From the NCBI GenBank assembly GCA_028819295.1, contig JAPPMA010000062.1:1-64000 (forward strand): a stretch of DNA of 64,000 nt, read 5' to 3'. This stretch comes from a bacterium (lineage in GTDB: Bacteria > Actinomycetota > Acidimicrobiia > Acidimicrobiales > Bin134). A model generated the notes under the pieces. The model was not told where the DNA came from. It was given only the letters and a program-made list of their open reading frames with translations, and did no database searches. Made by a program: the position numbers and the translations under genes. Each line of letters opens with the position of its first letter. Positions within the stretch are counted from its first letter, which is position 1. Below, piece by piece: positions 1 through 64,000 of the stretch.

Positions 1-2467
1 CTCGCATTTTTTCGACGATGACCTCGCTGATGAAGCGGTTGTCGAGGTCGTCCTCCGGTTGGTCGACAATTAGCGGTGCATCGGATTCAAGCAGCAATAG
101 CAGCAGTACGGCGGTGGCCTTCTGGCCCTTCGACAATTTACGGAGCGACTGCCACGACTCCTCTGTCGCGCTGCCCGACGTGTTCAGGAGCAACTCAGTG
201 GTTGGCGGTAACTCCAGTTCCTCAATCTTCATGAGCGTGCTTTCTCCCGCTCCGGCGATGCTTTCAGCTTGTTGCCGAGTGATGTCGAAGTGTTTCGACA
301 GTTCTGCTGCCCCCGCGCGACAGCGAGCGGCAAGATCAGTGAGGGACAGGTCCTCGGCTGCTTCAAGCTGCCGGATTGCGACATCTAGCCGGCCTCCGAC
401 CTCGTCTCTCAGCAAGCTCGTCAATGGCGTCCGATCTCCTGTGGCGGTGACTTCAACCCGGACATAGCCCTTGAGTTGCTTGCTCACCCGACTTGCAGCC
501 TTTGAAAGCTCGCGGAATTGGGTGGCCTTGACTCCCTCCCACTCATCAAGCAGCTTGCGTCGCCGCTGAACTTCCTCGCTGCGCACTTTCTCAAGAGTGC
601 CGCGCCGCTCTCTGAGTGGCCGCAGGTTCTCGATGTTTCGCCGCAAGCGGATGAATTCCTCCCCGTCTACGGCTGACTTCTGTAGTTCACGAAGAATCGC
701 CTCGTACTGCTCAGCTATGGCCGACTTGTGCTCCGACCACTCCGCGGTGATAGTGCCGATGCCTTGCTGAGCCCGCTCCAAGGCGCTCTCGATCTGCTGT
801 GCCGCCAATTCAAGCGCGTCGCTCAGCTCTGCTAGCACCGAGTTCGCCTTGTCGAGAATCGGTGCTCCGGGCAGTTCGGCTAGTGAGCGCGGTGATAGGA
901 AGGCTTGGTCTATAGGGAGTTCTTGGCGCAGTCCCGCCAGAATCTCGTGTACCGGCTGAAGGCGTTCTGAAATGGAGTCGACTATCTGAGACTCGCGAAC
1001 CAGCAAGCTCTGGTCTTTGAGACGGTCCTCGAGACCAGCTTCTTGAAACCGCTCCAAGGTTTCTTCAAGCCGGGGCAATTCAGCAAGGCGCTCGTCGATC
1101 GATGCGAGTTCATCGTCAGCTTCGAGAATTGCTGCCCGAGAGGCTTGCAGTCCGCGCTGAATGCTCACCTTTCGAGCTTCCAGGTCGGTATCGGAGCGCA
1201 CAAAGCGGTCAAGGAGCATGGTGAGTTTGGAACCGCTGCGGGTGAGTTCAGAAATCTCGTGCTGGCCGAACACCTCGACCCGAGGCAGCACGTCAATCGG
1301 CCGCAGGTTCAATATCTCACCTTCGTCATTGCGAACCACCGGAGGATTCGGAACAGTACGCTCGATGCGATACCGGCGTTCGGCGGGATGCAGCGAACGC
1401 ACCAGCAGCGACACCTTGGTACCGCTACGAAGCACATGGCGGACGATGTCGCGGTGTGCATTGCGAGCTTCGTCACCAGCTGGTTCCAGGTCCAAGGCGT
1501 ACCGAATGCTCTCGATCACGGTCGATTTGCCTGTGCCACGGCCGCCGACGAGCACGTTCAGATTAGGATTAAAGTGAATCGCACCGCCATCAAGAAAGCC
1601 ACCGCCCTCCCACGCAATGGCCGCCAGCTCCGAATGCTCTTCAAGTTCCTCATCAGTGTTGAGGCGGACACGCGAATCAGGATCGAGAAAGGCCTGTCGT
1701 AACCCTTCGACGCCGGGCTGGCCGGCAAACTTGATCAGGGTGGTCGCTCCCTGATCGCCTAGGTCACTCGCGATGGCGACATCTTTTGCATTGACCACGG
1801 CAATGGCCTGACGCTGACCGGCCTTATACGGGCGGGCATACTCCGGCTCATCGTTCCTGATGATCGAGCGCTCCCCCTCGTTGAGCTCGTCAATCGACGA
1901 GGGAATCTGTATCGCCAACAAGTTCTCGTTCCTCCACGCCAGCGCTCGAGCACTCTTGCGGAGGGCCTTGAAGAGCCCCTTTTCCCCAAAAGCGTGTGCC
2001 GCTATAGCGATCCCACCCTGGCTGGAGACCTTCTCCAAAATCGCGGCGAAGTCGTGGCTGCAATTGTCTCGTGAAGGCTCGGGCTCGCGGATGCCGAATT
2101 CGCCCAGGAGCCGATTGAGTTGGTCCGTGGTGGTGTCCGAGTCATAGATGCACAGGACATGAATTCCGTCGGTCGACTCCAATTCGAAGCCGGGCAGCAC
2201 GGTCACTCCTGAACCTTCTGCTGCCTCGCGGAACGTCTCCACGTCTTGAACGCTGTTGTGGTCGGTGATCGCAAGCACGCCAATTCCGAGTTCGCGCGCC
2301 TTCTCCACGAGACTTGCCGCATGGCTCTGGGCATCGCCGTCGTGGGGCGAGTTCCGGTAGTTCTCGCGGTAGTGGTGGGGGTTCACCTGAAGTGCGCACC
2401 GCACGAAGTGAGCGCCTGAAGGCCGTTCCAGCGCTTCGGTGATCACGTGTGGTTCGGATTTGTCCAT
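1..2467 (-). CDS. TrlF-family PHP-domain AAA/SMC-like ATPase (C-terminus cut by window edge)
   Basis: The reading frame starts at ATG 2467 with a GGAGAG ribosome site about 8 nt upstream and stays open for 822 codons to the window edge. The N-terminal 130 or so residues are PHP-like (ITDHNS, then a GFELES segment), followed by a Walker A GGRGTGKST near residue 305, a long Glu/Arg-rich coiled coil (about 430-700), and an ABC-type signature LSKGQKAT with a Walker B/D-loop segment IVDQPEDDLDNRF near the edge. This order (PHP, RecN/SMC-like ATPase with coiled-coil insertion) is that of TrlF-type ATPases, which are often found in defence or accessory islands. The PHP domain suggests phosphoesterase activity on nucleic acid or nucleotide, but this is inference. 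It is immediately preceded by a 10-codon mini-ORF. Confidence 0.85.
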   Translation of the reverse strand, partial: MDKSEPHVITEALERPSGAHFVRCALQVNPHHYRENYRNSPHDGDAQSHAASLVEKARELGIGVLAITDHNSVQDVETFREAAEGSGVTVLPGFELESTDGIHVLCIYDSDTTTDQLNRLLGEFGIREPEPSRDNCSHDFAAILEKVSSQGGIAIAAHAFGEKGLFKALRKSARALAWRNENLLAIQIPSSIDELNEGERSIIRNDEPEYARPYKAGQRQAIAVVNAKDVAIASDLGDQGATTLIKFAGQPGVEGLRQAFLDPDSRVRLNTDEELEEHSELAAIAWEGGGFLDGGAIHFNPNLNVLVGGRGTGKSTVIESIRYALDLEPAGDEARNAHRDIVRHVLRSGTKVSLLVRSLHPAERRYRIERTVPNPPVVRNDEGEILNLRPIDVLPRVEVFGQHEISELTRSGSKLTMLLDRFVRSDTDLEARKVSIQRGLQASRAAILEADDELASIDERLAELPRLEETLERFQEAGLEDRLKDQSLLVRESQIVDSISERLQPVHEILAGLRQELPIDQAFLSPRSLAELPGAPILDKANSVLAELSDALELAAQQIESALERAQQGIGTITAEWSEHKSAIAEQYEAILRELQKSAVDGEEFIRLRRNIENLRPLRERRGTLEKVRSEEVQRRRKLLDEWEGVKATQFRELSKAASRVSKQLKGYVRVEVTATGDRTPLTSLLRDEVGGRLDVAIRQLEAAEDLSLTDLAARCRAGAAELSKHFDITRQQAESIAGAGESTLMKIEELELPPTTELLLNTSGSATEESWQSLRKLSKGQKATAVLLLLLLESDAPLIVDQPEDDLDNRFISEVIVEKMR

Positions 2468-2500
2468 TTAGTAGCTCTCCGGGCCTTCAAAATCGCTCAT
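2468..2500 (-). CDS. 10-codon leader ORF abutting the TrlF-type gene
   Basis: ATG 2500 opens a 10-residue peptide (MSDFEGPESY) whose TAA directly abuts the ATG of the ATPase gene. A TATAGA box lies 6 nt before its ATG, so the transcript would begin at this ATG (leaderless), while the ATPase has a Shine-Dalgarno sequence inside the mini-ORF. It may couple translation or set expression. No homology is claimed. Confidence 0.35.
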   Translation of the reverse strand: MSDFEGPESY

Positions 2501-2506
2501 GATTCT

Positions 2507-2512
2507 TCTATA
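2507..2512 (-). promoter_or_regulatory. Putative -10 box (TATAGA) for the leader ORF and TrlF-type gene
   Basis: On the minus strand TATAGA is followed by 6 nt and ATG 2500, matching the TANNNT-N6-start pattern seen at many genes in this window. No convincing -35 was found. Confidence 0.4.
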
Positions 2513-2548
2513 GGGCGAGACGCGCAGCAACCACATAAGGACATGAGC

Positions 2549-2567
2549 TTCCCCCTTTTCGGGGGAA
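2549..2567. other. Perfect 7-bp hairpin between divergent promoters
   Basis: TTCCCCC-ttttc-GGGGGAA forms a 7-bp stem with a 5-nt loop. It ends 11 bp before the putative TATCAT -10 box of the Rieske gene (2578-2583), so it occupies its -35 region. It has no U-tract, so it is more likely an operator or DNA structure than a terminator. Confidence 0.4.
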
Positions 2568-2589
2568 CCCAGCGGGATATCATCGGTCC

Positions 2590-3612
2590 ATGAGCGGAAA
2601 TGGCGCTTCCAACCAGCTTGTCGGGCAGCCCGCGCTGGACCACCAGTGGTACCCCATCGCGCTCAGCGAGGGCATCGATCCCGGCCCGCACGGGGTTCAG
2701 GTGCTGGGCCGCCGCTACGCCTTGTGGCGCTCGGATGACGGATCGCTCACCGCCGCCCCCGACCGCTGCCCTCACCGAGAGGCCCCTCTGTCGGAGGGAC
2801 GCATGGTGGACGGCTGCATGGAATGCCCCTATCACGGATGGCGGTTCGGAGCCGGGGGCCGGTGCCAGTTGGTGCCGTCTTCGCCCCCCGGCACCCCGGT
2901 GCCGCCCAAGGCCCACTTGAACACTGTTGACATCGAGGAGCGCTATGGGCTGGTGTGGCTGTGTCCGGGCAAGCCGCTGGGCCGGATACCCGAGATACCC
3001 CAAGAGGACAATCCCGAGTTCCGCCGGCTGAATACGCCATTCCAGCACTGGGCGGTGTCATCCACCCGGATCACCGACAACTTCATGGACTTCTCCCACT
3101 TCCCTTTCGTCCACACCGCCACCTTCGGCCTAGCCCAGGAGACGGTGATACCGCCCTTGGAGATGGGTGACCTGCCCGACGGCTATCGGGGCTACGTCTA
3201 CGAGGTGAACGCCAACAACACATCCGATGCGGGCCAGACCGTCACCGGCCAAGAAGACGATGTGCTGCACCGCCGCATGTCCACCGGGTACGTGCTGCCG
3301 TTCTCGGTGCGCAGCACCATCGCCTACGAGTCCGGTCTGGAGCACATCTTGTTGCTGTTGACCACTCCGATGGACGACGTGAACTCGCTGTTCAACTTCG
3401 TGGTGTGGCGCAACGACGATTTCTCTGTGCCCGCCGATGAGATCATGCAGTTCGACCTGGCCATCGGCGCCGAAGACAAGGCCATGCTGGAAAAGCTCGA
3501 GGGCGTGCTGCCCATGGACCTGACCGCCACCGTCAGCGTCCAGTCCGACCGTCCCTCAGTGGAATGGCGCCGCAGCCTCGCCGCCCTGATGGCCGAAGGC
3601 GGCGCGGCCTAG
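2590..3612 (+). CDS. Rieske non-haem iron oxygenase (ring-hydroxylating/O-demethylase alpha subunit type)
   Basis: This 340-aa protein has an N-terminal Rieske [2Fe-2S] site C60-x-H62...C79-x2-H82 and a mononuclear iron site N164-x2-D167-x2-H170-x4-H175. The C-terminal half is of the vanillate O-demethylase/pheophorbide-oxygenase-like type. Members oxidise aromatic or methyl-bearing substrates using electrons from a separate reductase, and no reductase gene is adjacent. ATG 2590 lies 6 nt after TATCAT (2578-2583), which fits leaderless expression; there is no clear ribosome site. Its length is normal for single-component alpha subunits. The substrate is unknown. Confidence 0.85.
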   Translation: MSGNGASNQLVGQPALDHQWYPIALSEGIDPGPHGVQVLGRRYALWRSDDGSLTAAPDRCPHREAPLSEGRMVDGCMECPYHGWRFGAGGRCQLVPSSPPGTPVPPKAHLNTVDIEERYGLVWLCPGKPLGRIPEIPQEDNPEFRRLNTPFQHWAVSSTRITDNFMDFSHFPFVHTATFGLAQETVIPPLEMGDLPDGYRGYVYEVNANNTSDAGQTVTGQEDDVLHRRMSTGYVLPFSVRSTIAYESGLEHILLLLTTPMDDVNSLFNFVVWRNDDFSVPADEIMQFDLAIGAEDKAMLEKLEGVLPMDLTATVSVQSDRPSVEWRRSLAALMAEGGAA

Positions 3613-3698
3613 CGGAAAAGTTGACGCAGAAGGCCGTGTGGCAAGCGATGGGGAGCCTGTATATTGAGTGTGCGATATTGCCTGATAGGGTTTCAGAA

Positions 3699-3881
3699 TT
3701 GTCAGCCAAGTCTTTGCTCCAATGGCCGGTGACTGCACTGGCGAACCGCCGAGAGCGCCGCGGGGCGAGGGCGAACGCTGAACCTGGCGTCCCGGACCCT
3801 CATGGGGATATCGCAGCGGGGCGGTACACCCGCTATCTCAACTCCGAGGAGTTCCTAGCGTCATTTGAAGAGGACTCGTGA
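3699..3881 (+). CDS. Probable small antitoxin-like protein upstream of RelE-like toxin
   Basis: An open frame ends at TGA 3881, 9 bp before the toxin start. I place the start at TTG 3699, giving about 60 aa; the frame is open further 5' but overlaps the end of the oxygenase. It is rich in Arg/Ala with an acidic C-terminus (NSEEFLASFEEDS), the usual layout of a short antitoxin whose tail wraps the toxin. No DNA-binding fold is recognised. The assignment rests on position and size. Confidence 0.4.
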   Translation: MSAKSLLQWPVTALANRRERRGARANAEPGVPDPHGDIAAGRYTRYLNSEEFLASFEEDS

Positions 3882-3890
3882 TCTCGGGTA

Positions 3891-4199
3891 GTGCCCACCT
3901 TTGACAAGACCGACTCATTTCGGCGCGGTTACAAACATCTGAGCAGGCAAGATCAGGAGCGATTTCTGGCTGCCCTGAGGCTGTTCATCGAGGATTTGGT
4001 GGACAGGGATTCCGGGAGGGTCTCAAGTGCCCCATTCCGCTCCGGCTTGCGAGTCAAGCAGGTCCGAGGCGACCGAGGGGTTTGGGAGATGACGTGGGCC
4101 CCAGACGGACGGGCCACCTTCGCCTATGGGAAACAAATTCTGGTAGGCGCCACTCACATCATCTGGCTCGACATAGGAGGCCACGAGATCCTCCCATAG
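3891..4199 (+). CDS. RelE/ParE-superfamily toxin-like protein
   Basis: A 102-aa protein starting at GTG 3891. The central stretch (LRVKQVRGDRGVWEMTW) followed by beta strands FAYG...ILVGATHIIWLDIGGH is typical of the RelE/ParE/HigB fold, where a basic strand precedes the active-site strand. Members cleave mRNA on ribosomes or poison gyrase. Together with the small ORF just upstream it forms a plausible type II toxin-antitoxin pair, and it sits directly before an IS30 fragment in an accessory patch. Confidence 0.55.
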   Translation: MPTFDKTDSFRRGYKHLSRQDQERFLAALRLFIEDLVDRDSGRVSSAPFRSGLRVKQVRGDRGVWEMTWAPDGRATFAYGKQILVGATHIIWLDIGGHEILP

Positions 4200-4202
4200 G
4201 AG

Positions 4203-4364
4203 TTCGGCATACTCCGCAGATGGCTCCCCAAAGGCACCGACCTCAACATCGCCAAACCCCGCCTCGCCGTCATCGAAGACCGCATCAACAACATGCCCCG
4301 CAAACCCCACCGCCGGGCACCAGCCCAGACCGTCTACGACGCCCTCTGTCGCGACCACCAATAG
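4203..4364 (+). pseudogene. IS30-family transposase, C-terminal remnant
   Basis: An open frame of 53 codons ending at TAG 4362-4364 reads FGILRRWLPKGTDLNIAK then NNMPRKPHRRAPAQTVYDAL. This is the C-terminal end of IS30 transposases (the FPKGTD...LN.RPRK motif followed by TP.E). No upstream catalytic domain is present because the fragment abuts the RelE-like toxin gene. No inverted repeat was identified. Confidence 0.7.
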
Positions 4365-4485
4365 AGTTTGCCGACCCTCCGATTCCGAACATCTGACATC
4401 GCGTTGGTGGAAACTCGGTGGTGCAGCGGCGCAGCTTGGCCGAAGGCAGGGCAAGCTAGCGGGAGCAGCGTCCACAGATCAGAGC

Positions 4486-4880
4486 GTCAGCCGTGGGTGA
4501 GGGCTTGGTGCCAGGCGGCGGTGGCTTCTACTTGGTTGAAGGTGAAGATGTGGAGGCCGTTGATGCCCAGGGGGGTCAGCTGGCTGCTGAGGGCTTCGAG
4601 CAGCTCGGAGGGGTCGTGGGCTGAGGAGCCCAGCAGCTTGGCCATTGAGCGGCGGTTCTTGCGCAGATAGCGCAAAGACTGGCCGACTCCGAGGCGGGCG
4701 CCGATGGTGAGCAGCTTGGTGCGCTCCACCGCGCCGGGGAGGCCCAAGTACACGGGAAGGGTCAGCCCGTCGCTCCGCTCGGCCTTGAGCCAGGCGATGA
4801 TCCGGGCCGGGTCGAAGCACATCTGGGTGCTGCAATAGCCCCGCAGGCCGGCCTCGGCCAGCAGCTCCTGCTTGGCGAAC
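4486..4880. repeat. 395-bp direct repeat, copy 1 (duplicated metF 3' end)
   Basis: It aligns without gaps to 5702-6096 (constant offset 1216). About 10 mismatches are visible, nearly all within the outermost 60 bp and the last 20 bp; the central ~300 bp is identical. The pattern suggests recent duplication or ongoing gene conversion. Confidence 0.9.
4487..4880 (-). pseudogene. Truncated second copy of metF (C-terminal half)
   Basis: It encodes the last ~131 residues of MetF in the same frame and with the same stop as the intact gene at 5703-6587, including GYCSTQMCFDP and LGINGLHIFTFNQ. The N-terminal half, including the catalytic region, is missing. The frame upstream of 4880 is unrelated sequence. 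It lies directly downstream of a DUF433/DUF5615 toxin-antitoxin pair. Confidence 0.9.
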
Positions 4881-4934
4881 CGGGCTTCGTTTTCCGGCGG
4901 TCCCGAAGCGAAGTTTGGGGCTGCCGCCCGCCGG

Positions 4935-5312
4935 CTAGCCTTCCGCAATCAGCGGTAGGTGCCTGACCCGGATGCGGTCGTCGGTGATTACCAGGACAGC
5001 ACCTTGTGCTAGGTCGTCGGCAACCTCGTCTAGGTGCTGGAGTATGACCGCGGCTTGGTGTTCGGCTTGGGGCAGGTGTCGGGCTCGAAAGAGGATCACC
5101 GACGGCGAGGTGGTTCTCCGCATGGCCAGCAGCGCCCCGAAGTCGGTGTCGCCCGAGACAACAATGCGGTCTTCTCCGGCCGCAAGCAAGAGCAGCTCGC
5201 GATCCTCGGCGCGTTCTAGCCCCAGTTCGGAGGTGTGCACCGCGTCGTGGCCGGCTTCGCGGAGCAACTCCGCCAAATGGGGTGATCGATTTTGATCGAT
5301 CAGGAAATTCAC
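4935..5312 (-). CDS. DUF5615 (PIN-like, Mut7-C-related) toxin
   Basis: 125 aa from GTG 5312. The N-terminal MNFLIDQNRSPHLAELL carries the first acidic residue of the PIN-like fold (D6), then HTSELGLERAED and the second acidic patch VSGDTDFGALLA. These are the hallmark positions of DUF5615 proteins, predicted RNases paired with DUF433 antitoxins. Its GTG overlaps the TGA of the upstream DUF433 gene (GTGA), so the two are translationally coupled. The pair sits between the two copies of the metF 3' end. Confidence 0.8.
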   Translation of the reverse strand: MNFLIDQNRSPHLAELLREAGHDAVHTSELGLERAEDRELLLLAAGEDRIVVSGDTDFGALLAMRRTTSPSVILFRARHLPQAEHQAAVILQHLDEVADDLAQGAVLVITDDRIRVRHLPLIAEG

Positions 5313-5533
5313 GCGGTGGGTTGCAGCGGAATCTCGCGGTCAGAGACGGTGTCCGCCGCGAACCGCAGCGCCGCGGTCACGTCCTCTAGTTCAAGGGGGG
5401 GCAACTCGGCAATGACCTCGCCGGGGGCCATTCCCTCGGCAATCATGTTGACCACGGTCGCGACTGGGACTCGGAGTCCCCGAATACAGGGCACACCACC
5501 CATTTGGTTGGGGTTCACTGTGATCCGGTCCAC
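5309..5533 (-). CDS. DUF433 antitoxin
   Basis: 74 aa with the diagnostic DUF433 segments NPNQMGGVPCIRGLRVPVATV and PPLELEDVTAALRFAAD, a winged-helix fold used by antitoxins of DUF5615 toxins. The start is GTG 5533, preceded by TACGCT (5540-5545, minus strand) with a 6-nt gap, consistent with a leaderless mRNA. It ends in a 4-nt overlap with the toxin gene. Confidence 0.85.
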   Translation of the reverse strand: MDRITVNPNQMGGVPCIRGLRVPVATVVNMIAEGMAPGEVIAELPPLELEDVTAALRFAADTVSDREIPLQPTA

Positions 5534-5701
5534 GGCTCTAGCGTACTCTCGAGCGAGCCGCCTGGGTTCTCTTTATCCACCCCCGAAGGCGACTCCAAAG
5601 CCGCCTGACCGCTAGCCGAGGCTGTCGGCTTGAGGGCAGGACCGGCAATTCTCGATGCTGACCCGCTTTGGGATTATGGGGCGATCAGGGGGAGGGGCGG
5701 T

Positions 5702-6096
5702 GTCAGCCGTGGATGAGGGCCCGCTGCCAGGCGGCGGTGGTTTCTACCTGGTTGAAGGTGAAGATGTGGAGGCCGTTGATGCCCAGGGGGGTCAGCTGGC
5801 TGCTGAGGGCTTCGAGCAGCTCGGAGGGGTCGTGGGCTGAGGAGCCCAGCAGCTTGGCCATTGAGCGGCGGTTCTTGCGCAGATAGCGCAAAGACTGGCC
5901 GACTCCGAGGCGGGCGCCGATGGTGAGCAGCTTGGTGCGCTCCACCGCGCCGGGGAGGCCCAAGTACACGGGAAGGGTCAGCCCGTCGCTCCGCTCGGCC
6001 TTGAGCCAGGCGATGATCCGGGCCGGGTCGAAGCACATCTGGGTGCTGCAATAGCCCCGAAGATCGGCCTCGGCCAGCAGCTCCTGCTTGGCGAAC
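5702..6096. repeat. 395-bp direct repeat, copy 2 (3' end of intact metF)
   Basis: Counterpart of 4486-4880, here forming the authentic 3' part of metF. The 821 bp between the copies hold the DUF433/DUF5615 pair and about 170 bp without a gene (5534-5701). Confidence 0.9.
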
Positions 6097-6587
6097 AGGG
6101 CATCACGGCGTACATCCTCGCTGATGAGGGGATGGCCGTCGGGATAGGCCGCCACTCCCACCGTGTCGAGGCCGTGGTCGTGCTCGAACAAGTCCCGCAT
6201 GAAGCTGTGGGCGTCGTGGTAGGGGCCCGGCTCGGTGGCGTCCCCGCCGATGACGAAGGCGGTGGTCACCCCGACGTACTTGGCCCATTCGGCCAGGTCC
6301 TTTACTTGGCCGCGGTCTCTCATCAGACGGGCCGAGAAATGGGGGATGGCGTGGTGCCCCCGTTTTACCAGCTCTTCGGCCAGCTCCAGGGTGGCGAGCT
6401 GGCCCTTGGCAGCCGAGGCGGTGACCGATACCCGAGACTTCGGGGGCAGTGCGTCGATGGCCTCAGAAGCGCTGTTCAGCGGGATGATCTCGAAGACCGC
6501 GCTGCGAACAAGCTGCTGAACGTCTGGATTCGGCTCGACCGGTTGCGATTCTTCCCACCGCGATAGACTTGCTGAGTCGTTCCGCAT
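5703..6587 (-). CDS. metF: Methylenetetrahydrofolate reductase
   Basis: 294 aa. The N-terminal EIIP segment, TASAAKG, HFSARLMRD, FVIGGDA and the C-terminal GINGLHIFTFNQ are standard for MetF, a FAD TIM-barrel interconverting 5,10-methylene-THF and 5-methyl-THF. ATG 6587 is the only good start; it lies 6 nt after TACAGT (6594-6599) and inside a 17-bp palindrome, so the mRNA is probably leaderless and the operator covers the transcription start. It is divergent from the dimethylglycine dehydrogenase-like gene. Sharing operators with the corrinoid methyltransferase operon suggests it runs as methyl-THF oxidase here, rather than only for methionine synthesis. Confidence 0.9.
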   Translation of the reverse strand: MRNDSASLSRWEESQPVEPNPDVQQLVRSAVFEIIPLNSASEAIDALPPKSRVSVTASAAKGQLATLELAEELVKRGHHAIPHFSARLMRDRGQVKDLAEWAKYVGVTTAFVIGGDATEPGPYHDAHSFMRDLFEHDHGLDTVGVAAYPDGHPLISEDVRRDALFAKQELLAEADLRGYCSTQMCFDPARIIAWLKAERSDGLTLPVYLGLPGAVERTKLLTIGARLGVGQSLRYLRKNRRSMAKLLGSSAHDPSELLEALSSQLTPLGINGLHIFTFNQVETTAAWQRALIHG

Positions 6588-6595
6588 AACGGAAC
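6579..6595. promoter_or_regulatory. 17-bp palindromic operator 1a (GTTCCGCATAACGGAAC)
   Basis: A perfect 6-bp inverted repeat GTTCCG/CGGAAC with a 5-nt centre, spanning the metF start codon. It matches sites at 6598, 13118, 27691 and 27709. A binding IclR-family dimer of 12346-13089 is the favoured candidate ligand (inference). Confidence 0.75.
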
Positions 6596-6599
6596 TGTA
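6594..6599 (-). promoter_or_regulatory. metF -10 box (TACAGT)
   Basis: Minus-strand TACAGT is 6 nt from ATG 6587 and has a possible -35 TTGCAT 18 bp upstream. The identical hexamer occurs 6 nt before the operator at the corrinoid operon. Confidence 0.5.
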
Positions 6600-6614
6600 C
6601 CATAATACGGACCA
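6598..6614. promoter_or_regulatory. 17-bp operator 1b (GTACCATAATACGGACC)
   Basis: An imperfect copy of the operator placed 19 bp from site 1a, between the divergent metF and dimethylglycine dehydrogenase-like genes. The tandem spacing resembles that at 27691/27709 (18 bp). Confidence 0.6.
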
Positions 6615-6685
6615 GAGATGCAATACTTGCTGGCAGTACGACCTGTTGAAGAAGTGAGTTGGGCATGATGATGGGCGACAAGTCG

Positions 6686-6710
6686 AGCAAGGTCTACACA
6701 AGCAAGGTCT
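6686..6710 (+). repeat. Tandem AGCAAGGTCT repeat upstream of the DMGDH-like gene
   Basis: AGCAAGGTCT occurs at 6686-6695 and again at 6701-6710 (15-bp period), just before a CATAAT hexamer (6712-6717) and the start at 6738. It could be an activator site or chance. Confidence 0.3.
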
Positions 6711-6737
6711 GCATAATGGAAATGATGGAGGCAGGAC

Positions 6738-9269
6738 ATGGCTGAGGTCCCCGAAAAGGCCAAGTGCGTGGTCATCGGCGCGGGAATCGTGGGGAACTGC
6801 CTGGTCGGGCACCTGGCCAAGCTGGGCTGGACCGACCTGGTGCTGCTGGACAAAGGCCCGCTGCCCAACCCCGGCGGTTCCACCGGCCACGCCTCCAACT
6901 TCATCTTCCCGGTGGACCACAACAAGGAGATGTGCCTGCTAGGAGAGCAGAGCGCCAACCAGTATCGCGACCTGGGCTTGTCGGTGGACTCCGGCGGCAT
7001 CGAGGTGGCCCGCACCCAAGAGCGGGTTGACGAGCTCAAACGGCGCATGACCTCCGCTGTCGCCTGGGGCGTCGAGGCCCACCTGCTGACCCCCGAGCAG
7101 GTGAAGGAGCTGGTTCCGTTCGTCAACACCGACATTGTTTTGGAGGGCTTCTACTGCCCCACGGTGTCGGTGGTGGACTCTTTGGAGACCGGCACCCAGA
7201 TGCGCAACGTGGCGGTGAACGGGGGCTGCCATGTGGCGGCCAACACCGAGGTGCTCGACATCATCACCGAGGACGGGCCCAATCCCGGCGACCGCACCGT
7301 CAAGGCGGTGGTCACCGACAAGGGCACCATCGAGACTGAGTACGTGGTGATCGCCTGCGGGGTGTGGTCGAATCGGGTGGCCAACATGGCCGACGCCTAC
7401 ATCCCGCTGGTGCCCGCCGTGCATCAGATGGCCGACGTCGGCCCGCTCGACATCCTGGCCGAGACCAACAACGAGATCGGCTACCCCATCGTGCGCGACA
7501 TGGACGCCTTCTGCTACGAGCGCCAGTCGGCCGGGTCAATGGAGGTGGGGTCGTACGCCCACCGTCCCATCTTCCACCACCCCGACGACATTCCCTCCAA
7601 CGAGGAATCCGCCCTGTCGCCCACCGAGATGCCGTTCACGCCCGACGACTTCGACCTCCAAATGGAGCAGGCCATCGAACTGATGGACATGTTGGGCGAC
7701 GCCGAGATCAAATACGCCATCAACGGGCTGCTGTCGCTCACCCCAGACGCCATGCCGTGCCTGGGAGAGCTGCCCGAGGTCCGCAACCTGTGGTCGGCTG
7801 CCGCCATCTGGGTGAAGGAGGGGCCGGGCATGGCCCAGGTGGTGGCCGAGTGGATGACCTTCGGCTACCCCCGGGTGATCGACGTCCACGGCGCGGATGT
7901 GTCTCGCTTCTACCCCGAGGAGCGGGGCGACGACCACATCTGGGCCCGCTCTGCGGAGCACTTCAACAAGACCTACGGCATCGTCCACCCCCAGGAGCAA
8001 TGGGAGAGCCGGCGCAACCTGCGGGTGAGCCCCTACTTCTCCCGCCAGCAGGATCTGGGGGCCGACTTCTTCCAGGCCCGCACCTGGGAGCGGCCCCAGT
8101 GGTTCGAGTCCAACGCCGACCTGGTAGACCGCTACGAGGTGGAGGGCCGGGAGGTGGAGTGGGACGCCCGGTGGTGGAGCCCCGTCACCGTGGCCGAGCA
8201 CCTCAACCTGCGGGAGAACTGCGGGATGGTCGACCTGAGCGCCTTCCAGATCTTCGAGCTGACCGGGCCCGGTGCGGTGGCCTACGCCGACTATCTGGCG
8301 GTGAACAAGGTGGACGTGCCGGTGGGCCGCTCCATCTACACCCCGTGGCTGACCCCCGACGGCGGCTTCCACTCCGATCTGACCATGATGCGGATGGGCA
8401 CCGAGAGAGTGCGCATCGTGACCGGCGTGTTCGACGGCGGCCGCGACGAGTTCTGGGCCCGCCGCCACATGCCTGTCGACGGGTCGGTGAGCTTCGCCAA
8501 CATCACCGACCAGATCACCACCCTCGGGGTGTGGGGCCCCAACGCCCCCCATGTGATCGGGGCGCTGACCAGCCAAGACCTCAGCCAGGATGGCTCGCCC
8601 TACGGCTCGCTGGTGGACGTGGAGCTGAACTGCGGGGGTCGCACCATTGAGGCTGTGCTGTTCCGCATCTCCTATGTGGGCGACACCGGCTGGGAGATCT
8701 ACGCCGCCTGGGACGACGGCCCGGAGCTGTGGGACGCGCTCATGGCGGTAGGCGCCGACTACGGCCTGCGCCCCACCGGCGGCGGGGTGTACGGCACGTC
8801 GGGACGGCTGGAGAAGGGCTATCGGCTCATGGGGGCCGAGTTGGAGAGCGAGTACAACCCGCTGGAGGCCGGCCTGGCCCGGCCCAAGGTGAAGGCGGCG
8901 CCGTTCATCGGCAAGGAGCCCTACCTGGCCGCCCGGGCGATGGGCGACCCCGAGGTGTCGATGTGCGTGCTCACCGTGGAGGACCTGACCGACAGCCAGG
9001 GCCGCAAGCGCTACATGCAGGGAGGCAACGAGCCGATCCTGACCCAGGACGGACAGCGGATCACCGACTCCCACGGCCGGGTGTCTCGGGTGACCACCGC
9101 GGGGCCGGGGCCGTCGGTGGGCAAGCACCTGCTGATGAGCTATCTGCCGGCGGAGCTGGCCCAGCCGGGCACCGATCTCCAGGTGATGTACATGAACGAA
9201 TTGTTCCCGGTGAAGGTGGCCAGTACCGGCGCGGTGTTCGATCCCGACGACTCCCGGTTGCGGAGCTGA
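6738..9269 (+). CDS. Dimethylglycine/sarcosine dehydrogenase-like flavoprotein (DAO + GcvT domains)
   Basis: 843 aa. The N-terminal FAD domain starts with VIGAGIVGN (residues 12-20) and has GSTGHAS around H51, at the position of the histidine that covalently carries FAD in DMGDH and sarcosine dehydrogenase. A central FAO-type domain is followed by a C-terminal GcvT-like folate-binding region (about 470-840, with DTGWEIYA and EAGLARPKVK). Such enzymes oxidise N-methyl groups, pass the one-carbon unit to THF and electrons to ETF. Supporting this, etfB starts 4 bp downstream and metF is divergent. ATG 6738 has GGAGG 6 nt upstream. The exact substrate (dimethylglycine, sarcosine or an analogue) is not determined by sequence. 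Confidence 0.85.
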   Translation: MAEVPEKAKCVVIGAGIVGNCLVGHLAKLGWTDLVLLDKGPLPNPGGSTGHASNFIFPVDHNKEMCLLGEQSANQYRDLGLSVDSGGIEVARTQERVDELKRRMTSAVAWGVEAHLLTPEQVKELVPFVNTDIVLEGFYCPTVSVVDSLETGTQMRNVAVNGGCHVAANTEVLDIITEDGPNPGDRTVKAVVTDKGTIETEYVVIACGVWSNRVANMADAYIPLVPAVHQMADVGPLDILAETNNEIGYPIVRDMDAFCYERQSAGSMEVGSYAHRPIFHHPDDIPSNEESALSPTEMPFTPDDFDLQMEQAIELMDMLGDAEIKYAINGLLSLTPDAMPCLGELPEVRNLWSAAAIWVKEGPGMAQVVAEWMTFGYPRVIDVHGADVSRFYPEERGDDHIWARSAEHFNKTYGIVHPQEQWESRRNLRVSPYFSRQQDLGADFFQARTWERPQWFESNADLVDRYEVEGREVEWDARWWSPVTVAEHLNLRENCGMVDLSAFQIFELTGPGAVAYADYLAVNKVDVPVGRSIYTPWLTPDGGFHSDLTMMRMGTERVRIVTGVFDGGRDEFWARRHMPVDGSVSFANITDQITTLGVWGPNAPHVIGALTSQDLSQDGSPYGSLVDVELNCGGRTIEAVLFRISYVGDTGWEIYAAWDDGPELWDALMAVGADYGLRPTGGGVYGTSGRLEKGYRLMGAELESEYNPLEAGLARPKVKAAPFIGKEPYLAARAMGDPEVSMCVLTVEDLTDSQGRKRYMQGGNEPILTQDGQRITDSHGRVSRVTTAGPGPSVGKHLLMSYLPAELAQPGTDLQVMYMNELFPVKVASTGAVFDPDDSRLRS

Positions 9270-9273
9270 CGAC

Positions 9274-10050
9274 ATGAGGATCTTGTGCTGCGTGAAGCGG
9301 GTGGCGGCGCCCGGGGCCAAGATCAACGTGACCGCCGACGGCCTGGCCGTGGATGCCACCCACCTGGGTTTCGCCACCAGCCCCCATGAGGAGTGCGGCG
9401 TGGAGGAGGCGGTGCAGCTCGTCGAGCGCCACGGCGGCGAGGTGACGGTGCTGACACTGGGACCCCCGGAGGCGGCCGAGCAGCTGCGCTATGCCGCCTC
9501 GGTGGGCGCCCACCACGGCGTGCTGGTGGCCACCGACGGCTCGGCCTGGGACCCCCAGCGCACCGCGGCCGCGCTCACCGCGGCCATCCGGGGCTTAGAG
9601 GCCGACGAAGGCCCCTTCGATCTCCTGGTGTTCGGCAACGAGTCGGCCGACTCCGGCGGCTTTCAGGTGGGGGTGCGGGTGGCCTATGCCCTGGGCCGTC
9701 CCATCGTGAACGGCGTCAAGGGCATCGAGGTAGACCTTGAGGCCGGCGGCGGAGTTGTTCATGCCCGCCGGGAGATCGACGGCGGGTTTGAGGTGTACGA
9801 GCTGCCCGTGCCCGCGGCCGTCGGGGTCAAAGAGGGCATCAACCTTCCCCGATATCCGACCATGCGAGGGCGGCTGGCGTCCAAGAAGCTGGAGATAGCT
9901 GAGGTGGGCTCGGACGCCCAGCTCGGAGGGCAGTCGCTGGTGCGGCTGCACCGGCCCCGGGAGACGGTCACCGAGACGGAGATTTTGGGCACCGGCCCCG
10001 AGGCGGCAGCCGCAGTGGTGGACGTGCTGGCCGACTTAGGGGTGCTTTGA
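9274..10050 (+). CDS. etfB: Electron transfer flavoprotein beta subunit
   Basis: 258 aa, starting MRILCCVKRVAAPG, with the N-terminal ETF fold, the loop GNESADSGGFQVGVRVAYALG and the LPRYPTMRGRLASKK segment typical of EtfB. It forms the AMP/FAD-binding heterodimer with EtfA and carries electrons from the upstream dehydrogenase to the respiratory chain via ETF:quinone oxidoreductase. It lies 4 bp after the dehydrogenase stop and 60 bp before etfA, so it is in the same transcription unit. Confidence 0.92.
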   Translation: MRILCCVKRVAAPGAKINVTADGLAVDATHLGFATSPHEECGVEEAVQLVERHGGEVTVLTLGPPEAAEQLRYAASVGAHHGVLVATDGSAWDPQRTAAALTAAIRGLEADEGPFDLLVFGNESADSGGFQVGVRVAYALGRPIVNGVKGIEVDLEAGGGVVHARREIDGGFEVYELPVPAAVGVKEGINLPRYPTMRGRLASKKLEIAEVGSDAQLGGQSLVRLHRPRETVTETEILGTGPEAAAAVVDVLADLGVL

Positions 10051-10110
10051 GGTGGCGGTTCAAGAAGCAGCCGTGATGGCCGGGGCGCGTGAAGAGCTGG
10101 GAGTGCTGTG

Positions 10111-11088
10111 ATGCTGCTCGTGGTGTTGGAGCACGACCGGGGGGCTATGGACGAGGCGACCCGGGAGGCGCTGACCTTCGGGCGCGGTCTGGCCGCTCAG
10201 ATGGGAGCGCCGATGCATGCTGCGCTGATCGGCACCGATGACGCCGATCTAGTGGCCGAAGCCGGAGCCTTCGGTGCCGAGGCGGTATACACCGTCGTCC
10301 ACGAGGTTCTGGTCGACTTCGGCCCCGAGGCGTGGGGAGAGTCGGCAGCCGAGCTGGTTCGCCGGCTGAACCCGAGCGCGGTGCTGGCTGGGGGGAGCGA
10401 GCGGGGCAACGAGATCATGGCCCAGGTGGCCGCCCGCCTCGACTTGCCGATGGTGGCCAACTGCATCGAAATCCAGGCCGGAAGCGGTGCAGGGGAGTGG
10501 ACCATGACCCGCCAGCAGTGGGGCGGCTCGCTGCTAGAGGATGCCCGGTTGGTGTCCGAGCGGCCGCTGTTGACCATCGGCCTGCACACGTTGGCCGCGC
10601 AGCCGGCTCCGTCGGCTGCGGAACCTGCCTCCGAGTCGGTGGACATCGATCTGGACCAGTCGCTGGCCCGCACCATGGTCAAGGACCGGGTGGTGCTCGA
10701 AGCCGGCGTCACCCTGTCGACCGCCCCAGTGGTGATCGGCGGCGGCCGGGGCGTGGGATCGGCCGAGGCGTTTGCGCCGCTGGAGGAGTTGGCGGCGATG
10801 CTGGGCGGCCGGGTGGGATGCAGCCGGGCGGTGACCAACAACGGCTGGCGGCCCCACTCCGACCAGGTGGGCCAGACCGGCACCCGCATCACCCCCGAGA
10901 TCTACATCGCCACGGGCATCTCCGGCGCCATCCAGCACTGGGTGGGGGCCAAGGCCAGCAAGCACATCCTGGCCATCAACATCGACCCCGAGGCCAACAT
11001 GGTGGTCAAGGCCGACTGGGCCGTGATCGCCGACCTCCACGAGGTGATCCCCGCCATCGCCGAGGAGATCAAGCGCCGCCGGGCCTGA
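10111..11088 (+). CDS. etfA: Electron transfer flavoprotein alpha subunit
   Basis: 325 aa from ATG 10111 (GGGAG 7 nt upstream; a GTG lies one codon earlier). The N-terminal half is divergent. The C-terminal FAD domain is classical: VVIGGGRGVGS, SRAVTNNGWRPHSDQVGQTG, TPEIYIATGISGAIQHWVG, and INIDPEANMVVKADWAV. It pairs with EtfB as the electron acceptor of the DMGDH-like enzyme. It is convergent with rtcB, with only 19 bp between the stops and no obvious terminator. Confidence 0.93.
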   Translation: MLLVVLEHDRGAMDEATREALTFGRGLAAQMGAPMHAALIGTDDADLVAEAGAFGAEAVYTVVHEVLVDFGPEAWGESAAELVRRLNPSAVLAGGSERGNEIMAQVAARLDLPMVANCIEIQAGSGAGEWTMTRQQWGGSLLEDARLVSERPLLTIGLHTLAAQPAPSAAEPASESVDIDLDQSLARTMVKDRVVLEAGVTLSTAPVVIGGGRGVGSAEAFAPLEELAAMLGGRVGCSRAVTNNGWRPHSDQVGQTGTRITPEIYIATGISGAIQHWVGAKASKHILAINIDPEANMVVKADWAVIADLHEVIPAIAEEIKRRRA

Positions 11089-11107
11089 TCTCATCTTGCC
11101 GGTGGGC

Positions 11108-12298
11108 TTAGCAGCCCTTGTAGTTCAAGATGGCGGTGAGGCGGTGGTCGATGGCCACCAAGTCTCGCTGGGCTTCCATCACCGCGGCGATGGAGCGATA
11201 GGTGCCGGGGGCCTCGTCGGTCAACTTGGCGGCCTGGGACGCCTGCCAGGTTCGCCCTTCCATCAGCTCGGTGAGCTGCTCGGGGGTGATCTCCCGCTTG
11301 GCCCGGGTGCGGCTCATCAGCCGGCCGGCACCGTGCGACGCGGAGCAGTAAGACTCAGCGCATCCCTGCCCGGTCACGATGTAGGTGTCGTCGCCCATGC
11401 TGCCGGGGATGACGCCCCGGTCGCCCTGGCGGGCTCGGATGGCCCCCTTGCGGGTCACCCACACCACGGCTCCGCCGTGGCTCTCCTTCTCGGCGTAGTT
11501 GTGGTGGCAGTCGATGGTGTCGGCGGGAGTGAAGGTGAGCCCGGTGGCGGCGGCCAGCGCACCTAGCACGGCTTCGGTCATCAAGGCCCGGTTGGCCCGG
11601 GCATAATCCTGGGCCCACAGCATGTCGGCCACGTAGGCGTCGAACCCGTCGTCGCCCTCCACCAGGTAAGCCAGGTCGCGGTCTTCCAACTCCCGGCCCG
11701 CCTTGTGGCAGGTCTTCTGCGCGGCCTTGATGTGCATGGTGGCCAAGGCGTTGCCCACGCCCCGCGACCCAGAGTGCAGCACCACCCACACGCCGTCGTC
11801 GGCATCCAGGCTCATTTCGACGAAGTGGTTGCCACCCCCCAGCGTGCCGAGCTGGGCCCCCATCTTGGCCTTGACCTTGTTGTGGACGGCCGCCTTGTTG
11901 GGCAGCCGGTGATCTCGCAGCCAGTCGCGGGCCGCCGACGTGGCCTCTGAATGGGCATTGAACCCCGCCGGCACCGCGGCGGCGACCGCGTCCAGAGCCC
12001 CGCTGAGGTTGTCGGGCAGTTGCGAGGCGGTGTGCGAGGTGCGGACCGCGGTCATGCCGCAGCCCAGGTCCACTCCGACTGCGGCGGGAATGATGGCCGC
12101 CTCGGTGGGGATTACCGATCCGATGGTGGCCCCCATGCCCACATGGGCGTCGGCCATGAGCGCGACCGGTCCCGACACCGCCGGGCTGCGGGCCGTCCGC
12201 TGGGCCTGCACCAGCGTCTCCGCCTCCGCGTCGAACGCCCAGCTGACCACCGAGCGCCCCGCACCTGCTTCCACCGTCGCCGGCCCGTGGCTGCTCAT
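11108..12298 (-). CDS. rtcB: RtcB-family RNA ligase
   Basis: 396 aa from ATG 12298; a TTG 51 nt upstream would extend it. Signature segments are MADAHVGMGATIGSV, VGVDLGCGM (metal Cys), GGGNHFVE, LHSGSRGVGN, DCHHNYAE, GSMGDDTYIV and SASHGAGR with the guanylylated His, ending NYKGC. RtcB joins 2',3'-cyclic phosphate or 3'-phosphate to 5'-OH RNA ends using GTP and Mn2+. It is downstream of the IclR gene by 47 bp and may be cotranscribed. In a toxin-rich region its repair of RNA cleaved by RNase toxins is attractive, but that is speculation. Confidence 0.92.
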   Translation of the reverse strand: MSSHGPATVEAGAGRSVVSWAFDAEAETLVQAQRTARSPAVSGPVALMADAHVGMGATIGSVIPTEAAIIPAAVGVDLGCGMTAVRTSHTASQLPDNLSGALDAVAAAVPAGFNAHSEATSAARDWLRDHRLPNKAAVHNKVKAKMGAQLGTLGGGNHFVEMSLDADDGVWVVLHSGSRGVGNALATMHIKAAQKTCHKAGRELEDRDLAYLVEGDDGFDAYVADMLWAQDYARANRALMTEAVLGALAAATGLTFTPADTIDCHHNYAEKESHGGAVVWVTRKGAIRARQGDRGVIPGSMGDDTYIVTGQGCAESYCSASHGAGRLMSRTRAKREITPEQLTELMEGRTWQASQAAKLTDEAPGTYRSIAAVMEAQRDLVAIDHRLTAILNYKGC

Positions 12299-12345
12299 CG
12301 CCCCATTCTCCAGGAACTCAGCAGTCGTTTCCCAGCGGTTTTTGA

Positions 12346-13089
12346 TCAATCAGAGAGCTGGGCGGCGAGGCGGTTGGCGGCGGCCACCACGGCTAGGCCG
12401 TGGTCGTGGGCCAGGTCGGGATCGGGGAAGCGGTAGGCCGGTCCGTGGACGTGGAGGGCGGCCAGGGGTTGTCCGCCCGTGTCGAGCACGGGAGCGCCCA
12501 CTGAGTTCAGATCCTCCACAAACTCTTCATAGACCCAGGCATATCCCAGACTGCGGATCTGGGTTAGGCGGTCTCGTATTGCTTCGGGGTCGACAACGGT
12601 CCACTGGGTGAAGACCTCAAGCGGTTGGGCGAGGAATTCGTCCTGCTGGTCGGCGGGGAGGTGGGCCAGCATGACCAGCCCCGCGGCCACGACATGAATC
12701 GGGGTGTGCTCGCCGGTCCAGTCCCGGATTTGGATGTCGGAGGAGATTTGGGTTTGGTCGAGGTAATGGGCCCGGCCGTTGTCGATGATCGACAGGCCGG
12801 CCGCTTCCCCCGTTGCTTCGGTCAACTCCAATAGGTGGGGGCGGGCGGCGGTAATGAGGTTGCGGCCCGCGGGGACTGCACCGGCAATGTCGATCAATCC
12901 GGTTCCCACTCGGTAGGCCCCGCCGGCCTCGACCTGCTCCACTGCGCCCTCAGCCTCCAGCGCGGACAACAGCCGGGCCACCGTGCTCTTGGGCAAATCC
13001 ACTCTCTCGGCCAGCTCGGTCACCCCCAACGGACCTTGCGCCAGCGTGCGCAACAGAAGAAACGCCCGCTCAACCGACTGCACCGCCAT
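12346..13089 (-). CDS. IclR-family transcriptional regulator
   Basis: 247 aa. An N-terminal winged helix (about 5-65: SVERAFLLLRTLAQGPLGVTE, LPKSTVARLLSALEAEG) is followed by the IclR effector domain (about 75-245, with YLDQTQISSDIQIRDWTG and the GAPVLDTGGQPLAALHVHGP core). ATG 13089 is 6 nt from TAGGGT (13096-13101). A 17-bp palindrome at 13118-13134 overlaps its -35 region and is repeated at the metF/DMGDH and corrinoid operon promoters. It therefore probably autoregulates and controls the one-carbon genes; the ligand could be betaine, dimethylglycine or a related amine. Confidence 0.88.
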   Translation of the reverse strand: MAVQSVERAFLLLRTLAQGPLGVTELAERVDLPKSTVARLLSALEAEGAVEQVEAGGAYRVGTGLIDIAGAVPAGRNLITAARPHLLELTEATGEAAGLSIIDNGRAHYLDQTQISSDIQIRDWTGEHTPIHVVAAGLVMLAHLPADQQDEFLAQPLEVFTQWTVVDPEAIRDRLTQIRSLGYAWVYEEFVEDLNSVGAPVLDTGGQPLAALHVHGPAYRFPDPDLAHDHGLAVVAAANRLAAQLSD

Positions 13090-13095
13090 TGCCTC

Positions 13096-13101
13096 ACCCT
13101 A
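13096..13101 (-). promoter_or_regulatory. iclR -10 box (TAGGGT)
   Basis: TAGGGT, 6-nt spacer (GAGGCA), then ATG 13089; leaderless architecture. Confidence 0.5.
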
Positions 13102-13117
13102 CCCCTGCACCGGAAGT

Positions 13118-13134
13118 GTTCCACGATACGGAAC
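13118..13134. promoter_or_regulatory. 17-bp palindromic operator 2 (GTTCCACGATACGGAAC)
   Basis: It has arms GTTCC/GGAAC with the same half-site and spacing as at 6579 and 27709. It covers about -29 to -45 relative to the predicted iclR transcription start, fitting autoregulation. Confidence 0.7.
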
Positions 13135-13135
13135 G

Positions 13136-13582
13136 CTAATTCTCAAGTATTTCTTGTGGGTCGCGGGGGTGGGTCTCGATGCTGGTGTCGAGCGTGTAGT
13201 AGTCGGAAGCATCTTCCGCGTAGATGGCCAACTCGGTTGACAGTCCGGTGGGGGGATCGAGGGTTCCGGCCCAGATCGCAATGTGGTCTAATTTCTGCTC
13301 CGACGCTCCCGGCGGCACCGCGATCACCTTCCAGAACAGTGAGCTTCCGCACCGCCGGCAGAAGCCGTAGGCCACATCGGGCCATTCATCAGGACGGTAC
13401 CACTCCAGCGTGTCGTCGGCGATCAGGCGAAGGTGGTCGCGGCGGCAGCCGGCGGCTGCGGTGAAGTGCCCCGTCCAGCGCTGGCACCGGTCGCAGTGGC
13501 AGTTCCACACGTCCCGAACCGGCCCGTCGATCACATACCTCACGGCCCCGCACATACACCGCCCGCTCAACGTGTCACTCAT
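13136..13582 (-). CDS. GFA/CENP-V family zinc protein
   Basis: 148 aa from ATG 13582 (a TTG lies three codons upstream). It carries the full zinc set of the GFA fold: GRCMCGAVRY, CHCDRCQRWTG and FCRRCGSSLFW. Despite the 'glutathione-dependent formaldehyde-activating' name, most family members are of unknown function. Its place beside demethylation genes makes formaldehyde handling conceivable but unproven. Its stop lies 1 bp from the iclR operator. Confidence 0.8.
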   Translation of the reverse strand: MSDTLSGRCMCGAVRYVIDGPVRDVWNCHCDRCQRWTGHFTAAAGCRRDHLRLIADDTLEWYRPDEWPDVAYGFCRRCGSSLFWKVIAVPPGASEQKLDHIAIWAGTLDPPTGLSTELAIYAEDASDYYTLDTSIETHPRDPQEILEN

Positions 13583-13591
13583 TGGTGGCAA

Positions 13592-13958
13592 ACTCTATTG
13601 GCCCAAGAAGCTGGAGGGGGATGCTCAAGATGGATGCCATGACAAACCGGGAACTCTGTCGGCAATATGTGAAGGCGGAATCAGAGCAGGCGTCCGGCGC
13701 CTCTGATCCGCGAGTCTCTGCACGATGGTCGGGCCAGCATTCGTTTTGAGATGCCTGAAGGTGCAGTCGCCGGTGACCACATATCCGCTCGGCTTGAGTC
13801 GTCAGGCCCAGGGCTTCTCACTCCTTTTGTCAATGAGTTCACCATTGTTGCCATAGACCAGAGGGACACGAGCGGTTCAAGAACTCCATGCTCGTCATTG
13901 GCCTGTCAGCCCTCAGCGCCCACGCAGCGGCTCAGGACGCTGGTATCGACGGCGGTGA
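13592..13958. other. Degenerate stretch with fragments of former genes
   Basis: No intact gene is seen. On the plus strand from about 13691 an open frame reads LIRESLHDGRASIRFEMPEG, then SGPGLLTPFVNEFTIVA, and drifts into unrelated sequence. It looks like a real protein C-terminal end but I cannot name the family. On the minus strand the first 18 codons of a PIN toxin appear (13906-13962). This is gene debris next to the restriction-like operon. Confidence 0.5.
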
Positions 13959-13962
13959 TCAC
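13906..13962 (-). pseudogene. Truncated PIN-domain toxin (VapC N-terminus)
   Basis: GTG 13962 overlaps the TGA of the AbrB antitoxin (GTGA). The frame reads VITAVDTSVLSRCVGAEG and stops after 18 codons. ITAVDTSVL is the first strand and catalytic Asp of VapC toxins, and the rest of the domain is deleted. Confidence 0.65.
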
Positions 13963-14174
13963 CGTCCTCGAATCTCCTCGATGTAGTCGTCAGTGCTGCG
14001 GCCATCGCTGAGTATCGCGAACACCCCATCGACAGGGTGTCTTGCCGCTGTCCGCTTTTGAATCAGGAGTCCTCCCTCGGTAGGGGTGAGCTCCACCTCA
14101 ACGTTGCAATTGAGGCCAAAACGCTCCCTCAGGCTCTTGGGGATCGTAATTTGCCCTCTCTCAGAAATTCGCAT
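13959..14174 (-). CDS. AbrB/MazE-type (SpoVT-AbrB) antitoxin, partner toxin broken
   Basis: 71 aa from ATG 14174 (GAAAG about 7 nt upstream; another ATG at 14210 would add 12 residues). RISERGQITIPKSLRERFG followed by VEVELTPTEGGLLIQKR is the swapped-hairpin AbrB DNA-binding domain. The C-terminus HPVDGVFAILSDGRSTDDYIEEIRG is the toxin-binding tail seen in VapB proteins. The coupled VapC is truncated, so this is an orphan antitoxin or a decaying module. Confidence 0.8.
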   Translation of the reverse strand: MRISERGQITIPKSLRERFGLNCNVEVELTPTEGGLLIQKRTAARHPVDGVFAILSDGRSTDDYIEEIRGR

Positions 14175-14244
14175 ACTTGATCTTTCAGAATTGCTGCCCA
14201 GCAAATTCATACTGGAGTGTTCAGCAAACAAGAGCGAGGCCATT

Positions 14245-17200
14245 TCACCGCAGTACGGCCATCCAGCAGACGACGCCGATGTCTTCTTCGGTGATTTCGG
14301 GGGGCGGCTCGGGGGCGTCGATTTCGTGCAGGCCGTAGAACTCCACGGTTTGGATGACCTGCCGGGCGGCCTCGGATTGGTCGATGACTTTCTTGTTGAG
14401 GTCGCGCTTGATGGCGCCGAGGGCCTGTCGCACTTGGACTCCACGTTCCACAGCCAATGCCTCGTATGCGGCGCGGGCGGCAGACGGTGTGGGAGCGTCT
14501 GGATGCTCCAGCGCCTCCCGGGCCCAACGCTGGACAGGCCCCAGGGAGTGGCTGCCGAGCCGAATGGCGGCATCATTGTGCTCTTGGATGATTGATGCGG
14601 CCGCCTCCGACCAAGCCGCCTCCAGGTCGATCGCCGGGTCTTCTATCCCGGGGGCTCGGCCTGGGTTGATGCGGCGCAGGATGACTGGTGGCACCGAGGC
14701 GATGTGGCCGTCAGGGGTGACGTAACGCCAATAGCGATCACCCTCGCGGGTGCGGCAGGCGAAAAACACCCCGGGCGGGCCGACCGAGGGGACGCCCGGC
14801 CCTTGGGCGAACGCAGCACCCACGCCCCAAGGGAGATCAGCAGCGCCTCCCAGTTCTCCTTCGAGCATGGCTCGGCTCAGCTCGGCTCGCAGCATTTCCG
14901 CGCTGAGGGCTTGCGGACCATCCGAAGGGTCGATCAGCGAGGCATCCCCATCGGCAAGCCGACGGGCATACGACTGGATCTCCTCATCGACATCGCCCTC
15001 CATCACCTCGATCTCCATGCCATAAGGGCGTGCGGCGACGATCTTTCGGCGTATCGCAGTCTCCAGTTGCAGGATCAACTCCAAGTCGCCCTCCTCGGGC
15101 AGCATGGTGATGAGCGATACCCGCGGGTGATGGCTCTTCAGGCGCACAACTCGCCCATATCTTTGAACCACACGCTGCGGATTCCAGGGCATGTCGTAGC
15201 TGATGACCGCCCCAGCTTGTTGCAGGTTTTGACCTTCGGAGAGCACATCGTTGCCCAAAAGCAGGTCAACTTCCCCATCTGGCGGGTCGTAGCCGGGTCT
15301 CACCACTGTCTCCGGGCAGAAACGGGCCAGCATCTGTGTGCGCTCATCGGGGTCGGTCTCCGCACCGATTACCGTCACCCGGGCGCGTCCATCCACCGGG
15401 TCGGGAAGGTTGGCGTCGAGGTAGCGGACCGTGTCGGCGAATGCCGAGAATATGAGGACCTTCTCAGATGAGACATCTCCCAGCAGTCGGCGCAGCAGCT
15501 TGAGCTTGGGATCGTCTTCGGGCTTGAGGGAGCGCAGGGCTTCGGCGGCGACGTGGAGGCGTTGGCGATCTTCAACGACATGTTCGCGGTAGCTGGGCTC
15601 GAAGTCGCCAACCGGCTCGGCATCGGTCTCGTCCAAATCCTCGGCCACCCATTCGGCCAGCCCAGTCTCGTCGAGGTCCAGCGCGGCCGCCTCCCGAAGT
15701 GCATCCCCAACCACCACCAGGCCCTGCTCCCAGAGTTTCAAGAACGCGTCGTGGGCGGCGATCATGCGATCCAGTGTGAGCAGGCAGGCATGCCAGCAAG
15801 ACTCGAAACGCTTGAGCACCGCAGATTGCAGCAGGGCGCCCAGCACAGCCTCCTGCCCAGACGTCTCATCGCCGACCCGAAAAGAACTGGGTCGATAGCG
15901 GGCCATGGACAGGCTGGCGATGTGGGCGGTGATGGTTCGAACCAGTGCGGGATAGGCCGCATCGAGGTCGTAGCGCTCAGTGGACAGATCAGGCGTGGGA
16001 AATGCAACCGGTGTGCCGTCGGGAAAGGTTTCGCTGCCGTAGTTCTGCTCGATGAATTGCCGATCTCGCCGGACGCTCACCATGTCGGCCAGCGAGAACA
16101 GCACATCGGGGTTGAGGTTCTCCGGGTCGCGCTCATTGGCGCCAGCCTGAAGGAACAGTTGGCGAAGTGAGGGAACCCCGTGGGCGGCAAACGCTCGGTC
16201 GTGGTGGGAGAAGGCCATGACCAGGTGGTAGAGGTCCCATAGACCGTTGTTTATGGGTGTGGCGGTGAGCAGGGCCAGGTCCTTTTGCCGGCCGCCCAGC
16301 AAGCGTGTGGCAGCCCGATACCAAGTGGTGTCGGGGGTGCGAAGGGCGTGTCCCTCGTCCATGACCACCAGCCGGTAGGCGTCCTTGTCGCTGTGCAGAT
16401 GACGCCGGGCGTTGACCGTGCCAGGCCCCACAAGCTGCTCGTCGGCGGCGAGTTGGTGATAGCTGACCACTTGGGCGGGCAGCCGAGCACGGTTCAACCG
16501 CCCCTGCCAGTGCTCCACAAGCTGGGCCGGTGCCACCACAAGGGCGTGGAGACCCCGGCGCAATGTGTACTCCTCGATGAGGGCGAGTCCGATCTCTGTC
16601 TTGCCCGTGCCCACGCCGTCGGCGTAGATCACCCCGTGATGCTGGTCGATGATTCGCAGCGCCCGATGAAACCCGTCTCGCTGAAACGCGGTCAGCTCCA
16701 CCGCGGCGGGCTGCGGCCCCTCGGGTGTGTCGTCTTGGCGGCCCAGCAGCTCCAGCAGTGCCAGCAGGTAGACCGCTCGGGGGTCGAGCAGCCCGGCCTG
16801 GGGGAAGAGCAGATCCCGCAAATCGGACTTGAATTCTTGGGCCTCGCTCCACAGCCGGTCGAACCAGGCCAAGGCTTGCTTGGCCACCGGGGGGTCGTAC
16901 TGAACCAGGCCCAGTTCCAGGTTGGCGAACAGCCCGCCGCCGGTGAGGTTGGCCGAGGTGACCAGCGCGGCCCGGGCGTCGTCTTGGTCGCCGAAGAGGT
17001 AGGCCTTTCCGTGGAGGAACTGGTCGGTGTAGCGCCGCACCTCCACCTCGGGCCGTACCAGCCAATCGTCGAGGTCGACCAGCTTGGCCGCGGCTCGGCT
17101 GGGCGGGAATCGGGCCAGGTCGCGGTCGGCCCGCAGTCCCTCCAGGGCCAGCTCGAAGCGGGAAACCGGCACTTGAGCGCCCAAGCCTGGCGCCGGTGCC

Positions 17201-17394
17201 ACCCCCAGCAGCAGCCGGACGGTGCGCTCGTCAGCCACCACATCAACCAAGTGGTGCAGGCCCCCCAGATTCACATAGCCGGTGGCAATGGACAGTCCAT
17301 GGTGGACTGCATGGTCGTCTAGCAAATAGGAGAGCGCGTCGGCGTGGCGGGTGCCGTCGCCCGAGTTGTCAAGCAGGTAGGGGCGACCGGGCAT
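14245..17394 (-). CDS. PLD-nuclease/SNF2-type helicase fusion of a restriction-like system
   Basis: 1049 aa from ATG 17394, which overlaps the methyltransferase stop (TGATG). The N-terminal phospholipase D-like domain has HGKAYLFGDQDDARAAL and SANLTGG near residue 126-145 (one HxK...D...S/N motif). A helicase core follows: Walker A GVGTGKTEIG near 261, DEGH near 342, TATPINN, and the C-terminal lobe with SEGQNLQQAGAV, YDMPWNPQRVVQRYGR near 725-745. The tail is helical. It resembles DrmD-like SNF2 helicases of DISARM with a DrmC-like PLD fused in one chain. The role is probably DNA translocation and cleavage of unmodified DNA; restriction activity is inference. Confidence 0.82.
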   Translation of the reverse strand: MPGRPYLLDNSGDGTRHADALSYLLDDHAVHHGLSIATGYVNLGGLHHLVDVVADERTVRLLLGVAPAPGLGAQVPVSRFELALEGLRADRDLARFPPSRAAAKLVDLDDWLVRPEVEVRRYTDQFLHGKAYLFGDQDDARAALVTSANLTGGGLFANLELGLVQYDPPVAKQALAWFDRLWSEAQEFKSDLRDLLFPQAGLLDPRAVYLLALLELLGRQDDTPEGPQPAAVELTAFQRDGFHRALRIIDQHHGVIYADGVGTGKTEIGLALIEEYTLRRGLHALVVAPAQLVEHWQGRLNRARLPAQVVSYHQLAADEQLVGPGTVNARRHLHSDKDAYRLVVMDEGHALRTPDTTWYRAATRLLGGRQKDLALLTATPINNGLWDLYHLVMAFSHHDRAFAAHGVPSLRQLFLQAGANERDPENLNPDVLFSLADMVSVRRDRQFIEQNYGSETFPDGTPVAFPTPDLSTERYDLDAAYPALVRTITAHIASLSMARYRPSSFRVGDETSGQEAVLGALLQSAVLKRFESCWHACLLTLDRMIAAHDAFLKLWEQGLVVVGDALREAAALDLDETGLAEWVAEDLDETDAEPVGDFEPSYREHVVEDRQRLHVAAEALRSLKPEDDPKLKLLRRLLGDVSSEKVLIFSAFADTVRYLDANLPDPVDGRARVTVIGAETDPDERTQMLARFCPETVVRPGYDPPDGEVDLLLGNDVLSEGQNLQQAGAVISYDMPWNPQRVVQRYGRVVRLKSHHPRVSLITMLPEEGDLELILQLETAIRRKIVAARPYGMEIEVMEGDVDEEIQSYARRLADGDASLIDPSDGPQALSAEMLRAELSRAMLEGELGGAADLPWGVGAAFAQGPGVPSVGPPGVFFACRTREGDRYWRYVTPDGHIASVPPVILRRINPGRAPGIEDPAIDLEAAWSEAAASIIQEHNDAAIRLGSHSLGPVQRWAREALEHPDAPTPSAARAAYEALAVERGVQVRQALGAIKRDLNKKVIDQSEAARQVIQTVEFYGLHEIDAPEPPPEITEEDIGVVCWMAVLR

Positions 17395-20300
17395 CAGCCC
17401 AGCTCGCCGAGGCGGTCGATCAAGTCGGCTCGGTAGGCGGGAGGCACGGCATCGGGGGTGAAGTCGTCGAACATGACCTTGAGGTCGTCGACCGTCAGGT
17501 TCCAGGCTCGGGCCACCCGGGCGTCGATGTCCACGAGCAGTCGCCGGCGCTCTTCGGGCGCCAAGGGGCCGCAATCAACCCCGACGGCGGCGGCGAAATC
17601 GCCGTATCGCTCATCGACGGCAGACAGCCGGGCCGCGGCCCGGGCGATCTCAGCGAAGCCCTCGTCGTCGAGGTCGGGGACGGTCAGGGATTCCAGCATG
17701 AAGAAGTTGAGGTGGATCTCCATGAAGCGGCGGGCCTGCCAGTCGAAGGGCAGGCTGTTCATGATGCCGAGGCAGGCAGCCTGGGCGCGCTCATTGCCGC
17801 CAATACACACCAGATAAGGGGCGGTGTTGGTCAAGAACACCTCGGGGGGAACCAGGCAGGCCCGTACCGTGCGGCTGTCGTCGGATCGGGAGACATCGCG
17901 GAAAGCAACCCGAGCCCGATCCAGTTCAGCCAGCACCGCCTGTTTGCGGTCTTTGACCTCGGTGGACTCGGCCAAGATTGACGATGACCCCGGCCGGGGC
18001 TTGCGGGCCTTCTTCTGTACCTCGTCGCTGGGAGGACACACCCGGGCCTCCGCTCCGTGGGGCTCGTACTGGTCGAAGCTCTCCCCCTTCCACAGCGGCC
18101 AGCCCTCAGATGCGTTGCGCCACAGGTGCCTGTCGTTGGTCTCGTCAAGCTCGCGAACAGGGAAGCACCGCCACCGGCCCCCGGCACCGTGGGGGAACGG
18201 CGAGCCGGCCCGGAGTTTGGCCAGCAGGTCGGCCTCGTCTTGGGAGCGGAGCCGAGGCGTCATCCAGCCCGCACCGAACAGGGCGGGAGCGAGCAGCACC
18301 CCCGGAGACGACGACTGGTCGGCCCACGATTCGGCGGAATCAGCGGTGGCGGCAAGGGCCACCCGGTGGGCGTCGTCTGGGGCGCGGCGTTCGGCCACAG
18401 TAAGGGCGACTCCATATTGAGGGTGGGTGTCAAACATCCAGAGTCGTCTATTGATCAGGAAGTCAATCCGCCGAGCCGAGATAGTGGTATACAGCCACTC
18501 ACGAAACCCCTCCGACCCCTGGTTCACAAACGCCCCCCGGGGCAGCACCACGCCGATCGAGCCGTCGGGGCGCACCAGGGCCCGGTAGCGCTGGCAGAAG
18601 TACTTGTACAGGTCGGGATCGCCTTTGGTCGGCTCGTATTCACCGGAGGCCAGCGCCTCCCGCTCGGCTTGGGCCCGCTTCTGCTCACTGCCGAGCAGGT
18701 CGGCCAATTCGGGACGCTCCACCAACAGCTCGGCCACCGCCGTGTCGCGTTCGTTGGCCGACAGGCCGTGCAGGCCGGGGAGGTGCAGCCCGTAATGCGA
18801 CAGCTCCTCCACCACCACCTCCTCCCAGGGGGGGTTGCCCACCACCGCGTCGAAGCCGGGGCGGTCGCGGGAGAACACCCGGGGAAACAGGAGCGGCCAG
18901 TGCAAGAAGGCGTGGACAGCACCCAACTCGCCAGCATGGCTGACGAGCTTTTGCCCGTTGCTGCCGTTGACGCCTGCAATAACGTCGGGACCGTGGGTCT
19001 CAGCATGGCTGCGAGCACCCTTCAACCCGAACCCCTCAGCGGTCCACAGGTCGAAGAGGCGTTGCAGGCCCTCGGTGGCCTGGCGGGCCTCTAGGTCGGC
19101 GGCCCTGCTGGCGTTCACCTCGGTGGGGGTGAGGTCGTCGATGTCGGCCAACCGGGCGACGGCATCAGCTCCATCGGCCAAGGCGGTCGACAGAGAGTCA
19201 GCTTGGAATGTGCCCTCCCGGATCACCGTGTCGGCGCTTGCCACTCCGATCAGGGAGTTGCCCACCACCACGTTGCGGTCCAGATAGGCAAGCGACAGGC
19301 CGGGCACGAACGACGCCAGCCAAAGAGACAGGGTGGCGATCTCCGCGCCCATCGGGCTGCGGTCCACTCCGAACACGCAGTGTTTGAGCACCAGCCGGCG
19401 CAATAGCGCCACATCGGTGATCTCCGAGCCCCTCATGGCTTGGTAGCGGAGGCGGTCCAACGCATCGCGGATCACCGGGAGCGGGTTGTCGGCCAGGAAC
19501 GCCACGGCCTGATCAGCCAGTTCCTCGGTGACCTGTACCAGGAAGTGGGCGCTCCCGCAGGCCGGATCCAGCACCGCGAAATCAAACAGATCGCGAGCCG
19601 CCTGCCGGGGGTCGGTTCGGATCTGCTCACGGACTCGCTCCAGGTGCTCTTGGAACAATGGCCGAACCGTGTGGTGTACCAAGTGCTGCACCAGCGAGAC
19701 AGGGGTGTAGTACACGCCGCCCGCCTTGCGCCCCCCCTCGTTGGTCTGCCACAAAAGCGATCCTGCGGCAACGCCGGATTGGTTCCCGCCTACCCCCGGA
19801 TCGCCTGTTTGGCTGTCAGCCTCTGGTTGGCTGTGGTCGGGCACATAGCGGTCTTTGCCGGCGTCGTAGCGCAGCGGCCGGTTGGCCACAGAGAGCCGCA
19901 GGCTGAGCAGAGCCTCGTAAATGTGTCCCAAATGGCCGATTTCCAGTGATGAGTAGTCGATGCCGCGCCCGGTATCTGCGTCCCGACCGATTGCCACCAG
20001 AACTCGGGCAAAGAAGGGGTCGGCCAGCTCTAAGCGCTCCAGCAGTTCGGCGCCCTCGAAGTCGGTTGGCGCGAACAATGCGCCGTTGTAGGCAGGCACC
20101 CCCCAGGCCGGGTTGCCGTCGCGCAGCGCCCCCACCAGGATCATGAAGCTCTTCCACAAGGCGGTGGACTTCATGCTCAACTTGCTCATCGTCTTGTCGG
20201 CTTCGGCTGCCAACTCGGTGAGCGACCGGCGTCGGTAGGTCTCGTTGTCTACCGGAAGGAAGCGGGAGCTCTCGGCATAAAGCACGAACAGAAGCCGGAA

Positions 20301-21380
20301 CAGCAGGGTCAGTGCCGCCCGCTCCAATTCCAGCCGCTGGTGGTCGTCGGTGGCGTCGAGCCCGTCGTGGCGGGTCCAGTGGTCGAGCCCATCGGCCAGG
20401 GCGGGCAAGGCCTCTTGGCGGATGGTGTGGTCGAGCCGGTGGCGCAGTTCGATGCCGAAGGCGCGGGCTTCGGCTTGGAGAGCGGCGAGTTCGCCGTCGG
20501 CAAGGTAGCGGGGCGACAGAAGGGCCAGGTAGGGGCGGTTCTCATCGCCGAGCAGGTCGGCATCGAGATCCAGCCATTCGGCGGTGGAGGCCGACGGGTC
20601 GCAGTCGAACAAGCGGTATCGGTTTCGGCACGCCATGATGCCGTAGCGGACGCCATGGCGGCGGCAGTCGGAGGCCAGCAGTCCCTCGGCAGGGCGCCCG
20701 ATCTCGTCGACGCGCAGAAAGTCGCGGGGGTTGGCCCAAGGGTGGACGAGGGCTATCGGCCGGCCCTGGTAGTGGGCCAGATAGCCCCGTTGGGGGAGCA
20801 TCTCGATCTGATAGCCCATGCCGGCCATGAACTCTTTCCAGCGACCGTTGATGAACAAGTCCTGTGTGATCTCGCCGGCGGTTTGCCAGCGTTCGCGGTG
20901 GTCGCGAAAGCGGGCTTCCAGGGTGTGGTGGGTCAACAGGCCGTGGACCACCTTGCCCCGGCTGGCCAGCCGCCTAACTTCGCCGGCCAGATGGCGAACG
21001 GCGTCCAGGCTGTGCATCGGCGCGGTGGCCTCGATGACGGTGGACAGCTCCGCACAGCCAACCGAGAGGATCGGCTCTCGAAACGTGCGGGGGCCGAGCG
21101 TGCGGACGCTGTCGGGGTTGTCGGGATCGTCGATGACCAGCAGATAGGAGAAGTTCATACCGTCGGCGTGTTCACGCCAACGGGCCCGCAAGCTGCGCTC
21201 TCCGGGCTTCTCGGCGACGGCCACCTCGATGTTGTTGACCCGAACCGACCGCTTGATGCCGGACCGGTTGGGCATCAGGCGGGCGATTCCCAGGCCCATC
21301 AGCCGGTTGAGCAGATCGTCGGCGTTCACCGACCTCAACTGTACGCGACGACGATCAAGCAAATTGGCGTTCGCAGCCAT
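17394..21380 (-). CDS. Large Eco57I/DrmMI-like adenine-specific DNA methyltransferase
   Basis: 1328 aa. The N-terminal ~560 residues include YGIMACRNRYRLFDCD and LFRLLFVLYAESSRFLP, common to type IIG and DISARM-type methylases. The catalytic domain has GGVYYTP, motif I DPACGSAHFLVQ (near residue 605), GVDRSPMGAEIATLSLWLASF and motif IV VGNPPWEE (near 848), diagnostic for N6-adenine methylation. The C-terminal region, with the LPFDWQARRFMEIHLNFFML segment, is probably target recognition. ATG 21380 is preceded by an inverted repeat. It is cotranscribed and translationally coupled with the PLD-helicase. There is no separate specificity or other DISARM genes nearby. Confidence 0.87.
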   Translation of the reverse strand: MAANANLLDRRRVQLRSVNADDLLNRLMGLGIARLMPNRSGIKRSVRVNNIEVAVAEKPGERSLRARWREHADGMNFSYLLVIDDPDNPDSVRTLGPRTFREPILSVGCAELSTVIEATAPMHSLDAVRHLAGEVRRLASRGKVVHGLLTHHTLEARFRDHRERWQTAGEITQDLFINGRWKEFMAGMGYQIEMLPQRGYLAHYQGRPIALVHPWANPRDFLRVDEIGRPAEGLLASDCRRHGVRYGIMACRNRYRLFDCDPSASTAEWLDLDADLLGDENRPYLALLSPRYLADGELAALQAEARAFGIELRHRLDHTIRQEALPALADGLDHWTRHDGLDATDDHQRLELERAALTLLFRLLFVLYAESSRFLPVDNETYRRRSLTELAAEADKTMSKLSMKSTALWKSFMILVGALRDGNPAWGVPAYNGALFAPTDFEGAELLERLELADPFFARVLVAIGRDADTGRGIDYSSLEIGHLGHIYEALLSLRLSVANRPLRYDAGKDRYVPDHSQPEADSQTGDPGVGGNQSGVAAGSLLWQTNEGGRKAGGVYYTPVSLVQHLVHHTVRPLFQEHLERVREQIRTDPRQAARDLFDFAVLDPACGSAHFLVQVTEELADQAVAFLADNPLPVIRDALDRLRYQAMRGSEITDVALLRRLVLKHCVFGVDRSPMGAEIATLSLWLASFVPGLSLAYLDRNVVVGNSLIGVASADTVIREGTFQADSLSTALADGADAVARLADIDDLTPTEVNASRAADLEARQATEGLQRLFDLWTAEGFGLKGARSHAETHGPDVIAGVNGSNGQKLVSHAGELGAVHAFLHWPLLFPRVFSRDRPGFDAVVGNPPWEEVVVEELSHYGLHLPGLHGLSANERDTAVAELLVERPELADLLGSEQKRAQAEREALASGEYEPTKGDPDLYKYFCQRYRALVRPDGSIGVVLPRGAFVNQGSEGFREWLYTTISARRIDFLINRRLWMFDTHPQYGVALTVAERRAPDDAHRVALAATADSAESWADQSSSPGVLLAPALFGAGWMTPRLRSQDEADLLAKLRAGSPFPHGAGGRWRCFPVRELDETNDRHLWRNASEGWPLWKGESFDQYEPHGAEARVCPPSDEVQKKARKPRPGSSSILAESTEVKDRKQAVLAELDRARVAFRDVSRSDDSRTVRACLVPPEVFLTNTAPYLVCIGGNERAQAACLGIMNSLPFDWQARRFMEIHLNFFMLESLTVPDLDDEGFAEIARAAARLSAVDERYGDFAAAVGVDCGPLAPEERRRLLVDIDARVARAWNLTVDDLKVMFDDFTPDAVPPAYRADLIDRLGELG

Positions 21381-21418
21381 AGCTTCCCGCTTCTGGTTCT
21401 ATCGAATGAGGGGAAGCT
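21381..21418. promoter_or_regulatory. Inverted repeat directly upstream of the methyltransferase start
   Basis: AGCTTCCC (21381-21388) and GGGAAGCT (21411-21418) form 8-bp arms with a 22-nt spacer. The arm nearest the gene contains the GGGAAG ribosome site next to ATG 21380. It could be an operator or an RNA hairpin masking the ribosome site. Confidence 0.4.
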
Positions 21419-21479
21419 GTGAATCAATATAAACGTGTGAAAGGACAGTTTCAACACCTGCCGGCCATGCGGTGTCGAA

Positions 21480-23015
21480 TCAACCGCCTTCGTCGGCAAT
21501 CTCGGTTTTGCGGCGGGCGATGAACTCTTGCAACTCGGCGTGGATGGCGTCGTCGAGGGGGGGTGGCTGGTAGTCGGCCAGCAGCTCCTTCCAGCGGGTG
21601 TTGGCCCGCTGCGCCGCGGTGAGCGAGCCATCCTCGGTCCACTGCTCGAAGCTGTTGTTGTCGGCTATCTCTGAGCGCCAGAAGGCGGTCTCGAAGTTGG
21701 CCAGGGTGTGCTGGTTGCCCAGGAAGTGGTCGCCGTGGGCGTTGGTGCGGAACGCCTCCATGGCCTGGCCGTTGTCGCTCAAGTCCACCCCTCGGGCGTG
21801 GACCTCCATGGCGCCGAGCTGGTCGGCGTCCATGATGAGCTTCTCGTAGCCCAGGGTCAGGCCTCCTTCCAGCCATCCCGCGGCGTGGAGCACGAAGTTG
21901 ACCCCGGCCTGCACGGTGGGCAAAAGCGTGTGGGCCGACTCGTAGGCCGCCTGGGCGTCGGGGGCCTTGGAGGCGGTGAGCTGGCCGCCGGAGCGGAATG
22001 GCACTCCGCACCGCCGGGCCAGTGCGGCCATCACGAAGATGGCCTGGGCGGCCTCGGGAGTGCCGAAAGTGGGGGCACCGGTGGCCATTGACATCGATGA
22101 GGCAAACGTTCCGAAGACGACGGGGGAGCCGGGCCGCACCAGTTGAAGGTAGGCCATGCCCGACAGGGCCTCGGCCAGGGCTTGGGCGGCCAGGCCGGCC
22201 ACCGTGACCGGCGACATGGCCCCGGCCAGGATGAACGGGCTGATGATGCTGGCCTGGTTGGCCCGGGCGTAGGCCGTGGCCGCTCCCAGCATGGTGGCGT
22301 CCCAGCGCATGGGGGAGGAGGCGTTGATGAGCGAGGTCATCACCGTGCGGTCGGCCAGGTCGCCTCCGAAGGCGATGCGGGCCAGCTCCACCGAATCGGC
22401 GGCGCGGGCGGCGCTGGTCACCGAGCCCATGAAGGGCTTGTCGGACAAGCGCAGGTGGGCGTACACCATGTCGAGGTGGCGCACATCCACCGGCACGTCC
22501 ACCGGCTCGCACACCGTGCCCCCGCTGTGGTGCAGGTGGGGGAGTCGGTAGGCCAGCTTCACCACGTTCTCGAAGTCGGCCAGGGTGGCGTAGCGCCGGC
22601 CCTGGTCGAGGTCGGTGACGAACGGGGAGCCGTAGTTGGGGACGAACACGGTGGTGTTGGCGCCGATGCTCACGCTGCGCTCGGGGTTGCGGGCGTGCTG
22701 GATATAGGTGGCCGGGGCGCTGTCGGTCACGATCTGGCGGCACATTCCCCGGGGGAACCGCACCAGCTCGCCGTCCACGTCGGCCCCGGCCTCCCGCCAG
22801 AGGTCGAGCGCCTCGGGGAAGTCCTGGAAGGCGACGCCCACTTCGGCCAGGATGGTCTCGGCGTTCTCCTCTATCTGGGCCAGGCCGGCCTCGTCGATGA
22901 TCTCCACCGGCGGCAAGCGCCGTTCCAGAACGGGGGCGGCCAATACCTGGCTGGCGGCCCGGGCGGCCTGGCGACCGGCCCGTCCTCCGCCGCGTCTGCC
23001 TTGTCGCTCGCTCAT
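21480..23015 (-). CDS. MttB-superfamily corrinoid-dependent methyltransferase (non-pyrrolysine)
   Basis: 511 aa from ATG 23015, overlapping the upstream stop as TGATG. The sequence spans the trimethylamine methyltransferase family (for example GVAFQDFPEALDLWREAGAD, SVEPVDVPVD-like CEPVDVPVDVRHLD, GQLTASKAPDAQAAYES). There is no in-frame amber codon, so it is a non-pyrrolysine member. Characterised relatives demethylate glycine betaine and similar quaternary amines, moving methyl to a cognate corrinoid protein. It is the last gene of a six-gene operon that also encodes that corrinoid protein, its activator and a methyl-THF methyltransferase. Substrate remains inferred. Confidence 0.87.
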   Translation of the reverse strand: MSERQGRRGGGRAGRQAARAASQVLAAPVLERRLPPVEIIDEAGLAQIEENAETILAEVGVAFQDFPEALDLWREAGADVDGELVRFPRGMCRQIVTDSAPATYIQHARNPERSVSIGANTTVFVPNYGSPFVTDLDQGRRYATLADFENVVKLAYRLPHLHHSGGTVCEPVDVPVDVRHLDMVYAHLRLSDKPFMGSVTSAARAADSVELARIAFGGDLADRTVMTSLINASSPMRWDATMLGAATAYARANQASIISPFILAGAMSPVTVAGLAAQALAEALSGMAYLQLVRPGSPVVFGTFASSMSMATGAPTFGTPEAAQAIFVMAALARRCGVPFRSGGQLTASKAPDAQAAYESAHTLLPTVQAGVNFVLHAAGWLEGGLTLGYEKLIMDADQLGAMEVHARGVDLSDNGQAMEAFRTNAHGDHFLGNQHTLANFETAFWRSEIADNNSFEQWTEDGSLTAAQRANTRWKELLADYQPPPLDDAIHAELQEFIARRKTEIADEGG

Positions 23016-25081
23016 CACTGCTCCTGCATCTGATTCCGTTGACGGCCCGTCCTCCGCCGCTTTGGTCTGGCAGTCTCGCTATCGGCTGGCGACCTCGGGG
23101 GCAAATCCACCGCTTGCATCAAGTGGGGGGTGGGGGCGGTCTCATGGGGCAGCGACATGGCGGCCACGAACAGCTCTTGGAAGCGGGCCTCGGTGGCAGT
23201 CTCGATCTTGACCACCTCCCGGGCGGCGTGCTCGACCTCGGCTCGCTGCGATCCCGACACCAGCATCCGGGCCGCGCCCGCTCCCGAGGCGTTGCCCACC
23301 CCTTTGACTCCTTCTACCGGCCCGTCGGGCACCAAGCCTAGCACCATGGCGTGGACCGGGCTGATGTGGGCGCCGAACGCTCCGGCCAGCCGAACATCGG
23401 CAACGTCGGCGATCCCGGCGTGCTCGGCCAGCAGGTCTATGCCGGCCCGCAACGCCGCCTTGGCCAGCTGCACCGCTCGCACGTCGTTCTGGGTCACCGA
23501 AAGCGGAACCGGCTGGGTTTGGAGCACATAGGAGAAAGTCCTCCCGTCGGCGATGACCCGGGGGCTGCGCTCGGCCAGCCGGCCATTGATGACTCCCCGG
23601 TGATCCATGATCCCGGCCAAGAACATCTCCGCGATGACCTCGATGATTCCCGAGCCGCACAGCCCGGACACCTCCAGCGAGCCCAGCGCCTCGCGAAAGC
23701 CGGGGTCGTCGGACCACAGGTCGCAGCCGATCACCTTGAACCGGGGTTCCAGCGTGGCAGGGTCGATCCGCACCCCCTCGATTGCCCCGGCGGTGGCCCG
23801 CTGTCCGCAGCTTATCTGGGCGCCTTCGAATGCGGGGCCGGTGGGACTCGACGCCGCCCACACCTTCTGGCCGTCGCCCAACACGATCTCCGCGTTGGTG
23901 CCCACATCCACCAGGAGCTGAGGTCGGGTGGAGCGGTGCGGCCCCTCGGCCAGCATGGCGGCCGCCGCGTCGGCTCCCACGTGGCCGGCGATGCACGGCC
24001 CCACATAGAGGGAGGCGCCGGGCAGGTCCACATCGATGTCGGCGGCGTCGGCCCATACTCCGTTGCGGACCGCCAGGGTGAACGGGGCGGCGCCCAGCGG
24101 GGTCGGGTCGATGCCCAGCACCAGGTGGTGCATGATCGGATTTCCCACCACCACCAGATCGCAGACGTCGACCCGGTAGATGTCGGCGGCCTCGCAGAGT
24201 TCGCCGATCACCTCGTTGATGGCTGACCGCACCGCCGTGGTCAGCTCGGCGGTGCCGCCGGGGTTCAACATGGCATACGACACCCGGCTCATCAGGTCCT
24301 CGCCGAATCGGATCTGCGGGTTCATGCGCCCTGCGGTGGCGACCACCTCCCCGGTGGCCAGATCCAGCAGGTAGCCGGCCACGGTGGTCGAGCCCACATC
24401 CACCGCCACTCCGAACTCCGCATCGGAATAGCCCGGCCGCACCGTGAGCACCCGTCGCTCAACCACCTCGCCGTCTTCGCTTTGCCCAGGGTACCGCCGC
24501 CGGGTGTGGACCACTGCGGTGACCGCCCCATTCCCCTCGGCGATCGCCGACGACAATGCGGGCAGCGCGGCAGCGGGAACTTCAACGTCGGACACGTCCC
24601 ATTCGTCGGCCAATGCGCCCACCAGTCGCTCGGCATCGGAGATCTCGTCGCCCAGCACGGCGGTGGCCAGCTCCAGGTAGTGGAGGGTCACCACCGGGTC
24701 GACTGTGATCGCACCCAGGTCGACGGCCTTTCGCACCACCGGGCTGTGGACTTGGCTTTGGGCGGGGACGTCGATGACCACGTCGCCCAGCACGGCGGCC
24801 TGACAGCTCAGCCGATGGCCTGGGTCCAACGGGCGCCGGCCGCGGTAGTCGAGCTCGGTGGGGCCGGCAACCGACAGCGCGCCCTCGCTGCTGGTCAGCC
24901 CCCACTTGGCGAACTGGCCGGTGCTGGGGGACACCTGGCAGCGGCCGCAGAGTCCGCGGCCTCCGCACACTGAGTCGATGTCCACCCCGGCAGCGCGGGC
25001 TGCGTCCAGCACCGTCGACCTCTCCGGGGCGGAAGCTGCGATGCCGCTGGGCGTGAACACCACGCGGTGTTCGGCGGTCAT
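23015..25081 (-). CDS. RamA-type corrinoid-protein reductive activator (ferredoxin + ASKHA/DUF4445)
   Basis: 688 aa from ATG 25081, which overlaps the preceding stop (ATGA). An N-terminal 2Fe-2S ferredoxin domain has Cys39, Cys45, Cys48 and Cys93. A linker is followed by the ASKHA-ATPase-like region with GVAVDVGSTTVAGYLLDL, LLVDVGTNAEIVLGD, SGLCGSGIIEVIAEMF and VRLAGAFGAHI. These proteins use ATP to return Co(II) corrinoid to the active Co(I) state. Its position between the methyltransferases matches the family's usual setting. Confidence 0.9.
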   Translation of the reverse strand: MTAEHRVVFTPSGIAASAPERSTVLDAARAAGVDIDSVCGGRGLCGRCQVSPSTGQFAKWGLTSSEGALSVAGPTELDYRGRRPLDPGHRLSCQAAVLGDVVIDVPAQSQVHSPVVRKAVDLGAITVDPVVTLHYLELATAVLGDEISDAERLVGALADEWDVSDVEVPAAALPALSSAIAEGNGAVTAVVHTRRRYPGQSEDGEVVERRVLTVRPGYSDAEFGVAVDVGSTTVAGYLLDLATGEVVATAGRMNPQIRFGEDLMSRVSYAMLNPGGTAELTTAVRSAINEVIGELCEAADIYRVDVCDLVVVGNPIMHHLVLGIDPTPLGAAPFTLAVRNGVWADAADIDVDLPGASLYVGPCIAGHVGADAAAAMLAEGPHRSTRPQLLVDVGTNAEIVLGDGQKVWAASSPTGPAFEGAQISCGQRATAGAIEGVRIDPATLEPRFKVIGCDLWSDDPGFREALGSLEVSGLCGSGIIEVIAEMFLAGIMDHRGVINGRLAERSPRVIADGRTFSYVLQTQPVPLSVTQNDVRAVQLAKAALRAGIDLLAEHAGIADVADVRLAGAFGAHISPVHAMVLGLVPDGPVEGVKGVGNASGAGAARMLVSGSQRAEVEHAAREVVKIETATEARFQELFVAAMSLPHETAPTPHLMQAVDLPPRSPADSETARPKRRRTGRQRNQMQEQ

Positions 25082-25980
25082 ACCGCGGCCCGGCGACGTC
25101 CTCCTCGACGGCGGGCGGCTCCCTCGCCGGCGGCGGTCGGATCCCGGTTCTCGGCGATCCACGCCATGCAGTCCTGGTCGTGGCCGGCCAGCACGTCGGC
25201 GGCCATCACCGCCTGCTTCACCTCGGCGTGCAGCGGGTTCATGATGGCCGAGGTCATTCCCGCGCCGATGGCCATGGCCAAGAACGTGCCGGTCACCGCG
25301 TGGCGGTTGGGCAGCCCGAAGCTCACGTTGCTGGCCCCGCAGGTGGTGTTCACCCCCAGCTCGTCGCGGATGCGCCGCACCAGGCGGAACACCTGCTGGC
25401 CGGCGGTGCCCATGGCCCCGATGGGCATGACCAGGGGGTCCACCAACACATCGGAGCGGGGGATGCCGTGGTCGGAGGCCCGCTCCACGATCTTGCGGGC
25501 CACCTCGAATCGGACGTCGGGGTCCTCGCTGATGCCGGTCTCGTCATTGGAGATGGCCACCACTGCGGCGCTGTGGCGGGCCACCAGCGGCAGCACGCGC
25601 TCCAGCACCTCATCCTCGCCGGTGACCGAGTTGATCAGCGGCTTGCCGTCGTACACCGCGATGCCCGCCTCCAGCGCTTCGATGATCGACGAGTCGATGG
25701 ACAGGGGCACGTCGGTCACCGACTGCACCAGCTTGATGGCCCGGGCCAACAGCGCCGGCTCGTCGGCCAATGGGATGCCGGCGTTCACGTCCAGCATGTG
25801 GGCGCCGGCGGCCACCTGGGCCAGGGCGTCTGCCTCCACCCGGCTGAAGTCGCCGGCCTTCATCTCCTCGGTCAGCAGCTTGCGCCCGGTGGGGTTGATC
25901 CGCTCGCCGATCATCACGAAGGGACGGTCGAACCCGATCACCACTTCTTTGTTCGCCGAGCTGAGCACGGTGTCGGTCAC
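25078..25980 (-). CDS. Methyltetrahydrofolate:corrinoid protein methyltransferase (MeTr, pterin-binding)
   Basis: 300 aa from GTG 25980 with GGAGG 6 nt upstream; GTG overlaps the TGA of the upstream small gene. It is a pterin-binding TIM barrel: MIGERINPTGRK, AHMLDVNAGIP, PLSIDSSIIEALEAG, PLINSVTGE, VAISNDETG, DVLVDPLVMPIG and TTCGASNVSFGLP. It transfers methyl between the corrinoid protein and THF; with MttB upstream in the flow, the direction is most likely towards THF. The C-terminus after about residue 275 is Arg-rich and probably disordered. Confidence 0.9.
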   Translation of the reverse strand: MTDTVLSSANKEVVIGFDRPFVMIGERINPTGRKLLTEEMKAGDFSRVEADALAQVAAGAHMLDVNAGIPLADEPALLARAIKLVQSVTDVPLSIDSSIIEALEAGIAVYDGKPLINSVTGEDEVLERVLPLVARHSAAVVAISNDETGISEDPDVRFEVARKIVERASDHGIPRSDVLVDPLVMPIGAMGTAGQQVFRLVRRIRDELGVNTTCGASNVSFGLPNRHAVTGTFLAMAIGAGMTSAIMNPLHAEVKQAVMAADVLAGHDQDCMAWIAENRDPTAAGEGAARRRGGRRRAAV

Positions 25981-26300
25981 GTTTTCGCCTCCAGAGGACT
26001 TTCTATTGCGCTTTCGGGATCCCAGCCTCCGGTGGACACAAACTCGTCGAGGCGCTCCCGCGGAAATGCGGTCTCGAGTTCCTCGGCGGCCCGCAGGGCG
26101 GCCCCCTCGGGATCGTTGGGGTCGCCGGGAATCAGCTTGCGGCGCCACTCGCCAACGTATTGTGATGCCTGGGTCTTGCCGGCCACCATGGCGGCCCGGT
26201 CGATAGCGCGTTGGAAGCGGCGGGGGAGGATGCGCTGGATCTTCGAGGATCCCGAGCCTGCGTTAACCTGAGCAGGGATGTCCCGCCAACAGATCACCAC
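25977..26300 (-). CDS. Small 'virulence factor' domain protein linked to methyl-THF methyltransferases
   Basis: 107 aa. I place the start at GTG 26300 (a second GTG follows), after a GGGGGAG stretch. The N-terminus VVICWRDIPAQVNAGSG and the segment LPRRFQRAIDRAAMVAG, then YVGEWRR, match a small conserved protein annotated as virulence factor (Pfam-type name) that recurs beside MeTr genes. Its function is unknown; the name is historical. It ends in a 4-nt overlap with the MeTr start, so it is probably made in step with it. Confidence 0.65.
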   Translation of the reverse strand: MVICWRDIPAQVNAGSGSSKIQRILPRRFQRAIDRAAMVAGKTQASQYVGEWRRKLIPGDPNDPEGAALRAAEELETAFPRERLDEFVSTGGWDPESAIESPLEAKT

Positions 26301-26329
26301 TAGGTAGTCGTTACTCCCCCGCCGCCGAC

Positions 26330-26947
26330 TCACGCGGCTCGCTCCCGGATCTCTACCAGCGCATCGACCAAACCTCCATACCCAGCAGCCACCTTCTCGA
26401 AGCCCAGCCCCAGGCGGTCGGCCGCTTGTCGGGCCAACCGATCCAGCTCGGTGTCGGGCTCCTGAGACAGATACACCAGCCGGGTGTAGTTGTTGAAATA
26501 GACGTCTTGCAGTTCGGGGTGTTCCAAAATGCCCAGCCCCTCCAGAATCAGGCGCTCGAAGTGGCGCACCAGATAGTCGGTCAAATACAGCGTGCCTAGC
26601 TCCTGTTCTTGAAGCTGGGAGAACGCCTCGGCCCCGGCGTAGAGCTCGTAGCAGTGAGGGCCGGGAAGGCGCTCCACTCCCTCTTGGTGGCACACCTTGT
26701 CGAGCAGGCCTCCGGTGCCGCAGTCGGCGTAGCCCACCAGGATTTTGCGGTAGCGGCCGCGGGCGGCCCGCACCCGCTTCCGCACCGCCTCGGGGATCAG
26801 CTCGGGGCGGTTGTGCAGCTTGGCCGGCAGGCACTCCAGGTCGATGGTGCTGCCACTGCCCTCGCGGTCGAGGGAGGCAATCAGGTGGCGCAGTTCCTTG
26901 GCCAGGGCCCCGCAGGCCACCACGAGCACCCGATCATGGCTGGACAT
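26330..26947 (-). CDS. DUF1638 protein
   Basis: 205 aa. VLVVACGALAKELRHLI near the N-terminus, LHNRPELIPEAV, VGYADCGTGGLLD and PGPHCYELYAGAEAF are DUF1638 hallmarks, with conserved Cys and His that could bind metal. DUF1638 genes accompany MttB-type methyltransferases in bacteria and archaea, but no biochemical role is established. It starts 2 bp after the corrinoid protein stop. Confidence 0.82.
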   Translation of the reverse strand: MSSHDRVLVVACGALAKELRHLIASLDREGSGSTIDLECLPAKLHNRPELIPEAVRKRVRAARGRYRKILVGYADCGTGGLLDKVCHQEGVERLPGPHCYELYAGAEAFSQLQEQELGTLYLTDYLVRHFERLILEGLGILEHPELQDVYFNNYTRLVYLSQEPDTELDRLARQAADRLGLGFEKVAAGYGGLVDALVEIRERAA

Positions 26948-26949
26948 GG

Positions 26950-27651
<702 letters not shown>

Positions 27652-27690
27652 GCACACCGTCCTCCCGTGGTATCGGGTGCCAGAGATGGG

Positions 27691-27707
27691 ATTCCGTACT
27701 GCGGACC
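27691..27707. promoter_or_regulatory. 17-bp operator 3a (ATTCCGTACTGCGGACC)
   Basis: TTCCG-N5-CGGAC, an imperfect copy of the shared operator downstream of the predicted transcription start of the corrinoid operon. Confidence 0.6.
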
Positions 27708-27708
27708 A

Positions 27709-27725
27709 GTACCGCAATGCGGAAC
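27709..27725. promoter_or_regulatory. 17-bp operator 3b (GTACCGCAATGCGGAAC)
   Basis: Second tandem copy, 18 bp from 3a. It begins at the predicted transcription start, 6 nt after the TACAGT box, so a bound repressor would block initiation. Confidence 0.7.
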
Positions 27726-27731
27726 AGGGTC

Positions 27732-27737
27732 ACTGTA
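27732..27737 (-). promoter_or_regulatory. Corrinoid operon -10 box (TACAGT)
   Basis: Minus-strand TACAGT identical to the metF box; 6 nt further is the edge of operator 3b. The -35 region coincides with the end of the integrated element at 27758. Confidence 0.45.
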
Positions 27738-27757
27738 GCACGAAGAAATGTCGCTTG

Positions 27758-27780
27758 CCTGAGTTGTACCCCCCCTGGGA
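27758..27780. repeat. Attachment-site repeat, distal copy
   Basis: 23 bp identical to 31712-31734, including seven consecutive C. It reproduces the last 14 nt of tRNA-Lys plus 9 bp beyond its 3' end, without any other tRNA sequence. Confidence 0.8.
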
Positions 27781-27977
27781 TTTTGACTGTCGGTAAAACC
27801 CCCTGGTAAAGGCGGTGGATGAATGGATGAATTGTGCTGCCCCCCGCTCTGCCCCACTGTGTCTGGGTCAATGGGTTGACTGTGGTTCTGGGTTTGCTTC
27901 GAGGCACTGGGAGGATGACGCAGATAGACTGGTTGCCGTCTGCACGGTTAGGAAGTTGGCCGCTTGGGTAAGTCCCC

Positions 27978-28085
27978 TTGCGGCCGATCCGCGTCGGCCG
28001 GCGTGCCGTGCGCTGGCATGTTTCGGAGATCGACGCATGGCTGGCCGCGAGGCCCCGAGCCACCGGCGACCGGTCTGCGGCGTAG
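27978..28085 (+). pseudogene. AlpA/excisionase-like HTH remnant
   Basis: An open frame from TTG 27978 to TAG 28085 reads PIRVGRRAVRWHVSEIDAWL followed by AARPRATGD. This is the second half of AlpA-type phage regulators/excisionases (the VRW..SEI..WL motif). The first helices are lost upstream, where the frame has a stop. Confidence 0.6.
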
Positions 28086-28275
28086 ACGGGCGTCGATTTT
28101 CCGCGAGTTCCCTATCTTTTGGCGTGGCACCTTCCCGCAGGGAGCGGCCACAAGTGCTCCGGACCTTCCATTTGCGCCGACGATGCTGCTTGAAGTCCAG
28201 CCTGATCTGTCGCGAAGTGTTAGACACACCTCACGCTCCGCTCACACGATCAGGCAGGTCATCAGCGCGGTGGAG

Positions 28276-28440
28276 ATGGAGAAACAAGGCGCGGTGTTTG
28301 ATTGGGAGAACATCGACAGGAGAGGCGGGATACCTTCGGACATGACCAACTGGACTCATCTCAGACCAGATCTCAAAGAGATCATGGACAAACATGGTGT
28401 TCCCCTAGTAGTTGCGGCTCAGATGCTGCGAGATGAGTAG
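28276..28440 (+). CDS. Small hypothetical protein (54 aa)
   Basis: ATG 28276 preceded by GTGGAG; the product has a Trp/Asp-rich N-terminal half (VFDWENIDRR) and a helical C-terminus (EIMDKHGVPLVVAAQMLRDE). Codon use is less GC3-biased than neighbours, like the rest of the element. No family recognised; it may be a remnant. Confidence 0.3.
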   Translation: MEKQGAVFDWENIDRRGGIPSDMTNWTHLRPDLKEIMDKHGVPLVVAAQMLRDE

Positions 28441-28595
28441 GGCGCGCCACTCTCCCATATGAGTCCCAATAGGCGAGTGGACGCTCGCCTGCCATCTATC
28501 TCTGTGAAGTCTTGAATGGATGGCTCGATAGCGTATCCGCAACAGATTGCCGGCCTTGAAGTTGGTCAAGGTGCGGCCAGAGACTTTTATATCTA

Positions 28596-28621
28596 CATTC
28601 TCGATGATATGATCGAGAATG
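28596..28621. promoter_or_regulatory. Operator palindrome of the MNT/HEPN module
   Basis: 10-bp perfect arms CATTCTCGAT / ATCGAGAATG separated by 6 nt. The palindrome contains the putative -10 TATGAT (28608-28613) and ends on the GTG start, suggesting autorepression by the HTH-bearing antitoxin. Confidence 0.65.
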
Positions 28622-29217
28622 TGAGTGTTTCGGCGCCGGCCCTGGTGCCGCTTTTCAGGTCCGACCAGCAGCTCCGCCTCCTGGGAGTCCTGTTCGCGGG
28701 CGCAGAAGAAGAACTCACCATCGGGGAACTCGCAGCACGCGCAGGCATTGCGCAGGCAACTGCGAGCCGGGAAGTGGCACGCCTCGAAGAGCACGGCCTG
28801 GTGGTGACTCGCGCGATAGGCCGCAACAGGCTCGTCCGACCCAATTGGCGTCTCCCGTGGGCACCGGAGCTGCGCTCCATCCTGGTGCAGACCGTCGGCG
28901 TGCTGGGACGCCTGGGCGAAGCGCTCAGTGAAGTGCAGGGGGTGGACTGCGCCTTCGTGTTCGGCTCGTGGGCGGCGCGCCACCAGGGAGAGCCGGGTCC
29001 CTTTCCAAATGATGTCGATGTCGTCGTCATCGGGACGGCGCCGCTGCGGGCGATCCGCCGAGCATGCCGCATGGTGGAGCTGGGCCTGCGAGTCGACGTC
29101 AACCCTGTAGTGATCGACCGGCAGGGCTGGGACTCCCCGACATCGGAGCCCTTCATTGCCGAACTCAAAGCGCAGCCGCTGGTTCCCATACCATTTGAGG
29201 CCGAGCGTGACATCTGA
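28621..29217 (+). CDS. HTH-MNT nucleotidyltransferase (antitoxin of a MNT/HEPN module)
   Basis: 198 aa from GTG 28621, 7 nt after TATGAT; an in-frame ATG at 28609 would add four residues. The N-terminal winged helix (about 8-80: FRSDQQLRLLGVLF, IAQATASREVARLEEHGLV) is fused to a minimal nucleotidyltransferase domain with FGSWAARHQGEPGP, NDVDVVVIG (catalytic GS...DxD) and VDVNPVVIDRQ. Antitoxins of this type AMPylate or otherwise modify their HEPN partner. The HEPN gene overlaps its 3' end by 11 nt. Confidence 0.82.
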   Translation: MSVSAPALVPLFRSDQQLRLLGVLFAGAEEELTIGELAARAGIAQATASREVARLEEHGLVVTRAIGRNRLVRPNWRLPWAPELRSILVQTVGVLGRLGEALSEVQGVDCAFVFGSWAARHQGEPGPFPNDVDVVVIGTAPLRAIRRACRMVELGLRVDVNPVVIDRQGWDSPTSEPFIAELKAQPLVPIPFEAERDI

Positions 29218-29662
29218 CTGGCTCGCCGAGGCAATTGCGACCCGTGACATTGAACGGGTCAAAGCCAACTTGGGAGCAGCGGGCGAGCGTGTCAACGATG
29301 CCCGACGGCACATTCGCTCAGATCGGCTGCTCGCCGAGGACGACACAACCCTGGCCATGGCCGCGTGCCACGACGCCATCCGCAAGTCCGCAGCCGCCCA
29401 CATGGCTGCCAACGGCTTTCGGGCACGCGGCGGAGAGGGCGCTCATCGCATCACCCTCGACTACTTGCGGCATGCCCTAGCCGGCAAGATCGCTCAAGTA
29501 GACCTCGTCGAAGCTGACGAAATCCGCCAAGACCGCGCACTCGCCGAATACGGAGACTTTGCCTCAAGAAGGCTCGACGCCGCACATGTCCTGGCAGCAG
29601 CCGACGTAGCAGAGCGAATCGTCAACGCGATCGCCAACGCCCTCGCTTCCGAGACGGGCTAA
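29207..29662 (+). CDS. HEPN-domain protein (toxin partner of MNT)
   Basis: 151 aa from GTG 29207. All-helical, with MAACHDAIRKSAAAHMAANG and an acidic C-terminal helix containing HVLAAADVAERIVNAI. The arrangement MNT then HEPN with overlap is the usual one. The classic R-x4-H RNase motif is not obvious (IRKSAAAH is R-x5-H), so catalytic competence is uncertain. Confidence 0.65.
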   Translation: MTSDWLAEAIATRDIERVKANLGAAGERVNDARRHIRSDRLLAEDDTTLAMAACHDAIRKSAAAHMAANGFRARGGEGAHRITLDYLRHALAGKIAQVDLVEADEIRQDRALAEYGDFASRRLDAAHVLAAADVAERIVNAIANALASETG

Positions 29663-30122
29663 CCAGCAAACCGAGTTCAGCGAAGGGTGTCCCGTGATCG
29701 CGGCGGCACGTCGGGTGTCCTGCGACGGCGCCGAGCTCTCGGCATCGTTGGCCGAACAGCGGGCCTCGGCCCCGCCCGGCATCGGCGACCCCGACGAACA
29801 ACTCCGGGCGGACTGGGCCGAACTAGAACCTCCCGGAAAACGCGAACACCATGGTGCGATCTTGCTAGTGCCACATTTGCACAAGATCAGATTGGACTCG
29901 AACGCTGCACTGGCGGCTGAAGCAGCGGTTCTACTCCTCTATAGGGATTCGGAGCTTTGCCGTTTGCCCAGGTCAGCGACCTAGATGAGTCGGTTGTGGC
30001 TCCTTGTCCCACACGAGCACCGGCGTGCAAAGCCGGCCCACGCGCTGGCCGCGACTAGCGGGAACCCACTTGCTCTACCACCGCGCCGCAAAGTCGTGTT
30101 GCGATGCTGCGATACTGAGTAG
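29663..30122. other. Non-coding or degenerate stretch in the tRNA-Lys element
   Basis: No recognisable gene. A GTG-started frame at 29694-29984 has no family match that I see. At about 30013-30092 (minus) lie tRNA-like pieces: a GGTGGTAGAGCA D-arm-like string and a CCGGC-TTTGCAC-GCCGG hairpin with a TGC triplet in the loop, without a T-arm. Confidence 0.4.
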
Positions 30123-30812
30123 ATGTCACCAGCACGTGAGAGGCTCACTGCCGAGGCTCGTTCGCTCGTACTTCGAGCTCTGAAGTACCCGCGAGGCCGA
30201 TATGACGCTGAACGAGCTCATCAGCTGTCGGCCATTCCGGCGAGGACGCTGCACGACTGGGCGACGGCAGGTGTGCTCGTGCCCGACTGGTTCGGTGCCA
30301 AGCCCCGGGGTTGGTCTTACCGCGACATCGTGTATGCCAGGTTGCTTGCTTGGCTGCGAAGCAAGCACATGGACCGTTCACAGGCTTCTGAACGGGTTGG
30401 CTTTGTGCGCGAGTTGCTCGAGAAATCGGAAATCGACCCGAGTGTCCATAGCGACGGCACGATCTTTCTGATCGGGAACGAAGGCACTGACCGGTTCACT
30501 GGTCAGCAGGCGTTTGACGGTCTTGTTGAGGTTCTCGACGTGTTCGAGCTTACCGGGCCAGTCGAAGGCGTTTCGAGGGGCGAGCTTTGGGGTCCGAGCT
30601 TGGTTCGGCCCTCGACACATACCTACATCTCGCCGTGGGTGTTGGCCGGCGAGCCCTGCGTGGAGGGCTCGCGTGTACCGAGCGCCACCCTGTATGCGCT
30701 CAGAGAAGACCGTGGACTCGGAGCCCCGGCGATTCACGAGCTCTACAAGGGCTTGTCGGTCGAGGCCATCGAAGATGCCTTGGCGTTCGAGACTCGCCTC
30801 AGAGCGGCGTAG
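30123..30812 (+). CDS. MerR-like HTH plus DUF433 antitoxin
   Basis: 229 aa. The N-terminal half contains a MerR-like helix-turn-helix (IPARTLHDWATAGVLVPDW, SYRDIVYARLLAWLR). The C-terminal DUF433 portion has ISPWVLAGEPCVEGSRVPSA, ELYKGLSVEAIEDALAFE. It is an expanded antitoxin compared with the 74-aa DUF433 protein at 5309-5533. The partner toxin begins 6 bp downstream. Confidence 0.75.
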   Translation: MSPARERLTAEARSLVLRALKYPRGRYDAERAHQLSAIPARTLHDWATAGVLVPDWFGAKPRGWSYRDIVYARLLAWLRSKHMDRSQASERVGFVRELLEKSEIDPSVHSDGTIFLIGNEGTDRFTGQQAFDGLVEVLDVFELTGPVEGVSRGELWGPSLVRPSTHTYISPWVLAGEPCVEGSRVPSATLYALREDRGLGAPAIHELYKGLSVEAIEDALAFETRLRAA

Positions 30813-30818
30813 ACCTCG

Positions 30819-31349
30819 GTGCGCCTGCTCCTTGATGAGGGATTTCCGTCCCCTCCGGGATTCCGCCCCGAGTCTGTAGATGCAACTGTCGAAGTTGTCG
30901 CGCTTCGACAGTTCAACCCTTCGCTCACAGGCTCATCGATCCCTGATTGGTACCTCTACTTGCGAGCCGATGAGGCTGGATTCGACGCCCTTGTGACCCA
31001 TGATTGGCACCAGTCTGAGCAAATGGAAGAGCTGTGGACGCTCTCTCGAACCAATCTCTCGGTAGTGACATGGCGTCGGTCAATCGGCGACCCAATTCGA
31101 GAGTGGGGTCAATTGCTTGCGTATCTTCCTGAGATACGGCGGATGATCAGCGAGCATGGCCCCTCAATCGTGTTCCTGCCCTCTCCGCGCCTAGATCGCA
31201 ATAGCATCAAGAAGGCCTCTGAGATGTTGGGGCGATTCGCAAGCAACTCCGGCATTTCAAATCAACAAGTGCGGCATCAAGCCCGACAAATCGTCCAAGA
31301 CGAGCTTTCTAGTCGAGACGAACTGGGTCGCTACAGAGACTGGCTGTAG
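30819..31349 (+). CDS. DUF5615-like PIN-family toxin
   Basis: 176 aa from GTG 30819. MRLLLDEGFPSPPGF gives the first acidic strand and FDALVTHDWHQSEQMEEL the second, as in DUF5615/Mut7-C PIN-like nucleases; a C-terminal helical extension (about 120-176) is unusual for the family. Coupled to the DUF433 antitoxin upstream. AT content is higher than flanking core genes, consistent with transfer. Confidence 0.7.
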   Translation: MRLLLDEGFPSPPGFRPESVDATVEVVALRQFNPSLTGSSIPDWYLYLRADEAGFDALVTHDWHQSEQMEELWTLSRTNLSVVTWRRSIGDPIREWGQLLAYLPEIRRMISEHGPSIVFLPSPRLDRNSIKKASEMLGRFASNSGISNQQVRHQARQIVQDELSSRDELGRYRDWL

Positions 31350-31388
31350 TGATTCAAGTGCCATTTGTTGTCACGTCGCGGGGTCCGG

Positions 31389-31541
31389 TCAGGCCAATGC
31401 GGCCTCGGCGATCGCCCAGGGCGTGTCGGTTTCCTCCAGTGCCCATGTGCGGAAGCTGGCCCGGAAGCCGTGGACGGTGGCCCGGTCGGCCACCCCGACG
31501 TCGCGGAGGATTTTCGTGAGCGTTGCGTCCGATAGCGGCCC
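31389..31541 (-). pseudogene. Tyrosine integrase, C-terminal remnant
   Basis: A 50-codon frame reads LSDATLTKILRDVGVADRA, then VHGFRASFRTWALEETDTP, ending in a stop. HGFR is the HxxR box of tyrosine recombinases (phage P4-like integrases carry HGFRASFRTW). The tail with the catalytic tyrosine and the upstream domains are missing. It lies 180 bp from the tRNA-Lys attachment site. Confidence 0.75.
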
Positions 31542-31711
31542 TTACCCTGGCGGCTGTGAGATGTGGCATCCTGCCCCCCAATCTGCCCCCCAATTTCTAG
31601 GGGATGACTTGGAAATGCCTGGACACAGTCTAGCATTCAAGTCCGAAAAAAACAGCCGATGAGCTGGGGTTTTATGGATGATTTGGGAACTCCTGGAACC
31701 GCTGCGGAAGT

Positions 31712-31734
31712 CCTGAGTTGTACCCCCCCTGGGA
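31712..31734. repeat. Attachment-site repeat, tRNA-proximal copy
   Basis: Identical to 27758-27780; covers the 3' acceptor and part of the T-stem of tRNA-Lys and 9 bp downstream. Confidence 0.8.
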
Positions 31735-31794
31735 CTCGAACCCAGAACCTGCGGATTAAGAGTCCGTTGCTCTGCCAAATTGAGCTAGAGGGGC
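31721..31794 (-). tRNA. tRNA-Lys(CTT)
   Basis: 74 nt cloverleaf: acceptor GCCCCTC/GGGGGGT, D-arm GCTC...GAGC, anticodon loop CTCTTAA, T-arm CTGGG-TTCGAGT-CCCAG, discriminator A. The acceptor uses G-U pairs at positions 1 and 6. CCA is not encoded. It is the integration site of the adjacent element. Confidence 0.93.
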
Positions 31795-31805
31795 TTGAAT
31801 GTGAG

Positions 31806-31881
31806 GCGGACCGAGGGGATTTGAACCCCCGACCTCCGGGACCACAACCCGGCGCTCTAACCTGACTGAGCTACGGCCCGC
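31806..31881 (-). tRNA. tRNA-His(GTG)
   Basis: 76 nt with G-1 pairing C73, acceptor CGGGCCG/CGGTCCG, anticodon loop TTGTGGT, T-arm GGGGG-TTCGAAT-CCCCT. It is 11 bp upstream of tRNA-Lys on the same strand, so probably one transcript. Confidence 0.93.
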
Positions 31882-31954
31882 ACGGTGCGGTCAGTCTATG
31901 GGCAGTTTCTGGGGACGGGGAAACCGTTTTCATTCCCGGTGTGAAGAGCGGCGA

Positions 31955-32086
31955 TCAACCCAGCCAGACGACGATGGCCTCGGCCAGCGCGGGACCCTGG
32001 TCTTCTTGGATGAAGTGGCTGGCTGGTCGGAACTGTGCATGGGGCTGGCCGGCGGCGCCGGGGATCCGCTCGGTGATGGCGGCCTG
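31955..32086 (-). pseudogene. Alpha/beta-hydrolase (haloalkane dehalogenase-like) C-terminal fragment
   Basis: 43 codons reading [16 protein letters not shown], then [19 protein letters not shown], ending with a stop. This is the C-terminal end of DhmA-type haloalkane dehalogenases, including the catalytic His (ASHF). The body of the gene is absent and the Phd/VapC pair occupies the place upstream. Confidence 0.65.
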
Positions 32087-32107
32087 TCCTCGCTGGTGTG
32101 GGGCTGA

Positions 32108-32509
32108 CTAGAAGTCTAACCCTGGCGAAATTACGGCCACACCGTTTTGAACGGCTGCCTCGGCCAGTCGCGTGTCATAGGTGACGATGCCTTCCAGGTC
32201 ATGGCCAAGGTCGAGGGCTGAGGCGAGGTGTATGGCGTCCAAGGAACGCAACGAGAGTGGGTCCAGCGGTCCTGCCTGTTCGAAGACGCGCTCGCCCAAC
32301 CTCATCAGCTGCACAGAGGAGAGCACTTCTCTCGCCACTTGAACGTGAGCTGGAGCCAGCCTCCGGGCGGCACGGAGCAGCTCTGTTCGCACAAGGCTTC
32401 CCGCCACTAAGTCTCGATCCTCTTGGGATCGCCAGGATTGGAGTGCCTGCGTCTCCGGTTCCGCAGAAACCAGCTTCACGAGGGCAGATGTATCGACGTA
32501 GAACGCCAC
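32108..32509 (-). CDS. VapC-type PIN-domain toxin
   Basis: 133 aa from GTG 32509. FYVDTSALVKL gives the first Asp, VRTELLRAARR the Glu, LRSLDAIHLASALDLG the second Asp and IVTYDTRLAEAA the third: a complete PIN active site, a Mg2+-dependent RNase. It follows the Phd-type antitoxin by 1 bp. Confidence 0.87.
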   Translation of the reverse strand: MAFYVDTSALVKLVSAEPETQALQSWRSQEDRDLVAGSLVRTELLRAARRLAPAHVQVAREVLSSVQLMRLGERVFEQAGPLDPLSLRSLDAIHLASALDLGHDLEGIVTYDTRLAEAAVQNGVAVISPGLDF

Positions 32510-32510
32510 C

Positions 32511-32774
32511 TCAGTAGCGCTCTTCTTCTCGCATCTCAGCGAGCACTTCAGACAGGCTCGGACCCTCGATGGGGTCGGGCAGATCCGCGAGGTCTCTCGT
32601 GGCCGCTGCCACCAGACCAGCGTCGACTAGTTCTTGCAGGCGTGACTTAGGTATCGGCGTCATTAGAGCCACCGGGCGCCCCCGGCTGGTAATCGTCACT
32701 ATCTCGCCTGAGGCCGCCTTGGCCACCACCGCCGACGCGTTCTGCTTGAGCGCCCGGATACCCACTTCAGCCAT
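32511..32774 (-). CDS. Phd/YefM-type antitoxin
   Basis: 87 aa. IRALKQNASAVVAKAASGEIVTITSRGRPVALMTPI is the Phd N-terminal DNA-binding fold, and the acidic tail GPSLSEVLAEMREEERY neutralises the toxin. TACTTT lies 7 nt before the ATG (leaderless), inside a palindrome. Confidence 0.87.
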   Translation of the reverse strand: MAEVGIRALKQNASAVVAKAASGEIVTITSRGRPVALMTPIPKSRLQELVDAGLVAAATRDLADLPDPIEGPSLSEVLAEMREEERY

Positions 32775-32793
32775 GTGCTTTAAAGTAGCACAT
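32773..32793. promoter_or_regulatory. Operator palindrome of the Phd/VapC module
   Basis: ATGTGCT-N7-AGCACAT, covering the antitoxin start codon and its putative -10 box TACTTT (32782-32787, minus). Confidence 0.6.
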
Positions 32794-32874
32794 CAGCCCA
32801 CAGCTTCCATCTGGTCTGGTGGCCCTGCAAATGGACAATTATGCCGATTTGTGGACCACATACAATGCCAGCAC

Positions 32875-32949
32875 GCCCCTGTAGCTCAGTCAGGACAGAG
32901 CAGGTGACTTCTAATCATCAGGCCGCAGGTTCGAATCCTGCCGGGGGCG
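32875..32949 (+). tRNA. tRNA-Arg(TCT)
   Basis: 75 nt: acceptor GCCCCTG/CGGGGGC, anticodon loop CTTCTAA, T-arm GCAGG-TTCGAAT-CCTGC, discriminator G. CCA is not encoded. Confidence 0.93.
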
Positions 32950-32994
32950 CGGTGTGACGCGGCACCTGCATGGCGGGGGATAGGGTCGGCGGCG

Positions 32995-34431
32995 GTGCTG
33001 TTTCCCACGTTCACGTTCGCCGTGTTCTTCGCGGTGGTGCTGCCGGTGGCGTGGGCGCTGCGGCGGTGGCCGGTGCCGTGGAAGCTGTTTCTGCTGGGGG
33101 CATCCTACTGGTTCTACGCCGCCTGGGATGCCCGCTTCGTGCTGCTGCTGGTGGGCATGACCTTGGGAAATGCGATTGCCGCCGCCATCAACGTGCGAGC
33201 CGGCAGCGAATTGGCCCGCAAGGCGGCGGTGGCCGGCGGGGTGACGCTGTCGCTGGGGGTTCTGGCCTTCTTCAAGTACTACGACTTCTTCACCGACAGC
33301 CTCGACCGCAACCTCGGAATCTCCAGTCCCGCCCTCGACATCGTGCTGCCGGTGGGAGTGTCGTTCTTCACGTTCCAGGCCATCAGCTACATCGTGGATC
33401 TGCACCGGGGCCGCACCGGGGAGGCAACGCTGCTCGACTTCGCGGTGTACCTGTCGTTCTTCCCCCAACTGGTGGCCGGGCCCATCGTGCGGGCCACCGA
33501 GTTCTTGCCCCAACTGCGGTCCCACACCCGCCCCGACCGGGCGGAGGTGGCCCATGCCGTGAAACTCATCGGCCGGGGCATGTTCAAGAAGGTGGTGATC
33601 GCCGACTTCCTGGCCCGAGCGGTGGTGAACGATGCCTTCGATGCCCCCGGAGAGCACGGCGCGCTGGACATTCTCGCCGGGATCTACGGCTACGCCGTGC
33701 AGATCTACGCCGACTTCTCCGGCTACACCGACATGGCCATCGGCGTGGCGCTGTTGATGGGATTCCGCTTCCCCCAGAACTTCAACCTGCCCTATGCAGC
33801 CGATTCCATTCAGGACTTCTGGCGGCGATGGCACATGACGCTGTCCCGCTGGCTTCGGGACTACCTCTACATCCCCCTGGGCGGCAACCGAAAGGGTCGC
33901 TTGGCCACCTACCGGAACCTGCTCATCACCATGGCCCTGGGGGGCCTGTGGCACGGCGCGGCCGGGGCGTTCATCCTATGGGGCATCTACCACGGCGCCG
34001 GTTTGGCGGTGGAGCGATGGCGGGCAGAAGCCAAGCAAGCCCGGAAGCCACCGCAACTCGCCTTCTTGGGCCGACGCTGGGTTCCCTCCGACACCGCCCG
34101 GCTATGGTTGCGGCGGCTCTGGGTCTTCCATTTCGTGTGCCTGGGCTGGGTGCTGTTCAACAGCGAGACCCTCGACCGCACCGGCGATGTGCTGGCTCGG
34201 CTGTTCAACGGATGGGGTGCCGGGCCTGAGTTGTTGAACCCGCTGGTGGCCCTGGCCATCGCGGCCGGCATTGCTGCTCAGTTCTTCCCCCGAGCCTGGG
34301 CCGAGAAGGGGTCGGGGGCGTTGGCGAGGGCGCCGATGGGTTTGACGGCGGTGGGCTTCTCGGTGTGGATCATGGTCGTCGTGGCCCTCGGCCCCGAAGG
34401 GGTCGCCGATTACATCTATTTCCAGTTCTGA
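32995..34431 (+). CDS. MBOAT-family O-acyltransferase (AlgI/DltB-like)
   Basis: 478 aa with about ten membrane segments, starting at GTG 32995 (MLFPTFTFAVFFAVVL). Family hallmarks: FFKYYDFF, LPVGVSFFTFQAISY, FPQLVAGPIVRA, FADFSGYTDMAIG-type region, DFWRRWHMTLSRWLRDYLYIPLGGN and GLWHGAAGAFILWG with the catalytic His. Such proteins transfer acyl groups across the membrane to extracellular polysaccharide or other acceptors. No AlgJ/AlgX-like partner is adjacent, so the acceptor is unknown. Confidence 0.9.
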   Translation: MLFPTFTFAVFFAVVLPVAWALRRWPVPWKLFLLGASYWFYAAWDARFVLLLVGMTLGNAIAAAINVRAGSELARKAAVAGGVTLSLGVLAFFKYYDFFTDSLDRNLGISSPALDIVLPVGVSFFTFQAISYIVDLHRGRTGEATLLDFAVYLSFFPQLVAGPIVRATEFLPQLRSHTRPDRAEVAHAVKLIGRGMFKKVVIADFLARAVVNDAFDAPGEHGALDILAGIYGYAVQIYADFSGYTDMAIGVALLMGFRFPQNFNLPYAADSIQDFWRRWHMTLSRWLRDYLYIPLGGNRKGRLATYRNLLITMALGGLWHGAAGAFILWGIYHGAGLAVERWRAEAKQARKPPQLAFLGRRWVPSDTARLWLRRLWVFHFVCLGWVLFNSETLDRTGDVLARLFNGWGAGPELLNPLVALAIAAGIAAQFFPRAWAEKGSGALARAPMGLTAVGFSVWIMVVVALGPEGVADYIYFQF

Positions 34432-34459
34432 CGCCGCGGAGCGGTGGGAGCTTCAAGAG

Positions 34460-34530
34460 AGCGGGTGACGAGAATCGAACTCGCGTCATCAGCTTGGAAG
34501 GCTGGGGTTCTGCCACTGAACTACACCCGC
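34460..34530 (-). tRNA. tRNA-Gly(TCC)
   Basis: 71 nt: acceptor GCGGGTG/CACCCGC, anticodon loop CTTCCAA, T-arm with GTTCGATTC, discriminator T. It lies between the acyltransferase and tig, opposite strand. Confidence 0.92.
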
Positions 34531-34616
34531 GGGGCTAGCCGCCAATGATATCTGCCCATCGTGGCAACCGGCTACGACACGAGGATTCAGGGGGTCGTCG
34601 GTAGAATGCCGACCCT

Positions 34617-35984
34617 GTGAAGAGCACAGTCGAGGAGCTGGAGGGCAACCGGGTCAAGGTGTCGGTGGACATCGACCTGGAGGAATTCGAGGAGAGGCTG
34701 GACGAGGCATTCCGCAAGCTCGCTCGCCAAGTGCGCCTGCCCGGGTTCCGCCCCGGCAAAGCCCCCCGCCGGGTGCTGGAGGCCCGGTTGGGCTCCCAGG
34801 CGGCCCGGGGAGAAGCCCTCAGCGATGCGGTTCCCGAGTACTACGCCCAGGCTGTGCTCGATCACGATGTGGATGTGATCTCACCGCCGGAGATCGACAT
34901 CACCAGCGGGGCCGAGGAAGGGCCGGTGAGCTTCGACGCGGTGGTTGAAGTGCGCCCTCTGATCTCGATCACCGGCTACGACCAGCTCAAGGCCGAGGTG
35001 CCCAGCCCTCTGCCCACCGACGAGGAGGTCGGCCAGCAGATCGACCAACTCCGCAAGCAGTTCGGCGAGTTGGCCCCGGTCATCAGGCCGGCAATCGACG
35101 GCGACAACGTGACCATGGACATATATGGGACCTACAACGGCGAGGACGTCGAGGGCCTCACCGTGGACGGCTACGCCTACGAGGTGGGCCAAGGGGCCGT
35201 GGTGCCCGAGATCGACGAGCAGCTCCGCGGCTCGAAGGCCGGCGACATCTTGGAGTTCAACGCCCAGCATCCCGACCCCGACGAAGACGGGCTGCTGCGG
35301 TTCCGCATCCTGGTCAAAGAGGTGCAGGAAACGGTTCTCCCCGACTTCGACGACGAATTCGCCCAAGAGGCCTCGGAGTTCGACACTGCCGAAGAGCTGC
35401 GGGCCGATGTCTCCGAGAACATTGCCCGGGCCAAGCGGGTTAATGCCCTGTCTTCGCTGGCCGCCCAGGTGGGCGAACAGCTCGCTGAGCTGGTGACCGA
35501 CGACATCCCCGAGGCTCTGGTCGAAGCCGAGGTCCAACATCGCCTGCGGACCCTCCAGATGCGGCTGGGCAGCCAGGGTGTCGAGATGGACGCATATCTT
35601 GAGGCCATCGGCCAGACCGTCGACGAGATGGCCGAAGCGCTGCGCGAACCCGCCCTTCAGGAGGCGAAAGCCGACCTGGCCCTGCGGGCGGTGGCGGCTG
35701 CGGAGTCCATCGAAGCCGCCGATGAGGATGTGGACTTCGAGCTGGCCGTGCTGGCCGCCCAGGTGGGCCAAACCGTCGACGAGTTGAAGTCTTCGGTGTT
35801 TGTTGACGATGAAAGCCGTCTCAAGGGGGTAAGATTGGACGCAAAGATGCGCAGGACCCGGGAATGGGTGTTGGAGCGGGTTGAGATAAAAGATCCCGAC
35901 GGAAACCCCATAGAGCGGTCTAGCCTGAATCCCGACAGCGAGTCTGATCTTCCCCCCACCACCACCGAGAGCCAAACCACATGA
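34617..35984 (+). CDS. tig: Trigger factor
   Basis: 455 aa from GTG 34617. N-terminal ribosome-binding domain with [19 protein letters not shown], central FKBP-like PPIase (about 160-245, [18 protein letters not shown]), C-terminal chaperone arms, and an acidic Ser/Thr tail. It folds nascent chains at the ribosome exit. First gene of the tig-clpP-clpX run; overlaps clpP by 4 nt (ATGA). Confidence 0.95.
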
Positions 35985-36613
35985 AACCTCAGAACTACAT
36001 GGTGCCAGTCGTGGTCGAGCAGACCAACCGGGGTGAGCGCTCGTTCGACCTCTACTCCCGCCTGCTCAAAGAGAACATCATCTTCTTGGGCACGCCGATC
36101 GACGACACCGTGGCCAACCTCATCTGCGCGCAGCTTCTGCACCTGGAGTCGGAGAACCCCGACAAGGACATCAACCTCTACATCAACAGTCCGGGCGGCG
36201 ACATCAACGCCATGTTCGCCATCTACGACACCATGCAGTACCTGAAGCCCGACATAACCACCATCTGCTTCGGCCAGGCGGCTTCGGCAGCCGCCGTGCT
36301 CTTGGCCGCGGGCGCCCCCGGCAAGCGCCTGGCGCTGCCCCATTCCCGAATGCTGATCCACCAGCCGTATGCCGGGGCATCCGGGCAGGTGTCCGACATC
36401 GAGATCGCATCGCGGGAGATCCAGCGGCTCAAAGACCAGCTCGAGCAGCTCCTGGCCCGCCACACCGGCCAGGATCTCGACAAAGTCCAACAGGACACCG
36501 ACCGCGACTACGTGATGACCGCCGAGGACGCCAAGGAATACGGGCTCATCGACGAAGTCATCTCATCGCGCGACGCTGTCGAGACCGCCGGCCCCATAAC
36601 GGCCATCCGCTAG
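35981..36613 (+). CDS. clpP: ATP-dependent Clp protease proteolytic subunit (ClpP2-like)
   Basis: 210 aa. Catalytic triad S102 (GQAASAAA), H127 (MLIHQP) and D176. The [14 protein letters not shown] segment in place of GMAAS-M resembles actinobacterial ClpP2. No second clpP is present in this window, though ClpP1 partners are usual in actinobacteria, so one may lie elsewhere. It forms the chamber fed by ClpX, encoded 70 bp downstream. Confidence 0.95.
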
Positions 36614-36683
36614 GGGGCAGGAATCATGGCTAAGCGTGATTGGTCAGCTTTTACAAGCCGGATGAGCCAGGGGAGCAGAGGCC

Positions 36684-37955
36684 ATGGCTAAGTTCGGAGA
36701 GGGCGGCGAGCTTCTCAAGTGCAGCTTCTGCGGCAAGACCCAGAAGCAGGTGAAGAAGATGATCGCCGGTCCCGGCGTCTACATCTGCGACGAGTGCATC
36801 GACCTCTGCAACGAGATCATCGAGGAGGAGCTGGCCGAAGGCGCCGACGTCGGATTCAAGGAGCTTCCCAAGCCCCAGGAGATCTACTCCTTCCTGGACG
36901 ACTACATCATCGGCCAAGAGCACGCCAAGCGGATCTTGTCGGTGGCGGTGTACAACCACTACAAACGGGTTCAGATGGGTTCCTCCGACCCCGAGGTGGA
37001 GCTCTCCAAATCGAACATCTTGCTGCTCGGGCCCACCGGGTGCGGCAAGACGCTGATGGCCCAGACGCTGGCCCGGATGCTGAACGTGCCCTTCGCCATC
37101 GCCGACGCCACCGCGCTGACCGAGGCCGGCTACGTGGGCGAGGACGTGGAGAACATCCTCCTCAAGCTCATCCAGGCTGCCGACTACGATGTCAAGAAGG
37201 CGGAGACCGGCATCATCTACATCGATGAGATCGACAAGATATCCCGCAAGAGCGAGAACCCGTCGATCACCCGGGACGTGTCCGGCGAAGGTGTGCAGCA
37301 GGCTCTGCTGAAGATCCTGGAGGGCACCACCGCATCGGTGCCGCCCCAGGGCGGGCGCAAGCACCCCCATCAGGAGTTCATCCAGATCGACACCACCAAC
37401 GTGCTGTTCATCGTGGGAGGCGCCTTCGCCGGGTTGGAGCAGATCATCGAGAACCGTGTGGGCAACGTCGGGGTCGGGTTCGGCGCCGACATCCGCACCG
37501 AGGCGGAACGCGATCACGGTGAGCTGTTCACCCAGGTTCAGCCCGAGGATCTGATCAAGTTCGGCCTCATTCCCGAGTTCATCGGTCGCCTGCCGGTGGT
37601 CGGCGTGGTCTCCCACCTCGAGTCGGACATGCTGGTGCGGATCCTGGTTGAGCCCAAGAATGCCCTGGTGAAGCAGTACTGCAAGTTCTTCGAGTTCGAG
37701 AACGTGGAGCTGGTAATCAGCGACGAGGCCCTGTCGGCGGTGGCCGAACTGGCCCTCAGCCGCAACACCGGAGCCCGGGGCCTGCGGGCCATCTTGGAGG
37801 AGGTGTTGCTCGACGTCATGTATGAGCTGCCCAGCCGCGACGACGTGGTCCAATGCCTCGTCGAGGCCGATGCCGTCCGCGGCGAGAACGCCCCCAAGCT
37901 GCTCAATGCGGCCAAAGCCCGCTCAAGCGACCGCGCCCGGCGCCAGGCCAGCTGA
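36684..37955 (+). CDS. clpX: ATP-dependent Clp protease ATP-binding subunit ClpX
   Basis: 423 aa. N-terminal zinc domain Cys13, Cys16, Cys35, Cys38; Walker A GPTGCGKT; Walker B IYIDEIDK; the pore-loop GYVGEDVE; and the IGF-type ClpP loop region. ATG 36684 follows GGGGAGCAGAGG. It unfolds tagged proteins for ClpP. The C-terminal 50 nt overlap the likely folC start. Confidence 0.96.
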
Positions 37956-39273
37956 GTTTCGGAGTCTGGCCGAGGCCCGGGCGTGGCTGGACAGCCACGT
38001 CAATCTGGAGGCAACGGCTGGCGAGGCCGACGGTTTGACGCTGGCCCCGATGCGCGGGCTGCTGGGCGCGCTGGGCGATCCCCAAGACGACTACCCGGCG
38101 GTTCACATCACCGGCACCAACGGCAAGGGCTCGGTAGCCGCAATGCTCGCCGCGCTCGCCGGCGCGTGGGGAATGAGCGTCGGCGCCTACACCAGCCCCC
38201 ACGTCGAGCGCATCAACGAGCGCATGACCGCAGGGGGCGAACCGGTCAGCGACGCCGAGCTCGTCGGGCTCCTGGGCCATCTGCGGCTGGTGGAGGATCA
38301 CCTGGTCGCCGACCGCGCCAGCGACCCTTCCTCGTGGTTCGAGTTGGTGACCGCGGCCGCCCTGCGCTGGTTCGCCGATGTGGCCGTGGATTTGGCCGTG
38401 GTGGAAGTGGGCAAGCTGGGCCGCTACGACGCCACCAACGTGGTGAACAGCCGGGTGGCGGTCATCACCAACATCGGACGCGACCACACCGATGGCCGCC
38501 CCGGCTGGGAGGCGGCGGTGATGAGGGAGAAGGCGGGCATCCTCCATTCCGACGCCACCGCCGTGCTGGGGCCGATGGACGCTGAGATGGTGGCGATCGC
38601 CGTTGAGGAGTCGCCCGGGGATCTGCTCGTCGCCGGCCGTCACTTCGAACTGGAGGATAACGGCCCGGCGATGGGAGGCCGGGTGATCACGGTCCGCACT
38701 CCCCGAGGCCGCTACGACGACGTCTACGTGAGCCTGTTCGGCGCCCACCAAGGGCACAACGCCGCCCTGGCCATCGCCGCGTTCGAGGCCCTGGTGGGCC
38801 AAGAGCTGGACGAGCCGGTGCTGGACGCTTTGGGCGGCGTGGCGGTTCCGGCTCGCTTCGAGGTGGCGGCTCGCCGGCCCTTGGTGGTGATCGACGGGGC
38901 ACACAACCCTGACGGCCTCGCCGCGGCGGCCACCGCCCTGGCCGACCAGTTCACCGTTTTGGGCGCGGTCACCTGGGTTGTCGGCATGATGCGCGACAAG
39001 GATCCCGACGCCATGCTGGCCGCCATCGATGCCTCCGGCGCCCGCTGCGACCTGGTGGTGTGCTGCGCTCCCGATTGGCCGCGGGCGCTGCCGGCCCTCG
39101 AACTGGCGGACGCGGCCCGGAGCCGGGGGATCGACGCCGAGGTGGCCGGCGGTGTGACCGAGGCGGTGGAGCGGGCCCTGGCGCTGTCGGCCGAAGAGGA
39201 TGCCGTGGTCGTGGCCGGCTCCCTGTACACCGCCGGCGAGGCCCGCCTTCACTTGAGCTCGCGCGATCACTAG
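37906..39273 (+). CDS. folC: Folylpolyglutamate synthase/dihydrofolate synthase
   Basis: About 455 aa. [19 protein letters not shown] is the Mur-ligase-type P-loop; [41 protein letters not shown] and [15 protein letters not shown] are further ligase motifs. It adds glutamates to folates in the cytoplasm, relevant to the THF-linked demethylation genes. ATG 37906 lies inside clpX; a start in that overlap is required because coding similarity ([16 protein letters not shown]) begins right at the clpX stop. Confidence 0.9.
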
Positions 39274-39321
39274 GGTGCAGCCGATGATGAACGTCGCAGC
39301 ACATTTGAAGGAGCCCCACCA

Positions 39322-39729
39322 GTGAGCCGGACACTGGTGCTGTGCAAGCCCGATGCGGTGGAGCGGGGCCTGGTGGGGGCTGTCTTGTCCCGCTTCGAGG
39401 CCCGAGGCCTGCGGATCGCGGCCATGCGCTTGCTGACCATCGACGCCGACTTGGCCGCTCGCCACTACGCCGAGCATGTTGACCGCCCGTTCTACCCCGA
39501 CCTGGTGGCGTTCATCGGACGCTCTCCGGCGGTCGCCTTGGTGCTCGAGGGGCCTGACGACGTCTATGCCGTTGTCCGCTCGATGATGGGGGCCACCAAC
39601 CCCGTGGAGTCCCCTCCGGGGACGATCCGGGGCGATTTCGGACTCGAAGTCACTGAGAACCTCGTCCACGGCTCCGACAGCAACGCCTCCGCAGAGCGAG
39701 AGATCGCCATCTTCTTTCCCAACCTCTGA
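39322..39729 (+). CDS. ndk: Nucleoside diphosphate kinase
   Basis: 135 aa from GTG 39322 with GGAG upstream. TLVLCKPDAVERGLVG at the N-terminus, MMGATNP, GTIRGDF and NLVHGSDS with phosphohistidine H116 define the family. Balances NTP pools by phosphate transfer. Confidence 0.96.
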   Translation: MSRTLVLCKPDAVERGLVGAVLSRFEARGLRIAAMRLLTIDADLAARHYAEHVDRPFYPDLVAFIGRSPAVALVLEGPDDVYAVVRSMMGATNPVESPPGTIRGDFGLEVTENLVHGSDSNASAEREIAIFFPNL

Positions 39730-39772
39730 CACGCGGCCTGTTGGCCAGTGTGCGCTTTCGGGTCGGCTGTTC

Positions 39773-39778
39773 TAGTCT
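39773..39778 (+). promoter_or_regulatory. mreB -10 box (TAGTCT)
   Basis: TAGTCT, 6-nt spacer TGCAGC, ATG 39785; no ribosome site, so leaderless expression is likely. Confidence 0.5.
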
Positions 39779-39784
39779 TGCAGC

Positions 39785-40828
39785 ATGGTGAAGCGGCGGT
39801 TGTTTTCCAGCAGCGGATTGGTGGGCCGCGATGTCGCCATCGACCTCGGCACCGCCAACACGCTGGTGTATGTCCGCGGCGAGGGCATCCTCATCAACGA
39901 GCCCTCCGTGGTGGCGGTCACCAGCAATGGCGTACCCCTGGCTGTGGGTACCGAGGCCAAGCGGATGCTGGGCCGCACACCGGCGCACATCCAGGCCATC
40001 CGCCCGCTCAAAGACGGCGTGATCGCCAACTTCGACATCTGCGAGAAGATGCTGCGGTACTTCATCCAGCGAGTGTCTCCTGGAAGGCTGACACGGCCCC
40101 GCATGGTGATCTGCGTTCCCTCCGGCATCACCCCCGTGGAGCAGCGAGCCGTGCAGGAGGCCGCGGTGTCCGCCGGGGCCAAGAAGCCGGTCTATCTCAT
40201 AGAGGAGCCCATGGCCGCGGCCATCGGCGCCGGCCTGCGGGTGCAGGAGGCCTCAGGCAGCATGATCGTGGACATCGGCGGCGGCACAACCGAGGTGGCC
40301 ATGATCTCGCTGGGCGGGGTGGTCACCGGCCAATCGATCAGGATGGGCGGAGATCGGATGGACGAGGACATCATCGCCTACTTGAAGAAGGAGCACAGTC
40401 TCACCATCGGCAACCGCACAGCCGAAGAGGTCAAGATGGTGCTGGGATCGGCGTGGTCGGGCAGCGAAGAGCGCTATGCGGAAGTCCGAGGGCAGGACAT
40501 GGTTACCGGGCTGCCTAAAACCGTGGTCACCTCCACCTCCGAGATCAGCGAGGCTATCTCCGAGGTGGTTAGGTCGATTGTGGACGCGGTCAAAGTGACG
40601 TTGGACGAGACCCCTCCCGAGCTTGCGGCCGACATTATGGAGGCGGGCATCGTGCTGGCCGGCGGCGGGGCCCTGCTGAACGGCCTCACCCCTCGCATCG
40701 AGGAAGAGACGGGGATGCCGATCCGCTTGGCGCCGAATCCCCTTCACGCCGTGGCTATTGGCTCGGGCCAGTCATTGGAGGAGTTCGACGCACTCGAAGC
40801 ACTCCTCTACTCGTCGTCGTACGACTGA
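39785..40828 (+). CDS. mreB: Rod-shape determining protein MreB
   Basis: 347 aa actin-like ATPase: VAIDLGTANTLVYV (phosphate 1), IVDIGGGTTEVAMISLGG (phosphate 2), GIVLAGGGALLNGL (adenosine). It forms membrane-bound filaments organising lateral wall synthesis. Heads a mreBCD-mrdA-rodA cluster, implying a rod-shaped cell with an elongasome, unlike many actinobacteria that grow from poles without MreB. Confidence 0.96.
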   Translation: MVKRRLFSSSGLVGRDVAIDLGTANTLVYVRGEGILINEPSVVAVTSNGVPLAVGTEAKRMLGRTPAHIQAIRPLKDGVIANFDICEKMLRYFIQRVSPGRLTRPRMVICVPSGITPVEQRAVQEAAVSAGAKKPVYLIEEPMAAAIGAGLRVQEASGSMIVDIGGGTTEVAMISLGGVVTGQSIRMGGDRMDEDIIAYLKKEHSLTIGNRTAEEVKMVLGSAWSGSEERYAEVRGQDMVTGLPKTVVTSTSEISEAISEVVRSIVDAVKVTLDETPPELAADIMEAGIVLAGGGALLNGLTPRIEEETGMPIRLAPNPLHAVAIGSGQSLEEFDALEALLYSSSYD

Positions 40829-40845
40829 TCGCTCGGTTCGGCCCC

Positions 40846-41694
40846 GTGGCAACGGGCACTCGCACAGGGCGGTCGCGAGTCACCCTGATCTTCTTGCTGC
40901 TCAGCTCAGCCACCCTGCTCACTTTGGACGCCCGTGACTTCGGGCCCCTCCAGCGCACCGAGGAGACCCTTTTCGATCTGATCTCCCCGTTGCGGTCGGG
41001 GGCGGATCGAGTGTTCGACCCGGTCGGCGACGCCTGGACCGGCGTCACCGGCTACGACGAGTTGGAATCCGAGAACGAGGAGCTGCGACAAGAGCTGCAA
41101 ATGCTCGAGGGCCAGCGGATTCTGGACTCCGACGCGGCCATACGCCTGGAATCGCTGCTCGATGAGCTGGGCCTGCCCTATGTGCAGGACATCCCCAACA
41201 TCGTGGCCGAGGTGGTGACCGCCAACGTGGGCAACTTCGACCGCTATTCGGTGCAGATCAACCGGGGTGCTGAAGACGGGGTCCGCAATGGGATGCCGGT
41301 GGTCACCAGGGGCGGGCTCATCGGCCGGATCGACGGCGACCCCGGTCGTCGGCACGCCCGGGTGGCCCTTATCACCGACCCTGGTTTCGAAGTGGGCGTG
41401 CTGGTCGTGGGCTCAGACGATGTGGCGCTGGCCTCCGGCGGTGGCCGCGGTGAGCCGCTGGTCGTGGGCAAGGGGCTGGAAATCGACACCGAGGTGGCCG
41501 TCGGGGATCAGGTGGTCACCAGCGGCGTGGACCGCAGCCGATACCCCGCCGGCATTCCCATCGGCACCGTCACCGAGATCGACTACGACGAGGCCCGCCT
41601 GTTCCAGATACTCACCGTTAATCCCTCGGCCAACACCGACAACCTTAGCTTTGTGACCGTTCTGCTCTACGACCCCTTGGCGGAGGGCTCGTGA
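40846..41694 (+). CDS. mreC: Rod-shape determining protein MreC
   Basis: 282 aa from GTG 40846. One N-terminal membrane segment (LIFLLLSSATLLTL), a coiled coil (YDELESENEELRQELQMLEG) and the beta-rich MreC domain (IVAEVVTANVGNFDRY, NGMPVVTRGGLIGRI, GDQVVTSGVD). Links MreB to PBP2 in the periplasmic space. Confidence 0.94.
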   Translation: MATGTRTGRSRVTLIFLLLSSATLLTLDARDFGPLQRTEETLFDLISPLRSGADRVFDPVGDAWTGVTGYDELESENEELRQELQMLEGQRILDSDAAIRLESLLDELGLPYVQDIPNIVAEVVTANVGNFDRYSVQINRGAEDGVRNGMPVVTRGGLIGRIDGDPGRRHARVALITDPGFEVGVLVVGSDDVALASGGGRGEPLVVGKGLEIDTEVAVGDQVVTSGVDRSRYPAGIPIGTVTEIDYDEARLFQILTVNPSANTDNLSFVTVLLYDPLAEGS

Positions 41695-41755
41695 TGAGGT
41701 CAACGGCGACGGCCTGCGAGGGGGCCAATCTCTGCCGCGTCTTGGGGCAACAGGT

Positions 41756-42262
41756 ATGAACACCCTCAGCTCGTACGCCCGAAGCGCCCTGTTCCTGGTC
41801 ACAGTGCTGGTGCTCCATCTGGCGTTGTTCTCCGATCTGCGGGTGCTCGGGGTCGCCCCCGAGGTGCCTCTGGCCATCGCCATCACCGCGGGCCTCGTCG
41901 GCGGGCCTGAGCGAGGGGCGGTCGCCGGCTTTGCCATTGGCTTGGGGATCGATCTGTTCCTGCCCACGCTGTTCGGCCTCTCGGCTCTCATCTACACGGT
42001 GTGGGGGTATGCCGTCGGCCTGTTGCAAGAGCGGATCTTTCGCAGCGCCTGGTGGATAAACGTGCTGGTCGCCGCGGTCGCCACCGCCGGCGGGCTGCTG
42101 GTGTACGCAGTGCTCGGCGAGCTGCTGGGCGAAGCCAACCTCTACACCGACCGCCTGTACATGGTCATGGCAGTGGCGGCGGCCTACAACCTGGTGCTGA
42201 GCCTGCCCCTTCTGGGGCTGTGGCGCTGGTCTTGGCCCCGTCTTCTGGGAGAAGATCGGTGA
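41756..42262 (+). CDS. mreD: Rod-shape determining protein MreD
   Basis: 168 aa, five to six membrane segments, with GPERGAVAGFAIGLGIDLFLP typical of MreD. Its 3' end has been duplicated: the last 12 bp and the following start codon of mrdA recur 62 bp downstream. Confidence 0.88.
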   Translation: MNTLSSYARSALFLVTVLVLHLALFSDLRVLGVAPEVPLAIAITAGLVGGPERGAVAGFAIGLGIDLFLPTLFGLSALIYTVWGYAVGLLQERIFRSAWWINVLVAAVATAGGLLVYAVLGELLGEANLYTDRLYMVMAVAAAYNLVLSLPLLGLWRWSWPRLLGEDR

Positions 42263-42340
42263 GCCCCGAGTCGCTTCGCAAGCTCGCAGGCTGGAGGCAT
42301 CGTGGAACGGTAGAAGATCGGTGAGCCCCGAGTCGCTTCG
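42250..42340 (+). repeat. 29-bp direct repeat (62-bp offset) at the mreD/mrdA junction
   Basis: 42250-42278 is identical to 42312-42340. The first copy contains the mreD stop overlapping a GTG (GGTGA) that opens a dead 20-codon frame; the second copy supplies the real mrdA GTG at 42321. Confidence 0.85.
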
Positions 42341-44351
42341 GTTGAGGCTCAGCTTCTTGGCCCTTTTGGCCCTGCTTGCCTTCGGCGCGCTGGTGGCCCG
42401 CCTGTGGTTCCTCCAGGTCTTGAGCTCGGAGGAGTTCGTAGACCAGGCGGCGGCCAACACCGTCCGAGTGCTCTACGAGCCCGCCCCCCGGGGGCGCATC
42501 TTCGACCGCAATGGCAATGTGCTGGTGGACAACCGGGAGTCCCTGGTGGTGACGGTGGACCGGTTCACCTTCGACACCGAGTTCGACGAAAACGGGCAAG
42601 AGGCGCTGGTTTTGCGCCTGGCCACCGAGGTCAGCCGGGCCGGCCGGCTCACCAAGGTGTTCGAGATCAACGACGCGCTGGCCGATCCTCGCTTTGGCCC
42701 GCTCGATTCGGTACCGGTGGCCGACGACGTCACCGAGAACTTTGAGATCATCCTGGCTGAGCGGGCCGATGAGTTCCCCGGCGTGAGCACCGACATCCGC
42801 AGCGTCCGCACCTATCCCTACGGCGACCTGGGCGCCCACATACTGGGCTATGTGTCCCTGCTCAGCGAGGAGCAGTACGAGCTGGTGGCCGACGATCCCA
42901 AGACTTACCGGAGAAATGACGAGATCGGGCAGACCGGCATAGAGGCATCATTTGAGTCTGCGCTGAGAGGCGTTCCCGGCTACACCCGGCTGGAGGTGGA
43001 CAACGTCGGCGATCCGGTGCGGGTGATCGAGCAGGTCGATCCGGTCGCCGGCGCCGACATCCACCTCACCCTGGACATCGACATACAGGCGCTGGCCGAA
43101 AAGGAGCTGTTGGCCGGTCTGGCCGAGGCCCGCCAGCAAGAACAGGACGACTCCGAAGCCCTCCCGTTCAGGGCGCCCGGCGGCGCCATGGTGGTTCTAG
43201 ACCCTGACGGGTCAGAGGTTCTGGCGATGGCGTCGTTCCCCACGTACTCGCCGAGCGAGTTCGTCAGCGGCTTCTCCGACGACCGGTGGGCCGAGCTTCA
43301 AGACCCCAACAACCACCAGCCGCTGCACAACCGGGCCCTGGCCGGCATCTACCCTCCTGGGTCCACCTTCAAGCTGTTCACCGCCTATGCCGCGCTGAAC
43401 AGCGGCGTGATCGGCCCCCGGGGGGTGTTGGACACACGCACTCTCTACGAGGACGCCGGGGTCTACGTGGTGCCGTCCTGCGAGGAGGAGTCGATCGCCT
43501 CGTGTACCTTCAAGAACGCGGAAGAGGCCATCTACGGGCCGGTGGATCTGCGCCGAGCCATCACCGTGTCATCCGACGTGTACTTCTACTATTTGGGCGA
43601 CACCATGGACCGGGCCGACCGCTTCGACCGGGAAGGCATCCAGCGGGCTGCCCGGCTGTTCGGCTTCGGTGCTCAGTCGGGTATCGCCTTGCCCGGCGAG
43701 GGCGCGGGCCGGGTGCCCTCCCCATCGGCGGCCGAGGCCGCGGGAGAGCCGTGGCGAACCGGCGACTCCATCGTCTTGGCCATCGGCCAGGGGGTGCTGG
43801 GCGCCACACCGTTGCAGTTGGCCAACGGCTACGCCGCGTTCGCCAACGGGGGCACGTTGTACGCCCCCAAGATGGTGGACCGGGTTGAGAACCCGGTCAC
43901 CGGGGAGGTGGTTCAGGCCTTCGCCGACCGGGTGCTCAATCGGGTCTACCTGCCCGATTCCATACGGGCGCCGGTCCTCCAAGGACTGCTGGGAGTCACC
44001 AACGAATTGGACGGCACCGCCTACTTCGCTTTCGCTGGATTCCCCCATGAGGAGTGGGCGGTGGCGGGCAAGACCGGCACAGCCGAGGTGGTGGGCAAAG
44101 CCGACAACTCGCTGTTCGCCGCCTTCGGACCCAATCCCGACCCCGAGTATGTGGTGGTGGCGATCATGGAGGAATCGGGCTTCGGGGCGTCGGTAGCCGC
44201 TCCCGCAGTGCGCCGGGTTCTGGAGCCGATCGCCACCGACTCAGTGCCGGCGGTGCGAACCATCGACGATCTCGCCGACTTGAGCGGGCCGGTTGAAGGT
44301 GCGGAGGCCGGCGAAGGTGAGGGCGGGACTTCATCGGGGAGGGCAGCCTGA
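42321..44351 (+). CDS. mrdA: Penicillin-binding protein 2 (elongasome transpeptidase)
   Basis: 676 aa. Short cytoplasmic tail, one membrane segment (about 8-30), dimerisation domain with PRGRIFDRNGNVLVDN, and the transpeptidase domain with GSTFKLF (SxxK), SSDVYFY (SxD, in place of SxN) and AGKTGTAEV (KTG). Cross-links lateral peptidoglycan with RodA, whose gene overlaps by 1 nt. The C-terminal 30 residues are Glu/Gly-rich. Confidence 0.94.
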   Translation: MSPESLRLRLSFLALLALLAFGALVARLWFLQVLSSEEFVDQAAANTVRVLYEPAPRGRIFDRNGNVLVDNRESLVVTVDRFTFDTEFDENGQEALVLRLATEVSRAGRLTKVFEINDALADPRFGPLDSVPVADDVTENFEIILAERADEFPGVSTDIRSVRTYPYGDLGAHILGYVSLLSEEQYELVADDPKTYRRNDEIGQTGIEASFESALRGVPGYTRLEVDNVGDPVRVIEQVDPVAGADIHLTLDIDIQALAEKELLAGLAEARQQEQDDSEALPFRAPGGAMVVLDPDGSEVLAMASFPTYSPSEFVSGFSDDRWAELQDPNNHQPLHNRALAGIYPPGSTFKLFTAYAALNSGVIGPRGVLDTRTLYEDAGVYVVPSCEEESIASCTFKNAEEAIYGPVDLRRAITVSSDVYFYYLGDTMDRADRFDREGIQRAARLFGFGAQSGIALPGEGAGRVPSPSAAEAAGEPWRTGDSIVLAIGQGVLGATPLQLANGYAAFANGGTLYAPKMVDRVENPVTGEVVQAFADRVLNRVYLPDSIRAPVLQGLLGVTNELDGTAYFAFAGFPHEEWAVAGKTGTAEVVGKADNSLFAAFGPNPDPEYVVVAIMEESGFGASVAAPAVRRVLEPIATDSVPAVRTIDDLADLSGPVEGAEAGEGEGGTSSGRAA

Positions 44352-45505
44352 TGGCGGTTATCTCCTTGGAGGAGCGCCGGTCCCGAGAGCTGGACTCCCG
44401 AGGCAGCCCGTATGCGCCGTGGATGCACATAGATGTGCTTCTGGTTCTGGCCGCGGCTGGTTTGGCCGCCATCGGCGTGGGGGCCATCTACAGCACCACT
44501 CGGGGACGAGACCCCGAGAATTTCGACACCTTCTTCTTGGAGCGGCAATCGCTGTTCGCGGTGGCTGGGGCGCTGTTCATGATGTTCGCGGCTTGGGTTC
44601 CGTACCAGGAGCTGGCAAAGCTCGCAGTGGCCATCTACGGCGTGGGCATATTGGCGCTGATTGTGGTGCTGGGGCCTCTGGGCGAAGAGGTCAACGGCGC
44701 CCGATCGTGGTTCCGCTTCGGCGACTTCCAGCTTCAGCCCTCGGAGTTTCAGAAACTCGCGGTCATTGTCGCCGTGGCCGCGTTCTTGTCCCGCTTCGAA
44801 GACCACATGAGCGTGCCCCGGGTGTTCTTCGCCGTGGGCATCGTCGCGTGGCCCGGCCTTCTGGTTCTGCTCCAGCCCGACGTGGGCACGGCGCTGGTCT
44901 ACGTGTTCATCGGGTTCGTGCTGCTGCTCATCGGCGGCATCCGCTTCCGCCAGGTCACCGGCATCGCCCTCATCGCCACCACAGTGGTGGTGCTGATGGT
45001 GAACTCAAACATGCTGGAGGAGTACCAGACCAACCGGCTCCGGACCTTTGTCGACCCCACCACCGGCATAACCGAAGCCGGCTTTCAGCAGCGCCAAGCC
45101 CAGATCGCCATCGGCAACGGCGGGGTGCATGGAACCGGGTACGGCGAGGGCTCCCAAACCCTGAGCGGATTGGTGCCCCAGCAGCACACCGACTTCATCT
45201 TCACCGTGGTCGGCGAGGAGTTCGGCTTCGTCGGCGCGGCCACCACCCTGGGTCTGTACGCCCTCTTGCTCCTGCGGATACTCCAGGCTGCCCGGTTGGC
45301 CCGAGACCGGTTCGGAGCGCTGATCTGCTCGGGGGTGTTCGCCATGATCTTGTTCCAGATGTTCGAGGCGGTGGGCATGACCCTGGGCATCACCCCCATC
45401 ACCGGCATCCCCCTGCCCCTGGTGTCCTACGGCGGCTCATCGACAATCTCCACCCTCATCGGTCTCGGTTTGGTGCTGAATGTGCGCATGAGACGGTTTG
45501 CCTGA
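44351..45505 (+). CDS. rodA: Rod-shape SEDS glycosyltransferase RodA
   Basis: 384 aa with ten membrane segments. GARSWFRFGDFQLQPSEFQKLA, LLQPDVGTALVYVFIG, PQQHTDFIFTVVGEEFGFVGA and GITPITGIPLPLVSYGGSSTIS are SEDS signatures. Polymerises glycan strands with PBP2. Confidence 0.95.
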   Translation: MAVISLEERRSRELDSRGSPYAPWMHIDVLLVLAAAGLAAIGVGAIYSTTRGRDPENFDTFFLERQSLFAVAGALFMMFAAWVPYQELAKLAVAIYGVGILALIVVLGPLGEEVNGARSWFRFGDFQLQPSEFQKLAVIVAVAAFLSRFEDHMSVPRVFFAVGIVAWPGLLVLLQPDVGTALVYVFIGFVLLLIGGIRFRQVTGIALIATTVVVLMVNSNMLEEYQTNRLRTFVDPTTGITEAGFQQRQAQIAIGNGGVHGTGYGEGSQTLSGLVPQQHTDFIFTVVGEEFGFVGAATTLGLYALLLLRILQAARLARDRFGALICSGVFAMILFQMFEAVGMTLGITPITGIPLPLVSYGGSSTISTLIGLGLVLNVRMRRFA

Positions 45506-45581
45506 ACGAAGGAGGCCCAGGAGCAGTGGTTTGTCTGAACTGGTTCTGCCGCTTTATTTTCCGAAAGGTAGATTGGTGCTG

Positions 45582-47525
45582 ATGTCCCTTTGGCCGGAAT
45601 TGGAACTGGTGCTGCCCGAGGTGTCCAAGCCGGCGCGCTACATCGGGGGCGAAGGGGGGATGGCGAAACCGGAGCACCACCCGTCGAAGGTGTCGTGGCT
45701 GCTGGCCTATCCCGACACCTACGAGATCGGCCTGCCCAACCAGGGCCTTCAGATCCTCTACGAGATCCTCAACGAACGCGACGATGCAGTCGCGGAGCGG
45801 GCCTATGCCCCCTGGGTGGACATGGAGGCCGAGATGCGCGCCGCGGGCCTGCCGCTGTTCTCGGTCGACACCCACCGGCGGGCAGCAGACTTCGACGTGC
45901 TGGCGTTCAATCTGTCGGCCGAGCTGGTGTACACCAACGTGCTCAACTGCATCGATTTGGCCGGAGCGCCGGTGCGAGCCGACCTCCGTGGCGATGGCGA
46001 CTTGCTGATCGGCGCCGGCGGGCACTGTACCTACAATCCCGAGCCGCTGGCCGATTTCGTCGACTTCTTCGTTCTGGGCGACGGTGAGGAAGCGGTGTCG
46101 GAGATCAACACCGTGGTCCTGGATTGGAAGAGGGCTGGCAAGAAGTCGCGCCAGAGGGTGCTGCGAGAATTGGCCGCCGTCGAGGGCGTGTACGTGCCGT
46201 CGCTCTACGACGTGGTCTACGACGGCCCGGAGCTGGTGTCGATCACGCCCCGGTTCGCCGATGTGCCCGCGGTGGTGGAGAAGCGCACCGTGGCCGACCT
46301 GGCCGCCTGGCCCTATCCCAAGCACCAGCTGGTGCCGCTCACCGAGGTGGTACACGACCGGCTGAACGTGGAAGTGTTCCGGGGCTGCACCCGGGGATGT
46401 CGCTTCTGCCAGGCGGGAATGATCACCCGTCCGGTGAGGGAGCGGCCCGCCGAGCAGGTCCGAACCATGGTGGCCGACGGGCTGGCCCGCTCTGGCTATG
46501 ACGAGGTGGCGCTGACCTCTCTGTCCACCGCCGACTTCAGCGGGATTGAGGAGGTGGTGGCCGCCACCATGGACTGCGGCGCCGGCGAGGTGTCGGTATC
46601 GCTGCCCAGCCTGCGGGTTGACGCCTTCACCGTCGGGCTGGCCGCCCAGATACAGCGGGCCCGGCGCACCGGGCTGACCTTCGCCCCCGAGGCCGGGTCG
46701 TGGCGGATGCGCCGGGTGATCAACAAGCTCATCGACGAGCGCGATCTGTACGGGGCAGTGGAGTCGGCCTTCTCCCAGGGGTGGCGGCGCATGAAGCTGT
46801 ACTTCCTCACCGGGCTTCCCACCGAGACCGATGTGGACACCCTGGCCATAGGGGAGCTGGCCCGCAATTGCGTGGAGCTGGGCAAGGCCCACACCAAGAA
46901 CCCCTCGGTGACGGTGTCTCTGGGCGGGTTCGTGCCCAAACCGTTCACCCCGTTTCAGTGGTTCGGCCAGAACACGGTGGCCGAGCTTCAGCGCAAGGTG
47001 TTCTTGCTGCGCGACGACATCAAGCGGAACCGGGGCGTCCAGATGAAATGGCACGATCCCAAGGCCAGCTTGGCCGAGGGCATTGCCAGCCGCGGCGACC
47101 GCCGCATCGGACGGGTCATCGAAGAGGTGTGGCGGCAGGGCGGCACCTTTCAGGAGTGGTCCGAGCACTTCGACTACGACCGCTGGACGCAGGCCATGGA
47201 CAGGCACGGCCTTTCGGTGGACTGGTACGTGTACCGGCACCGCACCGAAGACGAGGTTCTGCCCTGGGATCACCTGTCGGCGGGTCTGCACAAGGATTTC
47301 TTGTGGCAGGACTGGCGGGACGCCCTCAACGAGGTGGGCCTGGAGGACTGTCGGTGGACCCCGTGCTATGACTGCGGTGCCTGCACCGGCTACAGCATCG
47401 AGCACATTGTGGCCTCCGCAGTGCCGCCTGCCGGGGGCAGCCAGGGCACCGGCCAAGTCCCCACCGACTTCCTTCCCCCAGCCGCGGTGGCCGTGCGGCT
47501 CTCCGGCGTCGGTACCGGGACCTAG
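45582..47525 (+). CDS. Radical SAM protein, TIGR03960 family
   Basis: 647 aa from ATG 45582, 7 nt after TAGATT (45569-45574). An N-terminal B12-binding-like domain precedes the radical SAM core with RGCTRGCRFCQAGM (C-x3-C-x2-C, near residues 269-276), and the C-terminus has CYDCGACTGY. The family always sits beside the TIGR03936 protein, as here. Its reaction is not established. Confidence 0.9.
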   Translation: MSLWPELELVLPEVSKPARYIGGEGGMAKPEHHPSKVSWLLAYPDTYEIGLPNQGLQILYEILNERDDAVAERAYAPWVDMEAEMRAAGLPLFSVDTHRRAADFDVLAFNLSAELVYTNVLNCIDLAGAPVRADLRGDGDLLIGAGGHCTYNPEPLADFVDFFVLGDGEEAVSEINTVVLDWKRAGKKSRQRVLRELAAVEGVYVPSLYDVVYDGPELVSITPRFADVPAVVEKRTVADLAAWPYPKHQLVPLTEVVHDRLNVEVFRGCTRGCRFCQAGMITRPVRERPAEQVRTMVADGLARSGYDEVALTSLSTADFSGIEEVVAATMDCGAGEVSVSLPSLRVDAFTVGLAAQIQRARRTGLTFAPEAGSWRMRRVINKLIDERDLYGAVESAFSQGWRRMKLYFLTGLPTETDVDTLAIGELARNCVELGKAHTKNPSVTVSLGGFVPKPFTPFQWFGQNTVAELQRKVFLLRDDIKRNRGVQMKWHDPKASLAEGIASRGDRRIGRVIEEVWRQGGTFQEWSEHFDYDRWTQAMDRHGLSVDWYVYRHRTEDEVLPWDHLSAGLHKDFLWQDWRDALNEVGLEDCRWTPCYDCGACTGYSIEHIVASAVPPAGGSQGTGQVPTDFLPPAAVAVRLSGVGTGT

Positions 47526-47589
47526 CCATGAACCCGAATGAGGATATGGTGGCCGGGATTCGTATGCGGGTTGGAGGGGAAACCTCATC

Positions 47590-48321
47590 GTGAACCCCAA
47601 CGAAGCGCCTCGCACGCGGGTTCGGCTGCGGTACAGCAAAGCCGGGCGCATCCGGTTTACCAGCCATCGGGATGTGGCCAGGATTTGGGAGCGCTCGCTG
47701 CGGCGAACCGGGCTGCCGGTGGCCCAGACCGAGGGGTTCTCGCCTCGGGCCAAGCTGCACTTCGGACTGGCGTTGGCCACCGGCTACGAGTCGGATGCCG
47801 AGTATCTGGACGTCGATTTCAAGCGTGCCGATATCGCGGTCACCGACGTGCTGGATGCCTTGCTCAGTGTGCTGCCCGATGGAATCGCCGCTACCGGCGC
47901 CGCAGTGCTTGCGCCCGGCGCGATGTCATTGCAACAGGCGGTCACAAGCTGTGATTGGGACATCGAGCTGCTGGGCGTTACCGCCGACGATCTCGCACGA
48001 TGGGTGGATCGGGTGTGCGGGGCGACTACGCTTATGGTCACGCGAGAACGCAAAGGCCGACAGATCACTGACGATATGGCCCCTCAGGTGCGTGCCCTGG
48101 AGGTTGGTGAACCGACGAGCCGGGGGGTTCGCCTCCTGGCCACTCTGGGCACCCAGCCGCGGGCAGCACGCCCGTCGGAGCTGTTGGCCGCATTCGAACC
48201 CGGGTACCGCCCGGTACTTGTTCGGCGCACTCGTCAATGGATTGAGCAGGATGGCGCCCGCTTGGAGCCACTTGAGGTCGGCGCAGCCCCTGCTCAGCGC
48301 ACCATGGTTGGTGTGCAATGA
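47590..48321 (+). CDS. TIGR03936/DUF2344 protein
   Basis: 243 aa from GTG 47590 after GGAGGGG. RVRLRYSKAGRIRFTSHRD, GLPVAQTEGFSPRAKLHFG and LALATGYESDAEYLDVDF are typical. Partner of the upstream radical SAM protein and usually followed by RNase E/G, suggesting a role in RNA modification or processing (inference from neighbourhood). Confidence 0.9.
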   Translation: MNPNEAPRTRVRLRYSKAGRIRFTSHRDVARIWERSLRRTGLPVAQTEGFSPRAKLHFGLALATGYESDAEYLDVDFKRADIAVTDVLDALLSVLPDGIAATGAAVLAPGAMSLQQAVTSCDWDIELLGVTADDLARWVDRVCGATTLMVTRERKGRQITDDMAPQVRALEVGEPTSRGVRLLATLGTQPRAARPSELLAAFEPGYRPVLVRRTRQWIEQDGARLEPLEVGAAPAQRTMVGVQ

Positions 48322-48336
48322 GAAAGGACTACACCA

Positions 48337-50094
48337 ATGAGCGACTCGACAGAAAGGACTGCCAAGCAGTCCGCTGGCAGAACTAGGCAGGCAGACCCCT
48401 CCAAACGGTCCGACGACAGCCGCAGACCCGAGATCGGGGATTCCCGCCCTGCGCCTTCGGGCAATCGGCCCAAGGTGGGGGATTCCCGGCCTGCGCCTTC
48501 GGGCAATCGGCCAAAGGTGGGGGATTCCCGCCCCGCGCCTTCGGGCAATCGGCCAAAGGTGGGGGATTCCCGCCCCGCGCCCAGCGGCAACGGATCCGGT
48601 TCTGGAGGAGGCTCGGGTTCGGGAGGCCCAAATTCTGGGGGCTCAGCACCCGGTGGCGGCCGCAAGCGCCGCCGCCGTCGAGGTGGGCGGGGCCGCGGGG
48701 GAGGCAGCCGCCCGGTCCAGCCGGTGGAGCACCGGGTGTCTGACGGTCCGGTAGAGCTGGATGAGAAGACTCTGGAGCGCCGCCGGGGCCGCCGCCGCAA
48801 GGGCCGACCGGTGGGCCGATACATGATGCTCGTCCAAGTCCGCCCCGAAGCCACCCAGATCGCGGTGGTGGAAGGCCGGGCGCTGGTTGAGCACCACGTC
48901 TCCCGTCCGGCCGATGACATCGGCGAGATCCACGGCAACATTTATCTGGGCCGGATTCAAAACGTGCTGCCCGGCATGGAGGCCGCCTTCGTGGACATCG
49001 GCACCCCCAAGAATGCGGTTCTGTACCGGGGCGATGTGGTGTTCGACCCCGACGACGTGGAGACCTCCGACGGCTCGCCCCGTATCGAGAACCTGCTGGA
49101 GGCCCGGCAGACCATCATGTGCCAGGTCACCAAGAACCCCATCGCCCACAAAGGCGCCCGGCTGACCCAGGAGGTGTCGCTGCCGGGCCGTTTCGTGGTG
49201 CTGGTGCCCAACTCCAAGACCTATGGCATCTCCAAGCGGCTTCCCGACAAGGAGCGCAAGCGGTTGCGGAAGGTGCTCGACCGGTGCAAGCCCCAGGAGC
49301 ACGGGATAATCGTGCGCACCGCCGCCGAGAAGATCACCGCAGAAGAGCTCGAGCGCGACGTGAAGCGGCTGGTGTCGCAATGGGATGAGATCGATGCCTT
49401 GAGCAAGCGCAGCAAAGTGCCGGGGTTGCTGTATCGGGAGCCGGAGATGGCGGTGCGGGTGATTCGAGAGGAGTTCAACCAGGACTTCCGCTCGGTCCAG
49501 ATCGACGATAGCGGGCTCTACGGGGAAGTTAGCGACTACGTGTCCAGCGTGGCCCCCGAACTGGTCGAGAGGCTCGAGTACTACGACGCTGAGAGCGAGC
49601 ACCTCACCCTGCTGGAGCGCCATCATGTTCACGAGCAGTTCGTCAAGGCCTTGGACAAAAAGGTGTGGCTGCCCGGCGGCGGGTCGCTGATCATCGAGAA
49701 CACCGAGGCGCTAACGGTTATCGACGTGAACACCGGCAAGAACGTCGGAGACTCCAGCCTGGAGGAAACCGTGTTCCGCAACAATCTGGAGGCGGCTCAG
49801 GAAATCCCCCGTCAACTCCGGCTGCGCGACATCGGCGGGATTATCGTGATCGACTTTGTGGACATGGAGAAGCGGGGCAACCGCGAAGAGGTGATGAAGG
49901 TCTTCCGAGAGGCTCTGGCCTGGGATAAAACCCGCACCCAAGTGCTCGACATCTCCGAATTGGGCTTGGTGGAGATGACCCGAAAGCGCATCGGCGAGGG
50001 GCTGCTGGAGTCGTGCTCGTCGGTCTGTCCGACCTGCGAGGGGCGGGGCCTGGAGTTGGACCGCAAACTAGTAAGAAGCGGCCGGGGCCGGTAG
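48337..50094 (+). CDS. rng: Ribonuclease E/G family protein
   Basis: 585 aa. The first ~130 residues are low complexity, with a 14-residue unit GDSRPAPSGNRPKV repeated and a Gly/Arg-rich stretch that may bind RNA. The catalytic region follows: S1 domain with GNIYLGRIQNVLPGMEAAFVDIG, then RTAAEKITAEELERD, and the DNase I-like core LTVIDVNTGKNVGDSS...NLEAAQEIPRQLRLRDIGGIIVIDF with metal Asp residues. The zinc-link Cys pair is CPTCEGRG near the C-terminus. Processes rRNA and starts mRNA decay. Confidence 0.93.
   Translation: MSDSTERTAKQSAGRTRQADPSKRSDDSRRPEIGDSRPAPSGNRPKVGDSRPAPSGNRPKVGDSRPAPSGNRPKVGDSRPAPSGNGSGSGGGSGSGGPNSGGSAPGGGRKRRRRRGGRGRGGGSRPVQPVEHRVSDGPVELDEKTLERRRGRRRKGRPVGRYMMLVQVRPEATQIAVVEGRALVEHHVSRPADDIGEIHGNIYLGRIQNVLPGMEAAFVDIGTPKNAVLYRGDVVFDPDDVETSDGSPRIENLLEARQTIMCQVTKNPIAHKGARLTQEVSLPGRFVVLVPNSKTYGISKRLPDKERKRLRKVLDRCKPQEHGIIVRTAAEKITAEELERDVKRLVSQWDEIDALSKRSKVPGLLYREPEMAVRVIREEFNQDFRSVQIDDSGLYGEVSDYVSSVAPELVERLEYYDAESEHLTLLERHHVHEQFVKALDKKVWLPGGGSLIIENTEALTVIDVNTGKNVGDSSLEETVFRNNLEAAQEIPRQLRLRDIGGIIVIDFVDMEKRGNREEVMKVFREALAWDKTRTQVLDISELGLVEMTRKRIGEGLLESCSSVCPTCEGRGLELDRKLVRSGRGR
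48436..48591 (+). repeat. 42-bp tandem repeat inside the RNase E/G gene
   Basis: Units 48436-48477, 48478-48519, 48520-48561 and a partial fourth to 48591; near-identical DNA with occasional synonymous changes, encoding a Pro/Arg/Ser-rich linker. Prone to copy-number change. Confidence 0.9.
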
Positions 50095-50104
50095 CCTGAG
50101 CAAG

Positions 50105-50410
50105 GTGTATGCCGTTATCCGCACTGGCGGAAAGCAATACAAGGTAGAAGAGGGCCAGATCCTCGATGTGGAGCTGCTGGGCGAGCCCGGGGCCGAGGTC
50201 GAGATGGTTCCCTTGCTGCTGGTGGACGGCGACTCGGTGACCGCCAACCCCGATCTTCTCGGCAAGGCCAGGGTTGCCGCCACGGTGGTGGACTCGGTCA
50301 AGGGCCGCAAGATCGACGGTTTCACCTACAAGAACAAGAGCAACCAGCGTCGGCGGTGGGGCCACCGCCAGCACAAGTCCCGTATCAAGATCACGGCGAT
50401 CAAGGCGTAG
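50105..50410 (+). CDS. rplU: 50S ribosomal protein L21
   Basis: 101 aa from GTG 50105, 7 nt after TAGCCT (50092-50097). [18 protein letters not shown] and the basic tail [15 protein letters not shown] are standard. Located with rpmA and obgE as in most bacteria. Confidence 0.96.
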
Positions 50411-50421
50411 AGGAGCGAGAG

Positions 50422-50673
50422 ATGTCCAAGACCAAAGGCGGCGGCTCAACTCGGAACGGCCGCGACTCCAACCCCAAGCGCCTCGGGGTGAAGGTGTTCG
50501 ACGGCACGCAGGTAACCGCGGGGTCGATCATCGTGCGCCAGCGGGGAACCCGCATCCATCCCGGCGACAACGTGGAGCGAGGCCGCGACGACACCCTGTT
50601 CGCCACCGCCGACGGGCGGGTCAAGTTCGGCCACCGGCGCCGCCGCAAGCTCGTCGACGTGATCGCCGACTGA
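50422..50673 (+). CDS. rpmA: 50S ribosomal protein L27
   Basis: 83 aa from ATG 50422 with GGAG upstream. [19 protein letters not shown] and [20 protein letters not shown] are standard. The N-terminus starts MSKTKGGGS without the Firmicutes-type cleaved extension. Confidence 0.96.
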
Positions 50674-53078
<2,405 letters not shown>

Positions 53079-54706
53079 AGACCCTGGTTAGCACCTGTTC
53101 AATCAACGTGGCGGCCTCCTCGGCCGCGGCCACTCCCGAGCCCCGGCCCAGAACCACATAGACCACGCCGGTTGCCAGCAGCGAGAACGGCGCGGCCACC
53201 AGCAACGGCAGCGGCTCAAGGCCCCAGGCCAGAACTGCGCCCAGCACGGCGGCGGACAGGGCGGCAACAGCCAGGCGTCCTGTCGGTCCCTTCACTGGAA
53301 GGCGGCGGCCGAGCAAGTAGCGGACCCGGTGGCGCAAGATGCCGTACTCCACCCAGGCGGCCACTGTGCTGCCCAGGGCCAGCCCAACCGCTCCCAGCCG
53401 CACCGCTCCGTCGGCCCGATCGGCATCCGACAGCGGTGACAGCACTTGGAAGTCCCCCAGTCGCTCCACGCTGCCGTTGACCACGGCGTAGGAGTCGAAG
53501 CTGAACATGAGCACCACCCCCACCGCCGCGGCCAGCACCACCCGCACCACCGCCACCCGGGCCGGGCCCTTGGCGTCGCCCGCCGCAAAGCAGGCGTTCT
53601 GAAGCAGGCGAGACGACGCCGAGGCCAACAGTCCCAAGGAGTAGGCCGCCAAGATCCACCACACTTGCACGGTATGGTCGCCGTTGAACTGCCCCCGCTC
53701 CAGCAGCGCCCCCACAATCAACCCGCCCAGCGTGATGAACGCCACCGCCGAGAACAGCACGTAGAACCCGATGCGGTCCAGACCAGTTTGCAGGCGCCGC
53801 CTCAACGCCGCGGGGTCGCCCTGTTCTCGGGCCATCTCCGGCAGGTCGCTGGCCGCCACGCTCATGGCGAACAGGCTGATGGGCAGGAAGTAGATCACCT
53901 GGGCGAAGCCCAAGGCAGCAATCGCCCCCCCGGCCAGCAAACCGGCCAGGATCAAGTCCACATAGGCCGACACCTGCACCACGCCTCGACCGATCAGCGC
54001 CGGGCCGAACCGGTTGAGCACGGTGCGGACATCGGGGCGCCGCCAATTCAGGCTGAGCCGCAGCGAGGGGACGAGCCGGAACACCAATGGCACCTGCACC
54101 AAGAACTGGAGGGCTCCGCCCAGCACCACTCCCCAGGCGGCCATCTTGGCCACGTCCGAAGCCCGAGTCGCAGGGTCGACGTTGTGCCACACCAGCCAGG
54201 CCCCCACCATGAACGCCACCTGAGCGGCGTTCCAGATCACCGGGGCGGCATAGGACAGGAAGAACCGGCGGTGGGCGTTGAGCACCCCCAGAGCCCAGGC
54301 CGCCAGCACGATGAAGCCGATCCCGGCGAACATCACCCGCACCAGCTCGACGGTCAGATCGGCGGTGTCGTCTGACAACCGCCACAACAGCAGCGACACC
54401 ACCGGTTCGGCCAGCAACCAGCCGGCCAACACCAGCAACCCGGTGACCACGGCCAGGAGCCCGAATACCGCTCCGGCCAGCCGGCCGGCGTCTTTGCGCC
54501 GATCTTGCTCGACCAGTTGCGAGTAGATGGGGATGAACGAGGCCGACAGCACCCCCTCGCCCAGCAGGTTTTGCAGCAGTCGGGGGATAGTCAGGGCGGC
54601 CCGGTAGGCGTCGCCGATGCGGCCCGCGCCGATGAACGCGGCCACCGCGGCCTCCCGGCCGATGCCGGAGACGCGGGACAAGAAGATGCCTGCGCCCACC
54701 AAAACT

Positions 54707-54792
54707 GCTCCCTTGCCGCTGGGGCGCGGGGTGGTTGGGGGGTCAGCCATCGGCTTGGCTCCTGGCCGCTCCCTTGCCGCTGGGGCGCGGGG
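54707..54792. repeat. 25-bp direct repeat (61-bp offset) around the murJ start
   Basis: 54707-54731 (coding, PRPSGKGA) equals 54768-54792 (5' leader). A short local duplication across the start codon, similar in scale to that at mreD/mrdA. Confidence 0.8.
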
Positions 54793-54939
54793 GGTCGTCG
54801 GGGCGTTCAAATCGCTGTTCAACCGGTGGAATGCCAAAACACGCTACCGGAGCAATGGGTTTAATTTTTGGCAGCCTGATTGCTCGCACCCCGACAAAGC
54901 ACTTCCAGGAGCTTGACCCTTGTCGGGTACGCTCGCGCC

Positions 54940-56196
54940 GTGAGCGCTGATGCACCCATGGCCGAGCTGGCCGACCGGGCCAAGGCCGCGGCCCGGGTTC
55001 TGGCCACCGCCGACACCGAGACCAAGAACCACGCTCTCTTGCTGGCCGCCGACCAACTGGAGCAGGCCCGAGACGACTTGTTGGAGGCCAACCGGGCCGA
55101 TGTGGATGCCGCCACCGCGTCGGGCATGAGCGCTACGCTGGTGGACCGACTCCGGCTCACCGACTCCCGATTGGAGGGCATGGCCGGGGGCTTGCGCAAA
55201 GTGGCTGGCCTGATCGACCCGGTTGGGGAGATTGTCAGCGGCTGGGTGGTTCCATCCGGCCTGCGGATCAGCCAGGTGCGGGTGCCGCTGGGTGTGGTGG
55301 CCATCGTGTACGAGAGCCGTCCAAACGTGACCAGTGACGCCGCGGGACTGTGCCTCAAATCGGGCAACGCCGCCTTCTTGCGGGGGTCGTCCAGCGCGCT
55401 GGCCTCCAATCTGGCTATCGCCGGGGTGATGCGAGGCGCCTATGAGAAGGCCGGGCTGCCCAGCGATTCCCTGGTCTTGGTGTCCGACCCCAGCCATGAG
55501 GCGGCCGCTGAGTTCATGCAGCTGCGTGACAGCATCGACTGTCTCATACCCCGGGGCGGTCCCGGTCTGATCGCCTCCATCTTGGAGAACGCCACCGTGC
55601 CCTATGTGATCGACGGCGACGGCAACTGCCACGTCTACATCGATGCCTCGGCTGATCTGGACATGGCCCGGCGCATCGTGGTGAACGCCAAGACCCAGCG
55701 CCCATCGGTGTGCAACGCGGCCGAGTCGCTGGTGGTACACCGGTCGGTGGCGGCCGAGTTGCTTCCTCCGCTGGCCAACGACCTGGCCGGCGTGGAGTTG
55801 GTGGGCGACGAGGCGTCTCGGGCAATCTTGGGGCCGGATCGCATCGGCGAGGCCACCGACGCCGACTACTTCACCGAGTTCTTGGATCTGAAGCTGTCGG
55901 TAAGAGTGGTCGACGACCTGGATGAGGCCATCGACCACGTGAACGAAACCGGGAGCGGCCACAGTGAGGCCATCATTACCGCCGACCTGGAGGCTGCCGA
56001 CCGGTTCTGCACCGAGGTGGATGCCGCCGCCGTGCTGGTCAACGCCTCCACCCGGTTTGTGGACGGCGAGGAGTTCGGTTTCGGCGCCGAGATAGGCATC
56101 AGCACCCAGAAACTGCATGCCCGGGGACCGATGGGCCTGCGCCAGCTCACCACCACCAAGTACGTGGTGCGGGGCGAGGGCCAGGTACGCGGCTAG
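54940..56196 (+). CDS. proA: Gamma-glutamyl phosphate reductase
   Basis: 418 aa from GTG 54940, which follows TACGCT (54928-54933) by 6 nt. ALDH-fold motifs: RVPLGVVAIVYESRPNVTSD, LKSGNAAFLRGSSSA, RPSVCNAAESLVVH with catalytic Cys, and EFGFGAEIGISTQKLHARGP. Second step of proline synthesis. Confidence 0.95.
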   Translation: MSADAPMAELADRAKAAARVLATADTETKNHALLLAADQLEQARDDLLEANRADVDAATASGMSATLVDRLRLTDSRLEGMAGGLRKVAGLIDPVGEIVSGWVVPSGLRISQVRVPLGVVAIVYESRPNVTSDAAGLCLKSGNAAFLRGSSSALASNLAIAGVMRGAYEKAGLPSDSLVLVSDPSHEAAAEFMQLRDSIDCLIPRGGPGLIASILENATVPYVIDGDGNCHVYIDASADLDMARRIVVNAKTQRPSVCNAAESLVVHRSVAAELLPPLANDLAGVELVGDEASRAILGPDRIGEATDADYFTEFLDLKLSVRVVDDLDEAIDHVNETGSGHSEAIITADLEAADRFCTEVDAAAVLVNASTRFVDGEEFGFGAEIGISTQKLHARGPMGLRQLTTTKYVVRGEGQVRG

Positions 56197-56254
56197 CCGC
56201 CCACGGAGAAGCCGTGATTTCGGGGCTTGAACGGGCTGGGCATACCCTTCAACC

Positions 56255-57169
56255 ATGAGCTTTTCCTTCGCTGACGTCGACTCAGTGCGCAAGGGCTTGA
56301 GCGATGTGCAATATCTGGCCGATGAGGGCATCGCCGGGGTGGTCTATCTGGCCGAGCGCTTGCAGAAGCCGGTGCTGGTGGAAGGCCCGGCGGGCACGGG
56401 CAAGACCCAGCTGGCCAAGAGCGTGGCCGAGGCCACCGGCGCCCGGCTCATCCGCCTCCAGTGCTATGAGGGCCTCGACGAGTCCAAGGCGCTGTACGAG
56501 TGGAACTACAAGAAGCAGCTTTTGCGCATTCAGGCTGAGCGCCAGGGAGAAAACCCCGAGGGCGACGGTATGTGGCAGCAGATCGAGGACGATCTGTTCT
56601 CCGAGGAGTTCCTGCTCACCCGGCCACTGCTGGAGGCCATCCGCGCTGCCGAGCCGGTGGTGCTGCTCATCGACGAGGTCGATCGGGTGGAGATCGAGAC
56701 CGAGGCGCTGCTGCTGGAGATCTTGTCCGACTACCAGGTGTCCATCCCCGAGCTGGGAACGGTGGCCGCCAGCCAGATCCCGCTGGTGTTCCTCACCTCC
56801 AACAACACCCGGGAGCTGTCGGAGGCCCTCAAGCGGCGGTGCCTGTTTCTGCACATCGACTATCCCGATCTCGACCGGGAGAAGGAGATCGTGCTGGCCA
56901 AGGTTCCCGGCGTGGGCGAGAGCCTGGCCGACCAAGTGGCCCGCATCGTGCGCTCGGTTCGCCAGATTGAGCTGAAGAAGGCCCCGTCGGTGTCGGAGAC
57001 CTTGGACTGGGCCCGCACCCTGGTACTGCTTGGGGTGGAGCACATCGACGCCGACACCGCGGCCGAGACGGTGAACATCCTGCTGAAGTACCGCAGCGAC
57101 ATCGAAAAGGCGCTCAAGGAGTTCGCCTCCTCCGACGAGGAGTTTGCCGTTCCAGCCGCTGCCTCATGA
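56255..57169 (+). CDS. MoxR-type AAA+ ATPase
   Basis: 304 aa, ATG 56255 6 nt after TACCCT (56243-56248). Walker A GPAGTGKTQLAK, Walker B LLIDEVDR, sensor 1 LTSNNTRELS, and the arginine-bearing ALKRRCLF segment. Such ATPases act as chaperones inserting metal cofactors or remodelling complexes together with VWA proteins; the next gene is one. Confidence 0.9.
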   Translation: MSFSFADVDSVRKGLSDVQYLADEGIAGVVYLAERLQKPVLVEGPAGTGKTQLAKSVAEATGARLIRLQCYEGLDESKALYEWNYKKQLLRIQAERQGENPEGDGMWQQIEDDLFSEEFLLTRPLLEAIRAAEPVVLLIDEVDRVEIETEALLLEILSDYQVSIPELGTVAASQIPLVFLTSNNTRELSEALKRRCLFLHIDYPDLDREKEIVLAKVPGVGESLADQVARIVRSVRQIELKKAPSVSETLDWARTLVLLGVEHIDADTAAETVNILLKYRSDIEKALKEFASSDEEFAVPAAAS

Positions 57170-57244
57170 CTTCACTCGCGGGGCAGCCGTCTTGCTGCTG
57201 CCATCCCGGCCGCAACTCCGTAGTCGTACTGCGCTGAGCGTGCC

Positions 57245-58705
57245 ATGAAGGTCGAGCCCGCCACCTCCCCGCTGCTGGCGCTTTTGGCCGGGTTCATCTC
57301 TGAATTGCGGGCCGCGGGGCTGCCGGTGAGCCTCACCGAGAACCTGGACGCCATGGAGGCCATCCAGCACATCCCCATCGAGGACCGGGATGCGTTCAAG
57401 TACGCGTTGGCCGCCACGCTGGTGAAGAACCACGCCCACTGGCGTGCCTTCGAGACGGTATTCGAGGTGTACTTCTCGCTGCGGGGGGCTGAGTACGACC
57501 TGGTGGACGGCGAGTGGCCCGAAGGAATGGACCTGTCCGACTTCGTCGACGGGATGGATGGCCGGCAGCGCAGCCAGGGCGGGGGAGGCGGCGAGGCCAT
57601 GTCGGCCGAGCAATTGGCCGACATGCTGTTTCAGGCGCTGATGCGGGGCGACGACGCCCTTATGCGGGCCATCGCCCGCCAAGCGGTGCAGCGCTATGCC
57701 GGCATGGAGCCCGGCCGTCCGGTGGGCGGCACTTACTACCTGTACCGCACACTGCGGAATCTCGATCTCGATGGCGTGCTGGAGCGCTTGATGGGCCAGG
57801 CCCGCCAAGATGCCCCCGAGCAGCTGACCCCCCTGGAGGAGCGGCTGGAGCGAGACGAGTTCGAGGCCCGCATCGACCAGCTCCGCAAGGAGGTGGAGGC
57901 CGAGATTCGCCGACGGCTGGTGGCCGACCGGGGAGTGGAGGCCATGGCCAAAACGCTCCGCAAGCCCCTGCCCGAGGACGTGGACTTCATGCACGCCAGC
58001 CGGGAGGAGATGATGGCCCTGCGCCGGGCCATCTACCCGCTCACCCGCAAGCTGGCCGTGCGCCTGGCCCGCAAGCGCCGCCACGGCCGCAAGGGACCGC
58101 TGGACTTCCGCAGCACCATGCGCCACTCCCTGTCCTACGGGGGAGTGCCCGCTGAGCCCAAGTTCCGCTATCCCCGCCCGGCCAAGCCCGAGATCATGGT
58201 GGTGGCCGACGTGAGCGGGTCGGTGGCCGCCTTCGCCCGGTTCACCCTGCATCTGGTGTACGCCATCAGCAACCAGTTCTCCAAGGTGCGCTCGTTCGTC
58301 TTCATCGACGGCCTCGACGAGGTGACCAGCTTCTTCGAGGGGGTGGACGACATTGGCGAGGCCGTCCACCGGGTGAACGCCGAGGCCGATGTGGTGTGGG
58401 TGGACGGACATTCCGACTACGGCCACGCCTTCGAGGTGTTCTGGGAGCGATATGGCCGAGATGTCGGCCCAAAGACCACCGTGATGGTCCTTGGCGACGC
58501 CCGCAACAACTACCACGCCTCCCAAGCCTGGATCCTCAAAGAGGTCGAGCACCGGGCCCGCAAAGTGTTCTGGCTCAACCCCGAGCCCGGTGCCTACTGG
58601 GACACCGGCGACTCCATCGTCTCCGAATACGGTGTCCACTGCGACGGAGTCTTCGAAGTCCGCAACCTCCGCCAACTCGAGGGCTTCGTCGAGAACTTGG
58701 TGTAA
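57245..58705 (+). CDS. VWA-domain CoxE-like protein
   Basis: 486 aa. N-terminal helical region (GLPVSLTENLDAMEAI, KYALAATLVKNHAHWRAFE) common to CoxE-like proteins, Gly-rich linker near residue 110, and C-terminal VWA domain with MIDAS DVSGSVAAF near residue 323 and a second part GHSDYGHAFE. Partner of the MoxR ATPase; no CO dehydrogenase genes are here. After the stop, 58748-58770 holds a near copy of the gene's last codons. Confidence 0.9.
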   Translation: MKVEPATSPLLALLAGFISELRAAGLPVSLTENLDAMEAIQHIPIEDRDAFKYALAATLVKNHAHWRAFETVFEVYFSLRGAEYDLVDGEWPEGMDLSDFVDGMDGRQRSQGGGGGEAMSAEQLADMLFQALMRGDDALMRAIARQAVQRYAGMEPGRPVGGTYYLYRTLRNLDLDGVLERLMGQARQDAPEQLTPLEERLERDEFEARIDQLRKEVEAEIRRRLVADRGVEAMAKTLRKPLPEDVDFMHASREEMMALRRAIYPLTRKLAVRLARKRRHGRKGPLDFRSTMRHSLSYGGVPAEPKFRYPRPAKPEIMVVADVSGSVAAFARFTLHLVYAISNQFSKVRSFVFIDGLDEVTSFFEGVDDIGEAVHRVNAEADVVWVDGHSDYGHAFEVFWERYGRDVGPKTTVMVLGDARNNYHASQAWILKEVEHRARKVFWLNPEPGAYWDTGDSIVSEYGVHCDGVFEVRNLRQLEGFVENLV

Positions 58706-58799
58706 GCCCAAGATCGTGTACTTCGCCGCTGGCACCGGGGAGCGAAGGCTTTGCTGAGACCCTGGTGTAGGCCCAGGCAGGCGGCGGCTGTGCATGCCG

Positions 58800-59310
58800 C
58801 CAGGCTCTATTCAGTCTGGCATTGACCAACTCCCGGTGAACGGCGTCGTAGTCGGCTATCACCAGCAATGCGGTGCGAGGTGGCTGGCCTGACTCCGGCT
58901 CGAGAATCAACTCAGCCAGCGCGTCGGCCATCCGCTGCTGCGGCGTGCGACGATTCTTCGGGTCTTCCTTCCGCCACAGTTCTCGCTCTTTGTCCGAGAT
59001 GGCCAGGGCGATCCGGTTGCCGGTAATTGGGTCGAATTCGCCAGACACCACAAACATCCCATCTTCCCGGCTCTCAAACATCTTCGCCCTGCGCTTCTCG
59101 CATTGACGGTCCAGAATCGATTGGCCGTCATCGGTTGAAAGCTCCCGCTGCTGCTGGCGAAGCGTGCGGGCAAACTCCCTACGCTCTTCGGTCGAGAGGA
59201 ACTCGACCGAGGGCAAGGCGGACTCAATGGCGTCATCCATTGCTTCGGGGGAGTCAGCGGCGATCTTGCCGAGAAGGCGGGCAAGGCACTCGATTATTGA
59301 GCCAATTTTG
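58800..59310 (-). pseudogene. DUF222/HNH-endonuclease family (REP13E12-like) fragment
   Basis: A long open frame whose middle reads RQCEKRRAKMFESREDGMFV, SGEFDPITGNRIALAI, WRKEDPKNRRTPQQRMADAL and LLVIADYDAVHRELVNARL. These are DUF222 features. The N-terminal start and the C-terminal HNH motif are missing, so it is a remnant; ends are approximate. Confidence 0.7.
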
Positions 59311-59370
59311 AGGCCACATAGGGGCCGGAGGCTCTGGTGTTTCAATACGCTGCCGGTCTGCCAATAGTCT

Positions 59371-60660
59371 GTGCCGATGGTGCCGATGAAATGCCGCTTT
59401 TCCGTCCGAGGAAGCCCGAGAGATGTCATTGCCTCTCTCATGGCTCTGGCTGCTTTGGCGGCCCTGGCGGTGCTGGCCGCTCCAGCGGCGGCGCAGGGCG
59501 CAGCCTCCCCTGTCGCTGACCGCGACCGGCTCATCGCCGACCAGGAGAACCTGCTCAACGCGTACCGCTGCCTCTACGAGACCGACACCTATGCGGTCGC
59601 CGGCGGATGTGACGGCACCAGCCCTGCAAGGCTGGCCGAACCCGGCCTGCCGCCCGAATCGCCGACGCAGGCCGACATCGACATCAGGGACGATCTGGTG
59701 GCAGCTCAGGAGAGGCTGCTGAACGTCTACCGATGCCAGTTCAAAGTGGACACCCAGCTTGTCCACGGAGGATGCCCCCAGTCCCCCGTTGTGGCCGCGG
59801 TCCTCGACGCGGTGGCAGCCATCCAAAACTACGACGCGTTCGACGGACACAGGGAAGGCATCGCACATGTTTTGACGCGAGACCTGTGGGGGGCGGTCAC
59901 GGGACTCGAAGAGCTTGCCCCCGTCTCTCCCGAATGCACGCTCTCGGCCGATTGGGCTCTTGGGGAAGTAAACGATTTCGGTTTCCGCAGCCTAAGCAGT
60001 GGTTGCCTGACGACGAGCGTGGACGCCGAGATCGCGGCGGCGATTGCCGATCTCGACGCCGCGTATCGCAATTTCAACCAGACCTACGGGACGGAATGCG
60101 GAAGACACGCTCTACGCCACGACAATGACGAGTTCGACGCCTGCATCCTCAGGCGAAGCACCAGCAGCGGAGAACCCCTGCCCAACATCAACTTCTATGG
60201 CCGCTGGCCAAGGCTAGATGGTCCTGGTTCATTGGAAGATGTGCTTGTCAACTCCATCATAAACAGCGCCAACCCTGAAATCGCCTCGGTTTTCTCAAGA
60301 GCGGACGAGTGCGGAACCTCGATGGTCCTTGGTAGCGGGCAGAACAGGAACAACTGGTTCTATTCGACACTCGCCATCTCCAGATGGGCCATCGACAGCC
60401 GCACAGCAGTGCGCCTTGAAGGAGCAGTCCATGACAGCCTGGACGCGGTGCGCTCCCTGGGAGTGGACACGCTGGATAACGCGTGGGCCAGCACATACAA
60501 CAACCCGCAAGAAGCTTTGAGGGCGCTCCGAGAGCGACGTCTGTGGGGCGGTATAGCCGGGGAAAATCTGCTGGATGCGGCAATAGGCATCCTCGAAGCC
60601 AATGGAGTCGATGTGCCCCCGATAGACGATCCCCCTGCTGTGTCCTGCCCCGCAACGTGA
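59371..60660 (+). CDS. Secreted protein with two Cys-containing repeats, function unknown
   Basis: 429 aa from GTG 59371 (ATG 59386 equally possible). A signal peptide has an Arg n-region, hydrophobic SLMALAALAALAVLAAP and a predicted cut after AAA near residue 41. Two ~30-residue repeats at 51-80 and 106-135 share RD-L-A-QE-LLN-YRC...DT...GGC with Cys pairs C67/C80 and C122/C135, both 13 apart. The remaining ~290 residues contain six or more Cys and no recognised fold. Extracellular, probably disulfide-bonded; function unknown. Confidence 0.65.
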   Translation: MPMVPMKCRFSVRGSPRDVIASLMALAALAALAVLAAPAAAQGAASPVADRDRLIADQENLLNAYRCLYETDTYAVAGGCDGTSPARLAEPGLPPESPTQADIDIRDDLVAAQERLLNVYRCQFKVDTQLVHGGCPQSPVVAAVLDAVAAIQNYDAFDGHREGIAHVLTRDLWGAVTGLEELAPVSPECTLSADWALGEVNDFGFRSLSSGCLTTSVDAEIAAAIADLDAAYRNFNQTYGTECGRHALRHDNDEFDACILRRSTSSGEPLPNINFYGRWPRLDGPGSLEDVLVNSIINSANPEIASVFSRADECGTSMVLGSGQNRNNWFYSTLAISRWAIDSRTAVRLEGAVHDSLDAVRSLGVDTLDNAWASTYNNPQEALRALRERRLWGGIAGENLLDAAIGILEANGVDVPPIDDPPAVSCPAT

Positions 60661-60767
60661 GGTGCCACTGAGCGGTTCGTCATACTCGACGGGTATGGCA
60701 ACCGCATAGATTCCTGCGTTGTGGATTGACGCTGCGCCGCTGTCACAACGGTGCAAGGGCGCTTACT

Positions 60768-61211
60768 CTATCGGCTGGCCGAGAGCGGATCGCGGGTGTG
60801 CAGTTGGGGGAACAGGGAGAAGTCGCGGTCGCTGGTGAGCAGAGTCTCGACTCCGCTGGCCATGCAGATGGCGGCGATCCGGGCGTCGTGGACGATCCCG
60901 CCGGTGATGTTGGGGCGGTTGACGAATCCTTTGAGGACATTCATGAAGCCGTCGGTCTCGCCGATCATGCGGCACGACGGGGATGCCTCCCAGACCCGCA
61001 GCTGGCGCCACGCTTCCTCAGGAGTGGAGGCGGCCTCCTTCCAGATCTTCCGGTTCGTCACCACGCTGAGGAACTCGTGGCCGCATGGCCATGGGATGGC
61101 CCAAGGATGATCTCCGTGGGCCAGGCCGGTGACGAATTCGTATGCTTCGTCGTTGTTCTCGAATTCTGGTCGGTGGGCATACACTAATATGTTGGTGTCG
61201 ACAGCCAGCAT
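60768..61211 (-). CDS. VapC-type PIN-domain toxin
   Basis: 147 aa from ATG 61211. MLAVDTNILVYAH (Asp), PCGHEFLSVVTNRK (Glu), GGIVHDARIAAICMASGV (Asp) and LLTSDRDFSLFP (Asp) complete a PIN active site. The start overlaps the antitoxin stop (TGATG). Confidence 0.88.
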   Translation of the reverse strand: MLAVDTNILVYAHRPEFENNDEAYEFVTGLAHGDHPWAIPWPCGHEFLSVVTNRKIWKEAASTPEEAWRQLRVWEASPSCRMIGETDGFMNVLKGFVNRPNITGGIVHDARIAAICMASGVETLLTSDRDFSLFPQLHTRDPLSASR

Positions 61212-61477
61212 CAGGGATCTTCTTTGCCGAAGTCCAAGTTCGGCACTTCGTAGATCAGATCCCGCAATTCAGGCCAAGTGTAGCCCTCCAGCGGATTCTC
61301 CCCGTCGGGATCGCCCACTCGGCAGTCCTCGAGCTTGTAGGGAACAGCCGGTGTCGGTTCGTCCAGCACCCGCCGTATTCCGTCTTCCACGACGGTTCGC
61401 AGCGTGCAACCTCTGGCTTTGGCATGGCGCTTGGCCCGTTCCAGCAGTACATCGTGAATGTCGATCGTGGTCTTCAT
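61211..61477 (-). CDS. VapB-type antitoxin (DUF2191-like ribbon-helix-helix)
   Basis: 88 aa. MKTTIDIHDVLLERAKRHAK then LRTVVEDGIRRVL is a ribbon-helix-helix DNA-binding domain; the C-terminal half (PYKLEDCRVGD...ELRDLIYEVPN) binds the toxin. TAGTAT (61485-61490, minus) is 7 nt from the ATG. Confidence 0.85.
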   Translation of the reverse strand: MKTTIDIHDVLLERAKRHAKARGCTLRTVVEDGIRRVLDEPTPAVPYKLEDCRVGDPDGENPLEGYTWPELRDLIYEVPNLDFGKEDP

Positions 61478-61488
61478 GCGACCCATAC

Positions 61489-61512
61489 TACCCATATCCC
61501 AAAATATGGGTA
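61489..61512. promoter_or_regulatory. Operator palindrome of the VapB/VapC module
   Basis: TACCCATAT-cccaaa-ATATGGGTA, perfect 9-bp arms, with a further ACCCATA half-site at 61481-61487; three half-sites in 32 bp, covering the region just upstream of the -10 box. Confidence 0.65.
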
Positions 61513-61542
61513 AGCAATATTTGGACTCTGACCGGCCCGATT

Positions 61543-61974
61543 TCAACCCCGTGTCGTGAGCACCACGTTCTGGAGGACTTCGCTGTCGCCGGTGCGGACG
61601 TACCACTCCCAGGCGGTGCCGTCGGGGTCGGTAACCCAGGTCTCGGTCTTCTCGGCGAAGCAGCACTGGGTGTCGTCCACCCCAGAGGTGGCCAGGCCCG
61701 ACTCGCTTATGCGGCGTTCGGCAGCGAGCACCTCTTCGGCGGTCTCGACCTCCACACCTAGGTGGTTGATCGTGCCCCCGACACCGTTGCAGCATCCTTC
61801 TTCGTCGGCCGCACCGCTCCCGGTTTCGAACAGTACCAGCTTGAGCGGCGGTTGGTCGATGGCAAAATTGGCGTACCCCGGCCGACGCCGTGCCGGCTCC
61901 ACCCCGAAGAGGCGGGAGTAGAACTCCACCGCCTCTTCCAGATCGGACACGTTCAACGCCAGTTGCAATCTCAT
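61543..61974 (-). CDS. ArsI/CadI-family VOC protein
   Basis: 143 aa from ATG 61974. LQLALNVSDLEEAVEFYSRLFG, RRPGYANFAIDQPPLKLVL, NHLGVEVETAEEV and the vicinal cysteines of DDTQCCFAEKTETWV are those of ArsI C-As lyases and cadmium-induced CadI. An extra EEGCC segment sits near residue 58. ArsI enzymes remove methyl from trivalent organoarsenicals; no ars operon is adjacent, so specificity is open. Confidence 0.8.
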   Translation of the reverse strand: MRLQLALNVSDLEEAVEFYSRLFGVEPARRRPGYANFAIDQPPLKLVLFETGSGAADEEGCCNGVGGTINHLGVEVETAEEVLAAERRISESGLATSGVDDTQCCFAEKTETWVTDPDGTAWEWYVRTGDSEVLQNVVLTTRG

Positions 61975-62053
61975 CACGCCTCCTCTGCCATGAACTCTAA
62001 GCGGTTCCCGAACGAATCACAGACATAATTCCGCTTCTAGAGTTGGAGAGATG

Positions 62054-62081
62054 ACAAGGCAATTTATATGTTCGCCTTGTA
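62054..62081. promoter_or_regulatory. Inverted repeat upstream of the AbrB-type antitoxin
   Basis: ACAAGGC and GCCTTGT, 7-bp arms, 14-nt spacer; ends at the TAGACT -10 box (62080-62085). Possible autoregulatory operator. Confidence 0.45.
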
Positions 62082-62092
62082 GACTATTGGCC

Positions 62093-62335
62093 GTGGCCAG
62101 AGTGAATGATCTAAAGGTGTCAAAGCGGGGGCAGATGAGTCTTCCGGTGGGGGCTCGTCGCCGGTGGGGGCTTGTTGATGGGGGCAGGGTCGGGTGCCTT
62201 GACTTGGGCGATGGGGTGCTGCTGGTTCCCGGTGGAGTCGAGAAGCTGCGTCAAGAGATCTTGGACTCTGTGTCTGACCAAAATTGGGCCGAGGCTCGGG
62301 CTGGATTTGGTGATCCGGAATTGGCCAGCGAGTGA
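62093..62335 (+). CDS. AbrB-type antitoxin
   Basis: 80 aa from GTG 62093, 7 nt after TAGACT. VNDLKVSKRGQMSLPVGARRRWGL then GRVGCLDLGDGVLLVPGG is the AbrB swapped hairpin; the C-terminal helix (LRQEILDSVSDQNWAEARAG) is the toxin-binding tail. Stop overlaps the next GTG. Confidence 0.75.
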   Translation: MARVNDLKVSKRGQMSLPVGARRRWGLVDGGRVGCLDLGDGVLLVPGGVEKLRQEILDSVSDQNWAEARAGFGDPELASE

Positions 62336-62751
62336 CGCAGCTTGTCGACGACCGTCTTCTCGCAACCCTGCTCGGTGGCGGTGATCCGCCAAAGTCCCAG
62401 GAGCCGGTCTATACCACTGGCTATTGGTACGTGAGGCTGTGCCGGGCAGTTCTGTCTTCATCTGGTTCCCGGGGTGTTCTCTCGGCTTCTTTCACCGCAC
62501 TGCCTTCAGCCATGCGCGATCAGGCGATGCAGGCCCTCTTGGAGTTGCCCGACGGGATCGGGCTTGAGAGCCTGAGAACCCTGGCCCCGGTTATCGGACA
62601 GCTCAGCCGCCGCCATCAACTCAATGCACTTGGTATCGAAGCTCTGGCTGCCGCGGTCTACCTCGAAGCCGACGTCTACCTTTCGGCACCATCTCCCCGA
62701 CTCCAAGAATCACTGACAGCGGAAAACCGTCATGTCGTGGTGATCGAATAG
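62332..62751 (+). CDS. PIN-like toxin partner of AbrB-type antitoxin
   Basis: 139 aa from GTG 62332 (GTGA overlap). LVDDRLLATLLGG opens like a PIN strand, TTGYWYVRLCRAVL and LAPVIGQLSRRHQLNALGIEALAAAVYLEADVYLSAPSPRLQESL follow. The latter resembles the second half of PIN toxins but with few acidic residues (E and D in IEALAAAVYLEAD). I infer toxin function from position; the fold is uncertain. Confidence 0.55.
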   Translation: MTQLVDDRLLATLLGGGDPPKSQEPVYTTGYWYVRLCRAVLSSSGSRGVLSASFTALPSAMRDQAMQALLELPDGIGLESLRTLAPVIGQLSRRHQLNALGIEALAAAVYLEADVYLSAPSPRLQESLTAENRHVVVIE

Positions 62752-62882
62752 GCCGGAGTGGCCACCGCCAGCATCTCGCCGGCGTCCAGACTCACCATGC
62801 GGGCCGGATCGCCCACCGCCGCCCCAAACAAGTTGATTCGCCGCACCCAGTCCGGTCGCGGCAGGTGGCCTGCGTGCTCCAT
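62730..62882 (-). pseudogene. Sulfotransferase-family N-terminal fragment
   Basis: ATG 62882 opens 50 codons: LPRPDWVRRINLFGAAVGDP then RMVSLDAGEMLAVA, the typical N-terminus of actinobacterial sulfotransferase-family proteins (RPDWVRR.N..G, PLDA..LL.A). The frame then stops inside the 3' end of the toxin gene on the other strand. It sits 19 bp after the carboxylase stop, so an operon partner has been cut off. Confidence 0.6.
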
Positions 62883-62901
62883 TGCTCGTTCCGCCTCTGA
62901 T

Positions 62902-64000
62902 TCAGTCGGTGGATTCCGTTGTAGGAGAGTGGAATACCACCAGCAACTGTCCGGTGTCCACCTGGTCGCCGACGCTCACCCGCACTTCGGCCACTTGGAG
63001 CGTTGCAGGGGCGGCCAGGGTGTGGAACATCTTCATCGCCTCGAGAACCACGACTGTGTCTCCCGTCGACACCTCGTCTCCAGGCTTGGCCCGCAGCTCG
63101 GTGATTGCTGCGGGGAACGGTGCTACTAGGGCCCGGATGCCGCTGCTAGCTGTTGCCGATTCGGTCGACTGAAGCTCTGACCAATCGATGATGGCGAAGG
63201 TGTGGGTGTGGCCCTCAACGTTGACAGCCACCGTGCCCTTTGGCCGGTCGATCATTACGGCTCGTCGCGTGCCACCAGCCGACACATGGGTACCAGTCCA
63301 GGCCGTCGCCCTCTCCGGTCCTTCCAGGGTTTCGTCGGTTTCGATCTCGACTCGGTGGACTTCGCCTTGGAAGTCGCGCAGGGCCAGACGGCGGGGGCCT
63401 CGGTGGGGGGAGATGCGAAGCGGGCCTAGGGCATGCCAGGGGTTGGCCCGGCGAGATGTTCGCTCAGCAGCTAACCAGGCTCGGGCGGCGATGTCGATGG
63501 GAGGGACCGGCGGTTCGGGCAGGGTGATTTCGTCTAGGAATCGTGTGGTGACCTCGCCGGCGACGATCGGGGGTTGCTCGATGAGCCAGCGATGGAATCC
63601 CGCGGTGGTGATGGGCCCGCTGATGACGGTTTCGTCCAGGGCTTCTCCTAGGCGCCGTCGGGCGATGTCGCGGTCGGGCCCGAAGCAGATGAGCTTGGCG
63701 ATCATGGAGTCGTAGTGGGGGGTGATCTCGCTACCCGGCACAACAGCGCTGTCCCAGCGGACACCATCGGGTACTCGGATGGCCCCGATGGTACCGATCT
63801 GGGGCTGAAATCCGGCGGCCGGGTTCTCGGCGTTGATCCTGGCCTCGAAGGCATGGCCGACGAATGACACGTCGGATTGGACTACCGGCAGCTCTTCGTC
63901 GGCTGCGATGCCAATCTGGAGTTGAACGAGGTCGATGCCGGTGATGAGTTCGGTCACAGGATGTTCGACTTGAAGCCGGGTGTTGACCTCCAAGAAGAAA
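62902..64000 (-). CDS. Biotin carboxylase/BCCP subunit of acyl-CoA carboxylase (N-terminus outside window)
   Basis: C-terminal ~366 residues of an acyl-CoA carboxylase alpha chain, open at the right edge. FLEVNTRLQVEHPVTELITG is the end of the biotin carboxylase ATP-grasp site, followed by the BC C-terminal domain (FEARINAENPAAGFQP, HYDSMIAKLI), a BT-like linker and the biotinyl domain with EAMKM near the C-terminus. Carboxylates acetyl-, propionyl- or methylcrotonyl-CoA with a separate beta subunit. Confidence 0.92.
   Translation of the reverse strand, partial: FFLEVNTRLQVEHPVTELITGIDLVQLQIGIAADEELPVVQSDVSFVGHAFEARINAENPAAGFQPQIGTIGAIRVPDGVRWDSAVVPGSEITPHYDSMIAKLICFGPDRDIARRRLGEALDETVISGPITTAGFHRWLIEQPPIVAGEVTTRFLDEITLPEPPVPPIDIAARAWLAAERTSRRANPWHALGPLRISPHRGPRRLALRDFQGEVHRVEIETDETLEGPERATAWTGTHVSAGGTRRAVMIDRPKGTVAVNVEGHTHTFAIIDWSELQSTESATASSGIRALVAPFPAAITELRAKPGDEVSTGDTVVVLEAMKMFHTLAAPATLQVAEVRVSVGDQVDTGQLLVVFHSPTTESTD

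Follow-up and report, generated by a model that had tools for sequence, protein, structure and literature searches.

A two-gene locus pairing an adenine methyltransferase with a PLD–SNF2 protein: a probable ATP-dependent restriction-modification system

The window (the whole 64,000-nucleotide stretch analyzed, from contig JAPPMA010000062.1 of the acidimicrobial assembly GCA_028819295.1) carries two overlapping genes on the same strand (Table 1). Gene 1 encodes an N6-adenine DNA methyltransferase (MTase) and gene 2 a fusion of a PLD (HKD) nuclease domain to an SNF2 motor. A first-pass annotation had described a 1328-aa MTase translationally coupled to a 1049-aa PLD and SNF2 protein, and this was confirmed by the open reading frames (ORFs), the stop/start overlap and the Pfam domains. 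Congeners retain this 1-nt overlap, and other taxa show overlaps of 4 nt. A longer, TTG-started version of gene 2 (1109 aa) was rejected because the start used by relatives and the 1-nt overlap both match the ATG.

Table 1. Features of the two-gene locus and its surroundings (window coordinates; aa, residues of the encoded protein).
Feature	Position	Strand	Basis
IclR regulator, beyond GFA-family flank	12346-13089		
Flank: GFA-family gene	13136..13591	(-)	
Segment absent from empty site of six congeners (41–57 bp there instead)	13573..21489	(.)	
Putative start of truncated PIN-like toxin, 18 codons (VITAVDTSVLSRCVGAEG)	13906..13962	(-)	read by eye from sequence
MazE/AbrB-type antitoxin, intact, 71 aa	13959..14174	(-)	above Pfam cut-off
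Gene 2: PLD (HKD) nuclease–SNF2 motor fusion, 1049 aa	14245..17394	(-)	ATG 17394
Gene 2, C-terminal alpha/beta extension (about aa 831–1049)	14248..14904	(-)	AF2 model
Gene 2, SNF2-type SF2 motor (aa 225–830)	14905..16722	(-)	Pfam, motifs, VIA-align
Gene 2, PLD nuclease domain (about aa 1–200)	16795..17394	(-)	PLDc_2 above cut-off, motifs
TGATG stop/start overlap (translational coupling)	17392..17396	(-)	1-nt overlap
Gene 1: gamma-class N6-adenine DNA MTase with fused C-terminal target-recognition-like half, 1328 aa	17394..21380	(-)	ATG start
Gene 1, C-terminal target-recognition-like half (about aa 1000–1328)	17397..18380	(-)	exchange, fold, sister-clade ORFs
Gene 1, MTase motif IV NPPW (aa 849–852)	18825..18836	(-)	invariant, 13 homologues
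Gene 1, MTase motif I DPACGSAHFL (aa 605–614)	19539..19568	(-)	alignment of 13 homologues
Gene 1, MTase N-terminal region (aa 1–310)	20451..21380	(-)	alignment and motif scan
Flank: MttB-family methyltransferase gene	21480..23018	(-)	

The insertion site is empty in six congeners and occupied in six, the window included. The pair is mobile, being gained or lost at this one site. Toxin-antitoxin debris had been reported nearby and is indeed present; it consists of an intact antitoxin followed by a short ORF that we read as the probable start of a truncated PIN toxin.

Eco57I MTase and N6_Mtase were the only Pfam models to pass their cut-offs in gene 1, and its best PADLOC model was a Type IIG-type MTase (PDLC03620, 363.9 bits, residues 265–1307); here, the predicted nuclease lies on the partner protein. 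No conserved PD-(D/E)XK nuclease motif was found, at the sequence level, in the N-terminal region of 13 aligned homologues or by motif scan, and the best PDB matches of the gene 1 model leave this region uncovered. Some distant relatives' MTases show a DPEGEPLDVLIVEVK-like nuclease motif (L084).

The AF2 model of MTase residues 130–1328 (pLDDT 78) matched the folds of BrxX, CamA, LlaGI, DrdV and MmeI. BrxX/PglX was the top Foldseek match and spanned nearly the whole model. For residues 180–1190, the matching part of BrxX, LlaGI, DrdV and MmeI was the MTase plus recognition region; BrxX aligned with Z 23.6 (rmsd 9.2 Å, 675 aligned residues) and LlaGI (5ffj) with Z 22.2 (rmsd 10.8 Å, 559 aligned). 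A second Type ISP (LlaGI/LlaBIII) structure, 4xqk, gave Z 21.1. The large rmsd values reflect multi-domain alignment, and the recognition half was therefore assigned by arrangement and exchange rather than by DNA contact. On the evidence of the model, the MTase seems to include a fused target-recognition region, which would explain why a specificity subunit had been noted as missing: none is encoded separately, but recognition itself does not seem to be lacking.

Sequence exchange was evident in this same region. Between G007 and G015, which occupy the same locus, identity was 94.5% in MTase aa 1–800 and 97.2% in the part of the motor protein beyond aa 120, compared with 75.6% in MTase aa 800–1328 (chi-square p about 1e-110 against the motor). 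An equivalent drop was seen between G007 and G014, and G014 and G015 share the MTase C-terminal half at 91%. This half has been swapped between otherwise near-identical copies within the genus, in a manner that would be analogous to the way restriction-modification systems change specificity. A sister clade encodes the recognition-like region as an ORF of its own, or in some loci as two tandem ORFs; by analogy, this arrangement would parallel the separation of HsdS from HsdM.

For gene 2, PLDc_2, SNF2-related and Helicase_C all passed the Pfam cut-off (AF2 model, pLDDT 81). The PLD residues H128-x-K130, S147, N149 and E160 are invariant in 21 homologues, and the motor motifs are intact (Walker A GVGTGKT, DEGH, TAT and QRxGRxxR). 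The model aligned with SNF2 ATPases at a VIA-align Z of about 20 and with ZorD at 19.2; the VIA-align list comprised SNF2-like and other helicases only, the PLD assignment coming from Pfam and motifs. The Pfam scan of the C-terminal extension gave no match, and no SRA-type reader. The RE_NgoFVII Pfam model scored 21.2 bits on gene 2, below its 23.8 cut-off. The best PADLOC model was 'HKD+Snf2' (C3a139, PDLC01075; 143.5 bits), which has the same PLD-then-SNF2 order. The NCBIfam family NF042964, a PLD-SNF2 relative named as an anti-phage protein, was matched at 106 of 1100 bits. Since that family is named without mention of an MTase, nuclease-motor proteins may also work without modification. 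A PDB-sequence profile search matched gene 2, over the PLD-SNF2 junction, to the 'putative helicase' chain 7clg_A, which we take to be SauUSI.

A search of other genomes recovered the same gene pair across bacteria and archaea. The 45 loci examined (motor relatives scoring >240 bits) span Acidimicrobiia, other actinobacteria, Gemmatimonadota, planctomycetes, haloarchaea and Nitrososphaera. An MTase of the same family lies beside the motor in 39 of the 45, most of the remainder being contig ends; it is usually directly upstream, with spacings of -1, -4 or a few bp in many taxa. No third gene family recurs next to the pair across lineages in these loci. Both genes are under strong purifying selection in intact copies (dN/dS 0.13–0.18 for the MTase and 0.11–0.22 for the motor), and haloarchaeal, Rhodococcus and Mycobacterium plasmids carry the pair. 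The suggestion of a distinct compact two-gene unit is thus borne out, the unit being both conserved and mobile. In a phylum sample, the motor family occurred in about 5% of other genomes (12/245). More distant 'HKD+Snf2' members score about 180 bits on PDLC01075 and mostly lie upstream of the MTase gene, the reverse of the order in the pair. The five tested MTases that follow them have a Type_ISP_C or TaqI_C recognition domain or are of another Eco57I form. The MTase frames of two relatives (L033, L035) are broken.

Adenine MTase, recognition-like region, predicted nuclease and SF2 motor are thus encoded together. Judging from sequence and predicted fold, the pair is probably an ATP-dependent two-gene restriction-modification system. 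Protein 1 would recognize a DNA sequence through its fused C-terminal region and mark the host genome by N6 methylation of an adenine. On meeting an unmethylated site on incoming DNA, it would engage protein 2, whose SNF2 motor would hydrolyze ATP to move or remodel double-stranded DNA and whose PLD domain may dimerize around a single shared HxK active site and cut the DNA. We infer methylation, recognition, protein-protein contact, translocation, cleavage and phage protection by the pair from these features. Precedents for such a mechanism exist in SauUSI (PMC7913695) and the Type ISP enzymes (PMC4666363).

Comparison with these and other characterized systems showed partial likeness in each case. 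The Type ISP enzymes LlaGI and LlaBIII combine an SF2 motor, a gamma-class adenine MTase and fused recognition, as proposed here, and the MTase half of LlaGI has a fold like that of the gene 1 model. Type ISP enzymes are single chains with an Mrr-family nuclease (PMC4666363), whereas the pair comprises two chains, and its PLD nuclease domain is joined to the motor; it shares the MTase-plus-recognition fold of Type ISP but is excluded from that type by its two chains. The pair would follow a 'split Type ISP' logic. CglI and NgoAVII likewise bring together a PLD nuclease, an SF2 helicase-like ATPase and an MTase on a separate chain (PMC4267653, PMC7913695). In those systems the PLD domain and a B3 recognition domain make up an R subunit distinct from the helicase; in the pair the PLD domain is joined to the SNF2 motor, recognition is placed on the MTase, and no B3 domain was found in the Pfam scan. 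SauUSI, a Type IV enzyme, has a PLD nuclease then an SF2 ATPase in one chain, as in gene 2, but carries its own C-terminal reader of modified cytosine and has no MTase partner (PMC7913695). In its proposed working the pair resembles Type I/ISP and CglI/SauUSI, but it belongs to none of these types and does not belong to DISARM.

We consider it unlikely that the pair is instead modification-dependent in a BREX-like or other way and stops phage replication with no DNA cleavage, the SNF2 motor serving for remodelling and the PLD domain in an accessory role. The near full-length match to BrxX/PglX is consistent with this, as is the use of an HKD-Swi2/Snf2 helicase effector with an N6-MTase by the BREX-related Type-2 (BR-2) systems (PMC12839542). 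However, of 17 pair-bearing genomes or records, 13 lacked DUF499; in the other four it lay on another contig or >80 kb away, and the invariance of the PLD catalytic residues argues for cleavage. BR-2 systems combine DUF3780 and a DUF499 ATPase with a DUF1156-bearing MTase; membership was ruled out by DUF499 being absent or elsewhere and by the lack of DUF1156 in the gene 1 Pfam scan.

Slightly less probable again is a minimal DISARM derivative, in which DrmMI-, DrmD- and DrmC-like activities held in two proteins would give a DISARM-like phage block. The domain content of the pair parallels class 1 DISARM (adenine MTase, SNF2 helicase and PLD nuclease), with low-level matches to DrmMI (238 bits, mainly the catalytic part), PADLOC DrmD (88 bits) and, on the PLD domain, DrmC (35 bits). 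The best matches of both proteins were nevertheless other families, the Type IIG-type and 'HKD+Snf2' models, and gene 2 fell far below the cut-offs of the curated DrmD models (98.2 bits against 610; 73.3 against 950). Class 1 systems also have DrmA, DrmB (DUF1998) and a separate DrmC. Of 24 pair-bearing genomes or records, 12 lacked DUF1998 (MZB), among them all four plasmids and the closed genomes of congeners G007 and G015; the window genome has it on contigs C2 and C18, and the pair on C62. Wherever checked, DUF1998 genes were missing or lay away from the pair. The first-pass observation stands in that neither DrmA nor DrmB was found adjoining the pair, and no other gene recurs there across lineages in the 45 loci, but the likeness to a compressed DISARM did not survive, and membership was excluded by the DUF1998 distribution and the DrmD cut-offs. 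Paired conservation, exchange of the MTase C-terminal half and likeness to Type ISP and BrxX mean that ATP-dependent restriction-modification fits better than DISARM.

A Type IV-like, modification-dependent PLD-SNF2 nuclease lying by chance beside an independent solitary MTase would recall SauUSI, which has the same PLD and SF2 order and needs no partner MTase to cut modified DNA (PMC7913695). The pairing of the overlapping genes in both bacteria and archaea, and the failure of the Pfam scan to find an SRA-type reader in the C-terminal part of gene 2, make this improbable. A decaying or selfish pair without a defence role, as the adjoining toxin-antitoxin debris and the broken frames in relatives might suggest, is the least probable reading given the strong purifying selection on both intact genes and full motif conservation.

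Parts of the proposed restriction-modification system are already in databases, as the PADLOC 'HKD+Snf2' and 'Type IIG' MTase models; in the open-access literature we found no account of the two genes as one system. Because its two proteins are filed apart, the pair is probably undercounted. We tentatively propose, with slightly less than even confidence, that it represents an unnamed, distinct class of ATP-dependent restriction-modification system in bacteria and archaea, with recognition on the MTase and a PLD nuclease within an SNF2-type motor protein. As the recognition region is split off and doubled in the sister clade, such a class would span the step from Type ISP-like (fused) to Type I-like (separate) specificity. 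If the restriction-modification proposal is true, the pair would be among the smallest ATP-powered restriction systems, with all functions in two genes and a specificity exchangeable by swapping one half of one gene. It would also offer a clean system for studying the activation of a PLD nuclease by an SNF2 motor.

The two genes are joined by a 1-nt overlap (TGATG), and the coupled arrangement described in the first-pass annotation was confirmed, with catalytic motifs intact in both. In the motor, PLDc_2, SNF2-related and Helicase_C scored above the Pfam cut-offs, and the PLD catalytic residues (H128-x-K130, S147, N149, E160) and motor motifs (GVGTGKT, DEGH, TAT, QRxGRxxR) are intact. Its AF2 model (pLDDT 81) aligned with SNF2 ATPases and ZorD over aa 220–834. 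The top PADLOC model was the candidate family 'HKD+Snf2' (143.5 bits), with DrmD and HmaA lower; full-length NCBIfam matches all fell far under their cut-offs. The MTase carries Eco57I and N6_Mtase domains above the Pfam cut-offs and intact DPACGSAHF and NPPW catalytic motifs, and was best matched in PADLOC by a Type IIG-type MTase (363.9 bits, aa 265–1307).

Coordinates of the pair and of related features
Feature	Location	Strand	Length
PLD-SNF2 protein	window 14245-17394	minus	1049 aa
Adenine MTase	window 17394-21380	minus	1328 aa
Segment missing from empty sites	window ~13573-21489		
Corrinoid C1-demethylation cluster	window 21480-27592		
Split MTase (congener G013)	L033:10056-14042		620 + 703 aa
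Insert, trypsin-like protease	L128:5477-6337		
Insert, RAMA-domain protein	L054:9190-9873		
Insert, no Pfam or PADLOC match	L037:11160-11978		272 aa
Tandem recognition-like ORFs	L041:5945-7547		
Tandem recognition-like ORFs	L042:5485-7080		
Tandem recognition-like ORFs	L044:16230-17972		
SNF2 helicase beside DUF1998 ORF	G000:C18:18155-20787 (L008)		

An AF2 model of MTase aa 130–1328 (pLDDT 78) gave BrxX/PglX as top Foldseek match and VIA-align Z scores of 26 (CamA), 23.6 (BrxX), 22.2 (LlaGI), 21.7 (DrdV) and 20.9 (MmeI), the long matches spanning model residue ~180 to about 1165–1190. The matches to BrxX, LlaGI, DrdV and MmeI indicate that, as modelled, the MTase is a single unit with its recognition-like half, an architecture shared with the MTases of Type ISP, IIL and BREX systems. 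Residues 1–310 lie beyond these structural matches, and no conserved nuclease motif was found in them.

Relatives were drawn from the genus and order, plasmids, species genomes and IMG/VR. Clustering of neighbouring ORFs at 45 loci of close motor relatives left only the motor and MTase recurring across lineages. The MTase was present in 39, most others stopping at a contig edge; the other clusters came down to shared gene order within the genus, antisense ORFs or small sets drawn from three or four loci. In loci of haloarchaea, actinobacteria, thaumarchaea and Gemmatimonadota, the spacing between the two genes is repeatedly -1, -4 or just a few bases. Some loci carry additional genes between MTase and motor (table), and three IMG/VR contigs bearing the pair (L128, L129, L130) are classed as viral. 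Among 84 neighbouring proteins, scattered defence genes were seen (GajB-like, pAgo, HerA, SoFic, GmrSD), with no Drm family in the first 25 of 148 families listed. Where tested, neither DUF1998 (DrmB-type) nor DUF499 was found near the pair, in line with the DrmB absence noted at first pass. The proposed compression of DISARM activities into two proteins did not stand: the DrmD model scores below 'HKD+Snf2' and the DUF1998 test was negative. The pair is best filed as a variant of ATP-dependent RM. Its parts are already catalogued in databases, and its mechanism is likely a familiar one.

Purifying selection acts on the two genes alike (dN/dS 0.11–0.22). Between congeners G007 and G015, MTase aa 1–800 are 94.5% identical and the motor after aa 120 97.2%, against 75.6% for MTase aa 800–1328. 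G007 and G014 show the same contrast; G014 and G015 share 91% identity in that half. Identity is lowest around MTase aa 972–1020 and 1172–1197, and for G015 the tract extends to about motor aa 90. The chi-square p-values assume site independence and are only a guide. Such a pattern would be expected of a specificity region swapped through recombination.

Domains, motifs, pairing, selection and exchange are established here; catalysis and a defence role are proposed by analogy with Type ISP (PMC4666363), SauUSI (PMC7913695) and CglI (PMC4267653). The MTase (gene 1) would bind and methylate its target and, on unmethylated DNA, engage the PLD-SNF2 protein (gene 2), whose motor would consume ATP and whose PLD dimer would cut.

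Six congeners (G002, G019, G008, G011, G003, G020) have an empty site, with 41–57 bp between the flanking GFA and MttB genes; G011 has the pair elsewhere (its contig C54). The site is occupied in the window and in G007, G013, G015, G016 and G005, where the pair is found between the two flanks or on contigs with one of them. The segment missing from empty sites contains an antitoxin and a probable truncated toxin, the toxin-antitoxin debris noticed earlier. Flanking the island is a corrinoid C1-demethylation cluster (MttB-family methyltransferase, RACo-type corrinoid reactivase, pterin-binding methyltransferase, DUF1638 gene). In G013 the MTase is split by a frameshift or assembly error, with a few residues missing at the break and the motor intact.

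Several congeners carry a sister clade, its motor ~38% identical to the window's. There the counterpart of MTase aa 1090–1308 is a separate ORF, at times two in tandem at about 70–80% identity, an arrangement resembling a duplication of specificity subunits. Near distant HKD-Snf2 proteins a large ORF (~1100 aa) mostly follows rather than precedes; each of the five tested encodes an MTase, and four of these carry a Type_ISP_C or TaqI_C recognition domain. On C18 of the window's genome, an SNF2 helicase adjoining a 1789-aa DUF1998 ORF is probably another defence system. More PLD-SNF2 motor genes lie on its contigs C54, C101 and C84 (L002, L003, L004, L213), two of sister type (38–43% identical) and one distant, some cut by contig ends; this genome holds several such systems. 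From the sister-clade and distant arrangements, the theme of a PLD-SNF2 motor plus a recognition-bearing adenine MTase extends beyond the window's clade.
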